DNA from: Chitinimonas sp. BJYL2
GTDB lineage: Bacteria; Pseudomonadota; Gammaproteobacteria; Burkholderiales; Chitinimonadaceae
Length of the DNA stretch: 64,000 nucleotides
Assembly: GCF_027257935.1 (NCBI RefSeq)
Contig: NZ_JANZKW010000001.1
Coordinates: 620,001-684,000 of the forward strand
Direction of reading: 5' to 3'
The notes under the pieces are model-generated. The model made no database searches. It had not been told where the DNA came from and saw only the letters and a list, made by a program, of their open reading frames with translations. Shown here piece by piece: positions 1-64,000 of the stretch; within the stretch, counting starts at the first letter, position 1; every line of letters starts with the position of its first letter. The translations under genes and the position numbers were made by a program.

Positions 1-1031
1 GCCTCGGCCAGACTGCGCACGAACTCGTTGATGGAGTTCTTCACCACCTTGGGCTGATCGGAAATCGCATGCACTTCAATACCCACGGGCAGCTCGCCGC
101 GGATTTTGTCCAGCGTGGTATTGAGCTTGTCGCCCAGTGCAATCACGTCGCCGCCCTTGCGCATGGAGATCGCAAGGCCGATGGCCTCCTGCCCGTTGAA
201 ACGTAGCTTGGCGGTGGTGGGATCGGTGTAGCCACGGTACACATTGGCTACATCGCCCAAACGGAAGTTGCGGCCATTGGCGCGGATGCCGATGGCGCGG
301 ATCGATTCCACCGAGTCGAACTCGCCCGTCACTCGCAGCGCCACACGCTCGGTACCGGTTTCGACCACCCCGGCCGGCACCACCGCATTGGTGGCTTGCA
401 GGGTCTGGAATACCAGTTGCGGGTCGATCCCCAGCGAGGCGAGCTTGGCGTTACTGGTTTCGACGAAAATCTTTTCGTCCTGCACGCCCACATATTCGAC
501 CTTGCTCACATCGGGCACATGCAACAGCTCGGCGCGGGCGGCATCCACATAGGTCTTGAGTTCGGCGTAGCTGAAGCCATCGCGCGTGAACGCATAGAGA
601 TTGCCGAAGGTATCGCCGAACTCGTCATTGAAGAACGGGCCCTGCACGCCGGAAGGCAAGGTATGGCGGATATCGCCGATCTTCTTGCGGACCTGATACC
701 AGATATTGGGCACGACAGCCGGCGGCACACCTTCTTTAAGGTTCAGCAGCAGCTGGCTTTCACCGGCTTTGGAGTACGAGCGGGCGTACTCAAGCTCGGG
801 CATTTCCTGGAGTTTCTTTTCGAGCTTGTCGGTAACCTGCAGCTCCACATCCTTGGCAGATGCGCCGGGCCAGTAGGTCTGGATCACCATGGCCTTGAAG
901 GTGAACTCGGGGTCTTCTTTCTGACCCAGCCGGGTATAAGAAAACACCCCGGCGATCATGAACACCACCATCAGATAGATGACGAGCTGCTGGTGCTTGA
1001 GCGCCCATTCGGAGAGATTGATACCGCGCAT
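1..1031 (-). CDS. RND efflux pump inner-membrane transporter (partial, N-terminal part)
   Basis: This is the N-terminal ~343 residues of a resistance-nodulation-division (AcrB/HAE1-type) proton-driven efflux permease; the rest lies beyond the window edge. The protein opens MRGINLSEWALKHQQLVIYL, a short cytoplasmic helix followed by the first membrane helix. It continues into a periplasmic porter domain with the family's KEDPEF and YWPGAS-type motifs. The start is the ATG at 1031-1029, preceded by a strong AGGGGAG ribosome site, and only 11 bp separate it from the membrane fusion protein gene upstream. Together with the TetR regulator this forms a tetR-MFP-RND operon. The substrate cannot be told from the fragment, and no outer-membrane factor gene is visible here. 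Confidence 0.93.
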   Translation of the reverse strand, partial: MRGINLSEWALKHQQLVIYLMVVFMIAGVFSYTRLGQKEDPEFTFKAMVIQTYWPGASAKDVELQVTDKLEKKLQEMPELEYARSYSKAGESQLLLNLKEGVPPAVVPNIWYQVRKKIGDIRHTLPSGVQGPFFNDEFGDTFGNLYAFTRDGFSYAELKTYVDAARAELLHVPDVSKVEYVGVQDEKIFVETSNAKLASLGIDPQLVFQTLQATNAVVPAGVVETGTERVALRVTGEFDSVESIRAIGIRANGRNFRLGDVANVYRGYTDPTTAKLRFNGQEAIGLAISMRKGGDVIALGDKLNTTLDKIRGELPVGIEVHAISDQPKVVKNSINEFVRSLAE

Positions 1032-1042
1032 GTCTGCTCCCC

Positions 1043-2086
1043 TTACTGACGCTTGAGCTGGCTCTCGGCCAGACGCACACGTTGCTGGTCGTGCAGCAGA
1101 TTGGCGCCCGCCGTCACCACCGTATCACCGGCCTTCAAGCCTGCGGCAACCAGCACCACATCATTACGGGCACCCGCCAATTTCACTTCACGGGGGCTAA
1201 CGCGTTCGGTCTTGGCATCCACCACCCAGACGCGCGTCTTGCCATCCTTGTCGATGATCGCCGTCAGCGGCAGGCTGAACCCTGGTTCGCCCTGCTGGCC
1301 CGGAAGCGATACATAGGCGGTCATGCCCAGGCGGATCGCCTCGTCGGGCTGTTTGATGCTGATACGGGCGGCATAGGTGCGGGTGACCGGGTCGGTGTCA
1401 GGGGCCAGTTCACGCAGGCTGGCCGCATAGGTCTTGTCTGGCGAGGCCCACAAGGTCACCTTCAGCGATGGCGCCTTGCGCAGTTCCTCCACGCGCGACT
1501 CCGGTACGCTGACAACCACCTCCCGCTCGCCGCTCTCTGCCACACGCACGGCCGGTGTGCCTGCCGCCAGCACCTGGCCGACCTCGGCGTTGATCGCTGT
1601 GACCACGCCAGCACGCTCGGCGCGCAGCGTGGTGTAGCCGCTCTGGTTGCTGGCCAGATCGAACTGGCTCTTGGCGGCATCAAAGCCCACCTTGGCCGCA
1701 TCTACATTGGCCTGGCTGACAAAGCCACGCTCGCGCAATTGCTTGGCGCGTTCGTAATCGAGCCGTGCCTTCTCAAGCTGGCTTCTGGCCGTTGCCTGCT
1801 GCAGCACCACATCCCGTGCATCGATGCGCAGCAAGGCTTGGCCTGCCTTGACCTGCTGGCCGACTTCGACAAAGCGCTCGACGATCTGACCCGGAATCCG
1901 GAAAGCCAGCGCGCTCTCGCGCCGCGCACGGATTTCGCCCGAGTAGGTCGCGCCCAGTGCGAGTGATTCAGGTTTCACGACCACGGTGCGCACTGGACGA
2001 ATGTTCTCGTGCGTGGCGACTTGCTTGCCGCAGGCCGCCAAGGCCAGCGTGACAGCGACGCCGATCAGCAGGCGATGGGGTTTCAT
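1043..2086 (-). CDS. RND efflux periplasmic adaptor (membrane fusion protein, HlyD/AcrA family)
   Basis: A 347-residue periplasmic adaptor that would link the RND permease just downstream to an outer-membrane channel. The N-terminus is a lipoprotein signal with lipobox LAAC at about residues 16-19, so the protein is probably anchored in the inner membrane. After it come a biotinyl/lipoyl-like half (EVGQQVKAGQALLRID, about 75-92), an alpha-helical hairpin (about 95-150), the second lipoyl half (GVVTAINAEVGQVLAAGTPA) and beta-barrel and membrane-proximal domains. Length is typical for the family. It starts 3 bp after the tetR stop and ends 11 bp before the permease start, so the three genes are very likely cotranscribed. 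Confidence 0.94.
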   Translation of the reverse strand: MKPHRLLIGVAVTLALAACGKQVATHENIRPVRTVVVKPESLALGATYSGEIRARRESALAFRIPGQIVERFVEVGQQVKAGQALLRIDARDVVLQQATARSQLEKARLDYERAKQLRERGFVSQANVDAAKVGFDAAKSQFDLASNQSGYTTLRAERAGVVTAINAEVGQVLAAGTPAVRVAESGEREVVVSVPESRVEELRKAPSLKVTLWASPDKTYAASLRELAPDTDPVTRTYAARISIKQPDEAIRLGMTAYVSLPGQQGEPGFSLPLTAIIDKDGKTRVWVVDAKTERVSPREVKLAGARNDVVLVAAGLKAGDTVVTAGANLLHDQQRVRLAESQLKRQ

Positions 2087-2089
2087 GGC

Positions 2090-2803
2090 TTACTCCGTCG
2101 GGGAATTCAGGGATGGCGAGGTCGGCACGGGGCGCGGGGCCAGTCCGTGCGTCAATGTCTCGATCACTTCTTCAAGATAGCGATCGAGATCGAGGTTTTC
2201 GGTCATGCAGGTATCGGTGTGTTTCCACACCATGGCCATGACCACGGGTGCGGTGATGACCTTGACAGCCACACCGAGGTCCAGTGGCCGGAACTCACCG
2301 CGGGCAATGCCATAGGCGAGTGCACGTTTGATCAGCGCCTCACCGGGGGCAATGACCACATCACGGTGGAACTGTGCCAGCTCCGGAAAATTGCTGGCCT
2401 CGGCAATCATCAGCTTGGGAATACCGGAAAGCCGCGTCGCACCGTGAAGCTGCCACCAGGTACGGATCACATTGGCAAGCAGATCGGCGGCCGGGCCTTC
2501 GGGGTGGGCCAGCATTTCTTCGCCCTCTTGCAAGGCTGGCGCGAACGATTCACGGATCAGCGTCTTGAGGATGTCTTCCTTGTTAGCGAAGTAGCGGTAA
2601 AGCGTGCCGGCCGTGACGCCCGCAGCACGGGCAATGTCTTCCACCTTGGTCGCGGCATACCCACGTGCCACGAACAGATCGAGCGCCGCCTCCAGGATCT
2701 CGCTGGGGCGCGCATCCTTGCGGCGCGTCCAGCGGGTGACGGCCTCGACGACGCAACAACCGGCAGCGGAATCGGCCTGCGCAGGGGATGAACGGGAGTG
2801 CAT
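2090..2803 (-). CDS. TetR/AcrR-family transcriptional regulator of the efflux operon
   Basis: A 237-residue TetR-family repressor. The helix-turn-helix is clear in the N-terminal third: ILEAALDLFVARGYAATKVE followed by DIARAAGVTAGTLYRYFANKEDILKTLI. The C-terminal part is the variable ligand-binding and dimer domain. I chose the ATG at 2803; a GTG at 2818 in the same frame would add five residues, and neither has a good ribosome site. The gene is first in the operon with the adaptor and RND permease. A near-perfect palindrome lies about 25 bp upstream, so autorepression and repression of the pump is the natural model. The inducing compound is unknown. Confidence 0.93.
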   Translation of the reverse strand: MHSRSSPAQADSAAGCCVVEAVTRWTRRKDARPSEILEAALDLFVARGYAATKVEDIARAAGVTAGTLYRYFANKEDILKTLIRESFAPALQEGEEMLAHPEGPAADLLANVIRTWWQLHGATRLSGIPKLMIAEASNFPELAQFHRDVVIAPGEALIKRALAYGIARGEFRPLDLGVAVKVITAPVVMAMVWKHTDTCMTENLDLDRYLEEVIETLTHGLAPRPVPTSPSLNSPTE

Positions 2804-2827
2804 GGTGTGTCGTTTCACTTAAACAAG

Positions 2828-2845
2828 TAAATGAATGTTCATTTA
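2828..2845. promoter_or_regulatory. Probable TetR-family operator
   Basis: TAAATGAATGTTCATTTA has two perfect 8-bp arms around a central TG. It has the size and symmetry of operators bound by AcrR/TetR-type regulators, and it sits in the A+T-rich stretch just upstream of the tetR gene. A candidate minus-strand -35 (TTACAG) lies just beyond it, so a bound repressor would cover the -10 region. Binding by the adjacent regulator is inferred. Confidence 0.7.
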
Positions 2846-2891
2846 TTTTTCGCACTGTAAGCCTGCCGGGCGACGAATGCAAGCGGTGTAG

Positions 2892-3866
<975 letters not shown>

Positions 3867-3978
3867 AACCCGTCGCGCTGATGGCTGGATGCAACGCATC
3901 AGCATGCCCGCTTGGAGGTGGCGGTCCGGACGTTTATATTGAAACGAGATCGCCACCAATCCAGGGAGACAACGCAGC

Positions 3979-4410
3979 ATGAAAACCGCCGGTCAACTCC
4001 TGCAAGAAAAGCAGCGTCAGGGCATCTTTGCCGTGGCCCCTTCCGCCACGGTGTACCAAGCGCTGCAACTGATGGCCGAAAAGGATATCGGCGCGGTGCT
4101 GGTCATGGATGGCAACAAGCTGGAGGGCATCTTTTCGGAGCGCGACTATGCGCGCAAGGTCGTGCTGCAGGGCAAGACCTCCGCCGGCACCCCCATCACC
4201 GACATCATGACCAAGCGGGTGATGTTCGCCAAACCGTCCTACACGGTGGATCACTGCATGGCCATCATGTCCGAGAAACGCTTCCGGCACCTGCCGGTCA
4301 TGGATGGCAACACGGTGCTGGGCGTGTTGTCGATCACCGACCTGGTGCGCGAACAGATTGCCGAGCAGCAGTTCCTGATCGAGCAGCTCGAACACTACAT
4401 ACACGGTTGA
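3979..4410 (+). CDS. CBS-domain protein (tandem CBS pair)
   Basis: A 143-residue cytoplasmic protein made almost entirely of two CBS motifs (about residues 10-65 and 75-132), with no fused catalytic domain. The repeats are recognisable as GAVLVMDGNKLEGIFSERDY and the parallel HLPVMDGNTVLGVLSITDLV. Such Bateman modules bind adenosine nucleotides and often act as energy sensors on partner proteins; the partner is not indicated here. A good AGGGAGA ribosome site precedes ATG 3979, and an intrinsic terminator follows the gene, so it is probably monocistronic. Confidence 0.93.
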   Translation: MKTAGQLLQEKQRQGIFAVAPSATVYQALQLMAEKDIGAVLVMDGNKLEGIFSERDYARKVVLQGKTSAGTPITDIMTKRVMFAKPSYTVDHCMAIMSEKRFRHLPVMDGNTVLGVLSITDLVREQIAEQQFLIEQLEHYIHG

Positions 4411-4434
4411 ACCTCCGCGATTCAACCTGGTCAC

Positions 4435-4461
4435 AGCCGGCCCCTTGAAGGCCGGCTTTTT
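4435..4461 (+). terminator. Intrinsic terminator after the CBS gene
   Basis: AGCCGGC (4435-4441) and GCCGGCT (4451-4457) form a perfect 7-bp stem with a 9-nt loop, followed by a run of T. It lies 25 bp after the CBS stop codon and ends 8 bp before the next gene's start, so that gene needs its own promoter or read-through. Confidence 0.85.
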
Positions 4462-4469
4462 CATCTGCC

Positions 4470-5114
4470 ATGCACCCGACCTGGATTTTCGACCTCGACA
4501 ACACCCTGCACGATGCCGACCCCTTCGTCTTCCCGGAAATCAACCGGCAGATGACGGCCTACATCATGCATAACCTGGGCGTGGACAAGCCCGAGGCGGA
4601 CTATCTGCGCCAGCATTTTCTGGAAACCCGCGGCAGCACGCTGGCGGGACTGGTGCGTCGCGGCGTGGACCCGACGCACTTTCTCGCCGAAACCCACCGC
4701 TTCCCCTCGCTGGAGCACCAGCTTACCCCCATGCAATCGCTCAAGCGCAGCCTGAACCAGCTGCATGGCCGCAAGCTGCTGTTCACCAATGGCCCCGCCG
4801 CCTATGCCGAGCGGGTGTTGCGCGGTCTGGGCATCCGCCACCACTTCACCGCACTGCTCGCCATCGAGCACACACGCATCCGGCCCAAACCACACCCTTT
4901 CGGCTACCGCACCCTGCTTGCGCGCCACCGGCTGCGGCCGCATCACTGCATCATGGTGGACGATACGCACGCCAATCTGCGCACAGCCAAGCGGCTGGGC
5001 ATGCGCACGGTCTGGATCGGCCCGCATGCGGTGCGAGACCCGTTTGCTGATCTGACCATCGACGTACTCGCCGATCTGCCGCGCGCCGCGCGCCGCATGG
5101 GTTGGTTAAGCTGA
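4470..5114 (+). CDS. HAD-family pyrimidine 5'-nucleotidase
   Basis: A 214-residue haloacid dehalogenase-superfamily phosphatase, closest in look to the SDT1/YjjG-type pyrimidine 5'-nucleotidases often found near argB in betaproteobacteria. HAD motif I is FDLDNTLHDAD at residues 6-16 (nucleophile and acid Asp), motif II is LFTNGP near 107, the Lys of motif III lies in IRPKPHPFGY, and motif IV is MVDDTHANL. It would dephosphorylate pyrimidine nucleoside monophosphates in the cytoplasm. The substrate rests on family resemblance only. Confidence 0.88.
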   Translation: MHPTWIFDLDNTLHDADPFVFPEINRQMTAYIMHNLGVDKPEADYLRQHFLETRGSTLAGLVRRGVDPTHFLAETHRFPSLEHQLTPMQSLKRSLNQLHGRKLLFTNGPAAYAERVLRGLGIRHHFTALLAIEHTRIRPKPHPFGYRTLLARHRLRPHHCIMVDDTHANLRTAKRLGMRTVWIGPHAVRDPFADLTIDVLADLPRAARRMGWLS

Positions 5115-5180
5115 GGGTTCAGGCTGGTATTTCACACCCAGACTGGCACAATTCGCCCATTCACCCGCAGGCCCAACATC

Positions 5181-5777
5181 ATGCTCATCCGCAAGCTGTT
5201 CAAGTTCGAGAGCGCGCACATCGTGCGCAATTGCAGTAGCGAGCGCTGCCGCTTGTCGATCCACGGCCACAGCTACAAGGTGGAAGTACTGCTCGAAGCC
5301 CATGCGCTCGATCATGGCCAGATGGTCTACGACTTCGGCCTGATGAAGGGCACGATCCGGGATGTAATCGACGCCTTCGATCACGCCATCTGTTTCTGGG
5401 ACCGTGACGAGGCTGATTACATCCGCTGGGCCAAGGAATATTCGGCTCGCTGGATTGCCATGCCGGTCTCGCCCTCGGCCGAACAGTTTTCACGGCTGTT
5501 CTTTGTACTGATTGACGCGATCCTCAAGCAGACCGACATGAACAACGGCGAGGATGTCGTCACCCTGCACTCGGTCATCGCCCACGAAACCGAAACCGGT
5601 TACGCACAGTGCTTCCGGGAAGATGCCTACAACCCGCGCATGGGCGCCATTGCGCTGGATCAGGTGATTTTTTCGGACCAGTGCAAGGCTGAGTGGAAAG
5701 ACCCGCACATGATGGACAGGCTGCTCCGCGGCGAGCGTTTCGTGAATCCGCACATCACCCTGCAAGTACAACCCTGA
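5181..5777 (+). CDS. 6-pyruvoyl-tetrahydropterin synthase / QueD-family protein
   Basis: A 198-residue T-fold enzyme of the PTPS/6-carboxytetrahydropterin synthase family, which acts in queuosine (QueD) or pterin synthesis. Zinc-binding His residues are visible in FESAH (residue 12) and in IHGHSY (about 28-30), with the catalytic Cys region CRLSIHGH just before. VYDFGLMK carries the conserved Asp. The protein is longer than typical QueD (about 120-150 residues), with an insertion around IRWAKEYSARWIAMPVSPSA. No other queuosine genes are nearby, so I do not assign queD. The ATG at 5181 has only a weak ribosome site. Confidence 0.85.
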   Translation: MLIRKLFKFESAHIVRNCSSERCRLSIHGHSYKVEVLLEAHALDHGQMVYDFGLMKGTIRDVIDAFDHAICFWDRDEADYIRWAKEYSARWIAMPVSPSAEQFSRLFFVLIDAILKQTDMNNGEDVVTLHSVIAHETETGYAQCFREDAYNPRMGAIALDQVIFSDQCKAEWKDPHMMDRLLRGERFVNPHITLQVQP

Positions 5778-5781
5778 TGAA

Positions 5782-6906
5782 TCACAGCCGGATCACCACC
5801 GGCTGACGTGTACGCACCCACTCGCCGTAGAAGCGCCAGGCCAGATAGCCCATGGCGAGCCAGGGCCACGCCTCAGACAGGGTCTGGCTCAAGCCACTGA
5901 AATCACGCAGATGCCCATAGCGCCACCGGAACAGGTTGGCGACACCAGAAGGGTGGCTGACCAGTGGCCAGACTGCCTCCACCCACTGCGCCAACGCAAT
6001 GCATGCCAAGGCAGCCAACGACTGCCAATGCCGCCGCAAGCGAAGCAGCAGGACCATCAGGATGGCTGCGCCAACAGCCCCGGCCAACACATTCAGATTG
6101 AACCAGGCAAGAAATTCGGTCGGCTTGAGCAAGGCCCCGGCAAACAGCATCTTCACCACCACGGCAGTCAGCACCAGCAACCAGATGGCCATTGCAGCAT
6201 GGCGTCGTTGCGCCACCAGACCCGCCACCAGCAGGCCCACACCGCTGACGCTGAGCATCACCCCCGCCGCCTCCAGCACACGCAGGAACAGAGCTGCGTT
6301 GGCCACCGGCGAGGTCCAGGGCTGAGGAATGCCCAGCGGCTGCACCACCACACCAAACAATGGCACGGTGGGATTCATCTGGGCGATCAGCCAGACCACC
6401 AGCAGGGTCAGGCCCAGATCCGTGCCAGCACCCTCACGCAGCCAGCGCTGTCGCCATACATACCAGAGCCGCACCAGCATCAGGCGGGTAGACAAACCCG
6501 CCAGCAACGCCCCTGCCAATGCGCCCGCCGCATTGAACATCACGTCCAGATTGGATGGCACGCGTCCCGGGAGAAACTGCTGCACGAACTCGACCAGCAC
6601 CGACAGCGCCCCACCGAACAACAAGGCCAGCAGGGGCGCGTACCACCGGCAACGCCACGCCATCGCCCACGCATATCCCAGCGGGACATAGGCCAGGAGA
6701 TTCAGAAGGTTGTCCGCCAGGGTAAAGTAATAGGGGAGCGGATAGGTGTAGAAGGCAAACACGCCCTCGCCTGTGTATCGCCAGCCGCTGAACGGATACC
6801 AGCTCGTCACGAGGATGACCGCATGCCAGGCCAGCAGGAAATGCCGCCCCAGCAAGGACGGTGCGGCACCGCGCGCAAGATAGGAAATGGGCAACTGCCA
6901 GCGCAT
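5782..6906 (-). CDS. VanZ-like integral membrane protein
   Basis: A 374-residue multi-pass membrane protein with about ten hydrophobic segments. The N-terminal half matches the VanZ-like family: WYPFSGWRY, then LADNLLNLLAYVPLGYAWA, the characteristic EFVQQFLPGR and [20 protein letters not shown]. The C-terminal half (about 190-374) is further membrane helices without a motif I recognise. VanZ proteins are linked to glycopeptide tolerance in some Gram-positives, but in proteobacteria their role is unknown, so no function is claimed. It converges on the QueD-like gene with only 4 bp between the stops. Confidence 0.85.
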   Translation of the reverse strand: MRWQLPISYLARGAAPSLLGRHFLLAWHAVILVTSWYPFSGWRYTGEGVFAFYTYPLPYYFTLADNLLNLLAYVPLGYAWAMAWRCRWYAPLLALLFGGALSVLVEFVQQFLPGRVPSNLDVMFNAAGALAGALLAGLSTRLMLVRLWYVWRQRWLREGAGTDLGLTLLVVWLIAQMNPTVPLFGVVVQPLGIPQPWTSPVANAALFLRVLEAAGVMLSVSGVGLLVAGLVAQRRHAAMAIWLLVLTAVVVKMLFAGALLKPTEFLAWFNLNVLAGAVGAAILMVLLLRLRRHWQSLAALACIALAQWVEAVWPLVSHPSGVANLFRWRYGHLRDFSGLSQTLSEAWPWLAMGYLAWRFYGEWVRTRQPVVIRL

Positions 6907-7048
6907 CAGGCGTCAGGACAACTCAGCAAGGTTTGATCAGGGGGGATCGCCGGGCGAGACGGGCGCCGGACATGATCGGTTCGTGAAAAAGCTTAGCATG
7001 CCCGGCATGCCCAGGCTGATACACATCGCCATCAAGCCGGGTACGCTG

Positions 7049-7098
7049 CACCAGTAATGCAAAACGGGAGCCTGAGCTCCCGTTTTGCATTACTGGTG
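7049..7098 (-). terminator. Perfect 23-bp inverted repeat, terminator of hns
   Basis: Positions 7049-7071 and 7076-7098 are perfect reverse complements separated by a 4-nt loop (CTGA). The inner stem AAAACGGGAGC/GCTCCCGTTTT gives a GC-rich core flanked by A and T tracts on both sides, so it can end transcription in both directions. It begins 15 bp after the hns stop codon. Confidence 0.9.
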
Positions 7099-7112
7099 TG
7101 CTGAAGCGAAGC

Positions 7113-7436
7113 TCAGACGCGCAGGGTATCGATGTTGCCACCCTTGGCCAGGTGATCTGCAACCCACTGCGGCTTGCGGCCACGGCCACTCCAGGTCTGT
7201 TCCGGGTTGGCCGGATTACGGAACTGGGCGGCCACAGGGCCACGCTTGCCACCGCGCTTGCTGGCTGCTTCGGCACCCAGCAATTCGTTGAGGCTGAAGC
7301 CACGCTCAGCAGCCAGTTTCTGCAGATCGGCAATCGCCTTCTGCTTGTCTTCGACCTTGCGGCGACCAATCTCGCGATCAAGGTCTTTTTGCAGCTGATA
7401 CAGCTGGGGAAGCGACAGGCTGGAAATATCCACCAT
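7113..7436 (-). CDS. hns: H-NS family histone-like nucleoid-structuring protein
   Basis: A 107-residue H-NS-type DNA-binding protein. The N-terminal ~55 residues are a charged coiled coil for oligomerisation (LSLPQLYQLQKDLDREIGRR). The C-terminal domain carries the AT-hook-like core TWSGRGRKPQWV at about residues 81-92, the DNA minor-groove reading motif of the betaproteobacterial H-NS/Bv3F subgroup. Such proteins silence A+T-rich, often foreign, DNA. The ribosome site GGGAG and an A+T-rich promoter precede it, and the perfect terminator hairpin follows, so it is a single-gene unit. The A+T-rich upstream region (7437-7569) suggests possible self-binding. Paralogues elsewhere in the genome cannot be excluded. 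Confidence 0.94.
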   Translation of the reverse strand: MVDISSLSLPQLYQLQKDLDREIGRRKVEDKQKAIADLQKLAAERGFSLNELLGAEAASKRGGKRGPVAAQFRNPANPEQTWSGRGRKPQWVADHLAKGGNIDTLRV

Positions 7437-7487
7437 TTTAATGACTCCCGGATTTCAATTCGTGATTAGTCGGCAATGCGCGAATTA

Positions 7488-7516
7488 ATTATGCAGTGAC
7501 TAAAATACATAATCAA
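7488..7516 (-). promoter_or_regulatory. Candidate sigma-70 promoter of hns
   Basis: On the minus strand TTGATT (7516-7511) and CATAAT (7493-7488) are separated by exactly 17 bp, in an A+T-rich stretch 50-80 bp upstream of the hns start codon. This is a pattern match only. Confidence 0.5.
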
Positions 7517-7569
7517 CCGGCAATTGCAAAAGCAGTTTTAAATCAATGTCATGCGAATGTCATTACCAA

Positions 7570-9528
7570 TCAGGCTGCATGCCGTTCCACCGGCTGCATC
7601 TCCCGGCTTAGCGCCGCATAGGTATTACGCAAACGGGTATCCAGCTCGGCCAATTGCTGCTGGATGCCTGTATTGATTTCCGTCAGCTCTTCAATGCGGT
7701 CTTCGAGGGTATCGGTTGCCTTGTGGATACGCTTCACGCTCTCCAGCCGGCGACGCAATTGCATCTGGTGTTCGCGCACCTGCGTCTCCATGGGCGCCAT
7801 CACGGCCTTGAGCCAGTTCTCCACATCCCGGTTGGCCACTTCGTACACATAGACCACGCGATTGGCGATGGTTTCAAAGAATTTCTTGGTCAGCTTGTTC
7901 TGCGAAGTCGTCAGGATGGTGCCGAGTGTATTGAAGTGCTCGTGGAAACTTTTTTCGAGTCTCGCCACTTCCTTGTGGTACTTGAGCGTGGAAAAAGGCG
8001 GCGGGGTTACGGCACCCAGGCCATGTTCCTCACTGAATTTCTTGTACATGCCGGACATCATGGCCTGTATTTCCGCGACCTGTTCGGCCGAGCGGGTAAT
8101 GTTGCCGTTAATTTCCTTGAAAAACTTTTGCATGGCCGAGGTCAGGCCCGATGAAAAGGAGGAGTTATCCATTTCAACGCGGGTTTTGGTAATGCGGTTT
8201 TTCAGGCTGTCCATGCCCAGATAGCCGAACAGCACATTGGTTTGCTGTGAAAACACGCTGCGCAAAGCCTGGAAACGCTGCATGCCGCGCTCGAAATGCA
8301 CCTTTTCTTCCTGGATCTTGTCGAGCATGTGTTCAATCACATCTCGATTCTTGCCGCGCAGTGCCGTCAACTCGTCCAGCTGCTCTTTCACACCTTCCCG
8401 CCGCGCATTGAGAATGCCGCGCGTGGCAAGGACCAGGTCTTCGATTTCGGTCTGGGTGTTGTCGCGGACAATTTCCTGCTTGAACGGGATCAGGTCCTCC
8501 GACAGCGCATGTTCGAGCTGGCGGATGCGCGTCTTTTCCACCAGCGCGTGGTCGTCGTTGATCTTGGCAACCAGCCCTTTCTGGGCCGACACGGGGAAGA
8601 CCTGACTGGTCTTCACACCCAGCAGCTCGGCGCTGGTCTTGACCTGCTTGTCGATCTCGGCGTTGATTTCCGATTCCGACTTGAGGCTATCCCACAGGCC
8701 ATCGATCTTGTTGAGCACCACGATACGGCCACGCTGACCGCCCTGGCCCTTGCTGATGTGATTGCGCCAGACATCGATATCGGTCTTGGTCACGCCCGTA
8801 TCGGCGGCGAGGATGAACAGGATGGCATGCGCGTTGGGCAACAGGTTCAGCGTCAGCTCAGGCTCGGTACCGATGGCATTGAGGCCGGGCGTATCGAGAA
8901 TCACCAGACCTTGCTTGAGCAGCGGATGCGGGAAGTTGATCACCGCATGGCGCCAGCAGGGGATCTCGATCTTGCCGTCCCGGGCGGCCAGATGATGATC
9001 AGCATCGCTCTCATCAAACAGGCCCAGGCGCTTGGCCTCATCGATACTGACCCATTTCTTTTGCCCTACTTGCTGGAAGGCGGCAAGCATGGCTTCGCCT
9101 GAATCGATATCCAGGGGAATGCTGGTCCATTCCTCCGGGTAGCGACGGTACTCAGAGGTCGTGGTATCCGTACCACGGGTTTCAATCGGTAGCAGCTGGA
9201 TGCAATTGGGCCGGGCCGGGTCATATTGCAGCTCGGTCGGGCACATGGTTGTACGGCCGGCCGAGGAAGGCAGGATCCGCTGTTTGTATTCGGCAAAGAA
9301 AATCGCGTTGATGAGTTCGGATTTACCCCGCGAGAATTCAGCTACAAACGCAATGTTGAGCTTGTCTTCCCGCAATTTGTCGAGCAAATGCTGGATGCGC
9401 ATATTGGTTTGCGCATCATTGAGATCTTGCTCCGACAACCAGCGTTGCAATTCGCCGATCCGCTGGATCAGATGGCCACGCCACTCGCTGTAGGCCTCGA
9501 AATTCGCAACCAGATTATCGTTTGACAT
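7570..9528 (-). CDS. Dynamin-like GTPase (CrfC/YjdA-like)
   Basis: A 652-residue large GTPase. The P-loop is FVAEFSRGKSELINAIFF at about residues 45-62. Next come a switch-I region after GRTTMCPTELQYD, the G3 motif LDTPGLNAIG and the G4 motif VLNKIDGL. The C-terminal half is long helical coiled coil, as in bacterial dynamin-like proteins. The EFSRGKSELINAI form matches the family that includes E. coli CrfC, implicated in sister-chromosome cohesion. I see no convincing membrane segment. I start it at ATG 9528; an earlier in-frame start at 9621 would add 31 basic residues with no better ribosome site. The gene stands alone between hns and mutM, and its cellular role is not established. Confidence 0.87.
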   Translation of the reverse strand: MSNDNLVANFEAYSEWRGHLIQRIGELQRWLSEQDLNDAQTNMRIQHLLDKLREDKLNIAFVAEFSRGKSELINAIFFAEYKQRILPSSAGRTTMCPTELQYDPARPNCIQLLPIETRGTDTTTSEYRRYPEEWTSIPLDIDSGEAMLAAFQQVGQKKWVSIDEAKRLGLFDESDADHHLAARDGKIEIPCWRHAVINFPHPLLKQGLVILDTPGLNAIGTEPELTLNLLPNAHAILFILAADTGVTKTDIDVWRNHISKGQGGQRGRIVVLNKIDGLWDSLKSESEINAEIDKQVKTSAELLGVKTSQVFPVSAQKGLVAKINDDHALVEKTRIRQLEHALSEDLIPFKQEIVRDNTQTEIEDLVLATRGILNARREGVKEQLDELTALRGKNRDVIEHMLDKIQEEKVHFERGMQRFQALRSVFSQQTNVLFGYLGMDSLKNRITKTRVEMDNSSFSSGLTSAMQKFFKEINGNITRSAEQVAEIQAMMSGMYKKFSEEHGLGAVTPPPFSTLKYHKEVARLEKSFHEHFNTLGTILTTSQNKLTKKFFETIANRVVYVYEVANRDVENWLKAVMAPMETQVREHQMQLRRRLESVKRIHKATDTLEDRIEELTEINTGIQQQLAELDTRLRNTYAALSREMQPVERHAA

Positions 9529-9665
9529 TGGATTTACCCGTGACTCAAGAATGTGGCGCCGGATCAGGCGCCGTGATATGCAATTAAATAGCGTGAATGG
9601 CTTTGCCGCAAGCTCGGCCATCGCCGTTTACCCGCCACTCGTAAACACCCGTCCAGCGGATTAAT

Positions 9666-10481
9666 TCAGCGTTGACATTGCGGACACCAGAAAGTGGCAC
9701 GCTGTCCCAGCTTTTTTTCAGCTATCGGGCTTTGGCATCGCAGGCAGGATTCCGCGCCACGGCCATATACAAAATACCGCTGCTGGAAATAACCCGGCTT
9801 GCCCTCGCTATCGACAAAATCCCGCAGGGTACTGCCGCCGGCTGCAATCGCCTCGGTCAATACATCGCGCACCGTCGCCACCAGCAAGTCGCTCTCCTTG
9901 CGCGTGAGTCGATTGGCCGCGCGGGCCGGCCGTATTCCGGCACGAAACAAGGCTTCGTTGGCGTAGATATTCCCGACACCGACCACAATTTGGCCATCCA
10001 TCAATACCAGCTTGATTGCCCGACGCGATGCATGAGCGCTACGCCATAAATAATCGCCATGAAATGCCGGATCAAACGGCTCCGGCCCCAGGTGGCGCAT
10101 CAAAGGATGCTCGAGCGCATTACCCGGCGCCCAAAGTACGGCGCCAAATCGGCGTGGATCGTGAAAGCGCAAACACCGACCACCAGATAGCAGCAGGTCC
10201 ACGTGGTCATGCTTGGCCAGCGGGAAGGCCGGATCGACAACACGCAGGCTGCCAGACATGCCCAGATGGATCAGTAGGCTGCCATCGGGCAAATCAATCA
10301 GCAGATATTTGCCGCGGCGCCGCACACCCAATATCGGCTTACCGCGGATCGCCTCGCCGAGATCCGCGGGAACCGGCCAACGCAAACGGGAGTCTCGAAC
10401 AATCACACCGCCGATGTGCTGCCCTGCCAGCGCTGGTGCAATACCGCGGCGCGTGGTTTCGACTTCGGGCAATTCGGGCAT
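9666..10481 (-). CDS. mutM: Formamidopyrimidine-DNA glycosylase (Fpg/MutM)
   Basis: A 271-residue bifunctional DNA glycosylase/AP lyase that removes 8-oxoguanine and formamidopyrimidines. It begins MPELPEVETTRRG: after Met removal the catalytic Pro and Glu are in place. The beta-strand lysine region RRRGKYLLIDL and the helix-two-turn-helix VGVGNIYANEALFRAGI are present. The C-terminus is a four-cysteine zinc finger, CLRCQSP...CPQCQR. Length and architecture are canonical. It is divergent from the TPR lipoprotein-lolB-ispE operon, with 66 bp between start codons. Confidence 0.97.
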   Translation of the reverse strand: MPELPEVETTRRGIAPALAGQHIGGVIVRDSRLRWPVPADLGEAIRGKPILGVRRRGKYLLIDLPDGSLLIHLGMSGSLRVVDPAFPLAKHDHVDLLLSGGRCLRFHDPRRFGAVLWAPGNALEHPLMRHLGPEPFDPAFHGDYLWRSAHASRRAIKLVLMDGQIVVGVGNIYANEALFRAGIRPARAANRLTRKESDLLVATVRDVLTEAIAAGGSTLRDFVDSEGKPGYFQQRYFVYGRGAESCLRCQSPIAEKKLGQRATFWCPQCQR

Positions 10482-10547
10482 GAAGCCACCCAGACGGGTT
10501 AAGATGGGATAGCGGTCGAATATAGCATGCAGGCCAAGGACAATCGG

Positions 10548-12326
10548 ATGTTGACGTCAAGCTCACGCCCTCTGGGCATTGTTGCAATCATTGCGGCCTG
10601 CTGGCTGACTGGCTGCGCCACCCCCGTTAGCGCGCCCGCGACTGCCATGGCGGCAACCCCGCCAGCACCACCGGCCGAAACCGAGGAAGCAGGCCCGGCC
10701 GTTGCACCCGCACCGATTGAGCCCGACTACCCCAAGCAGGCTCTGACCCCCGAGTTGCTGTTCGGCATGCTGGTTGGCGATATGGCGGCGAGCCACGGCA
10801 ATCGCCCCCTGGCAGCCGACGCCTGGCTCGACGTAGCCCGTCAAACCCGCGACCCCCGCGCAGCGCGGCGGGCCATGGAACTCGCCTTCGCCGCAGGCAA
10901 AGTGGATCAATCCATGCAAGCGGCGCAAATCTGGAAATCCATCGAGCCCGAAAGCCCGATCGCGCAGCAAATGCTGATCAACTTGCTGATCCGCACCAAC
11001 CGCCTGAACGAGGCTGAAGCCGAACTCGCTGCCTGGATGGCCAAGCGCCCCGCTGACGTACCCGCCATCTTCCTGCAGCTGGCGGCGCAATGGCCCAGCC
11101 AGAGCAAACCCGAGGCTACCCGGGCGTTGACCGATAGGCTGGCCGCGCAATACCCCGAACTCGGCGAGGCCGCGTTTGCCTCCGCTGTCGCCGCCGTCCG
11201 CGCTGGCGACAAACCCGCCGGACTGATCGCTGCCGACGAAGCCCTGCGGCGCAAGCCGGACTGGGAGCACGGCATGCTCTACCGGGCCGCACTGGGTGAA
11301 GAAGTCAACCCAGGCAGCGCCATCCCCTATCTGAGCGCGCAACTCAAGCGCCAACCGACATCGCGCGCCTTGCGGTCCGCGCTGGCAACCCGGCATGCCG
11401 ATGCTCGCCAGTTCGATGCCGCACGCAAGCTGTATGCGGGTTTGATCAAGGACTTTCCGGATCAGATCGAGTTTCTGGTCGGCGATGCACACTGCGCCAT
11501 CCAGCTGCAGGATTACCCGGGAGCAGAGATCGTCCTGCGTCGCGCCATCGCCTTGGGCACACCCCAGCTCGGCACCCTGCGCTACTACCTGGGTCTGGTC
11601 GCCGAGCAGCAGAACAAACTCGCCGAGGCACGCACCGAGTTCGAACAGATCACCGAAGGGGAATACGCCGCACAAGCCGCCACCCATCTAGCCCGCATCG
11701 AAGCGCAAGCCGGACGCCAGGAGGCCGCCATGGCCGCCGTCGCGCGCCTGCCGGAGCGTACGGCCGACGAGCAGATCGCCAAGATCCAGCTGGAGTCCCA
11801 GGTGCTGCGGGAACTCAAGCAGCTGGACGCCGCTCGCGCCGCACTGGATCGCGGCCTGGGCAAGCACAAGGATCACCCTGAGCTGATCTATGAACGCTCC
11901 CTGATTCATGACCTTCAAGGCGACATCGCCGCGTCGGAACGCGACCTGCGCCAGTATCTGGCGCTCAAGCCCGACAACCCCATCGGTCTGAATGCACTCG
12001 GTTACACCCTGGCCAACCGTACAAACCGGTTTGATGAGGCCGAAGCCCTGCTGCGGCAGGCACTGGCCAAGGAGCCCGACAACCCGGTCATCATCGACAG
12101 CATGGGCTGGCTCGAGTACCGTCGCGGCAATCTGGCGGAAGCCATACGCTTGCTCGACAAGGCATTCAAGAAACTGCCTGATCCGGAGATTGCCGCGCAT
12201 CTGGGCGAAGCGCTGTGGCAATCCGGTCGCCAGCGGGATGCGCTCAAGATCTGGGAACAAGGCCGCAAGAGCGATCCTGCAGATGAGGTGCTGCTGGAGA
12301 CCATACAAAGGCTGACCGGCAAATGA
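10548..12326 (+). CDS. Tetratricopeptide-repeat lipoprotein
   Basis: A 592-residue secreted TPR protein. The start at ATG 10548 is supported by AAGGA eight bases upstream; an ATG at 10527 in frame is less likely. The N-terminus is a lipoprotein signal with lipobox LTGC (about residues 21-24), followed by a Pro/Ala-rich linker. About a dozen degenerate TPR-like helical pairs follow, clearest near the C-terminus (PDNPIGLNALGYTLANRT, NPVIIDSMGWLEYRRGN, DPEIAAHLGEALWQSG). This gene commonly lies next to lolB in betaproteobacteria. It overlaps lolB by 4 bp (ATGA), so the two are translationally coupled. A role in outer-membrane assembly is plausible but unproven. Confidence 0.9.
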   Translation: MLTSSSRPLGIVAIIAACWLTGCATPVSAPATAMAATPPAPPAETEEAGPAVAPAPIEPDYPKQALTPELLFGMLVGDMAASHGNRPLAADAWLDVARQTRDPRAARRAMELAFAAGKVDQSMQAAQIWKSIEPESPIAQQMLINLLIRTNRLNEAEAELAAWMAKRPADVPAIFLQLAAQWPSQSKPEATRALTDRLAAQYPELGEAAFASAVAAVRAGDKPAGLIAADEALRRKPDWEHGMLYRAALGEEVNPGSAIPYLSAQLKRQPTSRALRSALATRHADARQFDAARKLYAGLIKDFPDQIEFLVGDAHCAIQLQDYPGAEIVLRRAIALGTPQLGTLRYYLGLVAEQQNKLAEARTEFEQITEGEYAAQAATHLARIEAQAGRQEAAMAAVARLPERTADEQIAKIQLESQVLRELKQLDAARAALDRGLGKHKDHPELIYERSLIHDLQGDIAASERDLRQYLALKPDNPIGLNALGYTLANRTNRFDEAEALLRQALAKEPDNPVIIDSMGWLEYRRGNLAEAIRLLDKAFKKLPDPEIAAHLGEALWQSGRQRDALKIWEQGRKSDPADEVLLETIQRLTGK

Positions 12327-12886
12327 GCCGTATCGGTCTGGCCGGTCTGCTGGCCGGCGCCCTGCTTCTGGCAGGCTGCGCCAGCCCGCCTCCACCCCCT
12401 GCCGCCATCACCCAGCTGCCCGATCGCTACGCGGTCAGCGGCAAGGTTGGGGTCAACGCCGCAGGCAAGGGCTACAGCGCGCGTTTTCGCTGGGAGCACA
12501 CCCCCGATCAAGACACCGTCGAGATCAGCAATCCGCTGGGCCAGATCCAGGCACGGCTGACCTTGTCGGGATCGGAGATCCGCTTCTATGACGGCAACGG
12601 ACAGTTGCGTACCGAGGGCGATATCGAGACGGTCAGTGAACGCGAGCTGGGCTGGCGTCTCCCCGCCAGCCATCTGCGCTACTGGCTGCTGGGCATGGCC
12701 ACCCCGGAGATCGGCGCCACCTGGCACCAGGATGCGGAAGCGCGCGTGCTGACACAGGCCGGCTGGCAAGTGCGTTACCCGGCCTGGGTGGCCGGTACCA
12801 CACCCCAGCGGATACACCTTGGCCAAACCGACCTCGATGTACGCATCGCCCTTTACGACTGGAACCTGAACGCCACCGGACCATGA
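12323..12886 (+). CDS. lolB: Outer-membrane lipoprotein receptor LolB
   Basis: A 187-residue outer-membrane lipoprotein that receives lipoproteins from the periplasmic carrier LolA and inserts them into the outer membrane. It has a lipoprotein signal with lipobox LAGC at about residues 16-19, then a Pro-rich stretch. The body has family features: YAVSGKVGVNAAGKGYSARF, EISNPLGQIQARL, and the C-terminal WQVRYPAW. Length matches LolB. The start overlaps the TPR gene stop and its stop overlaps the ispE start, each by 4 bp, giving a tight three-gene operon. Confidence 0.93.
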   Translation: MSRIGLAGLLAGALLLAGCASPPPPPAAITQLPDRYAVSGKVGVNAAGKGYSARFRWEHTPDQDTVEISNPLGQIQARLTLSGSEIRFYDGNGQLRTEGDIETVSERELGWRLPASHLRYWLLGMATPEIGATWHQDAEARVLTQAGWQVRYPAWVAGTTPQRIHLGQTDLDVRIALYDWNLNATGP

Positions 12887-13722
12887 CTGCCTTCCAGCCT
12901 TTCGCCGCCCCCGCAAAACTCAACCTGTTCCTTCACGTTACCGGTCGTCGCGTCGATGGTTATCACCTGCTGCAAACCGTCTTTCAACTCATCGATCATG
13001 GCGATACCGTCCATATCGCCCTGACAGACGACGGCACCATCCACCACGACAGCCCGATTCCCGGCGTGCCCCCGGCACAGGATCTGATGGTCCGCGCCGC
13101 GCAGCGCTTGCAGGCAGCCACCGGTTGCCGGCAGGGTTGCCGCCTGCGTATCGACAAGCGCCTGCCCATGGGCGGCGGTCTGGGCGGCGGCAGCTCGGAT
13201 GCGGCCACGGTGCTGATTGCGCTGAACCATTTATGGCAAACCGGCCTCAGCCGGCACGCCCTGGAAACGCTCGGATTACAACTGGGCGCCGACGTCCCGG
13301 CATTCATCTTTGGCCGCAATGCCTACGCCGAGGGCGTGGGCGAGGCTCTTCAGGCCATCACCCTGCCGCCGGCCTGGTATGTGGTGCTCACCCCGCCGGT
13401 CGCCGTGCCGACCGCAGAGATATTTTCAGACCCCGGCTTGACACGTAATACCAAGCCCATAATAATGTCGACCTTTCCGAGCGACGGGGTCAGAAATGAT
13501 CTGGAAACAGTCGCCAAACGGAAATACCCGATCATTGCCAATTACATTGAATGGCTGAATCAATTCAGCCCCGCAATGATGACCGGATCGGGGGCTTGTG
13601 TGTTTGCTGCATTCAGCACCCAAGCCGACGCCGAGCGCGTCATGACTGCCTTGCCCGCCACCATGCAAGGATTTGTCGCGCAAGGCTTGATGCAGCATCC
13701 TTTGTTTGATTTGCTGGATTGA
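12883..13722 (+). CDS. ispE: 4-diphosphocytidyl-2-C-methyl-D-erythritol kinase
   Basis: A 279-residue GHMP kinase of the non-mevalonate (MEP) isoprenoid pathway, which phosphorylates CDP-methylerythritol at the 2-position. The N-terminus APAKLNLFLHVTGRR and the Gly-rich ATP loop PMGGGLGGGSSDAATVL (about residues 96-112) are diagnostic. The C-terminal GHMP motif MMTGSGACVFAAF (about 232-244) is also present. Catalytic Lys10 (PAKLN) and the Asp in LGADVPAFI are in place. It overlaps lolB by 4 bp and is followed by tRNA-Gln, whose promoter probably lies within the 3' end of ispE. Confidence 0.97.
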   Translation: MTAFQPFAAPAKLNLFLHVTGRRVDGYHLLQTVFQLIDHGDTVHIALTDDGTIHHDSPIPGVPPAQDLMVRAAQRLQAATGCRQGCRLRIDKRLPMGGGLGGGSSDAATVLIALNHLWQTGLSRHALETLGLQLGADVPAFIFGRNAYAEGVGEALQAITLPPAWYVVLTPPVAVPTAEIFSDPGLTRNTKPIIMSTFPSDGVRNDLETVAKRKYPIIANYIEWLNQFSPAMMTGSGACVFAAFSTQADAERVMTALPATMQGFVAQGLMQHPLFDLLD

Positions 13723-13736
13723 TTGGCTGTCATAAT
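13706..13736 (+). promoter_or_regulatory. Possible promoter of tRNA-Gln inside the ispE 3' end
   Basis: CATAAT at 13731-13736 lies 15 bp before the mature tRNA 5' end, the right place for a -10 box. TTGATT at 13706-13711 is the best -35 but gives a long 19-bp spacer, so the call is weak. The ispE transcript could also supply the tRNA. Confidence 0.35.
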
Positions 13737-13751
13737 CAATCGGGCAGATTT

Positions 13752-13826
13752 AGGGGAGTCGCCAAGTGGTAAGGCATCGGATTTTGATTCCGACATTCGT
13801 AGGTTCGATCCCTACCTCCCCTGCCA
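13752..13826 (+). tRNA. tRNA-Gln (anticodon TTG)
   Basis: A full cloverleaf can be drawn. The acceptor stem is AGGGGAG with CTCCCCT (13752-13758 and 13816-13822), the discriminator is G and CCA is encoded. The D-arm contains AAGTGGTAAGGC, the anticodon loop TTTTGAT carries TTG, and the T-arm is GTAGGTTCGATCCCTAC. The glutamine tRNA between ispE and prs is a familiar arrangement in proteobacteria. Confidence 0.96.
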
Positions 13827-13872
13827 AATTCTCCGGGGCGTAAATGCGCACCGTCAGTAGCAAGCCGAACCA

Positions 13873-13909
13873 GAAAGCGTGTAATAACGATTACACGCTT
13901 TCTTTTTTT
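13873..13909 (+). terminator. Intrinsic terminator between tRNA-Gln and prs (possible prs attenuator)
   Basis: GAAAGCGTGTAA (13873-13884) and TTACACGCTTTC (13891-13902) form a perfect 12-bp stem with a 6-nt loop, followed directly by seven T. It ends only 15 bp before the prs start codon and just before its GAGGA ribosome site. It must therefore either end the tRNA transcript or sit in the prs 5' leader. Confidence 0.92.
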
Positions 13910-13924
13910 GTCGAGGACAATGCC

Positions 13925-14875
13925 ATGGCCTACGAAAAGTTGATGATCTTTACCGGCAACGCGCACCCGCAGCTCGCGGATGACGTTGCCAAGCATCTGG
14001 ACATCACCGTAGGCCGCGCGTCGGTTGGTCGCTTCAGCGACGGCGAGTGCACGGTCGAACTGCTCGAGAACGTGCGTGGCCGCGATGTGTTCGTGCTGCA
14101 ATCGACCTGTGCCCCCACCAATGACAACCTGATGGAAGTCCTGCTGATGGTCGATTCGCTCAAGCGCGCATCGGCCGGCCGGATCACCGCCGCCATGCCC
14201 TACTTCGGCTATGCGCGCCAAGACCGTCGTCCGCGTTCGGCCCGCGTGCCGATCTCGGCCAAGGTTGTGGCCAACATGCTGCAAGCCGCCGGCGTGGACC
14301 GCCTGCTGACGGTGGACCTGCACGCCGACCAGATCCAGGGCTTCTTCGACATCCCCGTGGACAATATCTACGCTACGCCCGTACTGCTCGATGACGTGCG
14401 TACCAAGAACTACGAAGACCTGATGGTGGTCTCGCCAGACGTGGGCGGCGTGCTGCGTGCCCGCGCCATGGCCAAGCAGCTCAACTGCGAGCTGGCCATC
14501 ATCGACAAACGTCGCCCCAAGGCCAATGTGGCTGAGGTGATGCACATCATTGGTGAAGTCGAAGGCCGCACCTGCCTGATCATGGATGACATGGTCGACA
14601 CCGCCAATACCCTGTGCAAGGCTGCCGAAGCCCTCAAGAAGCATGGTGCCAAGCGCGTGCTGGCCTATGCCACGCACCCGGTACTGTCGGGCCCGGCCAT
14701 CGAACGCATCACCCAGTCGGAACTGGATGAGCTGGTCGTTACCGATACCATCCCACTCAGCGATGCCGCCCGCAAGTCCGAGCGCATCCGCGTGGTCAGC
14801 CTGGCACCGCTGTTGGCCGAGACCTTGCGTCGCATCAATAACGAAGAGTCGGTCTCCACCCTTTTCGTCGATTAA
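13925..14875 (+). CDS. prs: Ribose-phosphate pyrophosphokinase (PRPP synthetase)
   Basis: A 316-residue class I PRPP synthetase making 5-phosphoribosyl-1-diphosphate from ribose-5-phosphate and ATP for nucleotide, histidine, tryptophan and NAD synthesis. Recognised by FSDGE, the ATP-site [20 protein letters not shown] region (about 96-116), the catalytic flexible-loop KRRP, and the PRPP loop [10 protein letters not shown] near 220. The start ATG 13925 follows GAGGA with 7-bp spacing. The same frame is open back to ATG 13844 through the upstream hairpin, but that extension is not a family feature. Confidence 0.97.
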
Positions 14876-14911
14876 GCATTTCGCAGCCGGCAACCGTCGG
14901 CTGCATAACCG

Positions 14912-14941
14912 GGCGTCATCTGGTCGCGGATGATGCCTTTT
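14912..14941 (+). terminator. Hairpin with T-run between prs and rplY
   Basis: GGCGTCATC (14912-14920) pairs with GATGATGCC (14929-14937) with one G-T wobble, and TTTT follows. Another hairpin, GCAGCCG/CGGCTGC (14883-14904), lies just before it. The structure ends 18 bp before the rplY start, so it could end the prs message or act as an rplY leader attenuator. Confidence 0.65.
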
Positions 14942-14959
14942 GTATCAGGAGCAAGACCC

Positions 14960-15559
14960 ATGACTATCGAAGTTATCGCTACCAAGCGCGTCGAACAGGG
15001 TACGGGTGCGAGCCGCCGCCTGCGTCGCGCTGGCAAGGTCCCCGGCATCATCTACGGTGGCAATGCCGAACCTGTGGCCATCGAACTGGACCACAACAAC
15101 CTGTACCACGCCATGCAGCACGAAGCCTTCCACGCTTCGATCCTGTCGCTGAACGTCGACGGCAAGACCGAAACCGTGCTGCTGCGTGACGCCCAGTACC
15201 ACCCCTGGAAGCAGATCGTGAACCACGTGGACTTCCAGCGCGTTGACGCCAGCCAGAAGATCCATATCAAGGTTCCGCTGCACTTCATCAACGCCGACGT
15301 GGCCCCTGGCGTGAAGCTGGGCGGCGGCATCGTGTCGCACGTGATGACCGACGCCGATGTCGAGTGCCTGCCGGGCAAGCTGCCAGAGTTCATCGAAGTT
15401 GACCTGAAGACGCTCGAAGCCGGTCACTCGATCCACCTGGCCGACATCACGCTGCCGGAAGGCGTTGCCTTTGTTGCCCTGAAGCATGGCGACAATGCAA
15501 CCGTCGCGACCATCCTGTCGGTTCGCGGTGCTGCTACGGAAGAAGCTGCTGCCGAGTAA
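14960..15559 (+). CDS. rplY: 50S ribosomal protein L25 (general stress protein CTC type)
   Basis: A 199-residue long-form bL25. The N-terminal ~95 residues are the 5S-rRNA-binding L25 domain ([20 protein letters not shown], then HHPW-like [17 protein letters not shown]). The C-terminal ~100 residues are the TL5/CTC beta domain ([38 protein letters not shown]). ATG 14960 has AGGAG nine bases upstream, so this start is preferred to one at 14930. It is flanked by terminator-like hairpins on both sides. Confidence 0.97.
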
Positions 15560-15577
15560 TCAGCACGCAGTCTGATG

Positions 15578-15619
15578 ACGGCTCGTCGCCCCTTGGGCCG
15601 GCGAGCCGTTTTCGTTTTT
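15578..15619 (+). terminator. Intrinsic terminator after rplY
   Basis: ACGGCTCG (15578-15585) pairs with CGAGCCGT (15602-15609); the stem can extend inward with mismatches, and TTTTCGTTTTT follows. It ends about 25 bp before the pth start codon. Confidence 0.85.
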
Positions 15620-15643
15620 GGACTTCGCGATTCAGGATTTCTC

Positions 15644-16267
15644 ATGAGCAGTGCCTCCACACCGCCCATCCGTCTGGTTGTCGGTCTTGGCAACCCCGGT
15701 GCCGAGTACGCCGAAACCCGCCATAACGCCGGCTTCTGGTGGGTGGATGCGCTCGCCCGCGAGCTGGGCACCACGCTGCAGGTCGAAAGCAAGTTTCTCG
15801 GGCTGGCCGGCCGCGTACGCGGCGGCGAGGCCGAGCTCTGGCTGCTGGAACCCAGTACCTATATGAATCGCTCCGGCCAGTCGGTTGCGGCGCTTGCGCG
15901 CTTTTACAAGATTGCGCCCGAAGCCATCCTCGTGGTGCACGATGAACTGGATCTGCTGCCCGGCGAAGCCAAGCTCAAACAGGGCGGCGGACATGCGGGC
16001 CACAATGGCCTCAAGGACATCCAGGCGCTGCTGGGCACACCCGACTTCTGGCGCTTACGGCTCGGTGTCGGCCACCCGCGCACACTGAACCTGAATCAGC
16101 CGGTAGCCGATTTCGTATTGCACCGGCCGCGCCAGAACGAGCAGCCGCTGATCGACGAGGCCATTGGCCGCACGCTGGCGGCCTGGCCGATGCTGGCCAA
16201 GGGCGACTTTGCCAAGGCGACAATGAAGATCAACGCCAAGCCCAAACCCGCCAAAGCCGACAGCTGA
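15644..16267 (+). CDS. pth: Peptidyl-tRNA hydrolase
   Basis: A 207-residue Pth that cleaves peptidyl-tRNAs released from stalled ribosomes. It has the family signature [19 protein letters not shown] near the N-terminus with catalytic His, the conserved Asn and Asp in [16 protein letters not shown] and [20 protein letters not shown], and [13 protein letters not shown] lies six bases before ATG 15644. The C-terminal Lys/Pro-rich tail (about the last 15 residues) is an unstructured extension. It follows rplY, a common pairing. Confidence 0.97.
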
Positions 16268-16334
16268 TCGCCTACCGTTTAGAATCACGTTTTTGCTGAC
16301 ATCAGCATCACGCATCAAGTAAAGGAAGCACCCC

Positions 16335-17426
16335 ATGAGCCTCAAGTGCGGCATCGTCGGACTACCCAATGTCGGCAAATCGACCCTCTTCAACGCCCTG
16401 ACCAAGGCGGGCATCGAAGCGGCCAACTACCCCTTCTGCACCATCGAGCCGAACGTCGGCGTGGTGGAAGTGCCGGACCCGCGTTTGCAACAGCTGGCCG
16501 CCATCATCAACCCTCAGAAGATCGTGCCGGCCATTGTCGAGTTCGTCGATATTGCCGGCCTGGTGGCGGGCGCCTCCAAGGGTGAAGGTCTGGGCAACCA
16601 GTTCCTTGCCAATATCCGTGAGACCGACGCCATCGTGAATGTGGTGCGCTGCTTCAACGACGACAACATCGTCCACGTGGCCGGCAAAGTCGACCCGATC
16701 GACGACATCATCGTCATTGGCACCGAACTGGCTCTGGCTGACCTCGCCACCGTGGAAAAAGCCATCCAGCGCGATGGCAAGAAGGCCAAGAGCGGCGACA
16801 AGGAAGCGATTGCCCTGGTCAAGGTGCTCGAAAAGCTGGTGCCGCATCTGAACGAGGGCAACCCCGCCCGCTCAGCCGGCCTGAGCGATGACGAAAAGCT
16901 GCTGATCAAGTCCCTGTGCCTGCTGACCATCAAGCCGGCCATGTATGTGGCCAATGTGGCCGAGGGCGGCTTCGAGAACAACCCCCTGCTCGACAAGGTC
17001 AAGGCCCACGCAGCCGGCGAGGGTGCACCGGTAGTAGCCGTTTGCGCCGCCATCGAATCCGAGATTGCCGAGCTGGACGATGCCGACAAGGCCGAGTTCC
17101 TGGCTGAGCTGGGCCAGGCCGAGCCGGGCCTGAATCGCCTGATCCGCGCTGCCTTCCAGTTGCTGGGGCTGCAGACCTACTTCACCGCCGGCGTGAAAGA
17201 AGTCCGTGCCTGGACCATCCATATCGGCGACACCGCCCCGCAGGCAGCCGGCGTGATCCACACCGATTTCGAGCGCGGCTTCATTCGCGCGCAGACGATT
17301 TCCTTTGATGACTTCATTGCCTACAAGGGCGAACAGGGCGCCAAGGAAGCCGGCAAGATGCGGGCCGAAGGCAAGGAATACGTGGTCAAGGATGGCGACG
17401 TCCTGAACTTCCTGTTTAACGTCTGA
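16335..17426 (+). CDS. ychF: Redox-regulated ATPase YchF (Obg-related)
   Basis: A 363-residue Obg-superfamily P-loop protein that prefers ATP to GTP and associates with ribosomes. The P-loop is [15 protein letters not shown] (about residues 8-22), G3 is [20 protein letters not shown], and the altered G4 (NVAE) follows [10 protein letters not shown] near 205. The C-terminus is a TGS domain ([20 protein letters not shown]). AAAGGAAG is the ribosome site. It follows pth, as in many proteobacteria. Confidence 0.97.
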
Positions 17427-17477
17427 TCTTTCATCGGACTGTCACGAACAAGCACTACCTTAGCGAGGACAAGCAAG

Positions 17478-17753
17478 ATGGCCAGAATGGTGAATTGCGT
17501 CAAACTCGGCCGCGAGGCCGAAGGGCTGGATTTCGCGCCGCTGCCGGGCGAATTGGGCAAGAAGATTTTCGACACGGTTTCCAAAGAGGCCTGGCAGGCC
17601 TGGGTGAAGCACCAGACCATGCTGATCAACGAAAATCGGCTCAACCTGGCCGACAGCAAGGCACGCGCCTATCTGTCGCAGCAGATGCAGAACTACTTCT
17701 TTGGCAGTGGCGCTGTCGATGCCGCGCAGGGCTACGTTCCGCCTTCGGCGTAA
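17478..17753 (+). CDS. yggX: Oxidative-damage/Fe(II)-trafficking protein YggX
   Basis: A 91-residue small acidic protein of the YggX family, which protects iron-sulfur clusters from oxidation. The family pattern is clear: [19 protein letters not shown] with the conserved Cys at residue 7, [27 protein letters not shown], and MQNYFFG near the end. The GAGGA ribosome site lies before ATG 17478, and a terminator hairpin follows the stop. Confidence 0.94.
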
Positions 17754-17770
17754 CGCAGTCTCCCTTCCGA

Positions 17771-17799
17771 TGGCCGCCCAGTGCGGCCATTGTGTTTTT
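17771..17799 (+). terminator. Intrinsic terminator after yggX
   Basis: TGGCCGC (17771-17777) and GCGGCCA (17783-17789) form a 7-bp stem with a 5-nt loop, followed by TTGTGTTTTT. It separates yggX from ppk. Confidence 0.8.
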
Positions 17800-17879
17800 G
17801 GCGTCGACCCCGGCAATGGTCACCCTCGTTGCTCGCTATACTGACCTTGCGTACCACCCAGCCCGGAACCTGCATCCCC

Positions 17880-19979
17880 ATGAGCCATGCCCACCCGTAC
17901 TCCAACCCGAACTCGCACGCTGCCGACCTGTTCCTGAACCGGGAACTGGGTCTGCTGGAATTCAACCGGCGGGTACTGGCACAGGCCGAAGACCCGAACA
18001 ATCCACTGCTCGAACGGCTGAAGTTCCTGTGCATCGTGTCCAGCAATATGGACGAGTTCTTCGAAGTGCGGGTAGCCTGGGTCAAGGAAAACATCCGCAT
18101 GCACACGACGCGGCCGGCCCCCGATGGCCTGTCGCCGGAAGCGGCCTTCCACCAGATCGCCGCGGATGCGCATGCACTGGTCGAACGCCAGTACCGCATC
18201 TTCCGCGAGGTGTTGCTACCGGCGCTGGAGAAGGAAGGCATTGCCTTCCTGCGCCGTACCCTGTGGAACGACGCACAACGCGCTTGGGTGAAAGAATACT
18301 TCGACCGCGAACTAGCGCCGGTACTCACACCGATTGGCCTGGACCCCGCACATCCATTCCCGCGCCTGCTGAACAAGAGCCTCAACTTCGCGATCGAACT
18401 GGAAGGCACCGATGCCTTCGGCCGCAGCTCCAATATCGCCATCGTCCAGGCGCCGCGCATCTTCCCGCGCTTCATCAAGCTGCCGCCCGAGGTGTCCGGC
18501 GTGGAGCACGGCTTCGTGTTCCTCTCCTCCATCGTTCACGCGCATGTGGACCAGCTGTTTCCCGGCATGACACTGCACGGCTGCTACCAGTTCCGGGTGA
18601 CGCGCGACTCCGATCTCAACGTCGATGAAGAGGACGTCAAGGACCTGCGCGCCGCCTTGCAGGGCGAACTGAGCCAGCGCCAGTTCGGTGATGCCGTGCG
18701 TCTTGAGGTGGCCGATACCTGCCCCGAACATATCCGCGAATTCCTGCTGGAGCAGTTCGGTCTCAGCCACGAGGACCTGTACCGCGCCGATGGGCCGGTC
18801 AACCTCGTTCGCCTGATGCAGGTGCCCGACCAGGTGGATCGACCCGATCTCAAGTTCCCGCCCTTCATGCCGGGTGTCCCCAAGGAATTGCGCAAGCAAC
18901 CGGATCTGTTCGCCGCCATTCGCCACGGCGACATCCTGATGCACCACCCCTATCAAAGCTTCACGCCGGTGATCGACCTGCTTCAGCAGGCCGCGCGCGA
19001 TCCGGCTGTAGTGGCCATCAAGATGACCGTGTACCGCACCTCCAAGGACTCGGCGCTGATGGAAGCGCTGATCGAGGCCGCCGAGGCCGGCAAGGAAGTC
19101 ACCGCCGTGGTCGAGCTGATGGCACGCTTTGACGAAGAAGCGAACATTAACTGGGCCGCCAAACTCGAACGTGTGGGCGCCCATGTGGTGTACGGCGTTT
19201 ACGGTTACAAGACCCACGCCAAGATGCTGCTGATCGTCCGCCGCGAAGATGGCCGGCTCAAGCGCTACGCTCATCTGGGCACCGGCAACTACCACGCGCG
19301 CACCGCCAAGCTCTACACCGACTTTGGCCTGATGACGGCCAATGAAGAGAAGTGCGCCGACGTCAACGACGTGTTCCTGCAGCTGACCGGCCTGGGCAAT
19401 CCCGGCAAGCTCAAGCACCTGTGGCAGTCGCCGTTCACCATGCACTCGTCGATGATTGCCGCGATCAATCGCGAGGCCGATATCGCCCGCGCCGGTCGCC
19501 GCGCTGTCATCATCGCCAAGATGAACTCCTTGCTGGAGCCAGCGCTGATCGAGACCCTCTATGCAGCCAGCCAGGCCGGCGTGACCATCCACCTGATCGT
19601 GCGTGGCGTGTGCACCCTGCGCCCCGGGGTGAAGGGGCTCAGCGAGAACATCAAGGTGCGTTCGATTGTCGGCCGCTTGCTCGAACACACCAGGGTGTTC
19701 TACTTCTTCCATGACGGCGCCGAAGACCTGTACCTGGGCAGCGCCGACTGGATGGGCCGCAACTTCTTCCGTCGCATCGAAGTCGCGTTCCCGATCTTCG
19801 ATGCCAAGAGCAAGCGCCGCATCATTCGTGAGGGACTGCGTCCCTATCTGGTCGATAACACGCAAGCCTGGGAAATGCAGCCCGATGGCCGCTACCGCAA
19901 GAAAACCCCGCGCGGTGGCAAGGCCCGTGGCGCACAGGCCATGCTGCTCGACGAGCTGGCCGCCAAGGCGCGCGACTGA
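17880..19979 (+). CDS. ppk: Polyphosphate kinase 1
   Basis: A 699-residue PPK1 that polymerises the gamma-phosphate of ATP into inorganic polyphosphate. The N-terminal domain begins with FLNRELGLLEFNRRVLAQAED. The catalytic domains carry HAKMLLIVRRED (His near residue 440, the autophosphorylated region) and the second phospholipase-D-like motif HTRVFYFFHDG (about 598-608), followed by LGSADWMGRN. Length and motifs are typical. ATG 17880 gives the usual N-terminus. It overlaps the downstream SixA-like gene by one base (TGATG), implying coupling. Confidence 0.97.
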   Translation: MSHAHPYSNPNSHAADLFLNRELGLLEFNRRVLAQAEDPNNPLLERLKFLCIVSSNMDEFFEVRVAWVKENIRMHTTRPAPDGLSPEAAFHQIAADAHALVERQYRIFREVLLPALEKEGIAFLRRTLWNDAQRAWVKEYFDRELAPVLTPIGLDPAHPFPRLLNKSLNFAIELEGTDAFGRSSNIAIVQAPRIFPRFIKLPPEVSGVEHGFVFLSSIVHAHVDQLFPGMTLHGCYQFRVTRDSDLNVDEEDVKDLRAALQGELSQRQFGDAVRLEVADTCPEHIREFLLEQFGLSHEDLYRADGPVNLVRLMQVPDQVDRPDLKFPPFMPGVPKELRKQPDLFAAIRHGDILMHHPYQSFTPVIDLLQQAARDPAVVAIKMTVYRTSKDSALMEALIEAAEAGKEVTAVVELMARFDEEANINWAAKLERVGAHVVYGVYGYKTHAKMLLIVRREDGRLKRYAHLGTGNYHARTAKLYTDFGLMTANEEKCADVNDVFLQLTGLGNPGKLKHLWQSPFTMHSSMIAAINREADIARAGRRAVIIAKMNSLLEPALIETLYAASQAGVTIHLIVRGVCTLRPGVKGLSENIKVRSIVGRLLEHTRVFYFFHDGAEDLYLGSADWMGRNFFRRIEVAFPIFDAKSKRRIIREGLRPYLVDNTQAWEMQPDGRYRKKTPRGGKARGAQAMLLDELAAKARD

Positions 19980-20443
19980 TGGGCCTGAAAGCCAACCTGA
20001 TCCTCTGGCGCCATGCCGAGGCCGAAGACGGTGAGGATGATCTGGCGCGTCCATTGACCACGCGCGGCCACAAGCAGGCCCGCAAAATGGCCGCATGGCT
20101 GCATGAGCAGCTCCCGGATAAGGTGCGCATCGTCAGCAGCGCCGCCCTACGGGCTCGCGAGACCGCCGCGGCATACAGTGACCATGCGCTGATCGACCCA
20201 AGACTGAACCCGGACTGCACCGTTGCCAGCTATCTGTCCGTTGCCGGCTGGCCGCTGGATGCTGGCACCACCCTGCTGGTTGGTCATCAACCCGCCATCG
20301 GCCGGCTGGCGGCCTATCTGCTGTCGGGTATCGAAGCCGACTGGAGTGCACGCAAAGGCGCCATCTGGTGGCTGCAATACCGCATCCGCAACGACACCCC
20401 GCAAACCGTGCTCAAGGCCATGCTGACGCCGGAGCAGCTATAG
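19979..20443 (+). CDS. SixA-type histidine phosphatase (phosphoglycerate mutase superfamily)
   Basis: A 154-residue member of the histidine phosphatase superfamily. The catalytic RHAEAED is near residue 12 (active-site His and Arg), SAALRARETA provides the second Arg, and VGHQPAIGRLAAYL the second His. Small size and sequence resemble SixA, which removes phosphate from phosphohistidine in phosphotransfer proteins. It shares a TGATG junction with ppk, so the two are expressed together. A link to phosphohistidine on PPK or to polyphosphate control is an attractive inference without proof. Its stop faces the convergent DUF4124 gene. Confidence 0.88.
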   Translation: MGLKANLILWRHAEAEDGEDDLARPLTTRGHKQARKMAAWLHEQLPDKVRIVSSAALRARETAAAYSDHALIDPRLNPDCTVASYLSVAGWPLDAGTTLLVGHQPAIGRLAAYLLSGIEADWSARKGAIWWLQYRIRNDTPQTVLKAMLTPEQL

Positions 20444-20523
20444 GGCAGGATGCCTCGGCACCTGCCTTACACCCCGCTTCATTCACCACCTGCCACCCGC
20501 GCCACACCCGAACCGGTTCGGCT

Positions 20524-20979
20524 TTACTCCCGGGTGCACGCCTGCCGGGCGCGACGGAACAACTCTCGCGTGTGATCCGACTCGCAGGTCGGTGACACCC
20601 AGCATTGCAGCTTGCGCTTGGCATCCTGATACTCCTGGCGTGCCTGCAGGCACAGATTGCGGGCCATCGCGTAGCCATTGCCGCTGCCGGTACGGCGCGT
20701 GGCATTCACCTTTACAGCATCGTCATCAACGCGACCGATAATCCGCTCGGCATCACGCTTGCCGCGCTCCGCCGCTTCCAGGTCTTCCCACAGGCCAGTA
20801 CCGCTACCGCCTATCACGCTCTCCACCGTACGCACCCGGTCTGCTTTCAGGTCCGTTGGGCAAGGCAGGTCAGAGAAATACGCCTTGCCCTTGGCATCGG
20901 TGCACTTGTACACCTGGCCGGCCTGCGCGAGGGGAACAAGCAAGGCAAACAGCATGATCACGGTAGCAAGCGCGCGCAC
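20524..20979 (-). CDS. DUF4124-domain periplasmic protein
   Basis: A 151-residue secreted protein: a hydrophobic signal peptide (about residues 1-20, cleavage likely after AQA) is followed directly by the DUF4124 pattern QVYKCTDAKGKAYFSDLPCP with two conserved Cys. The rest is charged and contains four more Cys (CLQARQ, CWVSPTCES, ARQACTRE). Function is unknown. The start is a GTG at 20979, two bases after the hemY stop, so it is probably the last gene of the hem operon. A later ATG at 20955 would leave a weaker signal peptide. Confidence 0.8.
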   Translation of the reverse strand: MRALATVIMLFALLVPLAQAGQVYKCTDAKGKAYFSDLPCPTDLKADRVRTVESVIGGSGTGLWEDLEAAERGKRDAERIIGRVDDDAVKVNATRRTGSGNGYAMARNLCLQARQEYQDAKRKLQCWVSPTCESDHTRELFRRARQACTRE

Positions 20980-20981
20980 AG

Positions 20982-22196
20982 TCAGCTCCGCTTCTCCAGC
21001 AGATCGAGTGCCAGACCCAGGCTGGCACGGTAATGGGGGTCTGCCGCTTTCTTGTCACCCAGCTGCTCCAGCAACTGGCCGAGTTCAGCGTGGGCCACGG
21101 GCGTGGCGGCCACTGCAATGCTGGCTTCCAGATAGTTGCGTGCCTTGCCCCACAGTTCGGCATCGGCACACAAACGGCCCAGCGCAAGTAACAGCTGATG
21201 ATCGCTAGGATGGTGCCGCAACCAGTCTTCGGCGCGCGCCAGCCGCTTGACCGCGTCGCCCTTCACGCCGAGCCGGCTCAGCTCGCCATACACCTCCAGC
21301 GGCGCCACATCCCAGTTCGCTTCGAGCGCATCGACCAGCAAGCCCTCTGCCTGCTCACCCAGTCCCACGCGGATGAACTGTCGGGCCGCAGCCGCGGCCA
21401 GCTTGGGCAGTCGCTGTTCTTCCTTGCGCAGGCCGTTCCACCACTTGCCCAGCTCCCGGGCATCCATGGGGCTCAGTTGCAGCTGCGCAAGCCGGGCATG
21501 GTTACGGATACGTGTGGCATGCGCCTGATCGAGTGCATCGTTGCGCTCCAGCATGTCGGTCAGCTCGATCACCCGGGCTGGATGATTCTCCTGCTGGCGG
21601 ATCTTCAGCTCCAGCTTGAGCGCCGCGGTGAGCTTGGGCGACTGGCTGTACACCCGCTGCAGAGCCACCAGCGACTCACGGTTGCGATACTGCTCATACA
21701 GCATTTCCGCCTCGAGCATATCCAGCGCCAGCGATCGCCCTCCCGTAGCTTCACGGGCTTCCTCCACCAGCTTGTCGCGGGTGTCGAAATCACGACCGTA
21801 ATGCGCTGCGCGAGCTGCGATAAAGGTATCGATCAGCCGCATATCGGCCTCGGTCTCGGCATCCCGCGCCCGGCAGCCTTCACGCACCGACTTGTGATAC
21901 CGCCCCTCGATCAGCGCCAGAATGGCCTCACGCCGGGCACGCAAGGCCGTGCGCCGACGTTTGTCGGCGTGATAGCGACGTACATTGCGCGGCATATTGA
22001 GCAGCCAGTCGCTGAGCCTCACGAACCAGTAGCCGCCCAGCACCAGCGCCGCAAACAACAGCACGAAGGCATTCAGCGACAACTCTACGCGCCAGGGCGG
22101 GAAGAACAGCAGGGCATAGCCGCTGTTGTAGCGGGCAAACAAGGCCAGGCCGACAGCCAGACCCGCCAGGGCCAGTAACCAGAACAGGACTCTCAC
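20982..22196 (-). CDS. hemY: HemY-type inner-membrane TPR protein of the haem operon
   Basis: A 404-residue proteobacterial HemY: two N-terminal membrane helices (about residues 3-22 and 40-60, with LFFPPWRVELSLNAFVLLFA between them) followed by a long TPR-like helical domain. This family always travels with hemC/hemD/hemX; its exact biochemical role in porphyrin synthesis is not settled, and it is unrelated to Gram-positive HemY oxidase. The GTG start overlaps the hemDX stop by 4 bp (GTGA). Confidence 0.92.
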   Translation of the reverse strand: MRVLFWLLALAGLAVGLALFARYNSGYALLFFPPWRVELSLNAFVLLFAALVLGGYWFVRLSDWLLNMPRNVRRYHADKRRRTALRARREAILALIEGRYHKSVREGCRARDAETEADMRLIDTFIAARAAHYGRDFDTRDKLVEEAREATGGRSLALDMLEAEMLYEQYRNRESLVALQRVYSQSPKLTAALKLELKIRQQENHPARVIELTDMLERNDALDQAHATRIRNHARLAQLQLSPMDARELGKWWNGLRKEEQRLPKLAAAAARQFIRVGLGEQAEGLLVDALEANWDVAPLEVYGELSRLGVKGDAVKRLARAEDWLRHHPSDHQLLLALGRLCADAELWGKARNYLEASIAVAATPVAHAELGQLLEQLGDKKAADPHYRASLGLALDLLEKRS

Positions 22197-24040
22197 TTCG
22201 GCTCCTCCCGGCTGACCTTGCGACGGGCATCACGCACCGCATTAAGGCTGTCGTTGAGCGAAGGCAGGACCTGTGCCGGCTGGGCAGCGCGCAAGGACTT
22301 GAGGCTGGCAAGTGCGGCCAGGACAGGGCGTGAGCGGGTATTGAAGTGCTTGCGCAGCTCGTTTTCCGCCGCCGCCAGATCACGCTGGAAGGTCTGATCG
22401 TCTCGCTGCAGCAGGGCAAGACGGGCATTGAGCAAGCGCAGCTTGAGGTTCTCGCGCAGGTAGAGCGCCTGCTGGGGCGGCAGCAAGACAGGATCAGGCT
22501 GGTCCAGCCGGCGTATCTCCACCAGGGCGCCCAGCGAGCGGCCCAGCTCCTCCCAGAAACCGGCCTGCTTGCGTTCTGCACGCGCCGCGATGTCTTCGGG
22601 GGCATTGGCATCAATGACGAGGGGCAGTTTATCCACACCGACGGCCAGGCTATCGAGACGCGCTGACAGACCCACATAGTCCACCCAAGGGAAGCGCTTG
22701 AGCACATCGATGTCGCGCGCCAGGGCGCGGCGCAGCGGGGCGAGGCGCGGCTTTTCCTGGCCGGCGAGGCGCTCGTCCAGACGGTACAGGGCGGCCAGCG
22801 AGGCACCCACATTGCCGGTGAGCTGAAGTTGCTGGCTGGCCAGCGACAAGGTCAGCTCCGCATCGGCCAGCAAGGCCTCTTCCTGATCCCCGGCAATGGT
22901 GCCATAGAGGGTTTGTAAATCATCCAGCCGCGCACGCGCTTCTTCGAGCTGATGATCGATGGATGCCAGCCGCGCATCGAGCTGGCTCATGCGGCCACCA
23001 TCACGGGCATCGCTGGCACTAAGGGATTGCTGGCGATTCTCGATCTGGGCCAGGCGGCGCTCCAGCGTCTGCTCCAGCGCGTGCTTCTGGTAATACAGCA
23101 TGGCGGCGACCAGCCCGGTAGCGGCAAGCAAACCCAACAAGGCCCAGCGGCCACGCACCATGGAACGTGCAGGCGGCGTGGCAGAAGGGGCACGAGCCAC
23201 GGCAGGCGCCGCACTGGCGGGTGACGGAACGCCAGTAGTCGCGGATGGCGCAGGCGGTGCGACTACGGGTTCAGGATCGGGCAGGGCGGGTGAGCCGGCA
23301 AACGCGGCGTTCAAGCCGGCCAGGATGCCGACATCCCCGACCTCGGTCAGGGTCACGGCATCGGCGCCCAGACGCTGGACTGCCTCGGCTACCGCCGGGT
23401 GGCTGACAAAGAAACGCAAGCCGCGCAGCTGCTCGGCGAGTGCGGCATCGGCAAGGGAAAACAGGTTTTCCGCAGCTTCGCTGCTGGTAATGATCACCCC
23501 GTCACAGCCCGGCTCGATCAGGGCCGACAACTGGTCGGTGGTGATGGCCGGAGGCTGACGGCGATAGGCCTCCACCACATCCAGCTGTGCACCCCGGCTG
23601 ACCAGCGTATCGGCCAGCAGCTCGCGCCCGCCATTGCCACGGAACAGGACGACACGCTTGCCTTCCAGCTTCTGCAGCGCGGGATGGGCGAGCAGGCCTT
23701 CGCTGTCAAAACGCTCGCCGGGGCTGATGACCTCCAGCATGCCCAGCTCCACCGCCCGCTCGCGCGATGCCGGCCCCACTACGGCCACGGCCAGCTCGGG
23801 TGGCCAGGCGCTGACACGGCGACCCACTTCATCCAGTGCCGAGGGGCTGACAAACACAGCCAGGTCATAGTCCCCCAGACGTGTCAGCACGGCATCCAGC
23901 TCGGCTGGGCTGGCCGGGTCGTTGATCACGATCATGGGCGCGAGCAGGGGCTCGGCGCCGGCTTCCCTCAACAGTCGTGCGAGCTGCGCAGACTGGTTGG
24001 CAGGACGGGTGACAAGAAATCGGCGATGAGCAAGCGTCAT
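22193..24040 (-). CDS. hemDX: Fused uroporphyrinogen-III synthase / HemX membrane protein
   Basis: A 615-residue two-domain protein. Residues 1-250 are uroporphyrinogen-III synthase, which cyclises hydroxymethylbilane: LVTRPANQSAQLARLL, the internal VFVSPSALDEVG and VVLFRGNGGRELL, and DGVIITSSEAAENLF. A Pro/Ala-rich linker (about 252-292) leads to one membrane helix (WALLGLLAATGLVAAMLYY) and then a HemX domain with a coiled coil and a helical C-terminus (about 320-615). HemD would lie on the cytoplasmic side and most of HemX in the periplasm. Elsewhere these are often two genes; here the frame is continuous with no stop. It is coupled to hemY by a 4-bp overlap. Confidence 0.93.
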   Translation of the reverse strand: MTLAHRRFLVTRPANQSAQLARLLREAGAEPLLAPMIVINDPASPAELDAVLTRLGDYDLAVFVSPSALDEVGRRVSAWPPELAVAVVGPASRERAVELGMLEVISPGERFDSEGLLAHPALQKLEGKRVVLFRGNGGRELLADTLVSRGAQLDVVEAYRRQPPAITTDQLSALIEPGCDGVIITSSEAAENLFSLADAALAEQLRGLRFFVSHPAVAEAVQRLGADAVTLTEVGDVGILAGLNAAFAGSPALPDPEPVVAPPAPSATTGVPSPASAAPAVARAPSATPPARSMVRGRWALLGLLAATGLVAAMLYYQKHALEQTLERRLAQIENRQQSLSASDARDGGRMSQLDARLASIDHQLEEARARLDDLQTLYGTIAGDQEEALLADAELTLSLASQQLQLTGNVGASLAALYRLDERLAGQEKPRLAPLRRALARDIDVLKRFPWVDYVGLSARLDSLAVGVDKLPLVIDANAPEDIAARAERKQAGFWEELGRSLGALVEIRRLDQPDPVLLPPQQALYLRENLKLRLLNARLALLQRDDQTFQRDLAAAENELRKHFNTRSRPVLAALASLKSLRAAQPAQVLPSLNDSLNAVRDARRKVSREEPK

Positions 24041-24279
24041 GTTTGAGCAAACCCTGAGGGCGGTTGAGCAGTGTTTCCCGGACCACGCTTAACCTGCTGC
24101 GGCCCAGGAGCCGTCGTCTTGCAAGGCGACGGGGGCCGAACCGGATAAAACCGAAGACCGGGTCGAATATTGGGGCAATGCGTCGTTACAACTCAATCAT
24201 CCATCCCGACCAACCGTGTCTCGTTTGCCTGATCAGCGCCCGGCACACGGTATGGCCGTCAAATCCGAACGGTGCTGCA
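24041..24279. other. Non-coding gap between hemC and hemDX with a palindrome
   Basis: This 239-bp gap holds no convincing gene. It contains a 22-nt near-perfect palindrome at 24111-24132 (CCGTCG...CGACGG around CTTGCAAG, one T/G mismatch pair), flanked by GGCCC (24101-24105) and GGGCC (24133-24137) that can lengthen the stem. It may be a terminator-like or regulatory structure, or processing site, between hemC and hemDX; no T-run follows on the minus strand. Confidence 0.4.
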
Positions 24280-25209
24280 CTACGCTTTGGGCACAAGCAG
24301 CGCGCGGGCGCCTTCGGTAAGCATCAGGTCAGCCGCCTGACGCCCCAGGCTGGCTGCCGCAGCCCGGCTACCATTGACTTCGGCACGTAGAATCTCGCTG
24401 CCATCCGGCCGCGCAACAAACCCGCGCATGCGCAGGAAGTGGCCATCGACAATTTCGGCAAAGCCGCCCAGCGGCGTCTCGCAGGACCCATCAAGACGCA
24501 AGCTCATGGCACGCTCGGCGGTAACGCAATCGGCCGTTTCCGGGTGGTTCAGCGGGGCCAGCAAGGCGGCCAGATCGGCGCGGTCAGCACGGATTTCGAT
24601 ACCCAGCGCACCCTGACCCGGCGCGGGCAGGCTCTCTTCGCTGCTCAGGAAGGCGCGGATGCGATCCGCCAGTTCCAGGCGCTTGAGACCGGCGGCGGCC
24701 AGGATGATCGCGTCGAACTCGCCTTCGTCGAGCTTGCGCAGACGCGTCTGCACATTGCCACGCACGGGCTTGATGACCAGTTCGGGATAAGCCGCGCGGA
24801 TCTGCGCTTCGCGGCGCAGGCTCGAGGTGCCGACCACCGCACCGGCGGGCAGATCGGTCAGACCGTTGTAACGGTTGGAGACGAAGGCATCGCGCGGGTC
24901 TTCGCGTTCCGTGATCGCGGCGATGGCAAAGCCCTCGGGCAGGCGCATCGGCACATCCTTCATCGAATGCACGGCCAGATCGGCGCGGCCTTCATGCAGC
25001 GCGGTTTCCAGCTCCTTCACAAAAAGACCTTTGCCACCGATCTTGTTCAGGGTCACATCGAGGATGCGGTCGCCCTGCGTGGTCATGCCCAGCAGTTCAA
25101 CCTGCATGCCGGGATACAGGGATTCAAGGCAGGCGGCGATATGGCGGGCCTGCCAGAGCGCGAGCGCGGATTCGCGGGTGGCAATGATCAGGCGTTGCGG
25201 ATGGGACAC
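24280..25209 (-). CDS. hemC: Hydroxymethylbilane synthase (porphobilinogen deaminase)
   Basis: A 309-residue enzyme that condenses four porphobilinogens into hydroxymethylbilane. Hallmarks are [16 protein letters not shown] at the N-terminus, [13 protein letters not shown] (substrate Arg residues) and the dipyrromethane-cofactor Cys in [14 protein letters not shown] (about residue 243). The start is probably GTG at 25209. Unusually, 239 bp separate it from the next gene hemDX, while hemDX, hemY and the DUF4124 gene are tightly packed. Confidence 0.97.
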
Positions 25210-25294
25210 GGCGGAAGTCTCGTTGCGATTGGCTTTGCGGCGATTCTAGCATGGTGGCCGAGGCGGCTTGGCCACCAAGGCCGAGGCGGGATCA

Positions 25295-26629
25295 TTACCG
25301 CCCCATACCGCCAACCTGCTGGGCCAGATAAGTGGCGTAGTTGTCCGTCATGCCGCCAATGAAATCGAGCACCCGCATATAGCTCTCGTACAGCGGCCAC
25401 TCTTTGCTGGGGGCGTTGTATTCCATCAGGTCCAGAATGCGCTTGTTGCGGAAGCTCAATTTCTCAGGCTCGGTACGCAGCTGGTAAGCCGCGGTGCAGA
25501 AGGCGTCGAGCAGGATGTCGAGGCAGGTGAAGCTGCCCACCTCGATCTCGACCTTGCGGCGATTGTTGAAGATGCGGTCCCGCGCAAGCTGCTTGGCATC
25601 ATGGATACCGTGGCGCACGAACTCGGGGCAGGCGGCAATCATGTCGCCCTGATACTCACCGGCCAGCAACTCATCATGATGGCGCAAGAATGCGGCAGTC
25701 ACTTCGCGCACGCAGCGGTCAATGGCTTTGGAGCGCAGCAGCGACATCTTGCGGCGCACGCTGGGCGCGCCGGCAATTTCGAGCTTGAGCAGATCGTCAT
25801 CGAGGCCGGCCAGCCTCATCAGACGAGGCCTGATCTCCTCGAAATCCAGCATGCCGATCTCGACGCCGTCTTCCAGGTCCAGAATCGCGTAGCAGATATC
25901 GTCGGCCGCCTCCATCAGATAGCTGAGTGGATGCCGGCACCAGATGCCCGCCCCTTTGCTGACCAGCCCCAGCTCCGCCGCCACCTCATCGAGCAGCTTG
26001 CGCTCGGTCTGGTAGCAACTGAATTTTTCCTTGCTGCCCGCGTAATCGCTGGTCCAAGGGTATTTGAGCGTGGCGCCCAGCGTGGCGTAGGTGAGGCGCA
26101 TGCCACCATCGAAGCGATGGTTTTCGAGCTGGGTCACCACACGGAAACCCTGCGCATTGCCCTCGAAGGTCTGCACATCCTTGCGCTCGTGCGCCGTGAG
26201 GTTCTGCAGCAGATAGGCGTTCTCGCTCTGGCGGAACCAGTCGCGGATCGCGTACTCACCTGCGTGGCCGAACGGCGGGTTGCCGATGTCGTGCGCCAGA
26301 CAGGCTGCCTGCACGATGGCGCCGATATCGTAGGGAATGATGTGCGCCGGCAATTTGTCGCCCAGCGCCTGGCCCACCATGATCCCCAGCGAACGCCCCA
26401 CGCAGCCGACCTCGATGCTGTGCGTGAGTCGCGTGTGCACATGGTCATTCTCGGTCATCGGGTGCACCTGAGTCTTGCGGCCCAGACGGCGAAAGGGCGA
26501 GGAGAATGCGATGCGATCGTGATCCTTGTGGAAATCGGAACGCCCGATGGCAGGCCCGGTTTCCGGCGGGCGGCGCGGTGCGCCCAAACGATCGGCCGAC
26601 AGCAGTTGGAGCCAGTTCATGTGCGACAT
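25295..26629 (-). CDS. dgt: Deoxyguanosinetriphosphate triphosphohydrolase-like protein (HD domain)
   Basis: A roughly 444-residue dNTPase of the dGTPase family, which hydrolyses dNTPs to nucleoside and tripolyphosphate. The N-terminal RSDFHKDHDRIAFSSPFRRL and KTQVHP motifs are typical. The metal-binding HD residues are in HTRLTHSIEVG and AACLAHDIGNPPFGH, with the later Asp in MEAADDICYAILDLED. I start it at ATG 26629 (MSHMNWLQ); 26644 and 26620 are other in-frame ATGs. Which dNTP is preferred cannot be told. It lies 70 bp downstream of aidB. Confidence 0.92.
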   Translation of the reverse strand: MSHMNWLQLLSADRLGAPRRPPETGPAIGRSDFHKDHDRIAFSSPFRRLGRKTQVHPMTENDHVHTRLTHSIEVGCVGRSLGIMVGQALGDKLPAHIIPYDIGAIVQAACLAHDIGNPPFGHAGEYAIRDWFRQSENAYLLQNLTAHERKDVQTFEGNAQGFRVVTQLENHRFDGGMRLTYATLGATLKYPWTSDYAGSKEKFSCYQTERKLLDEVAAELGLVSKGAGIWCRHPLSYLMEAADDICYAILDLEDGVEIGMLDFEEIRPRLMRLAGLDDDLLKLEIAGAPSVRRKMSLLRSKAIDRCVREVTAAFLRHHDELLAGEYQGDMIAACPEFVRHGIHDAKQLARDRIFNNRRKVEIEVGSFTCLDILLDAFCTAAYQLRTEPEKLSFRNKRILDLMEYNAPSKEWPLYESYMRVLDFIGGMTDNYATYLAQQVGGMGR

Positions 26630-26699
26630 GGGAAGCCTAGTCATCAGATCAGGCTGCCATTGTAGGCGGATGCCCGTCCGCTTAGGAGTCCACGCGGGG

Positions 26700-28331
26700 C
26701 TAGCGCAGCACCAGCGCTCTGGCGACGATGGTGTCGAAGTCCACATTCCCGGCCAGGGTGCCAAAACTCCCACCCCAGTCACCCCCAAGACGCGACGCGA
26801 CAAAGGCCTCAGCCACCGGTGTCGGGGCATGGCGGATCAGCAAAGCCGCCTGCACGACCAGCACCATCTGGCGGGTCAGGTTGCGCGCATAGGCCTCAAG
26901 ATCGCCACCCACGCCAAGCAGGGACAACAGCCGATCAGCATAACGGTCGAATTCGGGATAGCGGTTGCGGGCGGGCGCCAGCTCGGCCAGCAGGACTTCC
27001 CCGGCGCGCGGGTGCTTGGCCAGCGCGCGCAGCACGTCGAGGCACATGACGTTGCCGGAGCCCTCCCAGATCGAGTTGACCGGCATTTCTCGGTAGATAC
27101 GGGCATGCAAGCCATCTTCCACATAGCCGTTGCCGCCCATCACCTCCATAGCTTCGGCTGCCAGTTCGGGGCCACGCTTGCAGATCCAGAACTTGGCCGC
27201 TGGGGTCATGACCCGACGGAACAGCTGCTCGGCCTCGTCGGCATCGTCCTCAAAAGCGCGGGCCAGGCGCAGGCCCAGCACCATCGCCGCTTCAGCCTCC
27301 AGCGCCAGATCGGTCAGCACATTACGCATGATGGGCTGATCGACCAGTGCCTTGCCGAACACCTGCCGATGGCGGGCATGGTGCACAGCGCGGGATACGG
27401 CCTGGCGCATCATCCCGGCCGTGCCGAGCACGCAATCGAGCCGAGTGTAGTTGCCCATCTCCAGAATGGTGGGAATGCCGCGCCCTTCCTCGCCAAGCAA
27501 CACACCGTACGCGCCGTGGAACTCCACTTCGCTGGAGGCATTGGAGCGGTTGCCCAGCTTGTCCTTGAGCCGCTGGATATGGATAGGATTGCGGGTGCCG
27601 TCTGGTCGCCAGCGCGGCATGAAAAAGCAGCTCAGGCCCTGCGGCGCCTGCGCCAGCACCAGATGGGCGTCAATCTGCGGTGCAGAGAAAAACCATTTGT
27701 GGCCGGTGATCGCGTAGGCACCGTTGCCATCGGGCTCGGCACGGGTGGTATTGGCCCGCACATCCGAGCCTCCCTGCTTCTCGGTCATGCCCATGCCCAC
27801 CAAGCCACCCCGCTTGTTGGCCGAGGGCTGGTCACGGTGATCGTATTCGCGGCTGTATAGCAGGGGCAGCCAGTCGTGTGCCAGGCTGGCATGTCGGGCA
27901 ATGGCCGGGATCGCCCCGTAGGTCATCGTGGTCGGACACAGGGCACCGGCCTCGACCTGCGCCTGCAGCATGAAGCCTGCTGCGCGCGCCACATGGGCGC
28001 CGGCTTTGGGATTGGCCCAGGGGCTGGAGTGCAGGCCACGGCTGACAATGCCGCGCATCAGGTTATGCCAGGCTGGATTGAACTCCACTTGATCAGTCCG
28101 GTAGCCACGCGCATCGAAGTTACGCAGCACGGGCGTGTAGATATTCGCCTGCCGCCCTTGCTCGAAACTTTCCTCGCTGCCCAGCGCCGCGCCCGCGGTC
28201 TTGAGGGCATCGACCGCCCAGCCCGCCCCCTCCCGCACAACCGCTTCACGCAGCGCCGGATCCGACAGGAACAGGTTGTAGGACACCAGCGGGGGCGACT
28301 GATTGAATACGTCGTGAGTCGTGCTCTGCAT
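26700..28331 (-). CDS. aidB: AidB-type acyl-CoA dehydrogenase-family flavoprotein
   Basis: A 543-residue flavoprotein that I recognise as AidB, the adaptive-response protein protecting DNA from alkylation, rather than a catabolic acyl-CoA dehydrogenase. Diagnostic stretches shared with E. coli AidB are VFNQSPPLVSYNLFLSD-type N-terminus, GMGMTEKQGGSDV, NTTRAEPDG, GHKWFFSAPQ, RLKDKLGNRSNASSEVEF, and YREMPVNSIWEGSGNVMCLDVLRAL. The C-terminal ~110 residues would be the DNA-binding region. ATG 28331 has a GGTGGAG ribosome site; a GTG at 28346 adds five residues. No ada or alkB homologue is nearby. The upstream 155 bp contain the palindrome GCACAATTGTGC (28415-28426). Confidence 0.93.
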   Translation of the reverse strand: MQSTTHDVFNQSPPLVSYNLFLSDPALREAVVREGAGWAVDALKTAGAALGSEESFEQGRQANIYTPVLRNFDARGYRTDQVEFNPAWHNLMRGIVSRGLHSSPWANPKAGAHVARAAGFMLQAQVEAGALCPTTMTYGAIPAIARHASLAHDWLPLLYSREYDHRDQPSANKRGGLVGMGMTEKQGGSDVRANTTRAEPDGNGAYAITGHKWFFSAPQIDAHLVLAQAPQGLSCFFMPRWRPDGTRNPIHIQRLKDKLGNRSNASSEVEFHGAYGVLLGEEGRGIPTILEMGNYTRLDCVLGTAGMMRQAVSRAVHHARHRQVFGKALVDQPIMRNVLTDLALEAEAAMVLGLRLARAFEDDADEAEQLFRRVMTPAAKFWICKRGPELAAEAMEVMGGNGYVEDGLHARIYREMPVNSIWEGSGNVMCLDVLRALAKHPRAGEVLLAELAPARNRYPEFDRYADRLLSLLGVGGDLEAYARNLTRQMVLVVQAALLIRHAPTPVAEAFVASRLGGDWGGSFGTLAGNVDFDTIVARALVLR

Positions 28332-28486
28332 GCCTTGGCGCTCCACCCGTTTATATTTTGTCGGGCGAGACTAAGCTGCACGAAATCGCCGATCAAGTCG
28401 GCGCGTCAAAACTCGCACAATTGTGCAACATACCGCCGCAATACCAGTAAGGCCGCGGCCGAAGCGGGACTCACCAGCCTCGGGCT

Positions 28487-29179
28487 TCAGGGTATGTCGG
28501 CGTAGGTCATGCGCCGCTCGATGATGGCGGCTTTACGCAGCAGGCGCTTGGCACTGCGGTTACGGTCGTAATAGCGGGGGTTGGGCACCATGGCAGCGAG
28601 CTTGGCGGCTTGGGAAGGCCCCAGGTTGGCGGCGCTGGTCTTGTAGTAGTGGCGGGCAGCCGCCTCGGCACCAAACACCCCGTTACCCCACTCGATCACA
28701 TTGAGATAGATCTCGAAGATGCGGCGTTTATCCAGGGTGGCTTCGAGCATCACGGTGATGATGGCTTCCTCGGCCTTGCGAAAATAGCTGCGCTTGCCCG
28801 AGAGGAACAGGTTCTTGGCCAATTGCTGGCTGATGGTGGAACCGCCGGCAGAGATGCGGCCTTTTTTCTGGTTTTTTTCCCAGGCGGTCTGGATGCCTTC
28901 CCAGTCAAAGCCCTCATGCTCCAGGAACTTGGCATCCTCGCTGGCCACCAGTGCGCGCTTGAGATGGGGTGAAATACGGTTGTACGGCACCCATTTGTGC
29001 TTGAGCTCGGCGTCCGGGTTCTTGTCCTGCAACACCTCGCGCTGGGTGTCCATGAACGCAGTGTCGGCAGGGTTATGGTCGCGCCACCACCAGATGTGGG
29101 CAAAGATCCATAGCTGGTAGAGGAGGACGAGGACAATCAGCGCCAGAACAAGGCGCCCGAACAGACTGAGTATGCGCAT
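28487..29179 (-). CDS. mtgA: Monofunctional biosynthetic peptidoglycan transglycosylase
   Basis: A 230-residue glycosyltransferase-51 enzyme that polymerises lipid II into glycan strands. One N-terminal membrane anchor (about residues 5-25, LVLALIVLVLLYQLWIF) precedes the catalytic domain. Visible motifs are VASEDAKFLEHEGFDW with the catalytic Glu, GGSTISQQLAKNLFLS, RKAEEAIITVMLE and the EIYLNVIEWGNGVFGAEAAA stretch with the second catalytic Glu region. Length is standard. ATG 29179 puts the anchor at the N-terminus; the ribosome site is poor. Confidence 0.95.
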   Translation of the reverse strand: MRILSLFGRLVLALIVLVLLYQLWIFAHIWWWRDHNPADTAFMDTQREVLQDKNPDAELKHKWVPYNRISPHLKRALVASEDAKFLEHEGFDWEGIQTAWEKNQKKGRISAGGSTISQQLAKNLFLSGKRSYFRKAEEAIITVMLEATLDKRRIFEIYLNVIEWGNGVFGAEAAARHYYKTSAANLGPSQAAKLAAMVPNPRYYDRNRSAKRLLRKAAIIERRMTYADIP

Positions 29180-29268
29180 GAGGGCGGATTCTAGCGCGGA
29201 TGACCGGCGGTGGCGCCAGCCGCCTGCGCACCTGCGCACCTGCGCCCGAAAGACGCAGACAGGCAGAT

Positions 29269-29451
29269 TCACCGATGCCGACCGGCAACGTCCTGGCGTG
29301 CGGCTTGACGCAGGAAGACAAGCTGGCGGCGAAAATGGCGGCAATTGGCACAGAGCAGCAGGTGCAGACGCAGCTGCAGACGCTCCCTCATTCCTAGCGG
29401 GCGGTCCATGCCTTCCGATACGCGGTGTGTCGCTTGCTGGCAGTTCATCAT
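29269..29451 (-). CDS. Small zinc-finger anti-sigma factor (ZAS-like)
   Basis: A 60-residue protein with the ZAS zinc motif H-x3-C-x2-C (His30, Cys34, Cys37) plus an upstream Cys4, in the sequence MNCQQATHRVSEGMDRPLG. This is the zf-HC2 pattern of redox- or metal-sensing anti-sigma factors. There is no membrane helix, so it should be cytoplasmic. Its ATG overlaps the stop of the ECF sigma gene by 4 bp (ATGA), the usual sigma/anti-sigma coupling. It very probably binds and inhibits the neighbouring sigma factor; the inducing signal is unknown. This gene is short enough to be missed by automatic callers. Confidence 0.85.
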   Translation of the reverse strand: MMNCQQATHRVSEGMDRPLGMRERLQLRLHLLLCANCRHFRRQLVFLRQAARQDVAGRHR

Positions 29452-30023
29452 GTGGCGTCCCCGAACCAGTGCTTTTCCAGGCACAAGCGCAAACTCATGC
29501 GTGCGCGGTACAGCATCACTGAGCAGTTGGTCGCGCTGATCTCCAGGTTCTGACAGATTTCCTCGATGTCGTAGCCCAGGCTTTCACGCATGGTGAACAC
29601 CAGTGCGGTTCGTTTAGGCAGCCGCTCAGTGCAGGCGGTATAGACCCGCCAGAAATCCTGCTCTTCCAGGGCAGCATCGGGTGCAGCCCAGCGCCCCGGC
29701 GCTTCGCTGCCCCAATGGCCTCGCGTATCGAACAGACTGTCGAAATCACCGCCCTCCCCCTCGTCGTCTACGCGCTCGTCAAGCACCAGCGGGTCCCGGC
29801 CAAGGCGCCGCTGGGCGTCGATCAGCTTGTGCTTGAGGATGCCGGTAAGCCAGGTCTTGACGCTCGACTGCGCAGCAAATCCGCTACGTGCCTGCAAGGC
29901 CGCCAGCAAAGTGTCCTGTACGGCTTCTTCGGCCGTCGCTTCGTCACGCAGACGGAACACCGCATAGCGGAGCAGGTAGTCGCGGTAGGCGGCCAGCTCG
30001 GTTTCGCCCGGCAGGTGGCTCAT
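29448..30023 (-). CDS. ECF-type RNA polymerase sigma factor
   Basis: A 191-residue group IV sigma factor. Region 2 spans about residues 10-75 (LLRYAVFRLRDEATAEEAVQ, then VKTWLTGILKHKLID), followed by a negatively charged linker (DDEGEGGDFDSLFD). Region 4 spans about 125-185, with LPKRTALVFTMRESLGYDIE and the recognition-helix area EICQNLEISATNCSVMLYRAR. It overlaps the upstream diguanylate cyclase gene by 4 bp and the downstream zinc anti-sigma gene by 4 bp, so the three form one coupled operon. The regulon is unknown. Confidence 0.93.
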   Translation of the reverse strand: MSHLPGETELAAYRDYLLRYAVFRLRDEATAEEAVQDTLLAALQARSGFAAQSSVKTWLTGILKHKLIDAQRRLGRDPLVLDERVDDEGEGGDFDSLFDTRGHWGSEAPGRWAAPDAALEEQDFWRVYTACTERLPKRTALVFTMRESLGYDIEEICQNLEISATNCSVMLYRARMSLRLCLEKHWFGDAT

Positions 30024-31906
30024 TCGCTGCCCTCCGCCACCCTTGTCTCGGCCACCACCCGGTTTCGGCCCTCATCCTTGGCACGATACAAGGCCGCATC
30101 GGCGGCAATCAACAGCAAGGGCAGGTCCTGATCGTGAGACTGCATCTCGGCCACACCGATGCTCACCGTGTACGGGACCATGCGGCTGTCATCCAGCGTC
30201 AGCGGGGCATTTTCGACCGCCTCACGTATCCGCTCGGCCGCCTCAAGGGCCTGCGGCAAGGGGGTCTCCGGCAGCAGGATGGCAAACTCCTCACCGCCGA
30301 GTCGCGCTGGCAAATCGCCCTGACGGCGCGAGGTCTCCAGCAGCCGAGCCAGCCTGACCAGCACCTGATCGCCAACAGGATGACCATAGCTGTCATTGAT
30401 CTGCTTGAAATGATCGATATCGAGCATCAGCAGGGACATAGGGCGGGCATGCCGTTGCGCCAGCTCGTAGGCCTCCCCGCCGCGCTCGAAAAAGCGCCGC
30501 CGGTTGGCCAGACCTGTCAGCGGGTCTGTGCCTGCCTCTTCCTCCAGCCTGAGCTCACGCGCGTGGCGGGCGGTGACATCGGTGAGGCTGAGCAGGACTT
30601 CATCGTCACGCTCACCATTGCCGCTAAGCAGGGTGGCGGACAAGGCGCCCCAGCAGTTGCTGCCATCCGGCCGGCGCAGGGCGAACTCCAGTTCGCGCAG
30701 GGTGCCGGCCTCACGCACGGCACGCCTTAGTCGGGGCCAGTCCTCCGGGTCCATGAACAGCTCGCTCACAGGCAGATCGTTCAGGGTGGCGAGCGGCACG
30801 CCCAGCAAGGCGGCCAGATCGGGATTGGCGTAGCGCAAACGGCCACTGTCGAGCTCGGCCAGACCCAGGGCCGAGGGTGAGGCCTCCAGGATGCTGCGCA
30901 GCCATTGCTCGCGGGCAGCCAGCCGGGCCTGGGAATCCGCCAGCACGCGGGCCTGCTTGCCCGCACGCCAAAGCTGCGCCAGCAGGGTGGCCCCCAACAG
31001 GCTGATGAAGAGCAGTGCCGCAATCGCAATACCGATGCTGGCATGCCAACCCGCCAGATAGTCGGCTTCGGCCAGCCCGGCGCCAACCTGGAACGGATAA
31101 GCGCTGATCGCACGCTCGGCGAGCAAGCGGGCTTCGCCATCCACGCTGGAGCGGACGAAATAGGTCCCGGCCAGCAGGCCGGTGGGCACCCAGCCCTCGC
31201 GGCTGAAGTTGCTGCCGATCAGGGACTGGCTGGGCAGCGGCTGCCGGGCGACGACACGCAGCGCGTTATCGTAGATAGCCAGCGCACCACGCTCGCCTAC
31301 ATTGAGGTCCTCGAAAGCCTTACCCCAGGCATCGACCTGCACGCCCGCCATCACGATGGCGCGTAGCCGGCCGTGCTGATCGCGCACGGGTCTGGCAAAA
31401 GCCACGCCTTTCTGGCCGGTGGTTCGCAGCAAATAGGGGGGCGATACCACCAGCGCATCCTCCCCCCGGCGCAACAGGCCTTGCAGGTGAGGCTGGTCGG
31501 AGAAATCCTGCCCAGGGGCGGCTGCACTGGAATACGCGATGCGCCCACGCCCATCCAGAATGCTCAGAGAGACGATGCTTGGCTGGCGTGCCAGACGGTC
31601 ACGCAGGGCCATGATGGCCTCAAAACCCAGCGGTTCCGCCCAATCCAGGGGGGGATCCATGGGCAGGCGCTCGGATTCACGGGCTACATCGGCAAGCAGC
31701 AGGTCCACTTCCCGCAAGGTGGCCAGTACCCGTGTCTCCAGCAGGCGTGCCGTGTTGTGAGCCTGGGTGGCCGCCTGCATACGGGTGCTCTTGTAACCCG
31801 CATGCAGCCACCACGCGAGCGCAGCGGCAAAAACCAGCACGAGCACCAGCACGCCCAGCATGGCGACGCGCGTGCTACGCGGCAGAAAGGAGAGCGAGAG
31901 TCGCAA
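30020..31906 (-). CDS. Membrane-bound diguanylate cyclase (Cache-PAS-GGDEF)
   Basis: A 628-residue sensor that makes cyclic di-GMP. It has an N-terminal membrane helix (about 16-35), a periplasmic dCache-like sensor (about 45-270, VSLSILDGRGRIAYSS and PYLLRTTGQKGVAFARPV), a second helix (about 285-305), a PAS domain (about 335-445) and a GGDEF domain at the C-terminus. The active-site motif is GGEEF. An intact product-inhibition I-site RQGD sits exactly five residues before it, so the enzyme should be active and feedback-controlled. The start is tentatively TTG 31906; ATG 31861 is an alternative. The stop overlaps the ECF sigma start by 4 bp. Confidence 0.93.
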   Translation of the reverse strand: MRLSLSFLPRSTRVAMLGVLVLVLVFAAALAWWLHAGYKSTRMQAATQAHNTARLLETRVLATLREVDLLLADVARESERLPMDPPLDWAEPLGFEAIMALRDRLARQPSIVSLSILDGRGRIAYSSAAAPGQDFSDQPHLQGLLRRGEDALVVSPPYLLRTTGQKGVAFARPVRDQHGRLRAIVMAGVQVDAWGKAFEDLNVGERGALAIYDNALRVVARQPLPSQSLIGSNFSREGWVPTGLLAGTYFVRSSVDGEARLLAERAISAYPFQVGAGLAEADYLAGWHASIGIAIAALLFISLLGATLLAQLWRAGKQARVLADSQARLAAREQWLRSILEASPSALGLAELDSGRLRYANPDLAALLGVPLATLNDLPVSELFMDPEDWPRLRRAVREAGTLRELEFALRRPDGSNCWGALSATLLSGNGERDDEVLLSLTDVTARHARELRLEEEAGTDPLTGLANRRRFFERGGEAYELAQRHARPMSLLMLDIDHFKQINDSYGHPVGDQVLVRLARLLETSRRQGDLPARLGGEEFAILLPETPLPQALEAAERIREAVENAPLTLDDSRMVPYTVSIGVAEMQSHDQDLPLLLIAADAALYRAKDEGRNRVVAETRVAEGSE

Positions 31907-32033
31907 GATGGATGACAGCCGGAAGCAACGGGCGCAGTGCTGAACAGAATATCAACAAACTAGATCATGCCCCGCTAATTTGCGCGATCTACTGTACTGC
32001 ACTGGCCGTGGCGGTCGTCAGGATTCCGGTCGG

Positions 32034-32987
32034 TCAGCCTGCGAACCAGCGGGCGGTTTGCTGACCCGCTTGGCGGTGCGCGAGCAGCACCTGCTTGAAT
32101 ACGGTCGGGTCCTTGCGGAAGGTCAGCTCACCCTCGGCCGGCTTGTGCCAGTCCCACAGGCGAGATACCCAGAAACGCAAAGCGGCCGCGCGCAGCATCA
32201 GTGGCCAGGCCTCGATCTCGTCCGGGTTGAGCGGGCGAACCGCCCGGTAGGCGAAACACAATGCCGCCGCGCGCACGGCATCGATCTGGCCGTCTTCCTG
32301 ACGGCACCAGTCATTGACCGTAATGGCCAGGTCGTAGATCAGGATATCGTTGCAGGCGTAGTAGAAATCGATGAAGCCCCCGATACGGTCGCCATGCATG
32401 AGGACATTGTCGCGGAACAGATCGGCATGGATCACGCCGCTGGGCAAATGGGCAAAGCGGTGGCGTGCCTGTTCAGTGACTTCGTCGCGCAACAGGGCCT
32501 GCTCATCAGCGGGCAGATAAGCGTGCAGGTCGCGGGCGGCGGCCGTCCACCACTGCGGCCCGCGCGGGTTGGCCATGCGACCGGTATAGGTATCTCCCGC
32601 CCGGTGCATCTGCGCCAGCATCGCACCCAGTGCATCGCATTGCGCCACGTTGGGCGCCTCCACCGGCTCACCTTCCAGCCAGGCCACCATTACGGTGGGC
32701 TTGCCATTGAGCGTATCGATGTACTCATCACGCAGATTGGCAATCGGCGCTGCGCAGGCAATGCCGTGATGCGCCAGATGCGCCATCAGGTTCACGTAGT
32801 AAGGCAGTTCGTGGGCGTGCAGGGTTTCGAACAGGGTCAGCACATAGCGCCCCTGCGTGGTCTTCACCGCATAGTTGGTATTGGTGATGCCGGCGGCAAT
32901 GCCCTTGATCTCGACCAGATCGCCGATCGAGTAGTGCTTGAGCCATTGCGCCAGTTCGGCGTGCGTAACAGTGGTGAAGACAGACAT
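32034..32987 (-). CDS. thrB: Homoserine kinase, type II (ThrB, aminoglycoside-phosphotransferase fold)
   Basis: A 317-residue kinase phosphorylating homoserine in threonine synthesis, of the choline/aminoglycoside kinase fold rather than the GHMP type. Motifs: GITNTNYAVKT (nucleotide loop), the catalytic GVIHADLFRDNVLM (about 190-203) and the metal-binding GFIDFYYACNDILIYDLA (about 210-227). I use ATG 32987 (MSVFTTVT); a start further upstream would add 20 residues. The neighbours DUF2782 and polA are its usual companions in betaproteobacteria. Confidence 0.95.
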   Translation of the reverse strand: MSVFTTVTHAELAQWLKHYSIGDLVEIKGIAAGITNTNYAVKTTQGRYVLTLFETLHAHELPYYVNLMAHLAHHGIACAAPIANLRDEYIDTLNGKPTVMVAWLEGEPVEAPNVAQCDALGAMLAQMHRAGDTYTGRMANPRGPQWWTAAARDLHAYLPADEQALLRDEVTEQARHRFAHLPSGVIHADLFRDNVLMHGDRIGGFIDFYYACNDILIYDLAITVNDWCRQEDGQIDAVRAAALCFAYRAVRPLNPDEIEAWPLMLRAAALRFWVSRLWDWHKPAEGELTFRKDPTVFKQVLLAHRQAGQQTARWFAG

Positions 32988-33072
32988 GTGGGCGTCAGTG
33001 GTAAGTGATGAGATTGCGTAAGGTGCATCAAGCGCAGCGCAATGCACCCTGCGCGCCAGCCCCGAGGGTGCG

Positions 33073-33396
33073 TCAGAACTTGAGGATCACCCAGCGCGGC
33101 GGCCGCACCGGTGCCTGGCCATCTCGCCGCACCATCTGGCCGGTGCCATCGTCATCACTGAGGAAATACTCGGGTCCGCTCTTGGGCTTGACCTTGATGA
33201 GGTAGAGCTTGCCGTTGGCACGGTACTCGGTCACGGTGGCATCGTCGCGCTCGACAATGGTGATCTCGGGCTCCACACCGGGGTCATCACTGACTACCGG
33301 CGGCAAGGGCGGGGGTGGCGGGACTGCAGGGGGTTTGTCGGCAGCCAGCACCGGCAGGGCCACAGCGAGGGTCAGGGCAATCAGGGCGGTACGCAT
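33073..33396 (-). CDS. DUF2782 periplasmic protein
   Basis: A 107-residue secreted protein with an N-terminal signal peptide (MRTALIALTLAVALPVLAA, about residues 1-19), a Pro-rich stretch (PPAVPPPPPLPP), then the DUF2782 body (EITIVERDDATVTEYRANGK, YLIKVKPKSGPEYFL). Its function is unknown. ATG 33396 has a strong GGGAGAG ribosome site, favouring it over an upstream in-frame start at 33423. It lies between the LOG-family gene and homoserine kinase. Confidence 0.88.
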   Translation of the reverse strand: MRTALIALTLAVALPVLAADKPPAVPPPPPLPPVVSDDPGVEPEITIVERDDATVTEYRANGKLYLIKVKPKSGPEYFLSDDDGTGQMVRRDGQAPVRPPRWVILKF

Positions 33397-33419
33397 GGGG
33401 CTCTCCCGGTTTCCGGTGT

Positions 33420-34154
33420 TCACAGGCTCAACTGCATCTCGCGCTCGGCCGGACTCAGGCCGAAACCGCGGGTCTCATAGAAGGCGAAGATAGCATCGAC
33501 CACGGCACGGGGCTCGTCGATGACCTGCATCAAATCCATGTCATCGGGATTGATCATCTTCTCGTTGATCAGCGTGGCGCGGAACCAGTCGAGCAGTCCG
33601 CCCCAGAACTGGCTGCCGACCAGGATGATCGGAATCCTGCGGCTCTTGCCCGTCTGGATCAGGGTGAGCGCCTCGCTCAGCTCATCCAGGGTGCCGAAGC
33701 CGCCCGGCATCACCACAAAGGCCGTGGCGTTTTTCACGAACATCATCTTGCGGGCAAAAAAGTGGCGGAAGCTCTGGCTCACATCCTGATAGGCATTGCC
33801 GCCCTGCTCGTGCGGCAACAGGATATTCAGGCCTACAGACGGCGACTTGCCGTGGAAGGCGCCGCGGTTGGCGGCCTCCATGATGCCGGGGCCACCGCCT
33901 GAAATCACGCTGAAGCCGGCGTCCGACAAAAGGCGAGCGATTTCTTCGGTCTTCTTGTAATAGGGATGATCGCGCGGGGTGCGGGCCGAGCCGAAAATCG
34001 ATACGGCAGGCTGAATGGCCTGCAAGCGCTCGGTGGCCTCGACGAATTCGGACATAATCTCGAAAACGCGCCATGCCTCGCGTGCACGGTAAGCCTGAGT
34101 GGCGGCATTGGCCGCCGGATCGGTGTTATCGGGTAATTTGGGGTGGGCTTTCAT
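33420..34154 (-). CDS. LOG-family (TIGR00730) protein, putative nucleotide 5'-monophosphate nucleosidase
   Basis: A 244-residue Rossmann-like protein. The signature PGGFGTLDELSE (about 150-161) and GGGPGIMEAANRGA (about 85-98) define the Lonely Guy family. Plant and some bacterial members release cytokinin base from its riboside 5'-monophosphate; proteobacterial relatives hydrolyse purine nucleotide 5'-monophosphates. An N-terminal ~55-residue helical extension (YRAREAWRVFEIMSEFVEAT) precedes the core, as in the longer bacterial group. It is divergent from polA with 96 bp between starts. Confidence 0.9.
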   Translation of the reverse strand: MKAHPKLPDNTDPAANAATQAYRAREAWRVFEIMSEFVEATERLQAIQPAVSIFGSARTPRDHPYYKKTEEIARLLSDAGFSVISGGGPGIMEAANRGAFHGKSPSVGLNILLPHEQGGNAYQDVSQSFRHFFARKMMFVKNATAFVVMPGGFGTLDELSEALTLIQTGKSRRIPIILVGSQFWGGLLDWFRATLINEKMINPDDMDLMQVIDEPRAVVDAIFAFYETRGFGLSPAEREMQLSL

Positions 34155-34250
34155 CAGCGGTTTCTCTCAACTTGTTCTATCCGTGGGAGCGCCATCGCCG
34201 GCAATCGTTCCGGTCCTGCGCTTCCCGTCTTGCCCGGGTGCTTACCATTC

Positions 34251-37013
34251 ATGTCCGCCAAAACCCTGCTGCTGATCGACGGTTCGTCTTATCTGTATAG
34301 AGCGTTTCACGCACTGCCGGACCTGCGTAGCCCGGCTGGCGCACCGACCGGCGCCTTGCGCGGCATGGTGGCCATGCTCAAGAAGCTCGTGAAGGAACTC
34401 CCGGCCGATTATATCGGTTGCGTCTTCGACGCCAAGGGCAAGACGTTCCGCGACGACTGGTATCCCGAGTACAAAGCCCAGCGCGCCCCCATGCCCGACG
34501 ACCTGCGCGCGCAGATCGAACCCATCCATCTGGCCGTGAAGGCACTGGGTCTGCCCATCCTGATGGTCGATGGCGTGGAAGCCGATGACGTGATCGGCAC
34601 CTTGGCTGCCCAAGCCGGGGCAGCCGGCATGCAGGTGGTGATTTCCACCGGCGACAAGGACATGGCCCAACTGGTCAACCCGCAGGTACGCCTGGTCAAT
34701 ACGATGACTGACGAAACGCTGGACGAAGCCGGCGTGCTGGCCAAGTTCGGCGTGCCGCCCGAGCGTATCGTGGATTATCTGACCTTGATCGGCGACACCG
34801 TCGACAACGTACCCGGCGTGCCCAAATGCGGCCCCAAGACCGCGGTGAAATGGCTGAATGAATACGGCAGCCTCGACGCCATTGTGGCCCGCGCCGACGA
34901 GATCGGCGGCGTAGTCGGCCAGAACCTACGCGATACGCTGGGCTGGCTGCCCATGGGCCGCAAGCTCGTCACCATCAAATGCGATGTAGATCTGGCCGCC
35001 GACATGCCGGCCGGCTTTGACAGCCTGCGCCCGCGCGATGCCGACCAGAGCGCGCTGCTGAATCTGTACGAGACCTATGGCTTCAAGAGCTGGCTGAGCG
35101 AGATGAAGGGCGAGGCCGCCGTCGGCGACAAATACGCTGCCGAGGGCAACACCGCCGCACTGCGCAGCTTTGCACCTGCTGAAGTGGGTGAAGTGCGCGA
35201 ACTGGATCGCAGCAACTACACCACGATACTGACTGAGGCGCAGCTCGATGATTGGCTGGCCAAGCTGGATGCAGCCGAACTGGTGGCCGTGGATACCGAA
35301 ACCGACAGCCTCGAACCCATGCTGGCGCGCATCGTCGGCATCAGCTTTGCGGTCGCCGAAGGTAAAGCCGCCTACCTGCCGCTGACCCACCACTACGCCG
35401 ACGCCCCCGCGCAACTGCCGCTGGAAGCCACGTTGGCCAAGCTCAAGCCCTGGCTCGAAAACGCCACGCGCCGCAAGGTCGGCCAGAACCTCAAATACGA
35501 TCAGCATGTATTCGCCAACCACGGCATCGCCCTGCGTGGCATCGCCGAGGACACGCTGCTGCAGTCCTATGTGCTCGACAGCACCGAGCGCCACAATATG
35601 GATGACCTCGCCGCCAAGCATCTAGGCATCAAGACCATGCTGTACGAGGAAATCTGCGGCAAGGGCGCCAAGCAGATCGGCTTTGCCGAAGTGGCCATCG
35701 ATGTCGCCGCCGCTTACTCGGCCGAAGATGCCGATGTAACGCTGCGCCTGCACCAGACCTTTGCCCCGCAACTGAAGGCCGAGCCCAAGCTCGATGACGT
35801 CTACCGCAACATCGAACTCCCCTCGCGCGAGGTGCTGTTCAAGATGGAGCGCCACGGCGTGCTGCTTGATAGCAACTTGCTACACAAGCAGAGCCACGAG
35901 CTGGGCCAGGCGATGATGCGGATCGAGCAAGAAGCCTACGAGCTGGCCGGCCAGCCCTTCAATCTGGGTTCGCCCAAGCAGATCGGCGAAATCCTCTTCG
36001 ACAAGCTGCAATTGCCGGTCAAGAAGAAAACCCCCAAGGGCGCACCGAGCACCGACGAAGACGTGCTGACCGAACTCGCGCAGGATTTCCCGCTGCCCGC
36101 CAAGCTGCTCGAACACCGCAGCATGGCCAAGCTCAAGTCCACCTATACCGACAAGCTGCCGCTGATGGTGAACCCGCGCACCGGCCGCGTGCACACCAAC
36201 TACGCGCAGGCCGTGGCGGTAACGGGCCGGCTCGCCAGCAATGACCCCAATCTGCAGAACATCCCCGTACGCACGGCGGAAGGCCGACGCATCCGCGAGG
36301 CTTTCATCGCGCCAGCCGGCCATGTGATTGTCAGCGCCGACTATTCGCAGATCGAGCTGCGCATCATGGCGCACCTCAGTGGCGATGCCGGCATGCTCAA
36401 GGCCTTCGAGGCCGGCATCGACATTCACCGCGCCACCGCTGCCGAGGTATTCGGCACCACGCCCGATGCGGTGACCAGCGAGCAGCGTCGTTACTCCAAG
36501 GCCATCAACTTCGGCCTGATCTACGGCATGAGCGCCTTCGGGCTGGCGGCCCAGCTGGGTATCGAGCGCAGCGCGGCGCAGCAGTTTGTCGATCGCTACT
36601 TCGCCCGCTACCCCGGCGTGGCCGAATACATGCAGCGCACGCGCGAGCAGGCGCGCTCGCAAGGCTTTGTAGAGACGTGGTTCGGCCGCAAGCTCTGGCT
36701 GCCCGAAATCAAATCCAGCAACCAGGGCCGCCGCGCCGGGGCCGAGCGCGCCGCCATCAATGCACCCATGCAAGGCACCGCGGCCGATCTGGTGAAGCTG
36801 GCCATGGTGGCCGTGCAGGACTGGATCGAGGCCGAGAAGCTGGCCAGCCGGCTGATCATGCAGGTGCACGATGAACTGGTACTTGAGGTGCCCGAGGCCG
36901 AAGTCGATCTGGTCAAACAGCGGCTGCCCGAGCTGATGGCCGGCGTCGCCGCGCTGCGCGTGCCGTTAACGGCCGAAGTGGGCATCGGCCCGAACTGGGA
37001 AGCCGCCCACTAG
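34251..37013 (+). CDS. polA: DNA polymerase I
   Basis: A 920-residue family A polymerase for Okazaki-fragment processing and repair. Residues about 1-300 are the 5'-3' exonuclease (LLIDGSSYLYRAFHALPDL, DGVEADDVIGTLA, STGDKDMAQLV). The 3'-5' exonuclease core is intact, with AVDTETDSLE near 345. The polymerase has motif A VSADYSQIELRIMAHLSGD, motif B RRYSKAINFGLIYGMS, and motif C MQVHDELVLEVPE. Start is ATG 34251; an in-frame extension to 34143 is not a family feature. Confidence 0.98.
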   Translation: MSAKTLLLIDGSSYLYRAFHALPDLRSPAGAPTGALRGMVAMLKKLVKELPADYIGCVFDAKGKTFRDDWYPEYKAQRAPMPDDLRAQIEPIHLAVKALGLPILMVDGVEADDVIGTLAAQAGAAGMQVVISTGDKDMAQLVNPQVRLVNTMTDETLDEAGVLAKFGVPPERIVDYLTLIGDTVDNVPGVPKCGPKTAVKWLNEYGSLDAIVARADEIGGVVGQNLRDTLGWLPMGRKLVTIKCDVDLAADMPAGFDSLRPRDADQSALLNLYETYGFKSWLSEMKGEAAVGDKYAAEGNTAALRSFAPAEVGEVRELDRSNYTTILTEAQLDDWLAKLDAAELVAVDTETDSLEPMLARIVGISFAVAEGKAAYLPLTHHYADAPAQLPLEATLAKLKPWLENATRRKVGQNLKYDQHVFANHGIALRGIAEDTLLQSYVLDSTERHNMDDLAAKHLGIKTMLYEEICGKGAKQIGFAEVAIDVAAAYSAEDADVTLRLHQTFAPQLKAEPKLDDVYRNIELPSREVLFKMERHGVLLDSNLLHKQSHELGQAMMRIEQEAYELAGQPFNLGSPKQIGEILFDKLQLPVKKKTPKGAPSTDEDVLTELAQDFPLPAKLLEHRSMAKLKSTYTDKLPLMVNPRTGRVHTNYAQAVAVTGRLASNDPNLQNIPVRTAEGRRIREAFIAPAGHVIVSADYSQIELRIMAHLSGDAGMLKAFEAGIDIHRATAAEVFGTTPDAVTSEQRRYSKAINFGLIYGMSAFGLAAQLGIERSAAQQFVDRYFARYPGVAEYMQRTREQARSQGFVETWFGRKLWLPEIKSSNQGRRAGAERAAINAPMQGTAADLVKLAMVAVQDWIEAEKLASRLIMQVHDELVLEVPEAEVDLVKQRLPELMAGVAALRVPLTAEVGIGPNWEAAH

Positions 37014-37127
37014 CGACACGACCGCCCCGCACGGGTGCACCTTGAATGGCAGGCCACAGCCGATCTCCTATAGTGATCCTGAGGCCGTCTGCCCGTTCAA
37101 ATCAAACTCGTGCCCCAGGGGGTTGTC

Positions 37128-39164
37128 ATGTTTCAGTCTTTCCGTAACGCGCGGATTTCCGTGCAGGTGCTGATCGTCTGCGGTCTGGTCTGCACCATCG
37201 TGTTCTCGGCCATTACCGCCTATGTCGCCACCCAGACCCGTGCGGTGGCGGTGGCCGAGGCCAAGCAGAACCTGCGCAATACCCTGAACGTGCTCAACGG
37301 CCTGCTGGATGTGGCCTACCACGCTGCCAAACGTCGCGGCGAGCGTGAAATCGCCATCTTCCACGATTACATCGGCGGGGACCTCAAGCCCACGGGCGAG
37401 ACCACTCTGGCCGGCGAGATCAGCGTGCCCGTGCTGGCTACGGCCAACGGCACCATGACCGGCAATCTGGATATTCTCGACGCGTTCAAGAAAGCCAGCG
37501 ACGGCCTTGAGGGCGCCGTGGTGCAGCGCGTGGATGGCAAGTTCGTGCGCACCGCCACCATGCTCAAGAAAGAGGGCAAGTCCATGGTGGGCTCGGTGAT
37601 CAAGGATGATGATCCAGTCGCGGCCGCCATCCTCGCCGGCAAGCCTTACCTCGATATCATCCTGCGCAACGGCAAATACAGTGTGAGCCGCGCCGAACCG
37701 TTCAAGGACGCAAACGGCCAGTTGCTCGGCTACTACTCGGTGCGCGTACCCCTGGGTGGCGATATCGAGGCGATCAACCAGATCCTCGCCAAGGTCACCA
37801 TTGGCGCCACCGGGGCGGTTTTCGCCATAGCCCCTACGGGCGACGACAACCTGGGTCAGCTCATGGTGGCCCGCGAGCACGTGGGCAAGAGTGTGCGCGA
37901 AGCCGGCGATGCCTCCCTGCTGGACGTGACGCGCGAGTTGCTGGCCAACAAGCAGGGGGATTTCCACTATCAGGTGGAGCGCGACGGCAAGACCGCCGAG
38001 AAATTCATGGTCTACGACTACAACCCGAACTGGAAGTGGCACATCGCCGCCGGTAGCTACACCGACGAATTCATTACCGGTGCGCTGGACCTGCAGCGCA
38101 AACTCATCGTGCTCAGCATCCTCTCGGCGCTGGCCACCGTTGCCCTGCTCTACGTCACCATCCTGCGCCAGCTCAAACCGCTGAAGGATGTACAGAATGG
38201 TCTGGCGGCCATTGGGCAGGGACGTTTTTCCACCCGCCTGCGCGAGGGTGGCCCCCGCTCCCATAACGAAATGGATGGGCTGGCCCATGAAATCAACGGC
38301 ATGGCCGGCCGGCTCGGCGAGCTGGTGCAGGGCGTGACCGACGCCTCCACCCGGGTCAAGGAATCGGCCGGGACCTTGCGTACCCAGACCAGCGAAATCG
38401 CCGATGCCAGCCTGCAGCAAAGCCGCGCGGCCTCGGAGATGGCAGCAGCCGTCGAAGAGCTCTCGCAAAGCATTGCCGAAGTGGCCAGCCACACCCAGTC
38501 GGCCCGCGAACTGACCCGCACCGTGGAGCAGGGTGCCCACGATGGCTTGCAGCGGATTGACCACAGCGTGACCGAAATCCAGCGCATTTCTTCCGCCGTG
38601 GACGAGAGCGCCCAGGCTATCGTGGCGCTGGGCGAGCGATCCAAGGAAATCACCGGCATTGTCGGCACCATCCGCGACATTGCCGAGCAGACCAATCTGC
38701 TGGCCCTCAATGCCGCCATCGAAGCCGCCCGCGCGGGTGAACATGGCCGCGGCTTTGCGGTGGTGGCGGACGAAGTGCGCAAGCTGGCCGAACGCACCAG
38801 TTCGTCCACGCAGGAGATCACCCAGATGGTCTCGAATATCCAGTCCGAAACCCTCACCGCGGCCGAGCGCATGCAGGTGGTCAACGGCATGACGCTGGCC
38901 GGCGTGGATAGCGTACGTGCCGCGGGCTCCTCGCTGCGGGAGATTGCCGGCCGCGCCAGCGAGGTAAGCCGCATCGTCACCGATATTGCCGACGCCGCCG
39001 GCGAACAGAGCACCGCCAGTCAGGTGGTGGCGCAAAGCGTCGAGCGCATTGCCAATATGGCGCAGCAAAATGCCGATGCCTGCAGCCACGAAGACGAAAC
39101 CGCCAATCAACTTGCCCAAGTGGCCACCGGCCTGCAAAGCCGGCTCAGCAGTCTAAACGCCTGA
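37128..39164 (+). CDS. Methyl-accepting chemotaxis protein with Cache sensor
   Basis: A 678-residue transmembrane chemoreceptor. Membrane helix 1 is at about 9-32, followed by a large periplasmic Cache-type sensor (about 35-320: [36 protein letters not shown]), helix 2 (about 330-350), a HAMP domain and the cytoplasmic signalling domain. The hairpin tip is [48 protein letters not shown] (quoted here by its ends: [12 protein letters not shown] at about 515, EVRKLAERT at about 553). There is no C-terminal CheR-docking pentapeptide. ATG 37128 follows AGGGGG. The ligand is not known; no che genes are adjacent. Confidence 0.92.
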
Positions 39165-39200
39165 TTCACTCCCCCTGCCGGTCATCGGTGCGCGCGCTTC

Positions 39201-40640
39201 GTGAATGCTCACAAGGTGCGCGCCGATGGCCGGTCTGTTCCCGCCTTGTTTTTACGCCCGATTGCGTCGAATCTGAGTAAAAAGCGCCGCACAACAAAGC
39301 GCAAAACCTCGGGCAATCATAAGTTGGACACGGCTGGTATCGACCCTCTGACCGGTTTTCTGGACCGGCAAGGCTGTCTGCGCGATGCAGAGCGGCTGGT
39401 TGCGCGTTCCCGGCGCGAGGAACGGCCTTTGTCTGCTGTCTGGGTCAACCTCGATCGCTTTCGCCAGATCAATGGTTCCTTGGGATTGGGCGGTGGAGAC
39501 GCCGTGATCGCCAAGATGGCCGAACGGCTGCACGGCCGATTTGCCCACCGGGTCCACTTGGCACGCATGGGCAGTGACGAATTCGTGATGCTGGCGCCCG
39601 ATCTGAGTCTCGACGAAGCCCAGCTGATGGGCAATGAAGCGCAGCAACTGATCGGCATGCCGATGGAAGTCGGCTCGATCTATCTGCACCCCTCGTGCTC
39701 GGGCGGTGTGGCGCATCTGGAGTACGCCGAAGAAGCCGAGCACCTGCTGCAACGCGCCGAGCATGCCATGCACGAGGCCAAGCGGCAGGGCGGTGCGCGC
39801 ATCGTGATGTCGGGTGAGGAAGCCACACCGGGCAGGTTGGGTATCAAGCTCGCGCGTGAAGAGCTGGACGTGGAGCACAAGCTGCACGCTGCGCTGGAGG
39901 TGGGCGGCCTGTATCTGCATTACCAGCCCATCGTGCGTTTTGATGGCAAGGTAGAAGCCGTGGAAGCCCTGATGCGCTGCGAACTGGATGGTGAGATGGT
40001 GCCGCCGGTCAAGTTCATCCCCGTGGCCGAAAAAACCGGCCTGGTAATCCGCCTTGGCGAGTGGAGCCTGATGCAAGGCGCCATGCAGGCAAGGCGGCTC
40101 GCGGATCTGGGCACGCCGACCAAGGTGGCCATCAATGTCTCGCGCGCCCAGCTCACCGCACCCAAGTTTTCCCAGGCACTTTACGCAGCCCTGCTATGCA
40201 GCGATGTGGACCCGGCGCTGATCGAACTGGAAATCACCGAATCCCTGTTCATGGATGTCTCCGAACGGGTACAGGCCAATCTGCGCGCTGCAACGGCCAT
40301 GGGCGTGAGCCTGTCGATCGACGATTTCGGCACCGGTTATTCGTGTCTGGCCACGCTCAAGGATATTCCGGCCGGCAAGCTCAAGCTCGACCGTGCCTTT
40401 GTGGTGCCGCTGCCGGATGACGCGCGCGTCTATGCCGTGGTCAAGGCCATCAGCCAGCTCGGGCGCGAGCTGGGCATGACCGTGGTGGCAGAAGGCGTCG
40501 AGAGCATGACGCAGTCCGATGCGCTGCAGGCGGCGGGGGTGGATGCCATCCAGGGCTATATGCACGCCCGCCCCATGAGTGGCGATGCCGTGGCGGCGTG
40601 GCTGGCCCGCCAGCATGAACTGACAGTGAGGCCAATGTGA
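39201..40640 (+). CDS. GGDEF/EAL protein with degenerate GGDEF, probable c-di-GMP phosphodiesterase
   Basis: A 479-residue cytoplasmic protein. The GGDEF domain (about 45-205) has the motif changed to MGSDEF, so cyclase activity is doubtful. The EAL domain (about 225-470) keeps the catalytic residues: EALMR, INVSRAQL, LELEITES, IDDFGTGYSCL, KLDRAFV, AEGVES and QGYMHARP. It should hydrolyse cyclic di-GMP, perhaps with GTP binding by the GGDEF half as a switch. The exact start is unsure: GTG 39201 gives a basic N-terminal tail; later starts are possible. It overlaps the HDOD gene by 4 bp. Confidence 0.9.
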   Translation: MNAHKVRADGRSVPALFLRPIASNLSKKRRTTKRKTSGNHKLDTAGIDPLTGFLDRQGCLRDAERLVARSRREERPLSAVWVNLDRFRQINGSLGLGGGDAVIAKMAERLHGRFAHRVHLARMGSDEFVMLAPDLSLDEAQLMGNEAQQLIGMPMEVGSIYLHPSCSGGVAHLEYAEEAEHLLQRAEHAMHEAKRQGGARIVMSGEEATPGRLGIKLAREELDVEHKLHAALEVGGLYLHYQPIVRFDGKVEAVEALMRCELDGEMVPPVKFIPVAEKTGLVIRLGEWSLMQGAMQARRLADLGTPTKVAINVSRAQLTAPKFSQALYAALLCSDVDPALIELEITESLFMDVSERVQANLRAATAMGVSLSIDDFGTGYSCLATLKDIPAGKLKLDRAFVVPLPDDARVYAVVKAISQLGRELGMTVVAEGVESMTQSDALQAAGVDAIQGYMHARPMSGDAVAAWLARQHELTVRPM

Positions 40641-41509
40641 CCGATAACGAGACAGGGCTGGAAGCCCTGTATGCCCGGACCGTACTGGACATCGGTATCC
40701 CCCCGCGCCCCATCGTGCTGGATGTGCTGGCACGCGAGCTGCGCAGTGGCGAGCCGAACTTCAATCGTATCGCCAATACGGTGGCCGAGGATGTGAGCCT
40801 ATCGGCCGGGCTGATCAAGACAGCCAACTCACCTTTCTTCGGCTTCCGGGTGCGCGCACGCAGCGTGGCTCACGCACTGACGATGCTGGGCATCGATACT
40901 GCCAGCAAGGCGATTGCTGCCGTGGCGCTGCGCAATGCCTTCCCGCCCAGCCCGACCATGGAACGCTTCTGGGATGCCTCTGCGCGGATTGCCGAGTATT
41001 CGGGCTGTCTGGTGGATTTGCTGGGCGTACGCGAAGGGGTGCATATGGATGATGCGTATACCTTCGGCCTGTTCCGCGATTGCGGCATGCCGGTGCTGAT
41101 GCGCAAGTTTCCTGCCTACAAGCACACGCTGGAGCGCGCCAATGCCGATGCGGAGCGCCGCTTTACCAACGCCGAAGAGGATGATTTTCCGACCAACCAC
41201 GCCATCGTCGGCTGCCTGCTGGCGCAAAGCTGGTCGCTCCCCGAGGAAATCTGCCAGGCCATCCGCCATCATCATGACTTCCTGCTGCTGCAGACCGGTG
41301 CAGCCTCCCTGCCACCAGCCAGCCCGCGCCTGATTGCGGTGGCGCAGATCGCCGAATACATCCACCAGCAGCACAGCGGCATGTATCACACGCAGGAATG
41401 GCGCAAGCTGGGACCGAGCTGTCTGAACTTGCTGTCCCTCAGCGAAGAGCGCTTGCCCGCACTGGTTGAACAGGTGCTGCTCGCGAGCCAGGCGCGCGAC
41501 GACACCTAG
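40637..41509 (+). CDS. HDOD-domain signalling protein
   Basis: A 290-residue protein consisting of an HDOD domain (about residues 15-215), a non-catalytic HD-like output module of bacterial signalling: IPPRPIVLDVLARELRSGEP, SAGLIKTANSPFFGF and the helix around NHAIVGCLLAQSWSLPEEIC, then AIRHHHDF. Its GTG start overlaps the EAL gene stop (GTGA), so the two are made together. Partner and output are unknown; coupling to cyclic di-GMP turnover is an inference from the operon. Confidence 0.9.
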   Translation: MTDNETGLEALYARTVLDIGIPPRPIVLDVLARELRSGEPNFNRIANTVAEDVSLSAGLIKTANSPFFGFRVRARSVAHALTMLGIDTASKAIAAVALRNAFPPSPTMERFWDASARIAEYSGCLVDLLGVREGVHMDDAYTFGLFRDCGMPVLMRKFPAYKHTLERANADAERRFTNAEEDDFPTNHAIVGCLLAQSWSLPEEICQAIRHHHDFLLLQTGAASLPPASPRLIAVAQIAEYIHQQHSGMYHTQEWRKLGPSCLNLLSLSEERLPALVEQVLLASQARDDT

Positions 41510-41559
41510 CGCATCGCCGCATCAACGACCTGCCCCCGGATGCCGGTTACAATACGGGC

Positions 41560-43308
41560 ATGTCTTTAGCGCCCCAACCCACCAGTCGCGAACTCTATCT
41601 GCGCATACTCCGCCATACCCTGCATTACAAATGGGTATTGGCCGCCTCGTTTCTGGGCCTGATTGTCATGGCAGCCACTGAAGCCGGCCTCAACATGCTG
41701 CTCAAGCCGCTGATCGATAACAATCTGGTTCCCAATGGCGGTCGCGAGCAGGCGATCTGGGTGATCCCTGCCATACTCGTCGGTTTGGCCGTGGCGCGTT
41801 TTCTGGCCAGTGTGGTCAACGCCTATGCGGTGTCCTGGCTCGCCAACCGCATGCAGTTCGATCTGCGTCAGCAAATGTTTGCGCGCCTCTTGACCCTGCC
41901 CAATGGCGATTTCGAGAAAGAGTCCGGCGGCGTGCTGATGAGCCGGATCAGTTACGACGTCACCGGCATTACCCGCGCCAGCACCCATGTGCTGACTGTG
42001 TCCATCCGCGACACCTTGCTGGTGATTGCGCTCCTGAGCTGGATGCTGTGGCTGGACTGGCAGCTGACCCTGATCTGTTTTGCCGTATTGCCCGTGGTGG
42101 CCTTCAGCATCCAGAAGGTCGGCAAGCGCCTGCGGCGCCTGAGCCTGGGCGGGCAGGACGCCATGGCCGAGCTGGGGGGCGTGCTGGATGAAGCCATCGG
42201 CGGGCAGCGCGTGGTCAAGATTTACGGCGGCCAACCTTATGAACAGGCCCGCTTTGCCCGCGTAGCCAACCGCCTGCGCAGTGCGTACATCAAGATTGAC
42301 CTGACCACGGCCCTGAACTCCGGCTTTGTCGTGCTCATGGTGGCCACCACCCTGGCGGGCATCATCTACTTTGCCAGCCTGCGGGCGAGTGCCGGCCTGC
42401 TCACCGCCGGTGCTTTCATCTCGTTCATGACCGCCATGCTGCAGATCCAGACCCCGGTCAAGAACCTCACCAAGATGAACGAAGAACTGCAGCGCGGCCT
42501 GGCAGCTGCCCAGACCGTGTATGGCCTGATCGACCGTGCCGGCGAGGTGGACGAGGGCAAGCTCACCATGGATCGGCCTGCGGGCAGGCTGACCTTGGCC
42601 GGTGTGGCAGTACGTTATGGTGATAGCCCGACGCTGGCGCTGCGCGATATCGACCTCGATATTGCGCCGGGCGAGGTCGTTGCCCTGGTTGGCGGCTCCG
42701 GCAGCGGCAAGACCACCCTGGCCATGCTGCTGCCCCGCTTCATGGACCCCAGCGCAGGCAGCATTCAGCTAGACGGACACGATATCCGGGACTACACCCT
42801 GGCCAGCTTGCGCCGGCAAATCGCGCTGGTGAGCCAGGATGTGGTCCTGTTCAACGATACGGTGACCGCCAATATCGCCTATGGCGACCCGGCTCCGGAT
42901 CTCGCGCGCGTCCACGCCGCGGCGCAGGCTGCGCAAGCGCATGATTTCATTACAGCCATGGCATCCGGTTACGAGACCCCGATCGGCGAAAACGGCGCCC
43001 GCCTCTCGGGCGGACAGCGACAACGGCTCGCCATTGCCCGCGCCCTCTACAAAGATGCCCCGGTGCTGATTCTGGATGAGGCCACCTCGGCCCTAGATAC
43101 CGAATCGGAGCGGCTCGTCCAGTCTGCCCTGGAAACGCTGATGAAAGGCCGCACCACGCTCATCATCGCCCACCGTCTGAGCACGATCGAAAAGGCCAAC
43201 CGGATACTGGTGATGCGGCAAGGCGAGATTGTTGAATCCGGCACGCATGCTGCCCTGCTTGCCCAGCAGGGTGCCTATACCCGACTTTGGCAAACCCAGC
43301 ATGGCTGA
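41560..43308 (+). CDS. msbA: Lipid A export ABC transporter MsbA
   Basis: A 582-residue homodimeric ABC half-transporter that flips lipid A-core across the inner membrane. Residues about 1-320 hold six membrane helices (ABC_membrane type). The nucleotide-binding domain carries Walker A GGSGSGKTTL (about 377-386), signature LSGGQRQR, Walker B VLILDEATSALD and the H-loop IIAHRLST. Its position directly before heptosyltransferase and O-antigen ligase genes supports the lipid A assignment over a drug exporter. It overlaps the next gene by 8 bp. Confidence 0.94.
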   Translation: MSLAPQPTSRELYLRILRHTLHYKWVLAASFLGLIVMAATEAGLNMLLKPLIDNNLVPNGGREQAIWVIPAILVGLAVARFLASVVNAYAVSWLANRMQFDLRQQMFARLLTLPNGDFEKESGGVLMSRISYDVTGITRASTHVLTVSIRDTLLVIALLSWMLWLDWQLTLICFAVLPVVAFSIQKVGKRLRRLSLGGQDAMAELGGVLDEAIGGQRVVKIYGGQPYEQARFARVANRLRSAYIKIDLTTALNSGFVVLMVATTLAGIIYFASLRASAGLLTAGAFISFMTAMLQIQTPVKNLTKMNEELQRGLAAAQTVYGLIDRAGEVDEGKLTMDRPAGRLTLAGVAVRYGDSPTLALRDIDLDIAPGEVVALVGGSGSGKTTLAMLLPRFMDPSAGSIQLDGHDIRDYTLASLRRQIALVSQDVVLFNDTVTANIAYGDPAPDLARVHAAAQAAQAHDFITAMASGYETPIGENGARLSGGQRQRLAIARALYKDAPVLILDEATSALDTESERLVQSALETLMKGRTTLIIAHRLSTIEKANRILVMRQGEIVESGTHAALLAQQGAYTRLWQTQHG

Positions 43309-44305
43309 CACGCGGCGCGACGATGCGCCACGTCGCATCCTGATCATCAAGTTATCCGCCATGGGCGATCAGCTGTTTACCGCTGCCGCGGTCACTGACC
43401 TGAAGCGGCGCTGGCCCGATGCCGAGATTGACTGGCTGGTGGACGAGCGCTTTGCCGACATTCCGCGCATGCATCAGCACGTTGCCCGCGTACTGGCTAT
43501 CCCGCTCAAACGCTGGAGCCGATCGCTGGGCAGCCTGCAAAGCTGGCGCGCCCTGTTTGCCTGTATCGGCGCGCTGCGCGCACACCCTTACGACTTGGTG
43601 ATCGATGGCCAGGGCCTGTGGAAAAGCGCGCTTTGCTGTGCGCTGGCACGGGCAAGCCGGCGAGTCGGGTTCAGCGCCGATGCCTGTGGCGAAGCGCCCG
43701 CAGCGCGCTTCTACGATGCCCACTTCCACCCCGCAGCGACCTGCCATGCCGTCGCGCGGCAACGGGCCTTGGTGGCTTTCGCTGCCGATACCGACGCAGC
43801 GCGAGCCGTCGACTACGGCCTGCAAGCCAGGCGCTCCCCCCGGCCCTCACAACGCGTGGTGTTCCTGCACGGCGTCTCGCGTGATCACAAGCTGTGGGAT
43901 GAAGATCACTGGATCGCGCTGGGCCGACGCTTCCTTGAGGCCGGCTGGCAGATCGACATCGCTTGGGGTAGCGATGCGGAGCGGCAACGTGCCGAGCGCA
44001 TGGGCGCAGGCATGGGCGCAGGTGCGCAACTGCTGCCCCGATTGCCCCTGCAGGATTGGCCCGACTATCTCGCCGGCTGCGGCATGGTGGTGGGGCTCGA
44101 TACCGGGCTGACGCATCTGGCCGCCGCCTGCCGCACCCCGACTCTCGCGCTCTTCACCGCCACCGATCCGGCCTTTTTCCAGCCAGCCCCCGGCTATGGG
44201 GTGGCGCTCGGCGGCATCGACGTCTCGCCCACGGTGGAACAGGTGTGGCAAGCCGGAATGCCTTGGCGCACAGCGGCCTGCGCCCCGGATCAGAATGGGA
44301 ACTGA
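43301..44305 (+). CDS. Glycosyltransferase family 9, LPS heptosyltransferase I-like
   Basis: A 334-residue GT-B enzyme of family GT9 (ADP-heptose:LPS heptosyltransferases). N-terminal ILIIKLSAMGDQLFTAAAVTDLKRRWP (ends quoted: ILIIKLSAMGD) and IDWLVDERFADIP are typical of WaaC. The nucleotide-sugar side has VVFLHGVSRDHKLW and GLDTGLTHLAAACRTPTLALF. It would add the first heptose to Kdo on the cytoplasmic face. I start it at ATG 43301, which overlaps msbA by 8 bp, and it is followed 6 bp later by the ligase gene. Confidence 0.88.
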   Translation: MADTRRDDAPRRILIIKLSAMGDQLFTAAAVTDLKRRWPDAEIDWLVDERFADIPRMHQHVARVLAIPLKRWSRSLGSLQSWRALFACIGALRAHPYDLVIDGQGLWKSALCCALARASRRVGFSADACGEAPAARFYDAHFHPAATCHAVARQRALVAFAADTDAARAVDYGLQARRSPRPSQRVVFLHGVSRDHKLWDEDHWIALGRRFLEAGWQIDIAWGSDAERQRAERMGAGMGAGAQLLPRLPLQDWPDYLAGCGMVVGLDTGLTHLAAACRTPTLALFTATDPAFFQPAPGYGVALGGIDVSPTVEQVWQAGMPWRTAACAPDQNGN

Positions 44306-44311
44306 CCTACC

Positions 44312-45532
44312 GTGCCACCTGCTCTCCTTTACACCCTGATCGGCCTCGCTGGCGCCAGCATCCCTACCAGCACCGCCTTGCTTAACCTGATGAGTGCCGT
44401 ATTGCTGGTGCTCGGGCTTGCGGAGGCTGAGAGCCGGCGCCGGCTTGCCGATGTAATGCGCATGCCCGTTGTCTGGGTGGGGCTGACCCTGGCGACCCTG
44501 GTCGTCATCGGGTGTTTCTGGGGGCCGGCGAGTACCCCGGAAGTCCTGCGCGAACTCGGCAAATTCCGCTGGTTGCTGCCCTTGCCGGTGTGGGTCGCCT
44601 TGCTACACACGCCGGAACGCCAGAAAGCCTTGGCCTGGGGCCTGGGTGCCGGTGTCGCCATTGCCGTGGGGGCCTCCTATCTGGGTGCCGCCTTGGGCTG
44701 GCCGACCCGCCACCAGATTCACGATCAGCTGGCCGTGGCCAATCCGGAAGCCTACCGGCAAAGCTGGGTCTACCTGCAGGCCCACATCTATCACAACTAT
44801 TTTGTCGGCATGGTGCTGTACCTGATCGCAGCTGGTTTCCTGCTGAAGCGCTGGTCACCCCGGATGCGGCCCTGGCTCATGCTGGCTGCCGCGATCCTGC
44901 TCGTCAATGCTTTCTGGATGGTGCAGGGCCGCAGCGGCCAGATCCTGATCTTGGTGCTGGCCATGGTGCTGATCGTGCAACGCTTTGCCTGGCGGGGCCT
45001 GCTGATCGGCGCCCTCTGTCTGGCCGTGCTCGTGCCGGCGCTTTATGTTGCCGCGCCGGGGTTTCGCTACGGTGTCGTCCGTGCCGCCAACGATCTGGAT
45101 CAGTTTGCCCAAGGCAACGCCAACACCTCGATCGGTGCCCGCCTGGATTTCCACCGCAACAGCGTGAAACTGATGGCCGAGCATCCCTGGCTGGGCGTGG
45201 GCACTGGTAGTTACCGTCACGCGTATCAGGCACTCACCGGCTACCGGGACTCCCTGCTCGCAAGCCACAATCCGCATAATGACTACCTGAGGCTCGGCGT
45301 GGAGCATGGCATTGCGGGACCGCTGCTGCTCATACTCTGGCTTGTCGCTGCCTGGCGGCAACTCGGCAAGGCAGAAACCTACCCTCGCTGGCTGGGTCAG
45401 GCCTTACTGGCGAGCATGGCGATTGCCTCACTGGGGAATTCGTTCTTTACCGACAATGTCACCAGCATAGGGGCCACCATGCTGTTGTCTGCACTGTTGT
45501 ATCCCACCCTCCGGAAACCTCATGACGGCTGA
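44312..45532 (+). CDS. O-antigen ligase-family membrane protein (WaaL/Wzy_C)
   Basis: A 406-residue protein with about ten to twelve membrane helices and the Wzy_C signature late in the sequence: GVGTGSYRHAYQALTGYRD followed by SHNPHNDYLRLGVEHGIAGP (about 300-345), which holds the conserved His needed for ligase or polymerase activity. Its site between a heptosyltransferase and a GT25 gene suggests a WaaL that attaches O-antigen to lipid A-core in the periplasm. The start is GTG 44312. A polymerase role cannot be excluded. It overlaps the next gene by 11 bp. Confidence 0.85.
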   Translation: MPPALLYTLIGLAGASIPTSTALLNLMSAVLLVLGLAEAESRRRLADVMRMPVVWVGLTLATLVVIGCFWGPASTPEVLRELGKFRWLLPLPVWVALLHTPERQKALAWGLGAGVAIAVGASYLGAALGWPTRHQIHDQLAVANPEAYRQSWVYLQAHIYHNYFVGMVLYLIAAGFLLKRWSPRMRPWLMLAAAILLVNAFWMVQGRSGQILILVLAMVLIVQRFAWRGLLIGALCLAVLVPALYVAAPGFRYGVVRAANDLDQFAQGNANTSIGARLDFHRNSVKLMAEHPWLGVGTGSYRHAYQALTGYRDSLLASHNPHNDYLRLGVEHGIAGPLLLILWLVAAWRQLGKAETYPRWLGQALLASMAIASLGNSFFTDNVTSIGATMLLSALLYPTLRKPHDG

Positions 45533-46277
45533 TGCCTTGCCACGGATCCATATCCTCTCGCTCGCGGATTGCACCGAGCGGCGCGTGCACATGGCCGAGC
45601 AGTTTGCACATCATGCGCCCGGCATAGCGTACGAATTCTTCGACGCGCAACGCATCTCGCGCCGCGAGGACTATCCCGCCGATTACGATGTGCGCGCCCG
45701 TCAGCGCCTGTTCGGTGACGACCTGCGCCCCGGCGAGGTAGGTTGCTTCATGAGCCACCGGGCACTATGGCAAGCCTGCGCAGCATCCCCGGACGCGGCA
45801 TGGTGCATTCTGGAAGACGATATCGTGCTCACCCCCGACTTCGTCCCGGCCCTGCGTGCACTCATGGCACACCGTCAAGATTGGGACATCGTCCGACTGA
45901 TGACCTTGTTGCCGCGACGTGGCGGATGGTGCCAGCAAGCACTGGATGCGAGCTACGCGCTGCACGCCCATGATCGCCCGCCATCCGGCCTGCAAGGCTA
46001 TCTGATCCAGCCGCACAGCGCGGCAGCCCTGGCCAAGCTTGCCGCGTCCATCGTCTGGCCCATCGATGAAACCGTTGATCTTTACTGGCAACACAAGCAG
46101 CGGCTGTATACCCTGATGCCCGCCGCGATAGACTTGGCCCCGGCGTTCAATTCCACTATCGGCCAGCGCAGCAGCAGCCGGCGCCCTCGCTGGCGCAAGT
46201 GGCAGCGCGAGTTGATCAATGGCTGGCAGGGCCTCTCCAGAAAACTCTTTAACCTCCGCCATTACGGGCGATGCTGA
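45522..46277 (+). CDS. Glycosyltransferase family 25 (LPS core/oligosaccharide type)
   Basis: A 251-residue GT25 enzyme, the family of Neisseria/Haemophilus LgtB/LgtE galactosyltransferases. Motifs: [16 protein letters not shown] near the N-terminus, [15 protein letters not shown] (about 72-86) and the acidic catalytic [15 protein letters not shown] (about 96-110). The C-terminus is strongly basic ([15 protein letters not shown]), fitting peripheral membrane attachment. It probably decorates the LPS core. The donor sugar is not determined. It overlaps both the ligase gene (11 bp) and metX (7 bp). Confidence 0.88.
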
Positions 46278-47422
46278 TCATGGTGAACGATCCCCACTCC
46301 GTCGGTCTGGTGCAGGCGCAATGCGCCCACTTTGATGAGCCCTTCCAGCTCCAGAGCGGTGCCGTCATCCCGCAGTATCAATTAATGTATGAGACCTACG
46401 GCACCCTGAATGCCGAGCGCTCCAATGCCATACTGATCTGCCACGCGCTCTCGGGTAACCACCACGTCGCAGGCCGGTATACGCCGGAAGACAAGTACCC
46501 CGGCTGGTGGGACACCATGGTCGGGCCGGGCAAGCCGATTGATACCCGTCGCTTCTTTGTCGTTGGCGTCAACAACCTTGGCGGCTGCCATGGCTCCACC
46601 GGCCCTTCCAGCATTGACCCGGCCACCGGCAAACCCTGGGGCTCGCGCTTCCCCGTTGTGGTCGTCAACGACTGGGTGCAGACACAGGCCAGACTGGCCG
46701 ACCGGCTGGGCATCGATCGCTGGGCTGCCATCATCGGCGGTAGCCTCGGCGGCATGCAGGCGCTCCGCTGGACCGTGAGTTTCCCCCAGCGGGTACGTCA
46801 CTGCCTGACCATCGCCTCGGCACCTCGCCTCACCGCCCAGAACATCGCCTTCAATGATGTGGCCCGCAACGCCATTCTCACCGACCCGGATTTCCACGGC
46901 GGTGATTACTACGAGCATGGCGTTGTCCCGCGCCGTGGCCTGCGCCTTGCGCGGATGCTGGGCCATATCACTTATCTCAGTGATGCCGGCATGGGCGGCA
47001 AATTCGGACGCCAGCTCAAGGGCGATGAATACGGCTTCGGCTTTGAGACCGACTTCGAGATCGAAAGCTATCTGCGCTATCAGGGCGACCGCTTTGCCGA
47101 CGTGTTCGATGCCAATACCTACCTGCTGATGACCAAGGCCCTCGACTACTTCGACCCAGCACGCCACTTTGGCGGCAGTCTCCCCGCAGCGCTCGCTGCC
47201 ACCCAGGCCAAGTTCCTGGTGGTCAGTTTCGACAGTGACTGGCGCTTCTCACCCGAGCGCTCCAAAGAAACCGTCAAAGGCCTGCTCGATGCCAAGAAGC
47301 ATGTGAGTTATGCCGAGATTGAATCCGTACACGGCCACGACGCCTTCCTGATGACCGACGAACCCTATATGCGCCTGATGCGTGCTTATCTGAACCGTGT
47401 GGCAGAGGAGGTAGGCGCATGA
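46271..47422 (+). CDS. metX: Homoserine O-acyltransferase
   Basis: A 383-residue alpha/beta-hydrolase-fold enzyme acylating homoserine in methionine synthesis. The family signature [13 protein letters not shown] is present, the nucleophile Ser is in [12 protein letters not shown] (about residue 157), the catalytic Asp in FDSDWRF and the His in VHGHDAFLM. Whether acetyl- or succinyl-CoA is used cannot be read with confidence (proteobacterial MetX with MetW often uses succinyl-CoA). ATG 46271 overlaps the GT25 stop; ATG 46280 is an equally possible start. It overlaps metW by 4 bp. Confidence 0.95.
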
Positions 47423-48030
47423 GCACCACGACTTACATACAGACCGACACCCTGCGCCCCGACCTCGCCCGCATCGCTCACTGGATCGCCCAGGAAACCC
47501 GCGTACTGGATCTGGGCTGCGGCGACGGCGAGTTGCTGGCTTGGCTGCGCGATCACAAACAGGTCAGCGGCTATGGCGTGGAAATCGATGTCGAAGGCGT
47601 CATCGGCTGCATCAGCCGCGGCGTCGATGTCATCCAACGCGATCTGGAGTCCGGTCTGGCCGGCTTCGAGGCCGACAGCTTCGACTATGTGGTCCTGTCG
47701 CTCACCATCCAGTCGATGAAACGGGTGGAGTTGATCCTCGACGAGATGCTCCGCGTCGGTCGCACCGGCATCATCACCTTCCCTAATTTCGGCTATTGGG
47801 AAAACCGCTGGCAGCTGCTGTTCGGCCGCATGCCGGTATCGGAAACCATTCCTTACCAGTGGTACAACACCCCCAATATCCACCTGTGCACCCTGCACGA
47901 CTTTGACGACCTGATCACAGCCCGCGGTGGCCGCGTGACCGGCCAGATGGTGCTGCACCAAGGCGAGCGGGTCGAGTTCCTGCCGAATCTGCGGGGTAGT
48001 CTGGCCTTGGTCCGTTTTGAGCGCGCCTGA
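47419..48030 (+). CDS. metW: MetW, partner of homoserine acyltransferase
   Basis: A 203-residue class I methyltransferase-fold protein that is paired with MetX for homoserine acylation in many proteobacteria. The SAM-binding-like motif is [15 protein letters not shown] (about 30-44), followed by GYGVEID and [27 protein letters not shown] and [16 protein letters not shown] are characteristic of MetW. The ATG overlaps the metX stop by 4 bp. Confidence 0.95.
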
Positions 48031-48083
48031 TGGTGATGATGTACGCAGCACCACACCGCGCAGGCAACACCCCCGTTTCCACC

Positions 48084-48695
48084 ATGACCGCTTTTGAATC
48101 CCGCTTGCCCGACCTGATCAACAGCCTTGCCAATGAAGGCTGGGCGATTTGCGACGACTTCCTGTGCGCCGATGAAGTGCGCGCCCTCCGCCAAGAGGGT
48201 GAGCGCCGTCTGGTAGCCGGCGAATTCCATCGCGCTGGCGTGGGTCGCGGCAGCGCTCAGCAAATCCGCGACGATATTCGCGGCGACGCAGTGCGCTGGC
48301 TAGACCCCCATGCGCCGAGCGATGCCGAGCGCTGTTATTGGTCGCGGATCGAGTCACTGAAATGCGAACTTAATCGCCAACTCTTTCTGGGTATCCGCGA
48401 AGGTGAATTTCACTATGCGAGTTACCCGGTCGGCAGCTTCTATCAGCGCCATATCGACCGTTTCCGGGATGATGATGCGCGGACTGTCTCGGTCGTTTGC
48501 TATCTGAACGACGCTTGGGAAACCACCCACGGGGGGCAGATCCGCCTATGGCTGGGAGCCTCACCCAACGACGAGTATCTGGACATAAGTCCGATCGGCG
48601 GGCGTCTGGTTCTGTTCATGTCTGACAGGTTCTGGCACGCCGTCCAGCCTGCCAACCGGGTTCGCTGGTCACTCACAGGCTGGATGCGCCGATAG
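48084..48695 (+). CDS. 2-oxoglutarate/Fe(II)-dependent oxygenase (prolyl-hydroxylase-like)
   Basis: A protein of about 203 residues from MTAFESRLP. The iron-binding triad is HxD in FYQRHIDRF and the distal His in DRFWHAVQPANRVRWSL, where the following Arg would bind 2-oxoglutarate. VSVVCYLNDAWETTHGGQIRLW is the usual prolyl 4-hydroxylase-like core strand. The substrate is unknown; related small oxygenases hydroxylate proteins such as EF-Tu or ribosomal proteins. An earlier ATG at 48030 overlaps the metW stop by one base and would add 18 residues; I cannot exclude it. Confidence 0.87.
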   Translation: MTAFESRLPDLINSLANEGWAICDDFLCADEVRALRQEGERRLVAGEFHRAGVGRGSAQQIRDDIRGDAVRWLDPHAPSDAERCYWSRIESLKCELNRQLFLGIREGEFHYASYPVGSFYQRHIDRFRDDDARTVSVVCYLNDAWETTHGGQIRLWLGASPNDEYLDISPIGGRLVLFMSDRFWHAVQPANRVRWSLTGWMRR

Positions 48696-48729
48696 GCGTG
48701 GCGCTCCAGCCCTTTACCTTGTTCGTGCC

Positions 48730-50100
48730 ATGACAATCACTCAACGCATTAAATGGTCAGATACCCCTGTCTGGCTGGTACTGCTGGTCATCACACAGTT
48801 CGTCCTCAGCGTCGGTCTCGGCTTGCCGGGACAACTGAGCGTGGACTCCATCATCCAGCTGTATGAAGGACGCACACTTCACTTCATTTCCTTCAACCCC
48901 CCCCTGATGTCGGTGCTGCTGGGCATACTGGACAAACTTGGCGGCGCACCCGAAGGGTTTGTTGTGTTGTCCGCCCTGCTGTTAAGCAGTGCAACCTGGC
49001 TGGCACTTGCGCCAGGACGATCCAGCCCGGCCTGGCGTCTGGTACTGGCAGGCTTGCTGGTGCTTAACCCGATCATGCTGCTGTACACCGGCATCGTCTG
49101 GAAAGATGTGCTGCTGGCCCATGTCGTTGTCCTTGCTTTCCTGATCCCCGCCCGTCTTCAGGCCCTGCACGGGCTGTCGCGCTGGTCAGGGCTGGCGGCC
49201 TTGCTGGTGCTGATGACCATCATGGTCGGCGTGCGGCAACAAGGCATCCTGTTTGCTGTTGCACTGAGCCTGCTGACTGCATGGCAGCTTTATCCTCGCC
49301 GTCTGATCGGGCTGCTGGTCGCTGCCTTGATGATTGCGGTACCGCCCGCGCTGAACAGCGCCATCGGCAGCTTTGCCCATGCGCGGGGACTCAATGCGCT
49401 CCCCCCAGGGGGCGAGGTGGGTCTCAAGATACTCATGCGCTATGACCTCGTCGGCATGCTGTCCCAGGGCGCTCCGGCATCCAGCGCCATCAGTCAGCCA
49501 GTGCTGGAGGAGCTGCAGGCCAACGTCCCAAAATACAGCAGCCGCCGGGTCGATACGCTTGATGGTCCCGAGAAACGCTATTGGGATGTTTCACTGGTGG
49601 ATACCTCCCGCATCTGGCTAGACCAAGTCCGCATGGATCCTGCCGCCTACCTGTCGCACCGGGCGGAGGTATGGCTAAGCACGTTGGGCTGGTACGGCGT
49701 CTCGCAGTGCCTACCCTATCATCGAGGCATTGCTGGTCCGATCAATCATCCTTTAGCGAACGAGGAGCTGACCGGAAAGCTGGGATTGGCACCTCACGAG
49801 GGCCGTTACGCGCAAAGAATACACAGAGCGGTAACGCGCCTGGCCGACACTCCGCTTTACCGACATTGGTACTACCTGCTCGTAGCGTGCGGTCTTGTGA
49901 TTCTGTACTGGCGCCGCCGGGACTGGGCGGCAACAACGCTGCTCAGCTGTACGATTGCTTTTGTCGGCAGCTATGCCTTGATTGGCATCGCCTGCGACTT
50001 TCGCTACAACTACACGCTATTGGTTACAGTCAGCCTGCTTGCAGCGAGAGCCCTTGCCATCAGGGCTCCCTCATCAACCAGCCGCGAAGTCAAATGGTGA
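48730..50100 (+). CDS. Multi-pass membrane protein, probable Gtr-type (GT-C) glycosyltransferase
   Basis: A 456-residue protein with about ten membrane helices. After helix 1 comes a polar loop SVDSIIQLYEGRTLHFISFN with acidic residues, and later YTGIVWKDVLLAH, a pattern seen in DUF6020/GT39-like membrane proteins. A large periplasmic loop lies around residues 215-355. It lacks a motif that fixes the sugar. It overlaps a gtrA-type gene by 7 bp, and a gtrB-like GT2 follows, so it occupies the third slot of a Gtr glycosylation cassette that adds a sugar to O-antigen or another glycan in the periplasm. Function is inferred from context. Confidence 0.72.
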   Translation: MTITQRIKWSDTPVWLVLLVITQFVLSVGLGLPGQLSVDSIIQLYEGRTLHFISFNPPLMSVLLGILDKLGGAPEGFVVLSALLLSSATWLALAPGRSSPAWRLVLAGLLVLNPIMLLYTGIVWKDVLLAHVVVLAFLIPARLQALHGLSRWSGLAALLVLMTIMVGVRQQGILFAVALSLLTAWQLYPRRLIGLLVAALMIAVPPALNSAIGSFAHARGLNALPPGGEVGLKILMRYDLVGMLSQGAPASSAISQPVLEELQANVPKYSSRRVDTLDGPEKRYWDVSLVDTSRIWLDQVRMDPAAYLSHRAEVWLSTLGWYGVSQCLPYHRGIAGPINHPLANEELTGKLGLAPHEGRYAQRIHRAVTRLADTPLYRHWYYLLVACGLVILYWRRRDWAATTLLSCTIAFVGSYALIGIACDFRYNYTLLVTVSLLAARALAIRAPSSTSREVKW

Positions 50101-50471
50101 AGTTGGCTGAACTATTCCGTTTTGGCGTGGTGGGTGGCGGTGTGTTTGCACTGGATACCGGCCTGTTTCTCATCGTGTACCATCTCACATCTCACGCCGC
50201 CCTGTCCAATCTGGTCAGCATGCTGGCAGGCTTTCTGATGGGCCTGTTTGCGCACCACCGGATCACCTTCAAGCAGCAACAACCACTCCGACTGGCGACC
50301 GCCTTACGCTACGGGGGTGGCTTCGCATTCAACCTGCTGCTGGGGACCGTCTTGCTATCGGTCAGTCTGGCCGCAGGCATGATGCCACTTTGGGCCAAAC
50401 TACTGGCCACTGCCGCCGTTGTCATCAGCAACTATCTGATATCCCGATACTTTGTATTCCGCGCTCACTGA
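50094..50471 (+). CDS. gtrA: GtrA-family membrane protein (putative lipid-linked sugar flippase)
   Basis: A 125-residue protein with four membrane helices and the GtrA pattern: LFRFGVVGGGVFALDTGLF at the N-terminus and NYLISRYFVF at the C-terminus. GtrA proteins are thought to flip undecaprenyl-phosphate-glucose. The ATG at 50094 overlaps the upstream stop by 7 bp, and its own stop lies 13 bp before the GT2 start. Confidence 0.92.
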   Translation: MVKLAELFRFGVVGGGVFALDTGLFLIVYHLTSHAALSNLVSMLAGFLMGLFAHHRITFKQQQPLRLATALRYGGGFAFNLLLGTVLLSVSLAAGMMPLWAKLLATAAVVISNYLISRYFVFRAH

Positions 50472-50484
50472 CCCGACTACCGAC

Positions 50485-51516
50485 ATGTCCTCCACCCACC
50501 CTTTGCCGCGAATCTGCGCCGTTGTACCTGCCTACAAAGTCCACAACTTTGTTGTCAACGTCGTGAACGGCTTGTTTGATTACGTCGATCACGTATTCGT
50601 TGTGGATGACGCCTGTCCTCACGCATCAGGTCACACCGTTGAACAGGCATTTTCGGGCCATCCTCAAGTCACGGTGCTACGGTTGCCAGACAACCTGGGG
50701 GTCGGCGGCGCCGTCATGGCCGGTTACAAAGCGGCAGCAGAGCAAGGCTTCGAGATCCTGATCAAGGTGGACGGAGATGGTCAGATGGACCCGTCTTTCA
50801 TCCCCTCACTGATCGCACCCATTGTGGCCGGCGAAGCCGACTACACCAAAGGCAACCGCTTTTTCGAGCCAGATGGGCTACGCAGCATGCCGCTGGTTCG
50901 CCTAGTAGGTAATGCAGGCCTATCCTTCCTGACCAAGCTGTCGACCGGCTACTGGCAGATCATGGACCCGACCAACGGATTCACTGCCATACACGCAGAC
51001 GTGCTGCCTTGGATCAAACTGGAGCGCGTGGCCCAGCGCTATTTCTTTGAAACGGACCTGCTGTTCAGGTTAGGGATTGTAAACGCCGTCGTGATGGATA
51101 TTCCCATGCCGGCACGCTATGGCGACGAGGTCAGCAACCTGAGGGTCGGCCAAGCCCTGACCGACTTCAGCCGTAAACATGCTGCCCGCATCGCCAAGCG
51201 GATTACGTACCAATACTTTCTGCGCGGCTTCAGTCTTGGATCGCTGTGTCTTGCGCTGGCTATGCCACTTATCCTGTTCGCCACACTGTTTGGCGGTTAC
51301 GAGTGGTATCGCAGTATCACAACCGGCATTCCCGCAACCGCCGGCTCCATCATGCTCGCGGCGCTACCTGCCATGGTGGGCATTCAGTTGCTACTCAGCT
51401 TCTTTAGCCTTGATATGGCACGGCATGCAAGCAAACCACTCTGGATATTGCTCTACCAACGAAACAATCACACCCGGCGAACTCACGCCCCCGAGAAACA
51501 GGGGAGCCAAAATTAA
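50485..51516 (+). CDS. Glycosyltransferase family 2, GtrB/Dpm-like polyprenyl-phosphate sugar transferase
   Basis: A 343-residue GT2 enzyme. The N-terminal GT-A domain has CAVVPAYKVHNFVVNVVNGL, VFVVDDACPHASGHT (DD motif), LPDNLGVGGAVMAGYKAA and the metal-binding IKVDGDGQMDP. Two C-terminal membrane helices (about 255-275 and 290-315) match GtrB/Dpm1-type enzymes that load a hexose onto undecaprenyl phosphate. It completes the Gtr cassette with the two genes upstream. Its TAA stop overlaps the stop of the convergent PhyH gene. Confidence 0.88.
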   Translation: MSSTHPLPRICAVVPAYKVHNFVVNVVNGLFDYVDHVFVVDDACPHASGHTVEQAFSGHPQVTVLRLPDNLGVGGAVMAGYKAAAEQGFEILIKVDGDGQMDPSFIPSLIAPIVAGEADYTKGNRFFEPDGLRSMPLVRLVGNAGLSFLTKLSTGYWQIMDPTNGFTAIHADVLPWIKLERVAQRYFFETDLLFRLGIVNAVVMDIPMPARYGDEVSNLRVGQALTDFSRKHAARIAKRITYQYFLRGFSLGSLCLALAMPLILFATLFGGYEWYRSITTGIPATAGSIMLAALPAMVGIQLLLSFFSLDMARHASKPLWILLYQRNNHTRRTHAPEKQGSQN

Positions 51517-52811
51517 TCTCTGCGCAGTTCGCTCCTATGAACCGCGTGGCCAACGAGCCCGGATGAGTCATAGAACACAACAGCACCATCCGCAAAGGTA
51601 TGTATTACCATAGAGCGACGTGGTAACTCAGGATTTCGCCGCACGCTACCCTCATGCATTAGGTTCTCGTGCCAAATTAGAACAGTTCCTTTTTTGGGCA
51701 AGTAGGGCTCCGCCTTCAAGCCATTTCGACTGACGAGCTCACGCCAATAACCAACGACTTTTTCACCAAACTCTCGCCAATCCCCGTTTACCTTGGCACA
51801 TGCAACATCATGCATGTAAACGCGCGGCAGTCTATGACTGCGCGGGTACACCGCCAACTCGCCAGAGTTCGGCACAACATCTTGCAATGCAATCCAGACT
51901 CCACACATGTAGCCAGCTGGAAAGGGGGTCAAATGCACCGTATCTTGGTGAGCATCCTGCTGACTGCCAAAGACATAAGTTAATGTCTGGCAGGGGCGCG
52001 CGGTCGCCCGATAGAGCCTGTCAAGGATATCGAGATATCTTCTATCCAGAAAAAGCTTACGCGCATTTTCATAATGCGTGTGCAAATGCTCGATGCGTTG
52101 ACTGGAACCATACTCGTACCCTTGATAATGCGATGCAAGAGCATCATCAATTTCCGAATTAACGGCATCAATTAACTCGTGATCAATTAAACCCTCAAGA
52201 ACAATATAGCCCTCAGTTACAAAATGTCTGAAATGGGCGGCGATATCGGCGGGAAGAGCGCCTGACGCCTCCCAGGCGGCAATCTGCTCCATTGCATCAG
52301 GACGGTCATACCAAGGCTTGAGAGTATCATCAGCATAATCGTAACTCTCTGCATCGCAAAACGTATCAACAACCAGCCCTACCTCGTTACGACGGAAATT
52401 GGCCGATACCGATTCCGCCAACTCCCCAACGTTGGATACATCAAATTCAACTTCGCCACGCCATAACTCGGCCTTTGTCTCGGCATCAAGCAAAGTAGCC
52501 ATAAGACTATGGGGGCCGTTATCAAGAACATGCGTATGGAGAGCAAACCAAGCTGTGCCCCCCCCGGCATCATCCAATGGAACCTTTCGCAATCCAATCG
52601 TTGCCCGATCTCTAATCAAGCAAATCTCCACCTCCCGACTGGCAAATTGACTGGCGCGAACATGGAATTGCAATTGGGCCAACCCCACTAGAGGCTGTGG
52701 AGAATTAACAAACTCCCACTGAACAAATTCGATCACGCCCAACATTTCCATACTTTTTTGCACATGAGCCTGCACCGCCTTAGAGGTGCGGCCAAACCAT
52801 TTCCTTAACAT
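51513..52811 (-). CDS. Phytanoyl-CoA dioxygenase (PhyH) family protein with extra N-terminal domain
   Basis: A 432-residue protein. Residues about 25-140 form a beta-rich region (LAQLQFHVRASQFASREVEI, AWFALHTHVLDNGPHSLMAT) that looks like a small sandwich domain. Residues about 170-430 are a PhyH-type Fe(II)/2-oxoglutarate oxygenase: GYIVLEGLIDHELIDAV, the metal HxD in AHQDTVHL, GVWIALQDVVPNSGELAVYP and the distal His in NLMHEGSVRRN with Arg residues after it. It is last in the wzm-wzt operon, 31 bp after the WbsX-like gene, so a hydroxylation of a sugar, acyl or lipid carrier in the polymer is the likely job. Local DNA is less GC-rich than the flanks. ATG 52811 is preferred over GTG 52820. 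Confidence 0.85.
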   Translation of the reverse strand: MLRKWFGRTSKAVQAHVQKSMEMLGVIEFVQWEFVNSPQPLVGLAQLQFHVRASQFASREVEICLIRDRATIGLRKVPLDDAGGGTAWFALHTHVLDNGPHSLMATLLDAETKAELWRGEVEFDVSNVGELAESVSANFRRNEVGLVVDTFCDAESYDYADDTLKPWYDRPDAMEQIAAWEASGALPADIAAHFRHFVTEGYIVLEGLIDHELIDAVNSEIDDALASHYQGYEYGSSQRIEHLHTHYENARKLFLDRRYLDILDRLYRATARPCQTLTYVFGSQQDAHQDTVHLTPFPAGYMCGVWIALQDVVPNSGELAVYPRSHRLPRVYMHDVACAKVNGDWREFGEKVVGYWRELVSRNGLKAEPYLPKKGTVLIWHENLMHEGSVRRNPELPRRSMVIHTFADGAVVFYDSSGLVGHAVHRSELRRD

Positions 52812-52851
52812 CACTTCCACCCCACATCAAGCAATCACTTGAATTGCCAGC

Positions 52852-54138
52852 TTAATCAATAAAACCAAGAAAACGAGCAAAAGGGCGAATCGCCTTTTTG
52901 AGCCTTGGCCAGCGATTAAAAAAACCTCTTGCACTTAAATAGAAACGCTGGCGCCTGCTAGGCGGCACGCGCCTTGAGCTTTTAGTATCCAGCTCAATGT
53001 ACTCCCAAGCATCTCCAACACCTACGTCTTGGCTTGCGGGACTTAATCCGGCTATCAGTCCATCTAACAACTTATCTGGTGCAGGACCATGGTGACGCGC
53101 TGCCTGCGTAGCCTGTAGCCAGGCATGGCCGTAACGCAGGTCGGGCTCCAGATGGCAGCCCTCGGCCCATTCGTTCCATGCATTGATGAATACCAATGGT
53201 GCGGGCGTATGGGGGTCGCGCTGGCTGCGCGCAATAGCATCGGCGAGCCAAGCTCGGTAAACCATTGGGTGACTGCCCTGATAGCAGTGGCCAAACTGCC
53301 GACGCCTTGCTGTATTGTCCCAACTGGGCATGACACAGGGAAAGCGCGGGTAATTGACCGGTGCGCGAGCCAGATCAAAACGGACCGCATCCAGATAATC
53401 GAAGACACGTCCTTTGAATCCCGGCACCGCGTGCGTCTCCTCCGTGGCGTACTCGGCGGCCACCACGCCATGGGGCGGGAATGCGACGGCCGCGTCAAAT
53501 CCCCAGCCGGTAGGGTCACCAATACCGAAGCTCTGCACGGCGCACAGATAGGGATCGGCCAGCCCCTCTCGCGCGGCCTGTTCGCGCCAACGGCGAACGG
53601 TGGCCATCGGGTCAGGCAGTATATCGGCGCGGTAGACCAGGAACACGGGACGGCCATCAATCCTGATATAACGCGGATCGGCGAAATGTCGGCTTACATC
53701 CGCAAACATCGCCAGATCGTCCTCGGGACTATGCGACTGTGCGATCAGGACATCTCGCTCCTCGCCGTTCCAGCGCCGGGTCCAGTTTTCGTTCGCCCAG
53801 CACAGGCAGAAGGGCAGATCAGGTTCGCCATCGGCCAGCATGGCCTCCAGCGGCTGCTCCAGCAGCCGCTTACCGCCAAACCAGTAGTAGTGGTAACAGA
53901 AGCCGTCAATGCCGTATGCGCGGGCCAGAGCTGCCTGAGCTGCACGGCTCTCTCGCAGGCGCAGATCGTAGAAGCCGAGGTCCGCCGGCACGTGGGGCTG
54001 ATAGTGCGCCTGAAACTGTGGGCGCCCCTGGACAACATTGGTCCACTCGGTAAAGCCCTTGCCCCACCATGCATCGTTCTCAGGAATCGGATGGAACTGG
54101 GGTAAATAAAAGGCCAGCAGTTTAGGCTCTCTGGGCAT
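52852..54138 (-). CDS. WbsX-like / GH99-like domain protein of polysaccharide synthesis
   Basis: A 428-residue protein opening LLAFYLPQFHPIPENDAWWG and KGFTEWTNVVQGRPQFQAHY, the hallmark of the WbsX family (glycosyltransferase WTXX/GH99-like domain) found in O-antigen and capsule loci. LPFCLCWANENWTRRWNG and INAWNEWAEGCHLEPD are further family motifs. Whether these act as glycosyltransferases or glycoside hydrolases is not settled. The C-terminus is basic and amphipathic. The ATG at 54138 overlaps the stop of the GT4 gene by one base (TGATG). Confidence 0.87.
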   Translation of the reverse strand: MPREPKLLAFYLPQFHPIPENDAWWGKGFTEWTNVVQGRPQFQAHYQPHVPADLGFYDLRLRESRAAQAALARAYGIDGFCYHYYWFGGKRLLEQPLEAMLADGEPDLPFCLCWANENWTRRWNGEERDVLIAQSHSPEDDLAMFADVSRHFADPRYIRIDGRPVFLVYRADILPDPMATVRRWREQAAREGLADPYLCAVQSFGIGDPTGWGFDAAVAFPPHGVVAAEYATEETHAVPGFKGRVFDYLDAVRFDLARAPVNYPRFPCVMPSWDNTARRRQFGHCYQGSHPMVYRAWLADAIARSQRDPHTPAPLVFINAWNEWAEGCHLEPDLRYGHAWLQATQAARHHGPAPDKLLDGLIAGLSPASQDVGVGDAWEYIELDTKSSRRVPPSRRQRFYLSARGFFNRWPRLKKAIRPFARFLGFID

Positions 54139-56276
54139 CACGACAATCTTCCTGCGATACCCCAGAGTTTGTATATCGCCCGCATGCCCAGCTCCAGCAG
54201 GTATTGCAGGCCTCGACGCTGCCACGGACGAAGTTTTGCAGACTGGCTGAGCTTCACACGCAGATAACCATGGGCATCGTAAAGTGCCTGCCGGAAGGGC
54301 TTCGGGAAGCCCGCCATCTGGCCCACCAAGGTGCCAGGCTCGCATGGCTCAAGGCCGCGACGACGCGGAGAATAACCTGCCGCCATCGCCCGCAACGGCA
54401 GCAGCGCATGATAATCAGCGACCATGTCCTGTGTCGTACGGTGCCCATCTGCCACCAACACATCCCGCGTTCGCTTCAGGGAGTTGCGATCCGCATCAAG
54501 ACTTTTGAGTCGTCGCACGATGAGGCCGGCATCTGGGGGGCACAGGTAGCCATTCACACCATCTTGGATACGACTAAGGTAGGCGCCATGGTTCGTGGCT
54601 AACGGGGGAATACCTGCACACATCAGCTCACTCAAGGTGTAACTGAAGGTCTCCGGCACAATACTCAATAGTAAACCGATGTCCGGTGCATATTCCCGCA
54701 GGAGCGTCGGTAGACTCAACGCATCGTAATGCGGTACCACGGACAAGCCCTTGAAGTGGCGATAACGCTCACCAGCATCCCCGCAACCCAGCAAGACGAC
54801 ATCCGCAAAACCCGTAATCTCCGGCAAGGCGGCGTCCAGCAAAGCTTGCCCTTTGGCAACCGAAAGTCTGCCGAGCACAACCACGGTAAGCCTGCCGGTA
54901 CTAACAGTTGGCTGCCATGACCCAGGCTCGAGCCAACTGACACCATGCTCAATGACGACCGGCTCCGCCTTGGTCAATCGGGGAGCTAAGGCAGCATAGT
55001 TGCGTACAACGGATTCCGTGGGAGCAACCAGCCTTACCACGTTATTCAGCACTGCCTCAGCGTACTGCTCGCGCAAAGCAAGCCACTCTTCATCAAGCAC
55101 AGTGGGGAAAAGATGGTAGAGCGGATTTTCCTGGCGACAGGTACGCAATGCTACGGGATCACATTTGCTGCAGGTATGTCCCGCACGATGAATGTAAAGC
55201 GCCGGGCAGAATGGATAATACTCATGCCATACATGGACGGTAGGCAGTCCGGTCCGAAACGCATCGAGCGCGTGCCCGATCAATGAAGAAACGATCACTG
55301 CGTCGACTTGGAACTCACTGATTACGTCCTCCAACATCCGACGATACTCGGGATGATGATCAGCAGTACCGCGAATCGCACAGTCAAACTGCCATACCCT
55401 TACTGGCTCGCTGGCCTCGGGGCCTAGATATAAGGCAACGCGCTGACCATACAGGCCCACATTACCAATAGACTTCAGGACCAGATTGACCCGCCCGGTA
55501 TCTGCTTTGCAGTAATCCTGCACCCAGCGCTCCAGCCCCCCGCCCCAACTGTGCATGACATGCAGCTGCACTGGGCGACGGTCGAGCAGGTAAGGTGGAA
55601 AACAGTGTGTCCGGTATTGGCGGTAATGCAAAGGATTAATCGCCCCACACGCCGCCACCCAAGATGACAAAGCCTCAGGCAAGGCTATCCGAGGAAAATC
55701 GTCTGGCGCGCCAACCAAAACCACATCGGTGAGGCCGTGACTCGCATTTTGCTCTGTAAGCCACAAGGAAAATGGTTCGGTTTGTTCAGCATCGGCCCAC
55801 CGCTGCAAACTGTCAGGATCTACCCACTTCGCAAACAGAAGCACGCATGCGTTTGAACAAATCGGAGTGGCCCATACCTCGCCCAAACTACCGTCCAGCA
55901 CGATACGATCAGCGTCATCCAACGACACCTCTAAGACTGAAGCAGCAACAGGTGCGTGATATGGCAACTCGCGACACAGTGGCGACAGCGTCGCATAACC
56001 CCGTGCCAACTTGGCGGCCCCGACAAGTCGCGCATCCCATCCATAGGGCAAGCGAACGCCAGCCGCGAGCAGGATAACGTCGCCATTGGGCCACAAGTCT
56101 GCAGGGGCCATTTGTACACGGCCCGGCACCAGCGCATCCGCCAACGCAAGCGCGAGGGAACCCTGCGCATGAATCCAGACGGGCAAGCCATGCACCGAGT
56201 TCTCGAGGCAATCCCTGAGCGTGATCAGAACAGATTCAATATCCGCTCGCCGAGCAAAAAGGTGAATCTCCGGCAT
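54138..56276 (-). CDS. Large GT4-type glycosyltransferase with novel N-terminal domain
   Basis: A 712-residue protein. The GT-B fold enzyme seems to begin near residue 235 (VQLHVMHSWGGGLERWVQDY) and its donor site is at about 470-580: VVVLGRLSVAKGQALLDAAL and ETFSYTLSELMCAGIPPLAT, with the EX7E-like Glu residues. HVWHEYYPFCPALYIHRAGH and the CSKCDPVALRTC cluster occur in some GT4 enzymes. Residues 1-230 form a domain I do not recognise. The C-terminal ~35 residues are basic and aromatic (YLLELGMRAIYKLWGIAGRL), probably membrane-associated. One base separates it from the gene upstream. Confidence 0.82.
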   Translation of the reverse strand: MPEIHLFARRADIESVLITLRDCLENSVHGLPVWIHAQGSLALALADALVPGRVQMAPADLWPNGDVILLAAGVRLPYGWDARLVGAAKLARGYATLSPLCRELPYHAPVAASVLEVSLDDADRIVLDGSLGEVWATPICSNACVLLFAKWVDPDSLQRWADAEQTEPFSLWLTEQNASHGLTDVVLVGAPDDFPRIALPEALSSWVAACGAINPLHYRQYRTHCFPPYLLDRRPVQLHVMHSWGGGLERWVQDYCKADTGRVNLVLKSIGNVGLYGQRVALYLGPEASEPVRVWQFDCAIRGTADHHPEYRRMLEDVISEFQVDAVIVSSLIGHALDAFRTGLPTVHVWHEYYPFCPALYIHRAGHTCSKCDPVALRTCRQENPLYHLFPTVLDEEWLALREQYAEAVLNNVVRLVAPTESVVRNYAALAPRLTKAEPVVIEHGVSWLEPGSWQPTVSTGRLTVVVLGRLSVAKGQALLDAALPEITGFADVVLLGCGDAGERYRHFKGLSVVPHYDALSLPTLLREYAPDIGLLLSIVPETFSYTLSELMCAGIPPLATNHGAYLSRIQDGVNGYLCPPDAGLIVRRLKSLDADRNSLKRTRDVLVADGHRTTQDMVADYHALLPLRAMAAGYSPRRRGLEPCEPGTLVGQMAGFPKPFRQALYDAHGYLRVKLSQSAKLRPWQRRGLQYLLELGMRAIYKLWGIAGRLS

Positions 56277-56277
56277 A

Positions 56278-57447
56278 TCAACTCAAACGCAAAGCTCGCG
56301 CTACAGCAGCTATCTTTTGCGCCAAGCGCCACGACCTGGACTGCAGAATGCGATTAAGGGCCTCTCTGGTCTCATGCAGCTCACGGCCAGCCAGCTCAGG
56401 CGGCCTGGCGGCATTGCCCGGTGCCTGTTCAGCACGGTACCAATGGTAGTAGCTGTGATTGACCGAATCACATACATAAGGATCAGGGAATGCATCCCTC
56501 AGATCACCACGTAAACGGTACAACAGGCGCTCGTCCTGACCGATGCGCTCCCCATTGGCGTAAACGGTATAAATACTGGGCAGCTTGCCCAGTTCATGCT
56601 GCCCGTGGCGCGTACATTCCGCGATATACCAATCTCTGATCGCCCACAGCGCTTCGCTGCTGGCTGCATACTTCTTGAGCATCAGTTCCTGTGCACCACT
56701 GTCAAAACCAGAGTAGTGGTAAAGCCGCAGAGGCTGACCATTGACCATCAAACCACTGCGCAGGCTACCTGTCACAGTACGTTGAGTGAGGTTCCAAGTG
56801 GCAACGTTGTAGCTTGCGTCCCGGATTACCGCGAGGTCCTCAAAAAAGCATGGTGCCAGATCCACCCAACGCTGATCCGTAAAAATGCCGCCTGGAATGT
56901 CGTCGTAACAATGATCCAGTAGCCGCTGGGCCCACCAGTCAGCAAACCGGCGCCCCTCCGAAGAATTACGAACCGCCAGAAAACCCAGATTAAACACACC
57001 GTGCTTGAGGCTACATATCTCGTTGTCGATCACGGCATCCGGTGTGGTTTCTGGCTCGCAGAGATGCGGTGTCAGTAGCACACTGGATGTATCAAGCCGC
57101 TCAACCAACGGTGTCAGCGGCGCAAACACCACCATATCAGGGTCAAGATAGAAAACCTTGTCGGCGCCGCGCGTCTCCAGCAGCCACTTGAATGCGGGCC
57201 CTTTCACTGCGGTGCAAAGCTCGACCACGGAATGCATGAACGCCCAGCGCCGAAAATCAGCAATGCCCAACTGATCCGCAGTGACGAGACTATCAAAGGG
57301 CTCCCGCTCAATATCGAAGCCCGCAGGCGGTACATCCGAGAGCAGCAGCATGAAGTGCCCGTCCGGATGGTGCCGCTTGACGGATTCGGCCAGAACACGC
57401 GCTTTAGGTAAGTAATTACTGGTAATGCTGGTAAAGAAAACAACCAT
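56278..57447 (-). CDS. Glycosyltransferase with DxD motif (GT8-like)
   Basis: A 389-residue GT-A-type enzyme. It begins VVFFTSITSNYLPKARVLAE, typical of GT8-like transferases, and has a DxD metal site in KVFYLDPDMVVFAPL (about 96-110), followed by NLGFLAVRNSSEGRRFADWW and TDQRWVDLAPCFF. The C-terminal tail (about 355-389) runs ETREALNRILQSRSWRLAQK, a short helix plus the SxxWRL motif that recurs in the neighbouring methyltransferase. The sugar donor is unknown. It is spaced 36 bp after the methyltransferase gene in the same operon. Confidence 0.82.
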   Translation of the reverse strand: MVVFFTSITSNYLPKARVLAESVKRHHPDGHFMLLLSDVPPAGFDIEREPFDSLVTADQLGIADFRRWAFMHSVVELCTAVKGPAFKWLLETRGADKVFYLDPDMVVFAPLTPLVERLDTSSVLLTPHLCEPETTPDAVIDNEICSLKHGVFNLGFLAVRNSSEGRRFADWWAQRLLDHCYDDIPGGIFTDQRWVDLAPCFFEDLAVIRDASYNVATWNLTQRTVTGSLRSGLMVNGQPLRLYHYSGFDSGAQELMLKKYAASSEALWAIRDWYIAECTRHGQHELGKLPSIYTVYANGERIGQDERLLYRLRGDLRDAFPDPYVCDSVNHSYYHWYRAEQAPGNAARPPELAGRELHETREALNRILQSRSWRLAQKIAAVARALRLS

Positions 57448-57483
57448 GCCTATATTCCGTTCAATTTCTTTCAGGGTGCTTTT

Positions 57484-59067
57484 TCAGAGTCCGATGCGGG
57501 TCAGTCGCAAAATACGCCCAAGGCGCCAGAGCTTGCTGTTCTTAACTGCTTCTAACATTGACTCTGCGTAACCAAGCCTATCAGACAGAATGTCCCTCGA
57601 CCTGTTCAAGTCAGAAAGCTGTGCCTCAAACCGTGAAATCCGGTCGTCACGGCTAGCCAGCTCCTGTCGCAACTCACGAACGTGCGCACCCAATTCTTGG
57701 AGTGCCGCCTCAGTACTTGTTGTGCGCTGACGCTCTCGTTCAAGCAGACTTAATGTTTCGGTGAGTCGAGAAACCAGCAGAGTACGCTCACTGGCCAAGC
57801 TTCGATATGCACCCTCCCTCTCTACGAGGCGCAAAGCGGTTGCTTCCAACTCGCGGCCAATAACAACAGCCTCTGGAACAAGCGGCCAACCGACCTCCAT
57901 CTCAAATGTCACATGATCATCAGCTTGATCCGCCGTCAAACCTGCCGGCAGGGTAAGCATGAAGTGTGGATCATCGCCAGTCAGAACAAGCTGAACGCCA
58001 TCCCCAAGCGAACCAGCGGGACACGCCGTAATCTGTCCAGAGACGTTGAAGTCACTGACCTCAGGCCGCCAAGCCCACAGAGTGCGCCCTGCTGAATCCA
58101 TCAACCGCGCAAAAAAGAGACGAAGGAAACCCGGTCGATCCGCAGGATCAATCCGCAAGTGCGTGCAGTTTGGCCGCCAACCCTTGAGATGAAAACGAAG
58201 CCGCTGGTTCTGGACGCCCATCCTGCCGAGCGCAAATACGCTATCTTTCTCGGCATGCACCGTGCCGGCAGTTGCCCAATACACTTGGGCACAAAACATC
58301 GGCTCCACACCGCAGGTAGCTGGTTCAGACATAGCCACCTCCCCATCAAGGGGGTAGCCAACTCTTAATACGAACTGATAAACCGATGAGTCAGCCTGTG
58401 CCGCCAAGAAACGCGCCATAGCCGGTGGAAAATAATCCAGCCGGTGCGCTTTAAACTCCGAATCCGCCAGCGGACGGAATACAGACGACCACTCCCGGAT
58501 TTGCAACTTGCACGATGACACACAGTCCGCCAGCGACTCCCTCGTGAAAAACCGAAGGTGCGTCCTATCAAGCAACCCCTCCTGCCGATAGGTGAATTTC
58601 CCGTTAATTAATTCACCAACCACGCCAATATAAGCCACATTAGGCACTGAGATAATTATCTCACCGTGCTCATCCAATAATGTCGCCAAGCTTCGAAGCA
58701 CCGCAGCAGGATCCACAAGGTGCTCAAGGACATCAGCGCACACAATGTAGCGATAGCGTCTACCGCTTATGTTATTTATCCAGCCCGATTGGCTCAGATC
58801 AGAAACCCAAACATCCCGATAATAGGGCTGAGCAATCTCTGCCTCCGTCGGGTTGTGTGTAATTCCATCAACTGAGTATTCTTTCCTCTCCGACAGAAAT
58901 CTAGCCAATGCACCCGTGCCCGTCCCGACGTCCAGCACAGCCCCCGGCACGGAGAGCATACTGACAATCCGATCGAGAGAGTCACCGCTTCCAACCAATA
59001 CATCCCTCTCGTACACATGCTGGGAAGCTACGCCCTCCGCAATAATTTGGGCATTATTCTTATTCAT
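57484..59067 (-). CDS. SAM methyltransferase with central beta domain and long C-terminal coiled coil (possible chain terminator/ruler)
   Basis: A 527-residue three-part protein. Residues about 1-215 are a class I methyltransferase (VLDVGTGTGALARFL as SAM motif I, YIVCADVLEHLVDPAAVLRS, IIISVPNVAYIG). Residues about 260-395 are beta-rich (LRIDPADRPGFLRLFFARLM and TLWAWRPEV), a domain often seen in glycan-locus proteins. Residues 417-509 are a heptad-like coiled coil, and the last 18 residues NSKLWRLGRILRLTRIGL are basic and amphipathic. No kinase domain is visible. It overlaps wzt by 8 bp. In E. coli O8/O9a, WbdD joins methyltransferase, coiled coil and membrane helix to stop chain growth; a comparable role here is inference. 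Confidence 0.84.
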   Translation of the reverse strand: MNKNNAQIIAEGVASQHVYERDVLVGSGDSLDRIVSMLSVPGAVLDVGTGTGALARFLSERKEYSVDGITHNPTEAEIAQPYYRDVWVSDLSQSGWINNISGRRYRYIVCADVLEHLVDPAAVLRSLATLLDEHGEIIISVPNVAYIGVVGELINGKFTYRQEGLLDRTHLRFFTRESLADCVSSCKLQIREWSSVFRPLADSEFKAHRLDYFPPAMARFLAAQADSSVYQFVLRVGYPLDGEVAMSEPATCGVEPMFCAQVYWATAGTVHAEKDSVFALGRMGVQNQRLRFHLKGWRPNCTHLRIDPADRPGFLRLFFARLMDSAGRTLWAWRPEVSDFNVSGQITACPAGSLGDGVQLVLTGDDPHFMLTLPAGLTADQADDHVTFEMEVGWPLVPEAVVIGRELEATALRLVEREGAYRSLASERTLLVSRLTETLSLLERERQRTTSTEAALQELGAHVRELRQELASRDDRISRFEAQLSDLNRSRDILSDRLGYAESMLEAVKNSKLWRLGRILRLTRIGL

Positions 59068-60358
59068 GAAGGACTCTCCCGCGGAGTTTGCCCACTTTCA
59101 AATCAGCCGGGATAGCCATCAACCCATGGAGAACCACCGTTTGCGATGTGAAAACCAATGCATCGTAAACCCAATGATGAACACGGTGGTCAGACTGACT
59201 ACCCTCGGCAACTGCGGCAGTTATCACATACTCGCCAGCATTGAGCGTCGGCATGGTGAAATGAAACTCGCAAAAGAACCTCTCCCCTTCCACAACGTCA
59301 ACGAGCTCATCACTCTGCAACGAAGAAGAATTCTCCCCGAATAGTATTTGCCCTATGCGGTTTTTGACTTGAAACCCAAGAATAGGGGAACCGATTGCGG
59401 TATTTGCGACGGCCTCGATTCTTAAGCACACTCTCGCCCCTCCATCTACGGCCATGGTCGAGCGGCCCGAGGAGTCAAGCAATACGACAGAGACCAGACG
59501 CGCGCCGCCATCTCCAAAAGAGTCCCCTGCCACCCATTCCGGCAGCGAATCTGGCAAGCGGATTGAATCCTCATGCTCAGCCTCATCTCCCTCTGAGGAC
59601 GGCGAGTTAGCAGTGTCCGCAGTGTCATACTGACTGGCCAAATAGCTCTCCATGACCGATTTGGCATCGCCCTGAAGGCGAATGGAGCCACCGTCAAGCC
59701 AAATGGCGCGGTCACATAGCGCTATGACAGATGCAGCATCATGACTAACAAACAGAAGCGTGCCGCCCCTCGCCTTAAAATCCCGGAGGAAGCGCATACA
59801 CTTCTGCGTAAAGAACGCGTCACCAACAGCCAGCGCCTCATCCACGACAAGAACATCTGCATCAACATGTGCAACAACAGCAAACGCCAAGCGAACGAAC
59901 ATGCCGCTGGAGTAGGTTTTGACGGGGCGCCAAACAAAATCTCCGATGTCCGCAAAGGCCAAGATCGCACTCATGCGACGATCAATCTCCGCATGGGTCA
60001 GGCCAAGTAATGCCGCATTCAGGCGTACATTCTCAATGCCGGTAAACTCTGGATTAAATCCCGCCCCAAGCTCCAAAAGCGCCGCGATACGGCCAGAGAC
60101 CTCAACACTCCCTCTGCTTGGATCCAGCGTTCCACAAATACACTGCAACAGCGTTGATTTTCCTGAGCCGTTACGGCCAACAACGCCAACCGTCTCCCCT
60201 GGAAATACAGAGAAACTAACATCAGCCAAGGCAGAGAATTGATCTACCGATCTGGCCTCACGGCCTAGCAGCAGATCGATTAGCCTTTGATGAGGCCGCG
60301 CATGACTGCCATATTGCTTGCTTAACGAGCAAACCTGAATGACTGGCTCAAAGGACAT
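59060..60358 (-). CDS. wzt: ABC transporter ATPase Wzt with C-terminal glycan-recognition-type domain
   Basis: A 432-residue ATPase for polysaccharide export. The N-terminal ~245 residues are the nucleotide-binding domain: Walker A VGRNGSGKST, signature YSSGMFVRLAF, Walker B VLVVDEALAVGD and FVSHDAASV. An acidic linker (about 265-290) leads to a beta-sandwich C-terminal domain (about 295-425: SVVLLDSSGRSTMAVDGG, ILGFQVKNRIGQILFGENS) of the Wzt-C type, which in E. coli O8/O9a recognises the modified non-reducing end of the O-antigen. ATG 60358 overlaps the permease gene by 11 bp. Confidence 0.93.
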   Translation of the reverse strand: MSFEPVIQVCSLSKQYGSHARPHQRLIDLLLGREARSVDQFSALADVSFSVFPGETVGVVGRNGSGKSTLLQCICGTLDPSRGSVEVSGRIAALLELGAGFNPEFTGIENVRLNAALLGLTHAEIDRRMSAILAFADIGDFVWRPVKTYSSGMFVRLAFAVVAHVDADVLVVDEALAVGDAFFTQKCMRFLRDFKARGGTLLFVSHDAASVIALCDRAIWLDGGSIRLQGDAKSVMESYLASQYDTADTANSPSSEGDEAEHEDSIRLPDSLPEWVAGDSFGDGGARLVSVVLLDSSGRSTMAVDGGARVCLRIEAVANTAIGSPILGFQVKNRIGQILFGENSSSLQSDELVDVVEGERFFCEFHFTMPTLNAGEYVITAAVAEGSQSDHRVHHWVYDALVFTSQTVVLHGLMAIPADLKVGKLRGRVLHE

Positions 60359-61133
60359 CTGCAAATCCACGTTTGACCCGACCAAAAAACCACAATCCCA
60401 ATGCGGCGATAAATATTGCCGCAATTGAGTACTGAATTAGTCCAATCCAGTCAGGCCATTGATCATTCAAAATCACAAGGCGGACTGTCTCAATAGGGTA
60501 GGTTACGGGATTGAATCGCATCAGCACCTGAAACGAAGAAGGCAGCGCAGAAACAGGATAGAAAACCGGAGAAAGAAACTGCAACGCTACCGTAACCATG
60601 GTTAAAATTTGTCCAAGGTCTTTCAAATAGGTGCCCAATGCAGCCAAAATTAATCCCAAACCAAACAGTAGAATGAGATACGGCAATAAAATTACAGGCA
60701 GTGTCAGCGCGGCAGGGCCAAGGCCAACCTGCACCGCAACAGCAATCAGCAACAAGGCTAAGGCCACCAACGCCTGAAATCCTGCCGAGCCCACCACAAC
60801 CAATGGCAGTAGAACTACGGGGAAAATGACGCGCTTAACATAGTTAGCATTCTGCATGATGATTATCGGCGCCCGCCCGACGACCTCCGAAAACATGGAG
60901 AACACGATCATCCCTGCGAACAGCATCAAAGCGAAGTGCACCTGCCCTCCAACCAGACCAGGCCATCGCGCCGAGAAAACAACGCTGAAAACAAATGTAT
61001 ACACAAGCAGCATCAGCAAGGGCGTGAGAAATGACCACATCACCCCTAGAAATGACCCGCGATAGCGCGAAGCAACATCCCGAATAATGAGCTGCAACGC
61101 AAGTGAATGCCGTAAACGCGCCGTACCAAACAT
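60348..61133 (-). CDS. wzm: ABC-2 type polysaccharide export permease Wzm
   Basis: A 261-residue inner-membrane permease with six membrane helices and the ABC-2 polysaccharide-exporter pattern: LIIRDVASRYRGSFLGVMWS near the N-terminus, IMQNANYVKRVIFPVVLLP in the middle and LTMVTVALQFLSPVFYPVSA after. It is the partner of Wzt and exports undecaprenyl-linked polymer. ATG 61133 gives the usual length; TTG 61151 is an in-frame alternative. First gene of the seven-gene minus-strand operon, divergent from the secretion genes. Confidence 0.92.
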   Translation of the reverse strand: MFGTARLRHSLALQLIIRDVASRYRGSFLGVMWSFLTPLLMLLVYTFVFSVVFSARWPGLVGGQVHFALMLFAGMIVFSMFSEVVGRAPIIIMQNANYVKRVIFPVVLLPLVVVGSAGFQALVALALLLIAVAVQVGLGPAALTLPVILLPYLILLFGLGLILAALGTYLKDLGQILTMVTVALQFLSPVFYPVSALPSSFQVLMRFNPVTYPIETVRLVILNDQWPDWIGLIQYSIAAIFIAALGLWFFGRVKRGFADVL

Positions 61134-61350
61134 GATGTCGTTAACCGTCAACTAAATTTCAAATTACACGCGGGCCACGGCGGCACGCAGGGCAAAGCAT
61201 CGTTTCAACGCACAGCGCCTACAAGCTGGCAGCAAACAATCGTGTATCATGACAGGTTTGACGCCGAAGCACACTCACGGCCGATGCTACTAATGAACGA
61301 AATCTAGGCGCGAACGTCTCATCGGATCTGATGGCCGCTGCAAGCTGCTG

Positions 61351-62484
61351 ATGGCGCCTCACTTCCTCAACACCGTCGAACCAAGGGCTCTCGTCATCTT
61401 GGAAACACCTGCACCGACACACCCCCAAGGGAGCACCGTCGCGAAACGACTGCGAGATGCGTTACGCCGCATATCTGGCTGGCTAGGGTTGGCGCCAGCC
61501 GATCAAATGCTGCCGCGGAAGCTTTGCCACCTTACGACCGTCAATCTGAAAGGGGTCCCCCGCAAGCACGCCCAAGCAGCCATCAGGCTACGACTGCAGC
61601 AGCTGGGGGTTTTCGAGGAAATTGGGTTTGCTTGGAGGGCCGTGGGCGATGTCGCACTGGTTTGGTACTGGGATGACACGCATGCACGTAGTCTATTCCC
61701 CCTCGGGCAAGTAGCAACGTGGCCAGAGCCTCTGTGGCGTTTGCCACCCGAGCAGGGCGTGGTACAGCACAAGTGCAGTGAAGGCTACGAGTTGGAGGGC
61801 CTCTCCTCATCAGGCCAATACAAGTCCCGCTGGTTCGAAGTAGAACCCTCACCGGATGACTTGCTGGGCTTTGTGCGTGACTTGGGAGAGTCACACCCCG
61901 TGCAAAGGCGCCCTCGCCACCCCGAAGCAACCGCAGCAAGAATGCCGCAGGGGGGATGGCAAATTAGCACGGCGCTCGTCCGCCCCATTTCACCCTACGC
62001 TCTTGGCGCCGGAGGCTTCGTTATTATCTGTGGTTGCCTCGCAGTCATCGAGTCGGCACAGCTGGTTCGCCTTCATAACGAGCACAAGAAACTTACGCTC
62101 GAGGCCGTAGCACTGGAGGCGCAGAACGCTCAAGTCAGAGCCATTGAGGCGGAAATGGCCAGTCTTACGCCCACGCTCGACACAATGCAGCAGTATATCG
62201 GCGCGCCGCGCCAAACCAACTGGCTGGCCGCAGTCGTTCGCCACGACATTGCAGGGAGTCTGCCCGATGTCTACATCGCCGAATGGGATTACAACGGAAG
62301 CCGGCTAACGGTTACGTTAAAACCCGGCCCCCGCGCACGCAATACAGACATCATTTCACGCATAGAACGCAGTCGATTATTCAGCGACGTGAGTCTGATC
62401 CCTGACCCTCCCCCGGGGACGCTGCGCCTAATGCTCAAGTTATCGACCGATACTTCCGCTAACTTGCCGCAAGCCCAATCATGA
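61351..62484 (+). CDS. GspL/PilN-like type II secretion (or type IV pilus) inner-membrane protein
   Basis: A 377-residue bitopic membrane protein: a cytoplasmic N-terminal part (about 1-205), one membrane helix (PYALGAGGFVIICGCLAVIE, about 211-232), a coiled coil (NEHKKLTLEAVALEAQNAQV) and a periplasmic ferredoxin-like domain (DVYIAEWDYNGSRLTVTLKP). This is the PilN/GspL layout. The N-terminal part is shorter than in classical GspL and I cannot see a full actin-like fold. It is followed by M-, C- and D-like genes in the L-M-N/C-D order known from Xanthomonas xps. No GspE-K genes lie upstream, since the wzm operon diverges here. Confidence 0.72.
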   Translation: MAPHFLNTVEPRALVILETPAPTHPQGSTVAKRLRDALRRISGWLGLAPADQMLPRKLCHLTTVNLKGVPRKHAQAAIRLRLQQLGVFEEIGFAWRAVGDVALVWYWDDTHARSLFPLGQVATWPEPLWRLPPEQGVVQHKCSEGYELEGLSSSGQYKSRWFEVEPSPDDLLGFVRDLGESHPVQRRPRHPEATAARMPQGGWQISTALVRPISPYALGAGGFVIICGCLAVIESAQLVRLHNEHKKLTLEAVALEAQNAQVRAIEAEMASLTPTLDTMQQYIGAPRQTNWLAAVVRHDIAGSLPDVYIAEWDYNGSRLTVTLKPGPRARNTDIISRIERSRLFSDVSLIPDPPPGTLRLMLKLSTDTSANLPQAQS

Positions 62485-63290
62485 TCAGCACTTCGCACAG
62501 TATCGAATCATCAATGAGCACGATGCAAAAAGCCACCGAGCGCTTGCAGCCTTGGGTTGAGGAGATTCGGGACAATCCCCGCCTACAGCTTGGCTTGGCA
62601 AGCATCGTTTTTATTGCGCTCGTATTCAGCCTACTTAAATTGGACGCTGAAAGGGTCAAGCTACAGGCCTCTGTCGAGAAGCTATACGGTGAAAATCGTC
62701 GCCTTCAGAAGCAGGCCGGGAGCGAAGCCTACCAAGGAGTGCTTGCAGGCAAGCTTGAAAAAGCAAAGCTCGCACTTAGTAACAGCCAGTGGCAAGCCGC
62801 ATCCCAGCTCTCAGCCCAAGCCATGTTTCATGACTGGCTGTCAGCGCGAATCGTGGACGCCGGCGTGAAGGAGTATCGCATTGCACAACCGACCGCTCGC
62901 TTCGTCGGTGACGAGCAATCTGGCTTGGGGATCGAGCAGCAAGACTGTACGCCTGAGACCTGTACGCTGCTCGAGTTACAAAGCTCGGTGAAAGTGGCAT
63001 TCGACCCAGTCAACGCGACCAAAGTGCTTGCAAATATCGAGCGATCAGATTGGCCTTTGAAAATTGAGAGCCTGACTATTCGCCCCGGCGATCGCAAGCT
63101 CGAATTTACTGTTAAGGCGCTGGCTCGCCTATCGAGCGATCTGCCCAATGACGAGCCTGCAGCACTTACAACACCACCTGCAGAGCAGCAACCAGCCCCG
63201 GCACCCAGTCAGGCAAAGTCCTCTGTCGCCGCCGGTGCAGAGGATACGCAGAGCACCCAGCCAAAGAAGGTAGTGGAAATCAAATGGTAG
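62481..63290 (+). CDS. GspM/PilO-like secretion protein
   Basis: A 269-residue bitopic protein with a short cytoplasmic N-terminus, one membrane helix (LGLASIVFIALVFSLLKL, about 37-54), a coiled coil (ERVKLQASVEKLYGENRRLQ) and a periplasmic alpha/beta domain with a probable disulfide in QDCTPETCTLLEL. The C-terminal ~50 residues are Pro/Ala-rich and low complexity. Resemblance to GspM/PilO is in topology and place rather than strong motifs. It overlaps the upstream gene by 4 bp and the next by 7 bp. Confidence 0.68.
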   Translation: MISTSHSIESSMSTMQKATERLQPWVEEIRDNPRLQLGLASIVFIALVFSLLKLDAERVKLQASVEKLYGENRRLQKQAGSEAYQGVLAGKLEKAKLALSNSQWQAASQLSAQAMFHDWLSARIVDAGVKEYRIAQPTARFVGDEQSGLGIEQQDCTPETCTLLELQSSVKVAFDPVNATKVLANIERSDWPLKIESLTIRPGDRKLEFTVKALARLSSDLPNDEPAALTTPPAEQQPAPAPSQAKSSVAAGAEDTQSTQPKKVVEIKW

Positions 63291-63736
63291 GCCTTACTCG
63301 CATTGCCGCCTTGACGGTGGTCCTGTGGTTTGTTTGCGCCGCACTAGGTTGGGCGTGGTACTCCTCGCCATTCGATAAAACCCTGGTAGTCACGCGCAGT
63401 CCGCACTTCATGCCAGAGGTGCCGCAGCCTCCCGACCTTACCCAAGACGTTGCACTGCTTCAACGCAGCCTCCTGTGGCCAACCGATCAGCCCTCCGCTC
63501 AAGCCGCGGGAAAACCGGCCGAGCCGCAGGTCATCAACGAAGTATGGTCACGCGTGGCCATCGTTAAGGAGCCTCAAGGCAACTTTGTCTTGCTTGGATC
63601 GCCCAGTGGCACGGTCAAGCCATTCAAGGCCGGCGACGTACTACCAGATGGCAGCAGGCTGATCAAAGTAAGCACATCGGAGATTGTCGTTCGGCCAGCA
63701 TCTGGCAAGAGTCAATCCGTGCACCTGCTTAATTAA
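63284..63736 (+). CDS. GspC/PilP-like secretion protein, without PDZ domain
   Basis: A 150-residue protein with one N-terminal membrane helix (about 5-25), a Pro-rich linker (VPQPPDLTQDV) and a compact beta domain (ESRVAIV-like WSRVAIVKEPQGNFVLLGSP, VKPFKAGDVLPDGSRLIKVS) as in the homology region of GspC or the C-terminus of PilP. That region would contact the secretin. There is no PDZ or coiled-coil extension, unlike many GspC proteins. It overlaps the M-like gene by 7 bp, and the secretin-like gene follows after 26 bp. Confidence 0.7.
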   Translation: MVGLTRIAALTVVLWFVCAALGWAWYSSPFDKTLVVTRSPHFMPEVPQPPDLTQDVALLQRSLLWPTDQPSAQAAGKPAEPQVINEVWSRVAIVKEPQGNFVLLGSPSGTVKPFKAGDVLPDGSRLIKVSTSEIVVRPASGKSQSVHLLN

Positions 63737-63762
63737 GCATCAATCAAGAAACGCAGCAGATC

Positions 63763-64000
63763 GTGAAAAATCAGACTCCAAGACATCACCAGCTCACCGC
63801 ACAACGACCCATGGCTGGCAAAGCGGCGCTTTCCATGCTCGCCATTGGGCTCCTCAGCGCCTGCGCCGGGAACGCGTGGACTGAAAAGTCTCGATTCATA
63901 GATGACATCCCGGGTAAAAGCACGCCGGAAGCAGCGACAGCCACAGCATCCAAGCAGGATGCGGAGCGGGAGCGTTTTTTTGAAACACCGCCCCCTCCGA
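63763..64000 (+). CDS. Secretin-like lipoprotein, GspD (partial, N-terminus only)
   Basis: The first ~79 residues of an exported lipoprotein: signal MAGKAALSMLAIGLLSACAG with lipobox LSAC, then a charged linker (DIPGKSTPEAATATASKQDA) ending at the window edge. Its place after L-, M- and C-like genes suggests the outer-membrane secretin GspD, but no secretin domain is within the window. GTG 63763 is the first possible start; ATG 63811 gives a more standard signal peptide. Confidence 0.5.
   Translation, partial: MKNQTPRHHQLTAQRPMAGKAALSMLAIGLLSACAGNAWTEKSRFIDDIPGKSTPEAATATASKQDAERERFFETPPPP

Follow-up and report, generated by a model that had tools for sequence, protein, structure and literature searches.

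On the minus strand of the window (the whole 64,000-nucleotide stretch of DNA analysed here, from Chitinimonas sp. BJYL2) lies an operon that, by open reading frames and Pfam matches, runs in the order wzm, wzt, methyltransferase gene, GT8-like gene, GT4 gene, WbsX gene and PhyH dioxygenase gene. The features, in window coordinates, are:

60348..61151 (-): wzm, transporter membrane subunit (ABC2_membrane, E 1e-25)
59060..60424 (-): wzt, transporter ATPase with C-terminal Wzt_C domain (open reading frame, Pfam)
59117..59521 (-): Wzt_C glycan-reading domain, Wzt residues 302-436 (PF14524, E 5.6e-31)
57484..59067 (-): methyltransferase-collar-coil protein, 527 aa, proposed chain terminator and ruler (open reading frame, Pfam, model)
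58357..58980 (-): class I SAM methyltransferase head, residues 30-237 (Pfam, alignment, VIA-align)
57859..58305 (-): beta-sandwich collar, residues 255-403, without a named family (HMM of relatives, model)
57541..57876 (-): coiled coil, residues 398-509, predicted single helix of 112 residues (model, heptad score)
57487..57540 (-): basic tail, residues 510-527, with S-x-x-W-R motif (alignment, charge +5)
56278..57447 (-): GT8-like protein (Glyco_transf_8 match below cut-off)
54138..56276 (-): GT4 protein, likely polymerase part (Pfam; BLAST to fused relatives)
52852..54345 (-): WbsX glycosyltransferase (PF14307, E 7e-135)
51513..52820 (-): PhyH-type dioxygenase, near the operon end (Pfam)

The wzt open reading frame corresponds to 454 aa if a TTG start is used, and to 432 aa from the start chosen in an earlier sequence-only reading of this DNA. 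That reading placed the open reading frames correctly and noted that the methyltransferase gene overlaps wzt, which it does by 8 bp; its assignment of the C-terminal half of Wzt to Wzt_C is likewise borne out, and a Pfam scan finds this to be the only Wzt_C domain in the genome. The GT8-like protein, which has orthologues in the related loci L022 and L023, ends in the same S-x-x-W-R motif as the 527-aa protein. Divergent from wzm are three genes (61351-63736, plus strand) without a confident Pfam match, and since similar-looking genes stand beside the L022 and L088 operons, the chromosomal site of the operon appears to be conserved.

The 527-aa protein begins with a class I SAM methyltransferase followed by a beta-rich domain, as had been read from the letters. 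Methyltransf_23 matches residues 30-183 (E 3e-17), and the AlphaFold2 model (alignment of 13 sequences, mean pLDDT 79) places the methyltransferase at approximately 30-237, a beta domain at 257-393, a single helix spanning 398-509 and a short C-terminal one at 512-526. The head motif D46-x-G48-x-G50-x-G52 is invariant across 14 relatives in the alignment, and the best structural match to the head is 3cc8 (VIA-align Z 23.6, rmsd 3.6, 207 residues). The earlier statement that no kinase domain is visible agrees with our results, as Pfam detects no kinase family in the protein or in the operon, and the stretch between methyltransferase and coil has zero Pfam or NCBIfam matches. A hidden kinase is ruled out by length and fold; only residues 239-254 remain between the methyltransferase and the collar, and a kinase would not fit.

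Modelled alone, the collar folds entirely into beta structure, with ten strands in about 150 residues (pLDDT 89, pTM 0.84). Foldseek gives zero matches to it in the PDB below E 0.001, while the top VIA-align match is the CBM BT0996-C (7zvo; Z 6.1, rmsd 3.2, 102 residues), with MATH domains matched at Z of about 5 and fucose lectins listed too among the VIA-align and Foldseek results. For this predicted structure such matches are at the level of common, unrelated beta sandwiches, and the fold assignment is not firm; no sequence relatives of the collar were found in the PDB. We call the collar “CBM-like” by its predicted fold and make no claim of sugar binding. That it might be a second Wzt_C domain is ruled out (hhalign probability 0.4%, E 0.16). 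The middle domain had been described as novel. This holds insofar as it belongs to no named family and lacks a firm fold match, but Klebsiella ORF6-O7 is described with an Ig-like, CBM-like domain of this kind in the corresponding place, between head and coil.

A coiled coil had been proposed at residues 417-509. The coil itself is supported by both heptad scoring and structure prediction, but its limits need revision, since the predicted helix is longer and spans 398-509. Heptad scoring, with register skips allowed, gives the window coil a z of 5.1, a score that none of 400 shuffles attains. The mean z over 14 relatives is 3.2, whereas control segments taken from these proteins give 0.07 and −0.46. 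The lengths of the aligned segments are 225-238 residues for the methyltransferase (CV 0.013), 147-177 for linker plus collar (CV 0.045) and 66-172 for the coil (CV 0.28), an approximately 2.6-fold range for the last; when the tail motif is taken as the end point, the longest coil reaches 174 residues. In the well-supported sister pair L049/L041, the coil is 137 residues in one and 87 in the other. The terminator-plus-ruler anatomy of the sequence-only reading is supported; Wzt_C is encoded next door, and length variation among the relatives is confined to the coil. Coiled-coil lengths also drift for other reasons, however, which counts against reading the coil as a ruler.

Some of the coils are encoded by tandem DNA repeats. 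In L049 the unit is 21 bp (4.6 copies), equal to whole heptads, and in L114, a collar protein with a different head, it is a near-identical 126 bp (5.1 copies; 42 residues, six heptads), so that a change in copy number would alter the coil length in register. In the L088 coil a 21-bp repeat is marginal, at 1.9 copies. Two weaker repeats have units of 18 and 30 bp, which do not correspond to heptads, and a search for tandem repeats in the window's own coil found none. In the tail that follows, S511 and R515 of the motif are invariant in the alignment of relatives. The C-terminus had been called basic and amphipathic; its charge of +5 confirms the former, but the latter is unproven, since the helical hydrophobic moment is no better than that of shuffles (p 0.56), and a strong amphipathic helix is thus unsupported by this measure.

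Genome and plasmid searches together with domain scans gathered 15 proteins with the methyltransferase-collar-coil order, the window's own counted (the others are L022, L023, L088, L049, L041, L053, L024, L050, L042, L066, L039, L075, L076 and L077), with L090 as a weaker sixteenth member loosely placed in the tree. The family is sparse, the collar profile matching in 11 of 399 sampled genomes of the order and 16 of 369 of the class. A single-protein scan of genome contigs found nothing, and a scan of viral contigs gave only weak matches, at the level of the methyltransferase. A Wzt_C-bearing transporter lies within about 10 kb of 12 of the 15 members; L053 is without a nearby Wzt_C, and for L041 and L039 none was found on their contigs. 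L023 and L088 preserve the operon order wzm-wzt-methyltransferase-GT-GT-WbsX in full, and L022 preserves it as far as the two glycosyltransferases (GTs).

Eight relatives are fused to GT modules after the coil and tail motif (Pfam GT2 and GT4 in L050 and L066), and the separate GT4 of the window is homologous to the fused part in all eight (BLAST E 7e-13 to 1e-7; for L024 the match covers window residues 63-571 at E 7e-13). The enzyme head and the polymerase are thus at opposite ends of the coil in these eight proteins. In the fused forms the polymerase therefore comes after the tail; in the split forms, judging from sequence, it plausibly docks at the tail. Because most inner branches of the head-collar tree are weak, we do not claim an order of fusion and fission events. 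In L024 (4268-5627, minus strand), wzt is divided between two frames that overlap, one for the ATPase and one for Wzt_C, due to a frameshift or a sequencing error. A small methyltransferase-like protein of about 200 aa, not seen in the window operon, recurs in related loci, where its genes are:

L022:9207-9848
L088:13048-13653
L050:15128-15730
L042:12910-13506
L076:15304-15957

The 527-aa protein resembles WbdD of E. coli O9a and Klebsiella O3 in its N-terminal methyltransferase, its long C-terminal coil and its stand-alone form, and the two systems share a Wzt with a C-terminal glycan-binding domain. Unlike that WbdD, it is without a kinase and has the beta-sandwich collar of about 150 residues in the kinase's place. 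Since a kinase was tested for and is absent, the protein is not an O9a-type WbdD, though it would work like WbdD (searches of the PDB with the 527-aa protein gave no WbdD chain among the matches, from a PDB copy that may not include WbdD). With WbdD of E. coli O8 and Klebsiella O5 it would share a phosphate-free methyl cap and the same overall strategy; in a comparison made by description only, the collar is present here whereas none appears in the description of O8/O5 WbdD. ORF6 of Klebsiella O7 (PMC11231755) is like the window protein in having a methyltransferase head, an Ig-like, CBM-like domain before the coil, the coil itself and Wzm/Wzt, but it differs in carrying a kinase that separates head from collar, as well as a fused pair of GT2 modules; the window protein has neither. 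The window collar is homologous to a domain in L055 and L115, which have the same layout as ORF6-O7, the latter being compared by its description. WsaE of the Geobacillus S-layer glycan (PMC2943079) is likewise kinase-less with the methyltransferase first, adds a 2-O-methyl cap and is encoded in a system where wzm, wzt and wsaE overlap, similar to the window genes. Unlike the window protein, WsaE has two glycosyltransferase modules in the same protein and serves a Gram-positive S-layer glycan, and a collar or coil is not described for it in PMC2943079.

It is clear from these comparisons that the protein does not constitute a new type of terminator, as had been suggested: methyl-only caps are known from E. 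coli O8 (PMC3482155) and WsaE (PMC2943079), and heads of several kinds are already on record for coiled-coil terminators (PMC11231755). The observation is real, and the protein is most likely a terminator with a ruler, a new arrangement of parts within an established bacterial design. A CBM has been reported in only one terminator, ORF6-O7, and CBMs were not found in other terminator enzymes as of 2024 (PMC11231755). A search of the open literature turned up neither a kinase-less terminator carrying a collar nor the collar joined to other heads, though subscription papers or reviews may already describe part of this.

We consider it likely that the 527-aa protein is the chain terminator and ruler for the polysaccharide exported by the adjacent Wzm/Wzt. 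The fixed head and collar lengths, the variable coil, the nearby Wzt_C and the GT fusion after the coil are all predicted by a polymerase-terminator-ruler arrangement, and known systems pair exactly these parts, with precedents for cap chemistry, ruler and cap reading in WbdD, WbbB, ORF6-O7 and ORF7-O4 (PMC11231755, PMC3482155). By analogy, the coil (approximately 17 nm if helical) would project from the membrane, carrying the methyltransferase heads distally; at its base it may be anchored by the C-terminal tail near membrane and polymerase, which would keep the head at a distance. Lying between coil and head, the collar probably either grips the end of the glycan or sets the orientation of the heads. 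Only chains long enough to reach the heads would be capped, the head probably O-methylating the lipid-linked glycan at its non-reducing end while it is still being extended, upon which growth would stop; Wzt_C would then read the methylated end and allow export.

The same parts could belong to a tailoring enzyme which methylates internal or side-chain sugars during growth, with coil and tail merely tethering it to the glycosyltransferases and the membrane and no ruler involved. We regard this as rather improbable: methyltransferases of that kind are common in polysaccharide loci, and a second small methyltransferase is present in L022, L042, L050, L076 and L088, but the fixed head-collar-coil order, the conserved pairing with Wzt_C and the GT fusion after the coil resemble known terminators (PMC11231755). 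There is a comparably small chance that the protein caps the chain and licenses export while length is set not by the coil but by transporter or polymerase stoichiometry. Such a dependence on transporter-to-synthesis stoichiometry has been found for Klebsiella O2a (PMC11231755), and methylation by WsaE in vitro is independent of chain length (PMC2943079), meaning that a methyl cap need not measure length. The O2a system, however, is without a terminator and without a Wzt carbohydrate-binding domain, unlike the window system, and the 2.6-fold variation in coil length is not seen in head and collar.

A methyl-phosphate cap, made with a kinase acting in trans or with the middle domain as an unrecognised kinase, seems very unlikely to us. 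Some collar relatives do follow a phosphotransferase-like domain (motif LHPGNIIID...FDLEW in L115), and the O7 kinase went unrecognised until modelled (PMC11231755). The collar is nevertheless all-beta and of about 150 residues, and in those relatives it accompanies the kinase-like domain rather than replacing it; within the operon Pfam finds no kinase family that could act in trans. If the 527-aa protein is a methyl-only terminator with a ruler, its family represents a natural kinase-less version of the design in other proteobacteria. To our knowledge, the measuring of surface glycans by bacteria is understood only in a few enteric O-antigens, and since the coil varies in length while the rest is fixed, the ruler model becomes testable across nature.

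The collar HMM also finds proteins with a methyltransferase-kinase-like-collar-coil layout, with or without GT2-GT2 (L051, L054, L055, L057, L058 and L115), in which the layout, and in L115 the phosphotransferase-like motif as well, points to a putative kinase. In L052 (9501-11153, minus strand) a sulfotransferase-like head precedes collar and coil, with Pfam scores of 23.6 and 17.5 bits that are below the curated cut-offs; this is a possible sulfate-capping enzyme, and its genome has no Wzt_C. The head is Methyltransf_24 in L114 (9357-11315, minus strand), followed by the collar and a long coil, whereas L089 has yet another head, of the Methyltransf_11 kind. A possible glycosyltransferase head (Pfam E 0.04) is seen in L091 (9438-11666, minus strand), which has a coil, the tail motif and a Wzm/Wzt_C locus, with a weak collar match (hhalign probability 92%, E 8e-7). 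Headless proteins with the order collar-short coil-GT2-GT2 lie directly downstream of wzt in L111 (6270-8645), L112 (6269-8644) and L113 (12873-15248), and these three genomes carry a methyltransferase-kinase-collar-coil protein on another contig.

The occurrence of the collar behind different heads suggests a shared stalk with swappable chemistry. We tentatively propose, as a possibility rather than an expectation, that collar and coil form a general terminator stalk whose swapped heads comprise several methyltransferase families, methyltransferase-kinase, sulfotransferase and perhaps glycosyltransferase, with the headless polymerase fusion as a further form and with the coil tuned by heptad-exact DNA repeats. 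Collar proteins without Wzt_C alongside (L053, L051), and one from a genome that lacks Wzt_C altogether (L052), count against the terminator reading. Should the stalk proposal be true, caps and relative chain lengths would be predictable from sequence, and the results suggest that it is a more surprising lead than the identity of the terminator itself. A comparable collar behind several enzyme heads, as opposed to a CBM in one terminator before (PMC11231755), offers a way to find or predict chain terminators in genomes, possible sulfate caps included. A relative of the window's PhyH dioxygenase directly adjoins the O7-like proteins of L055 and L056.
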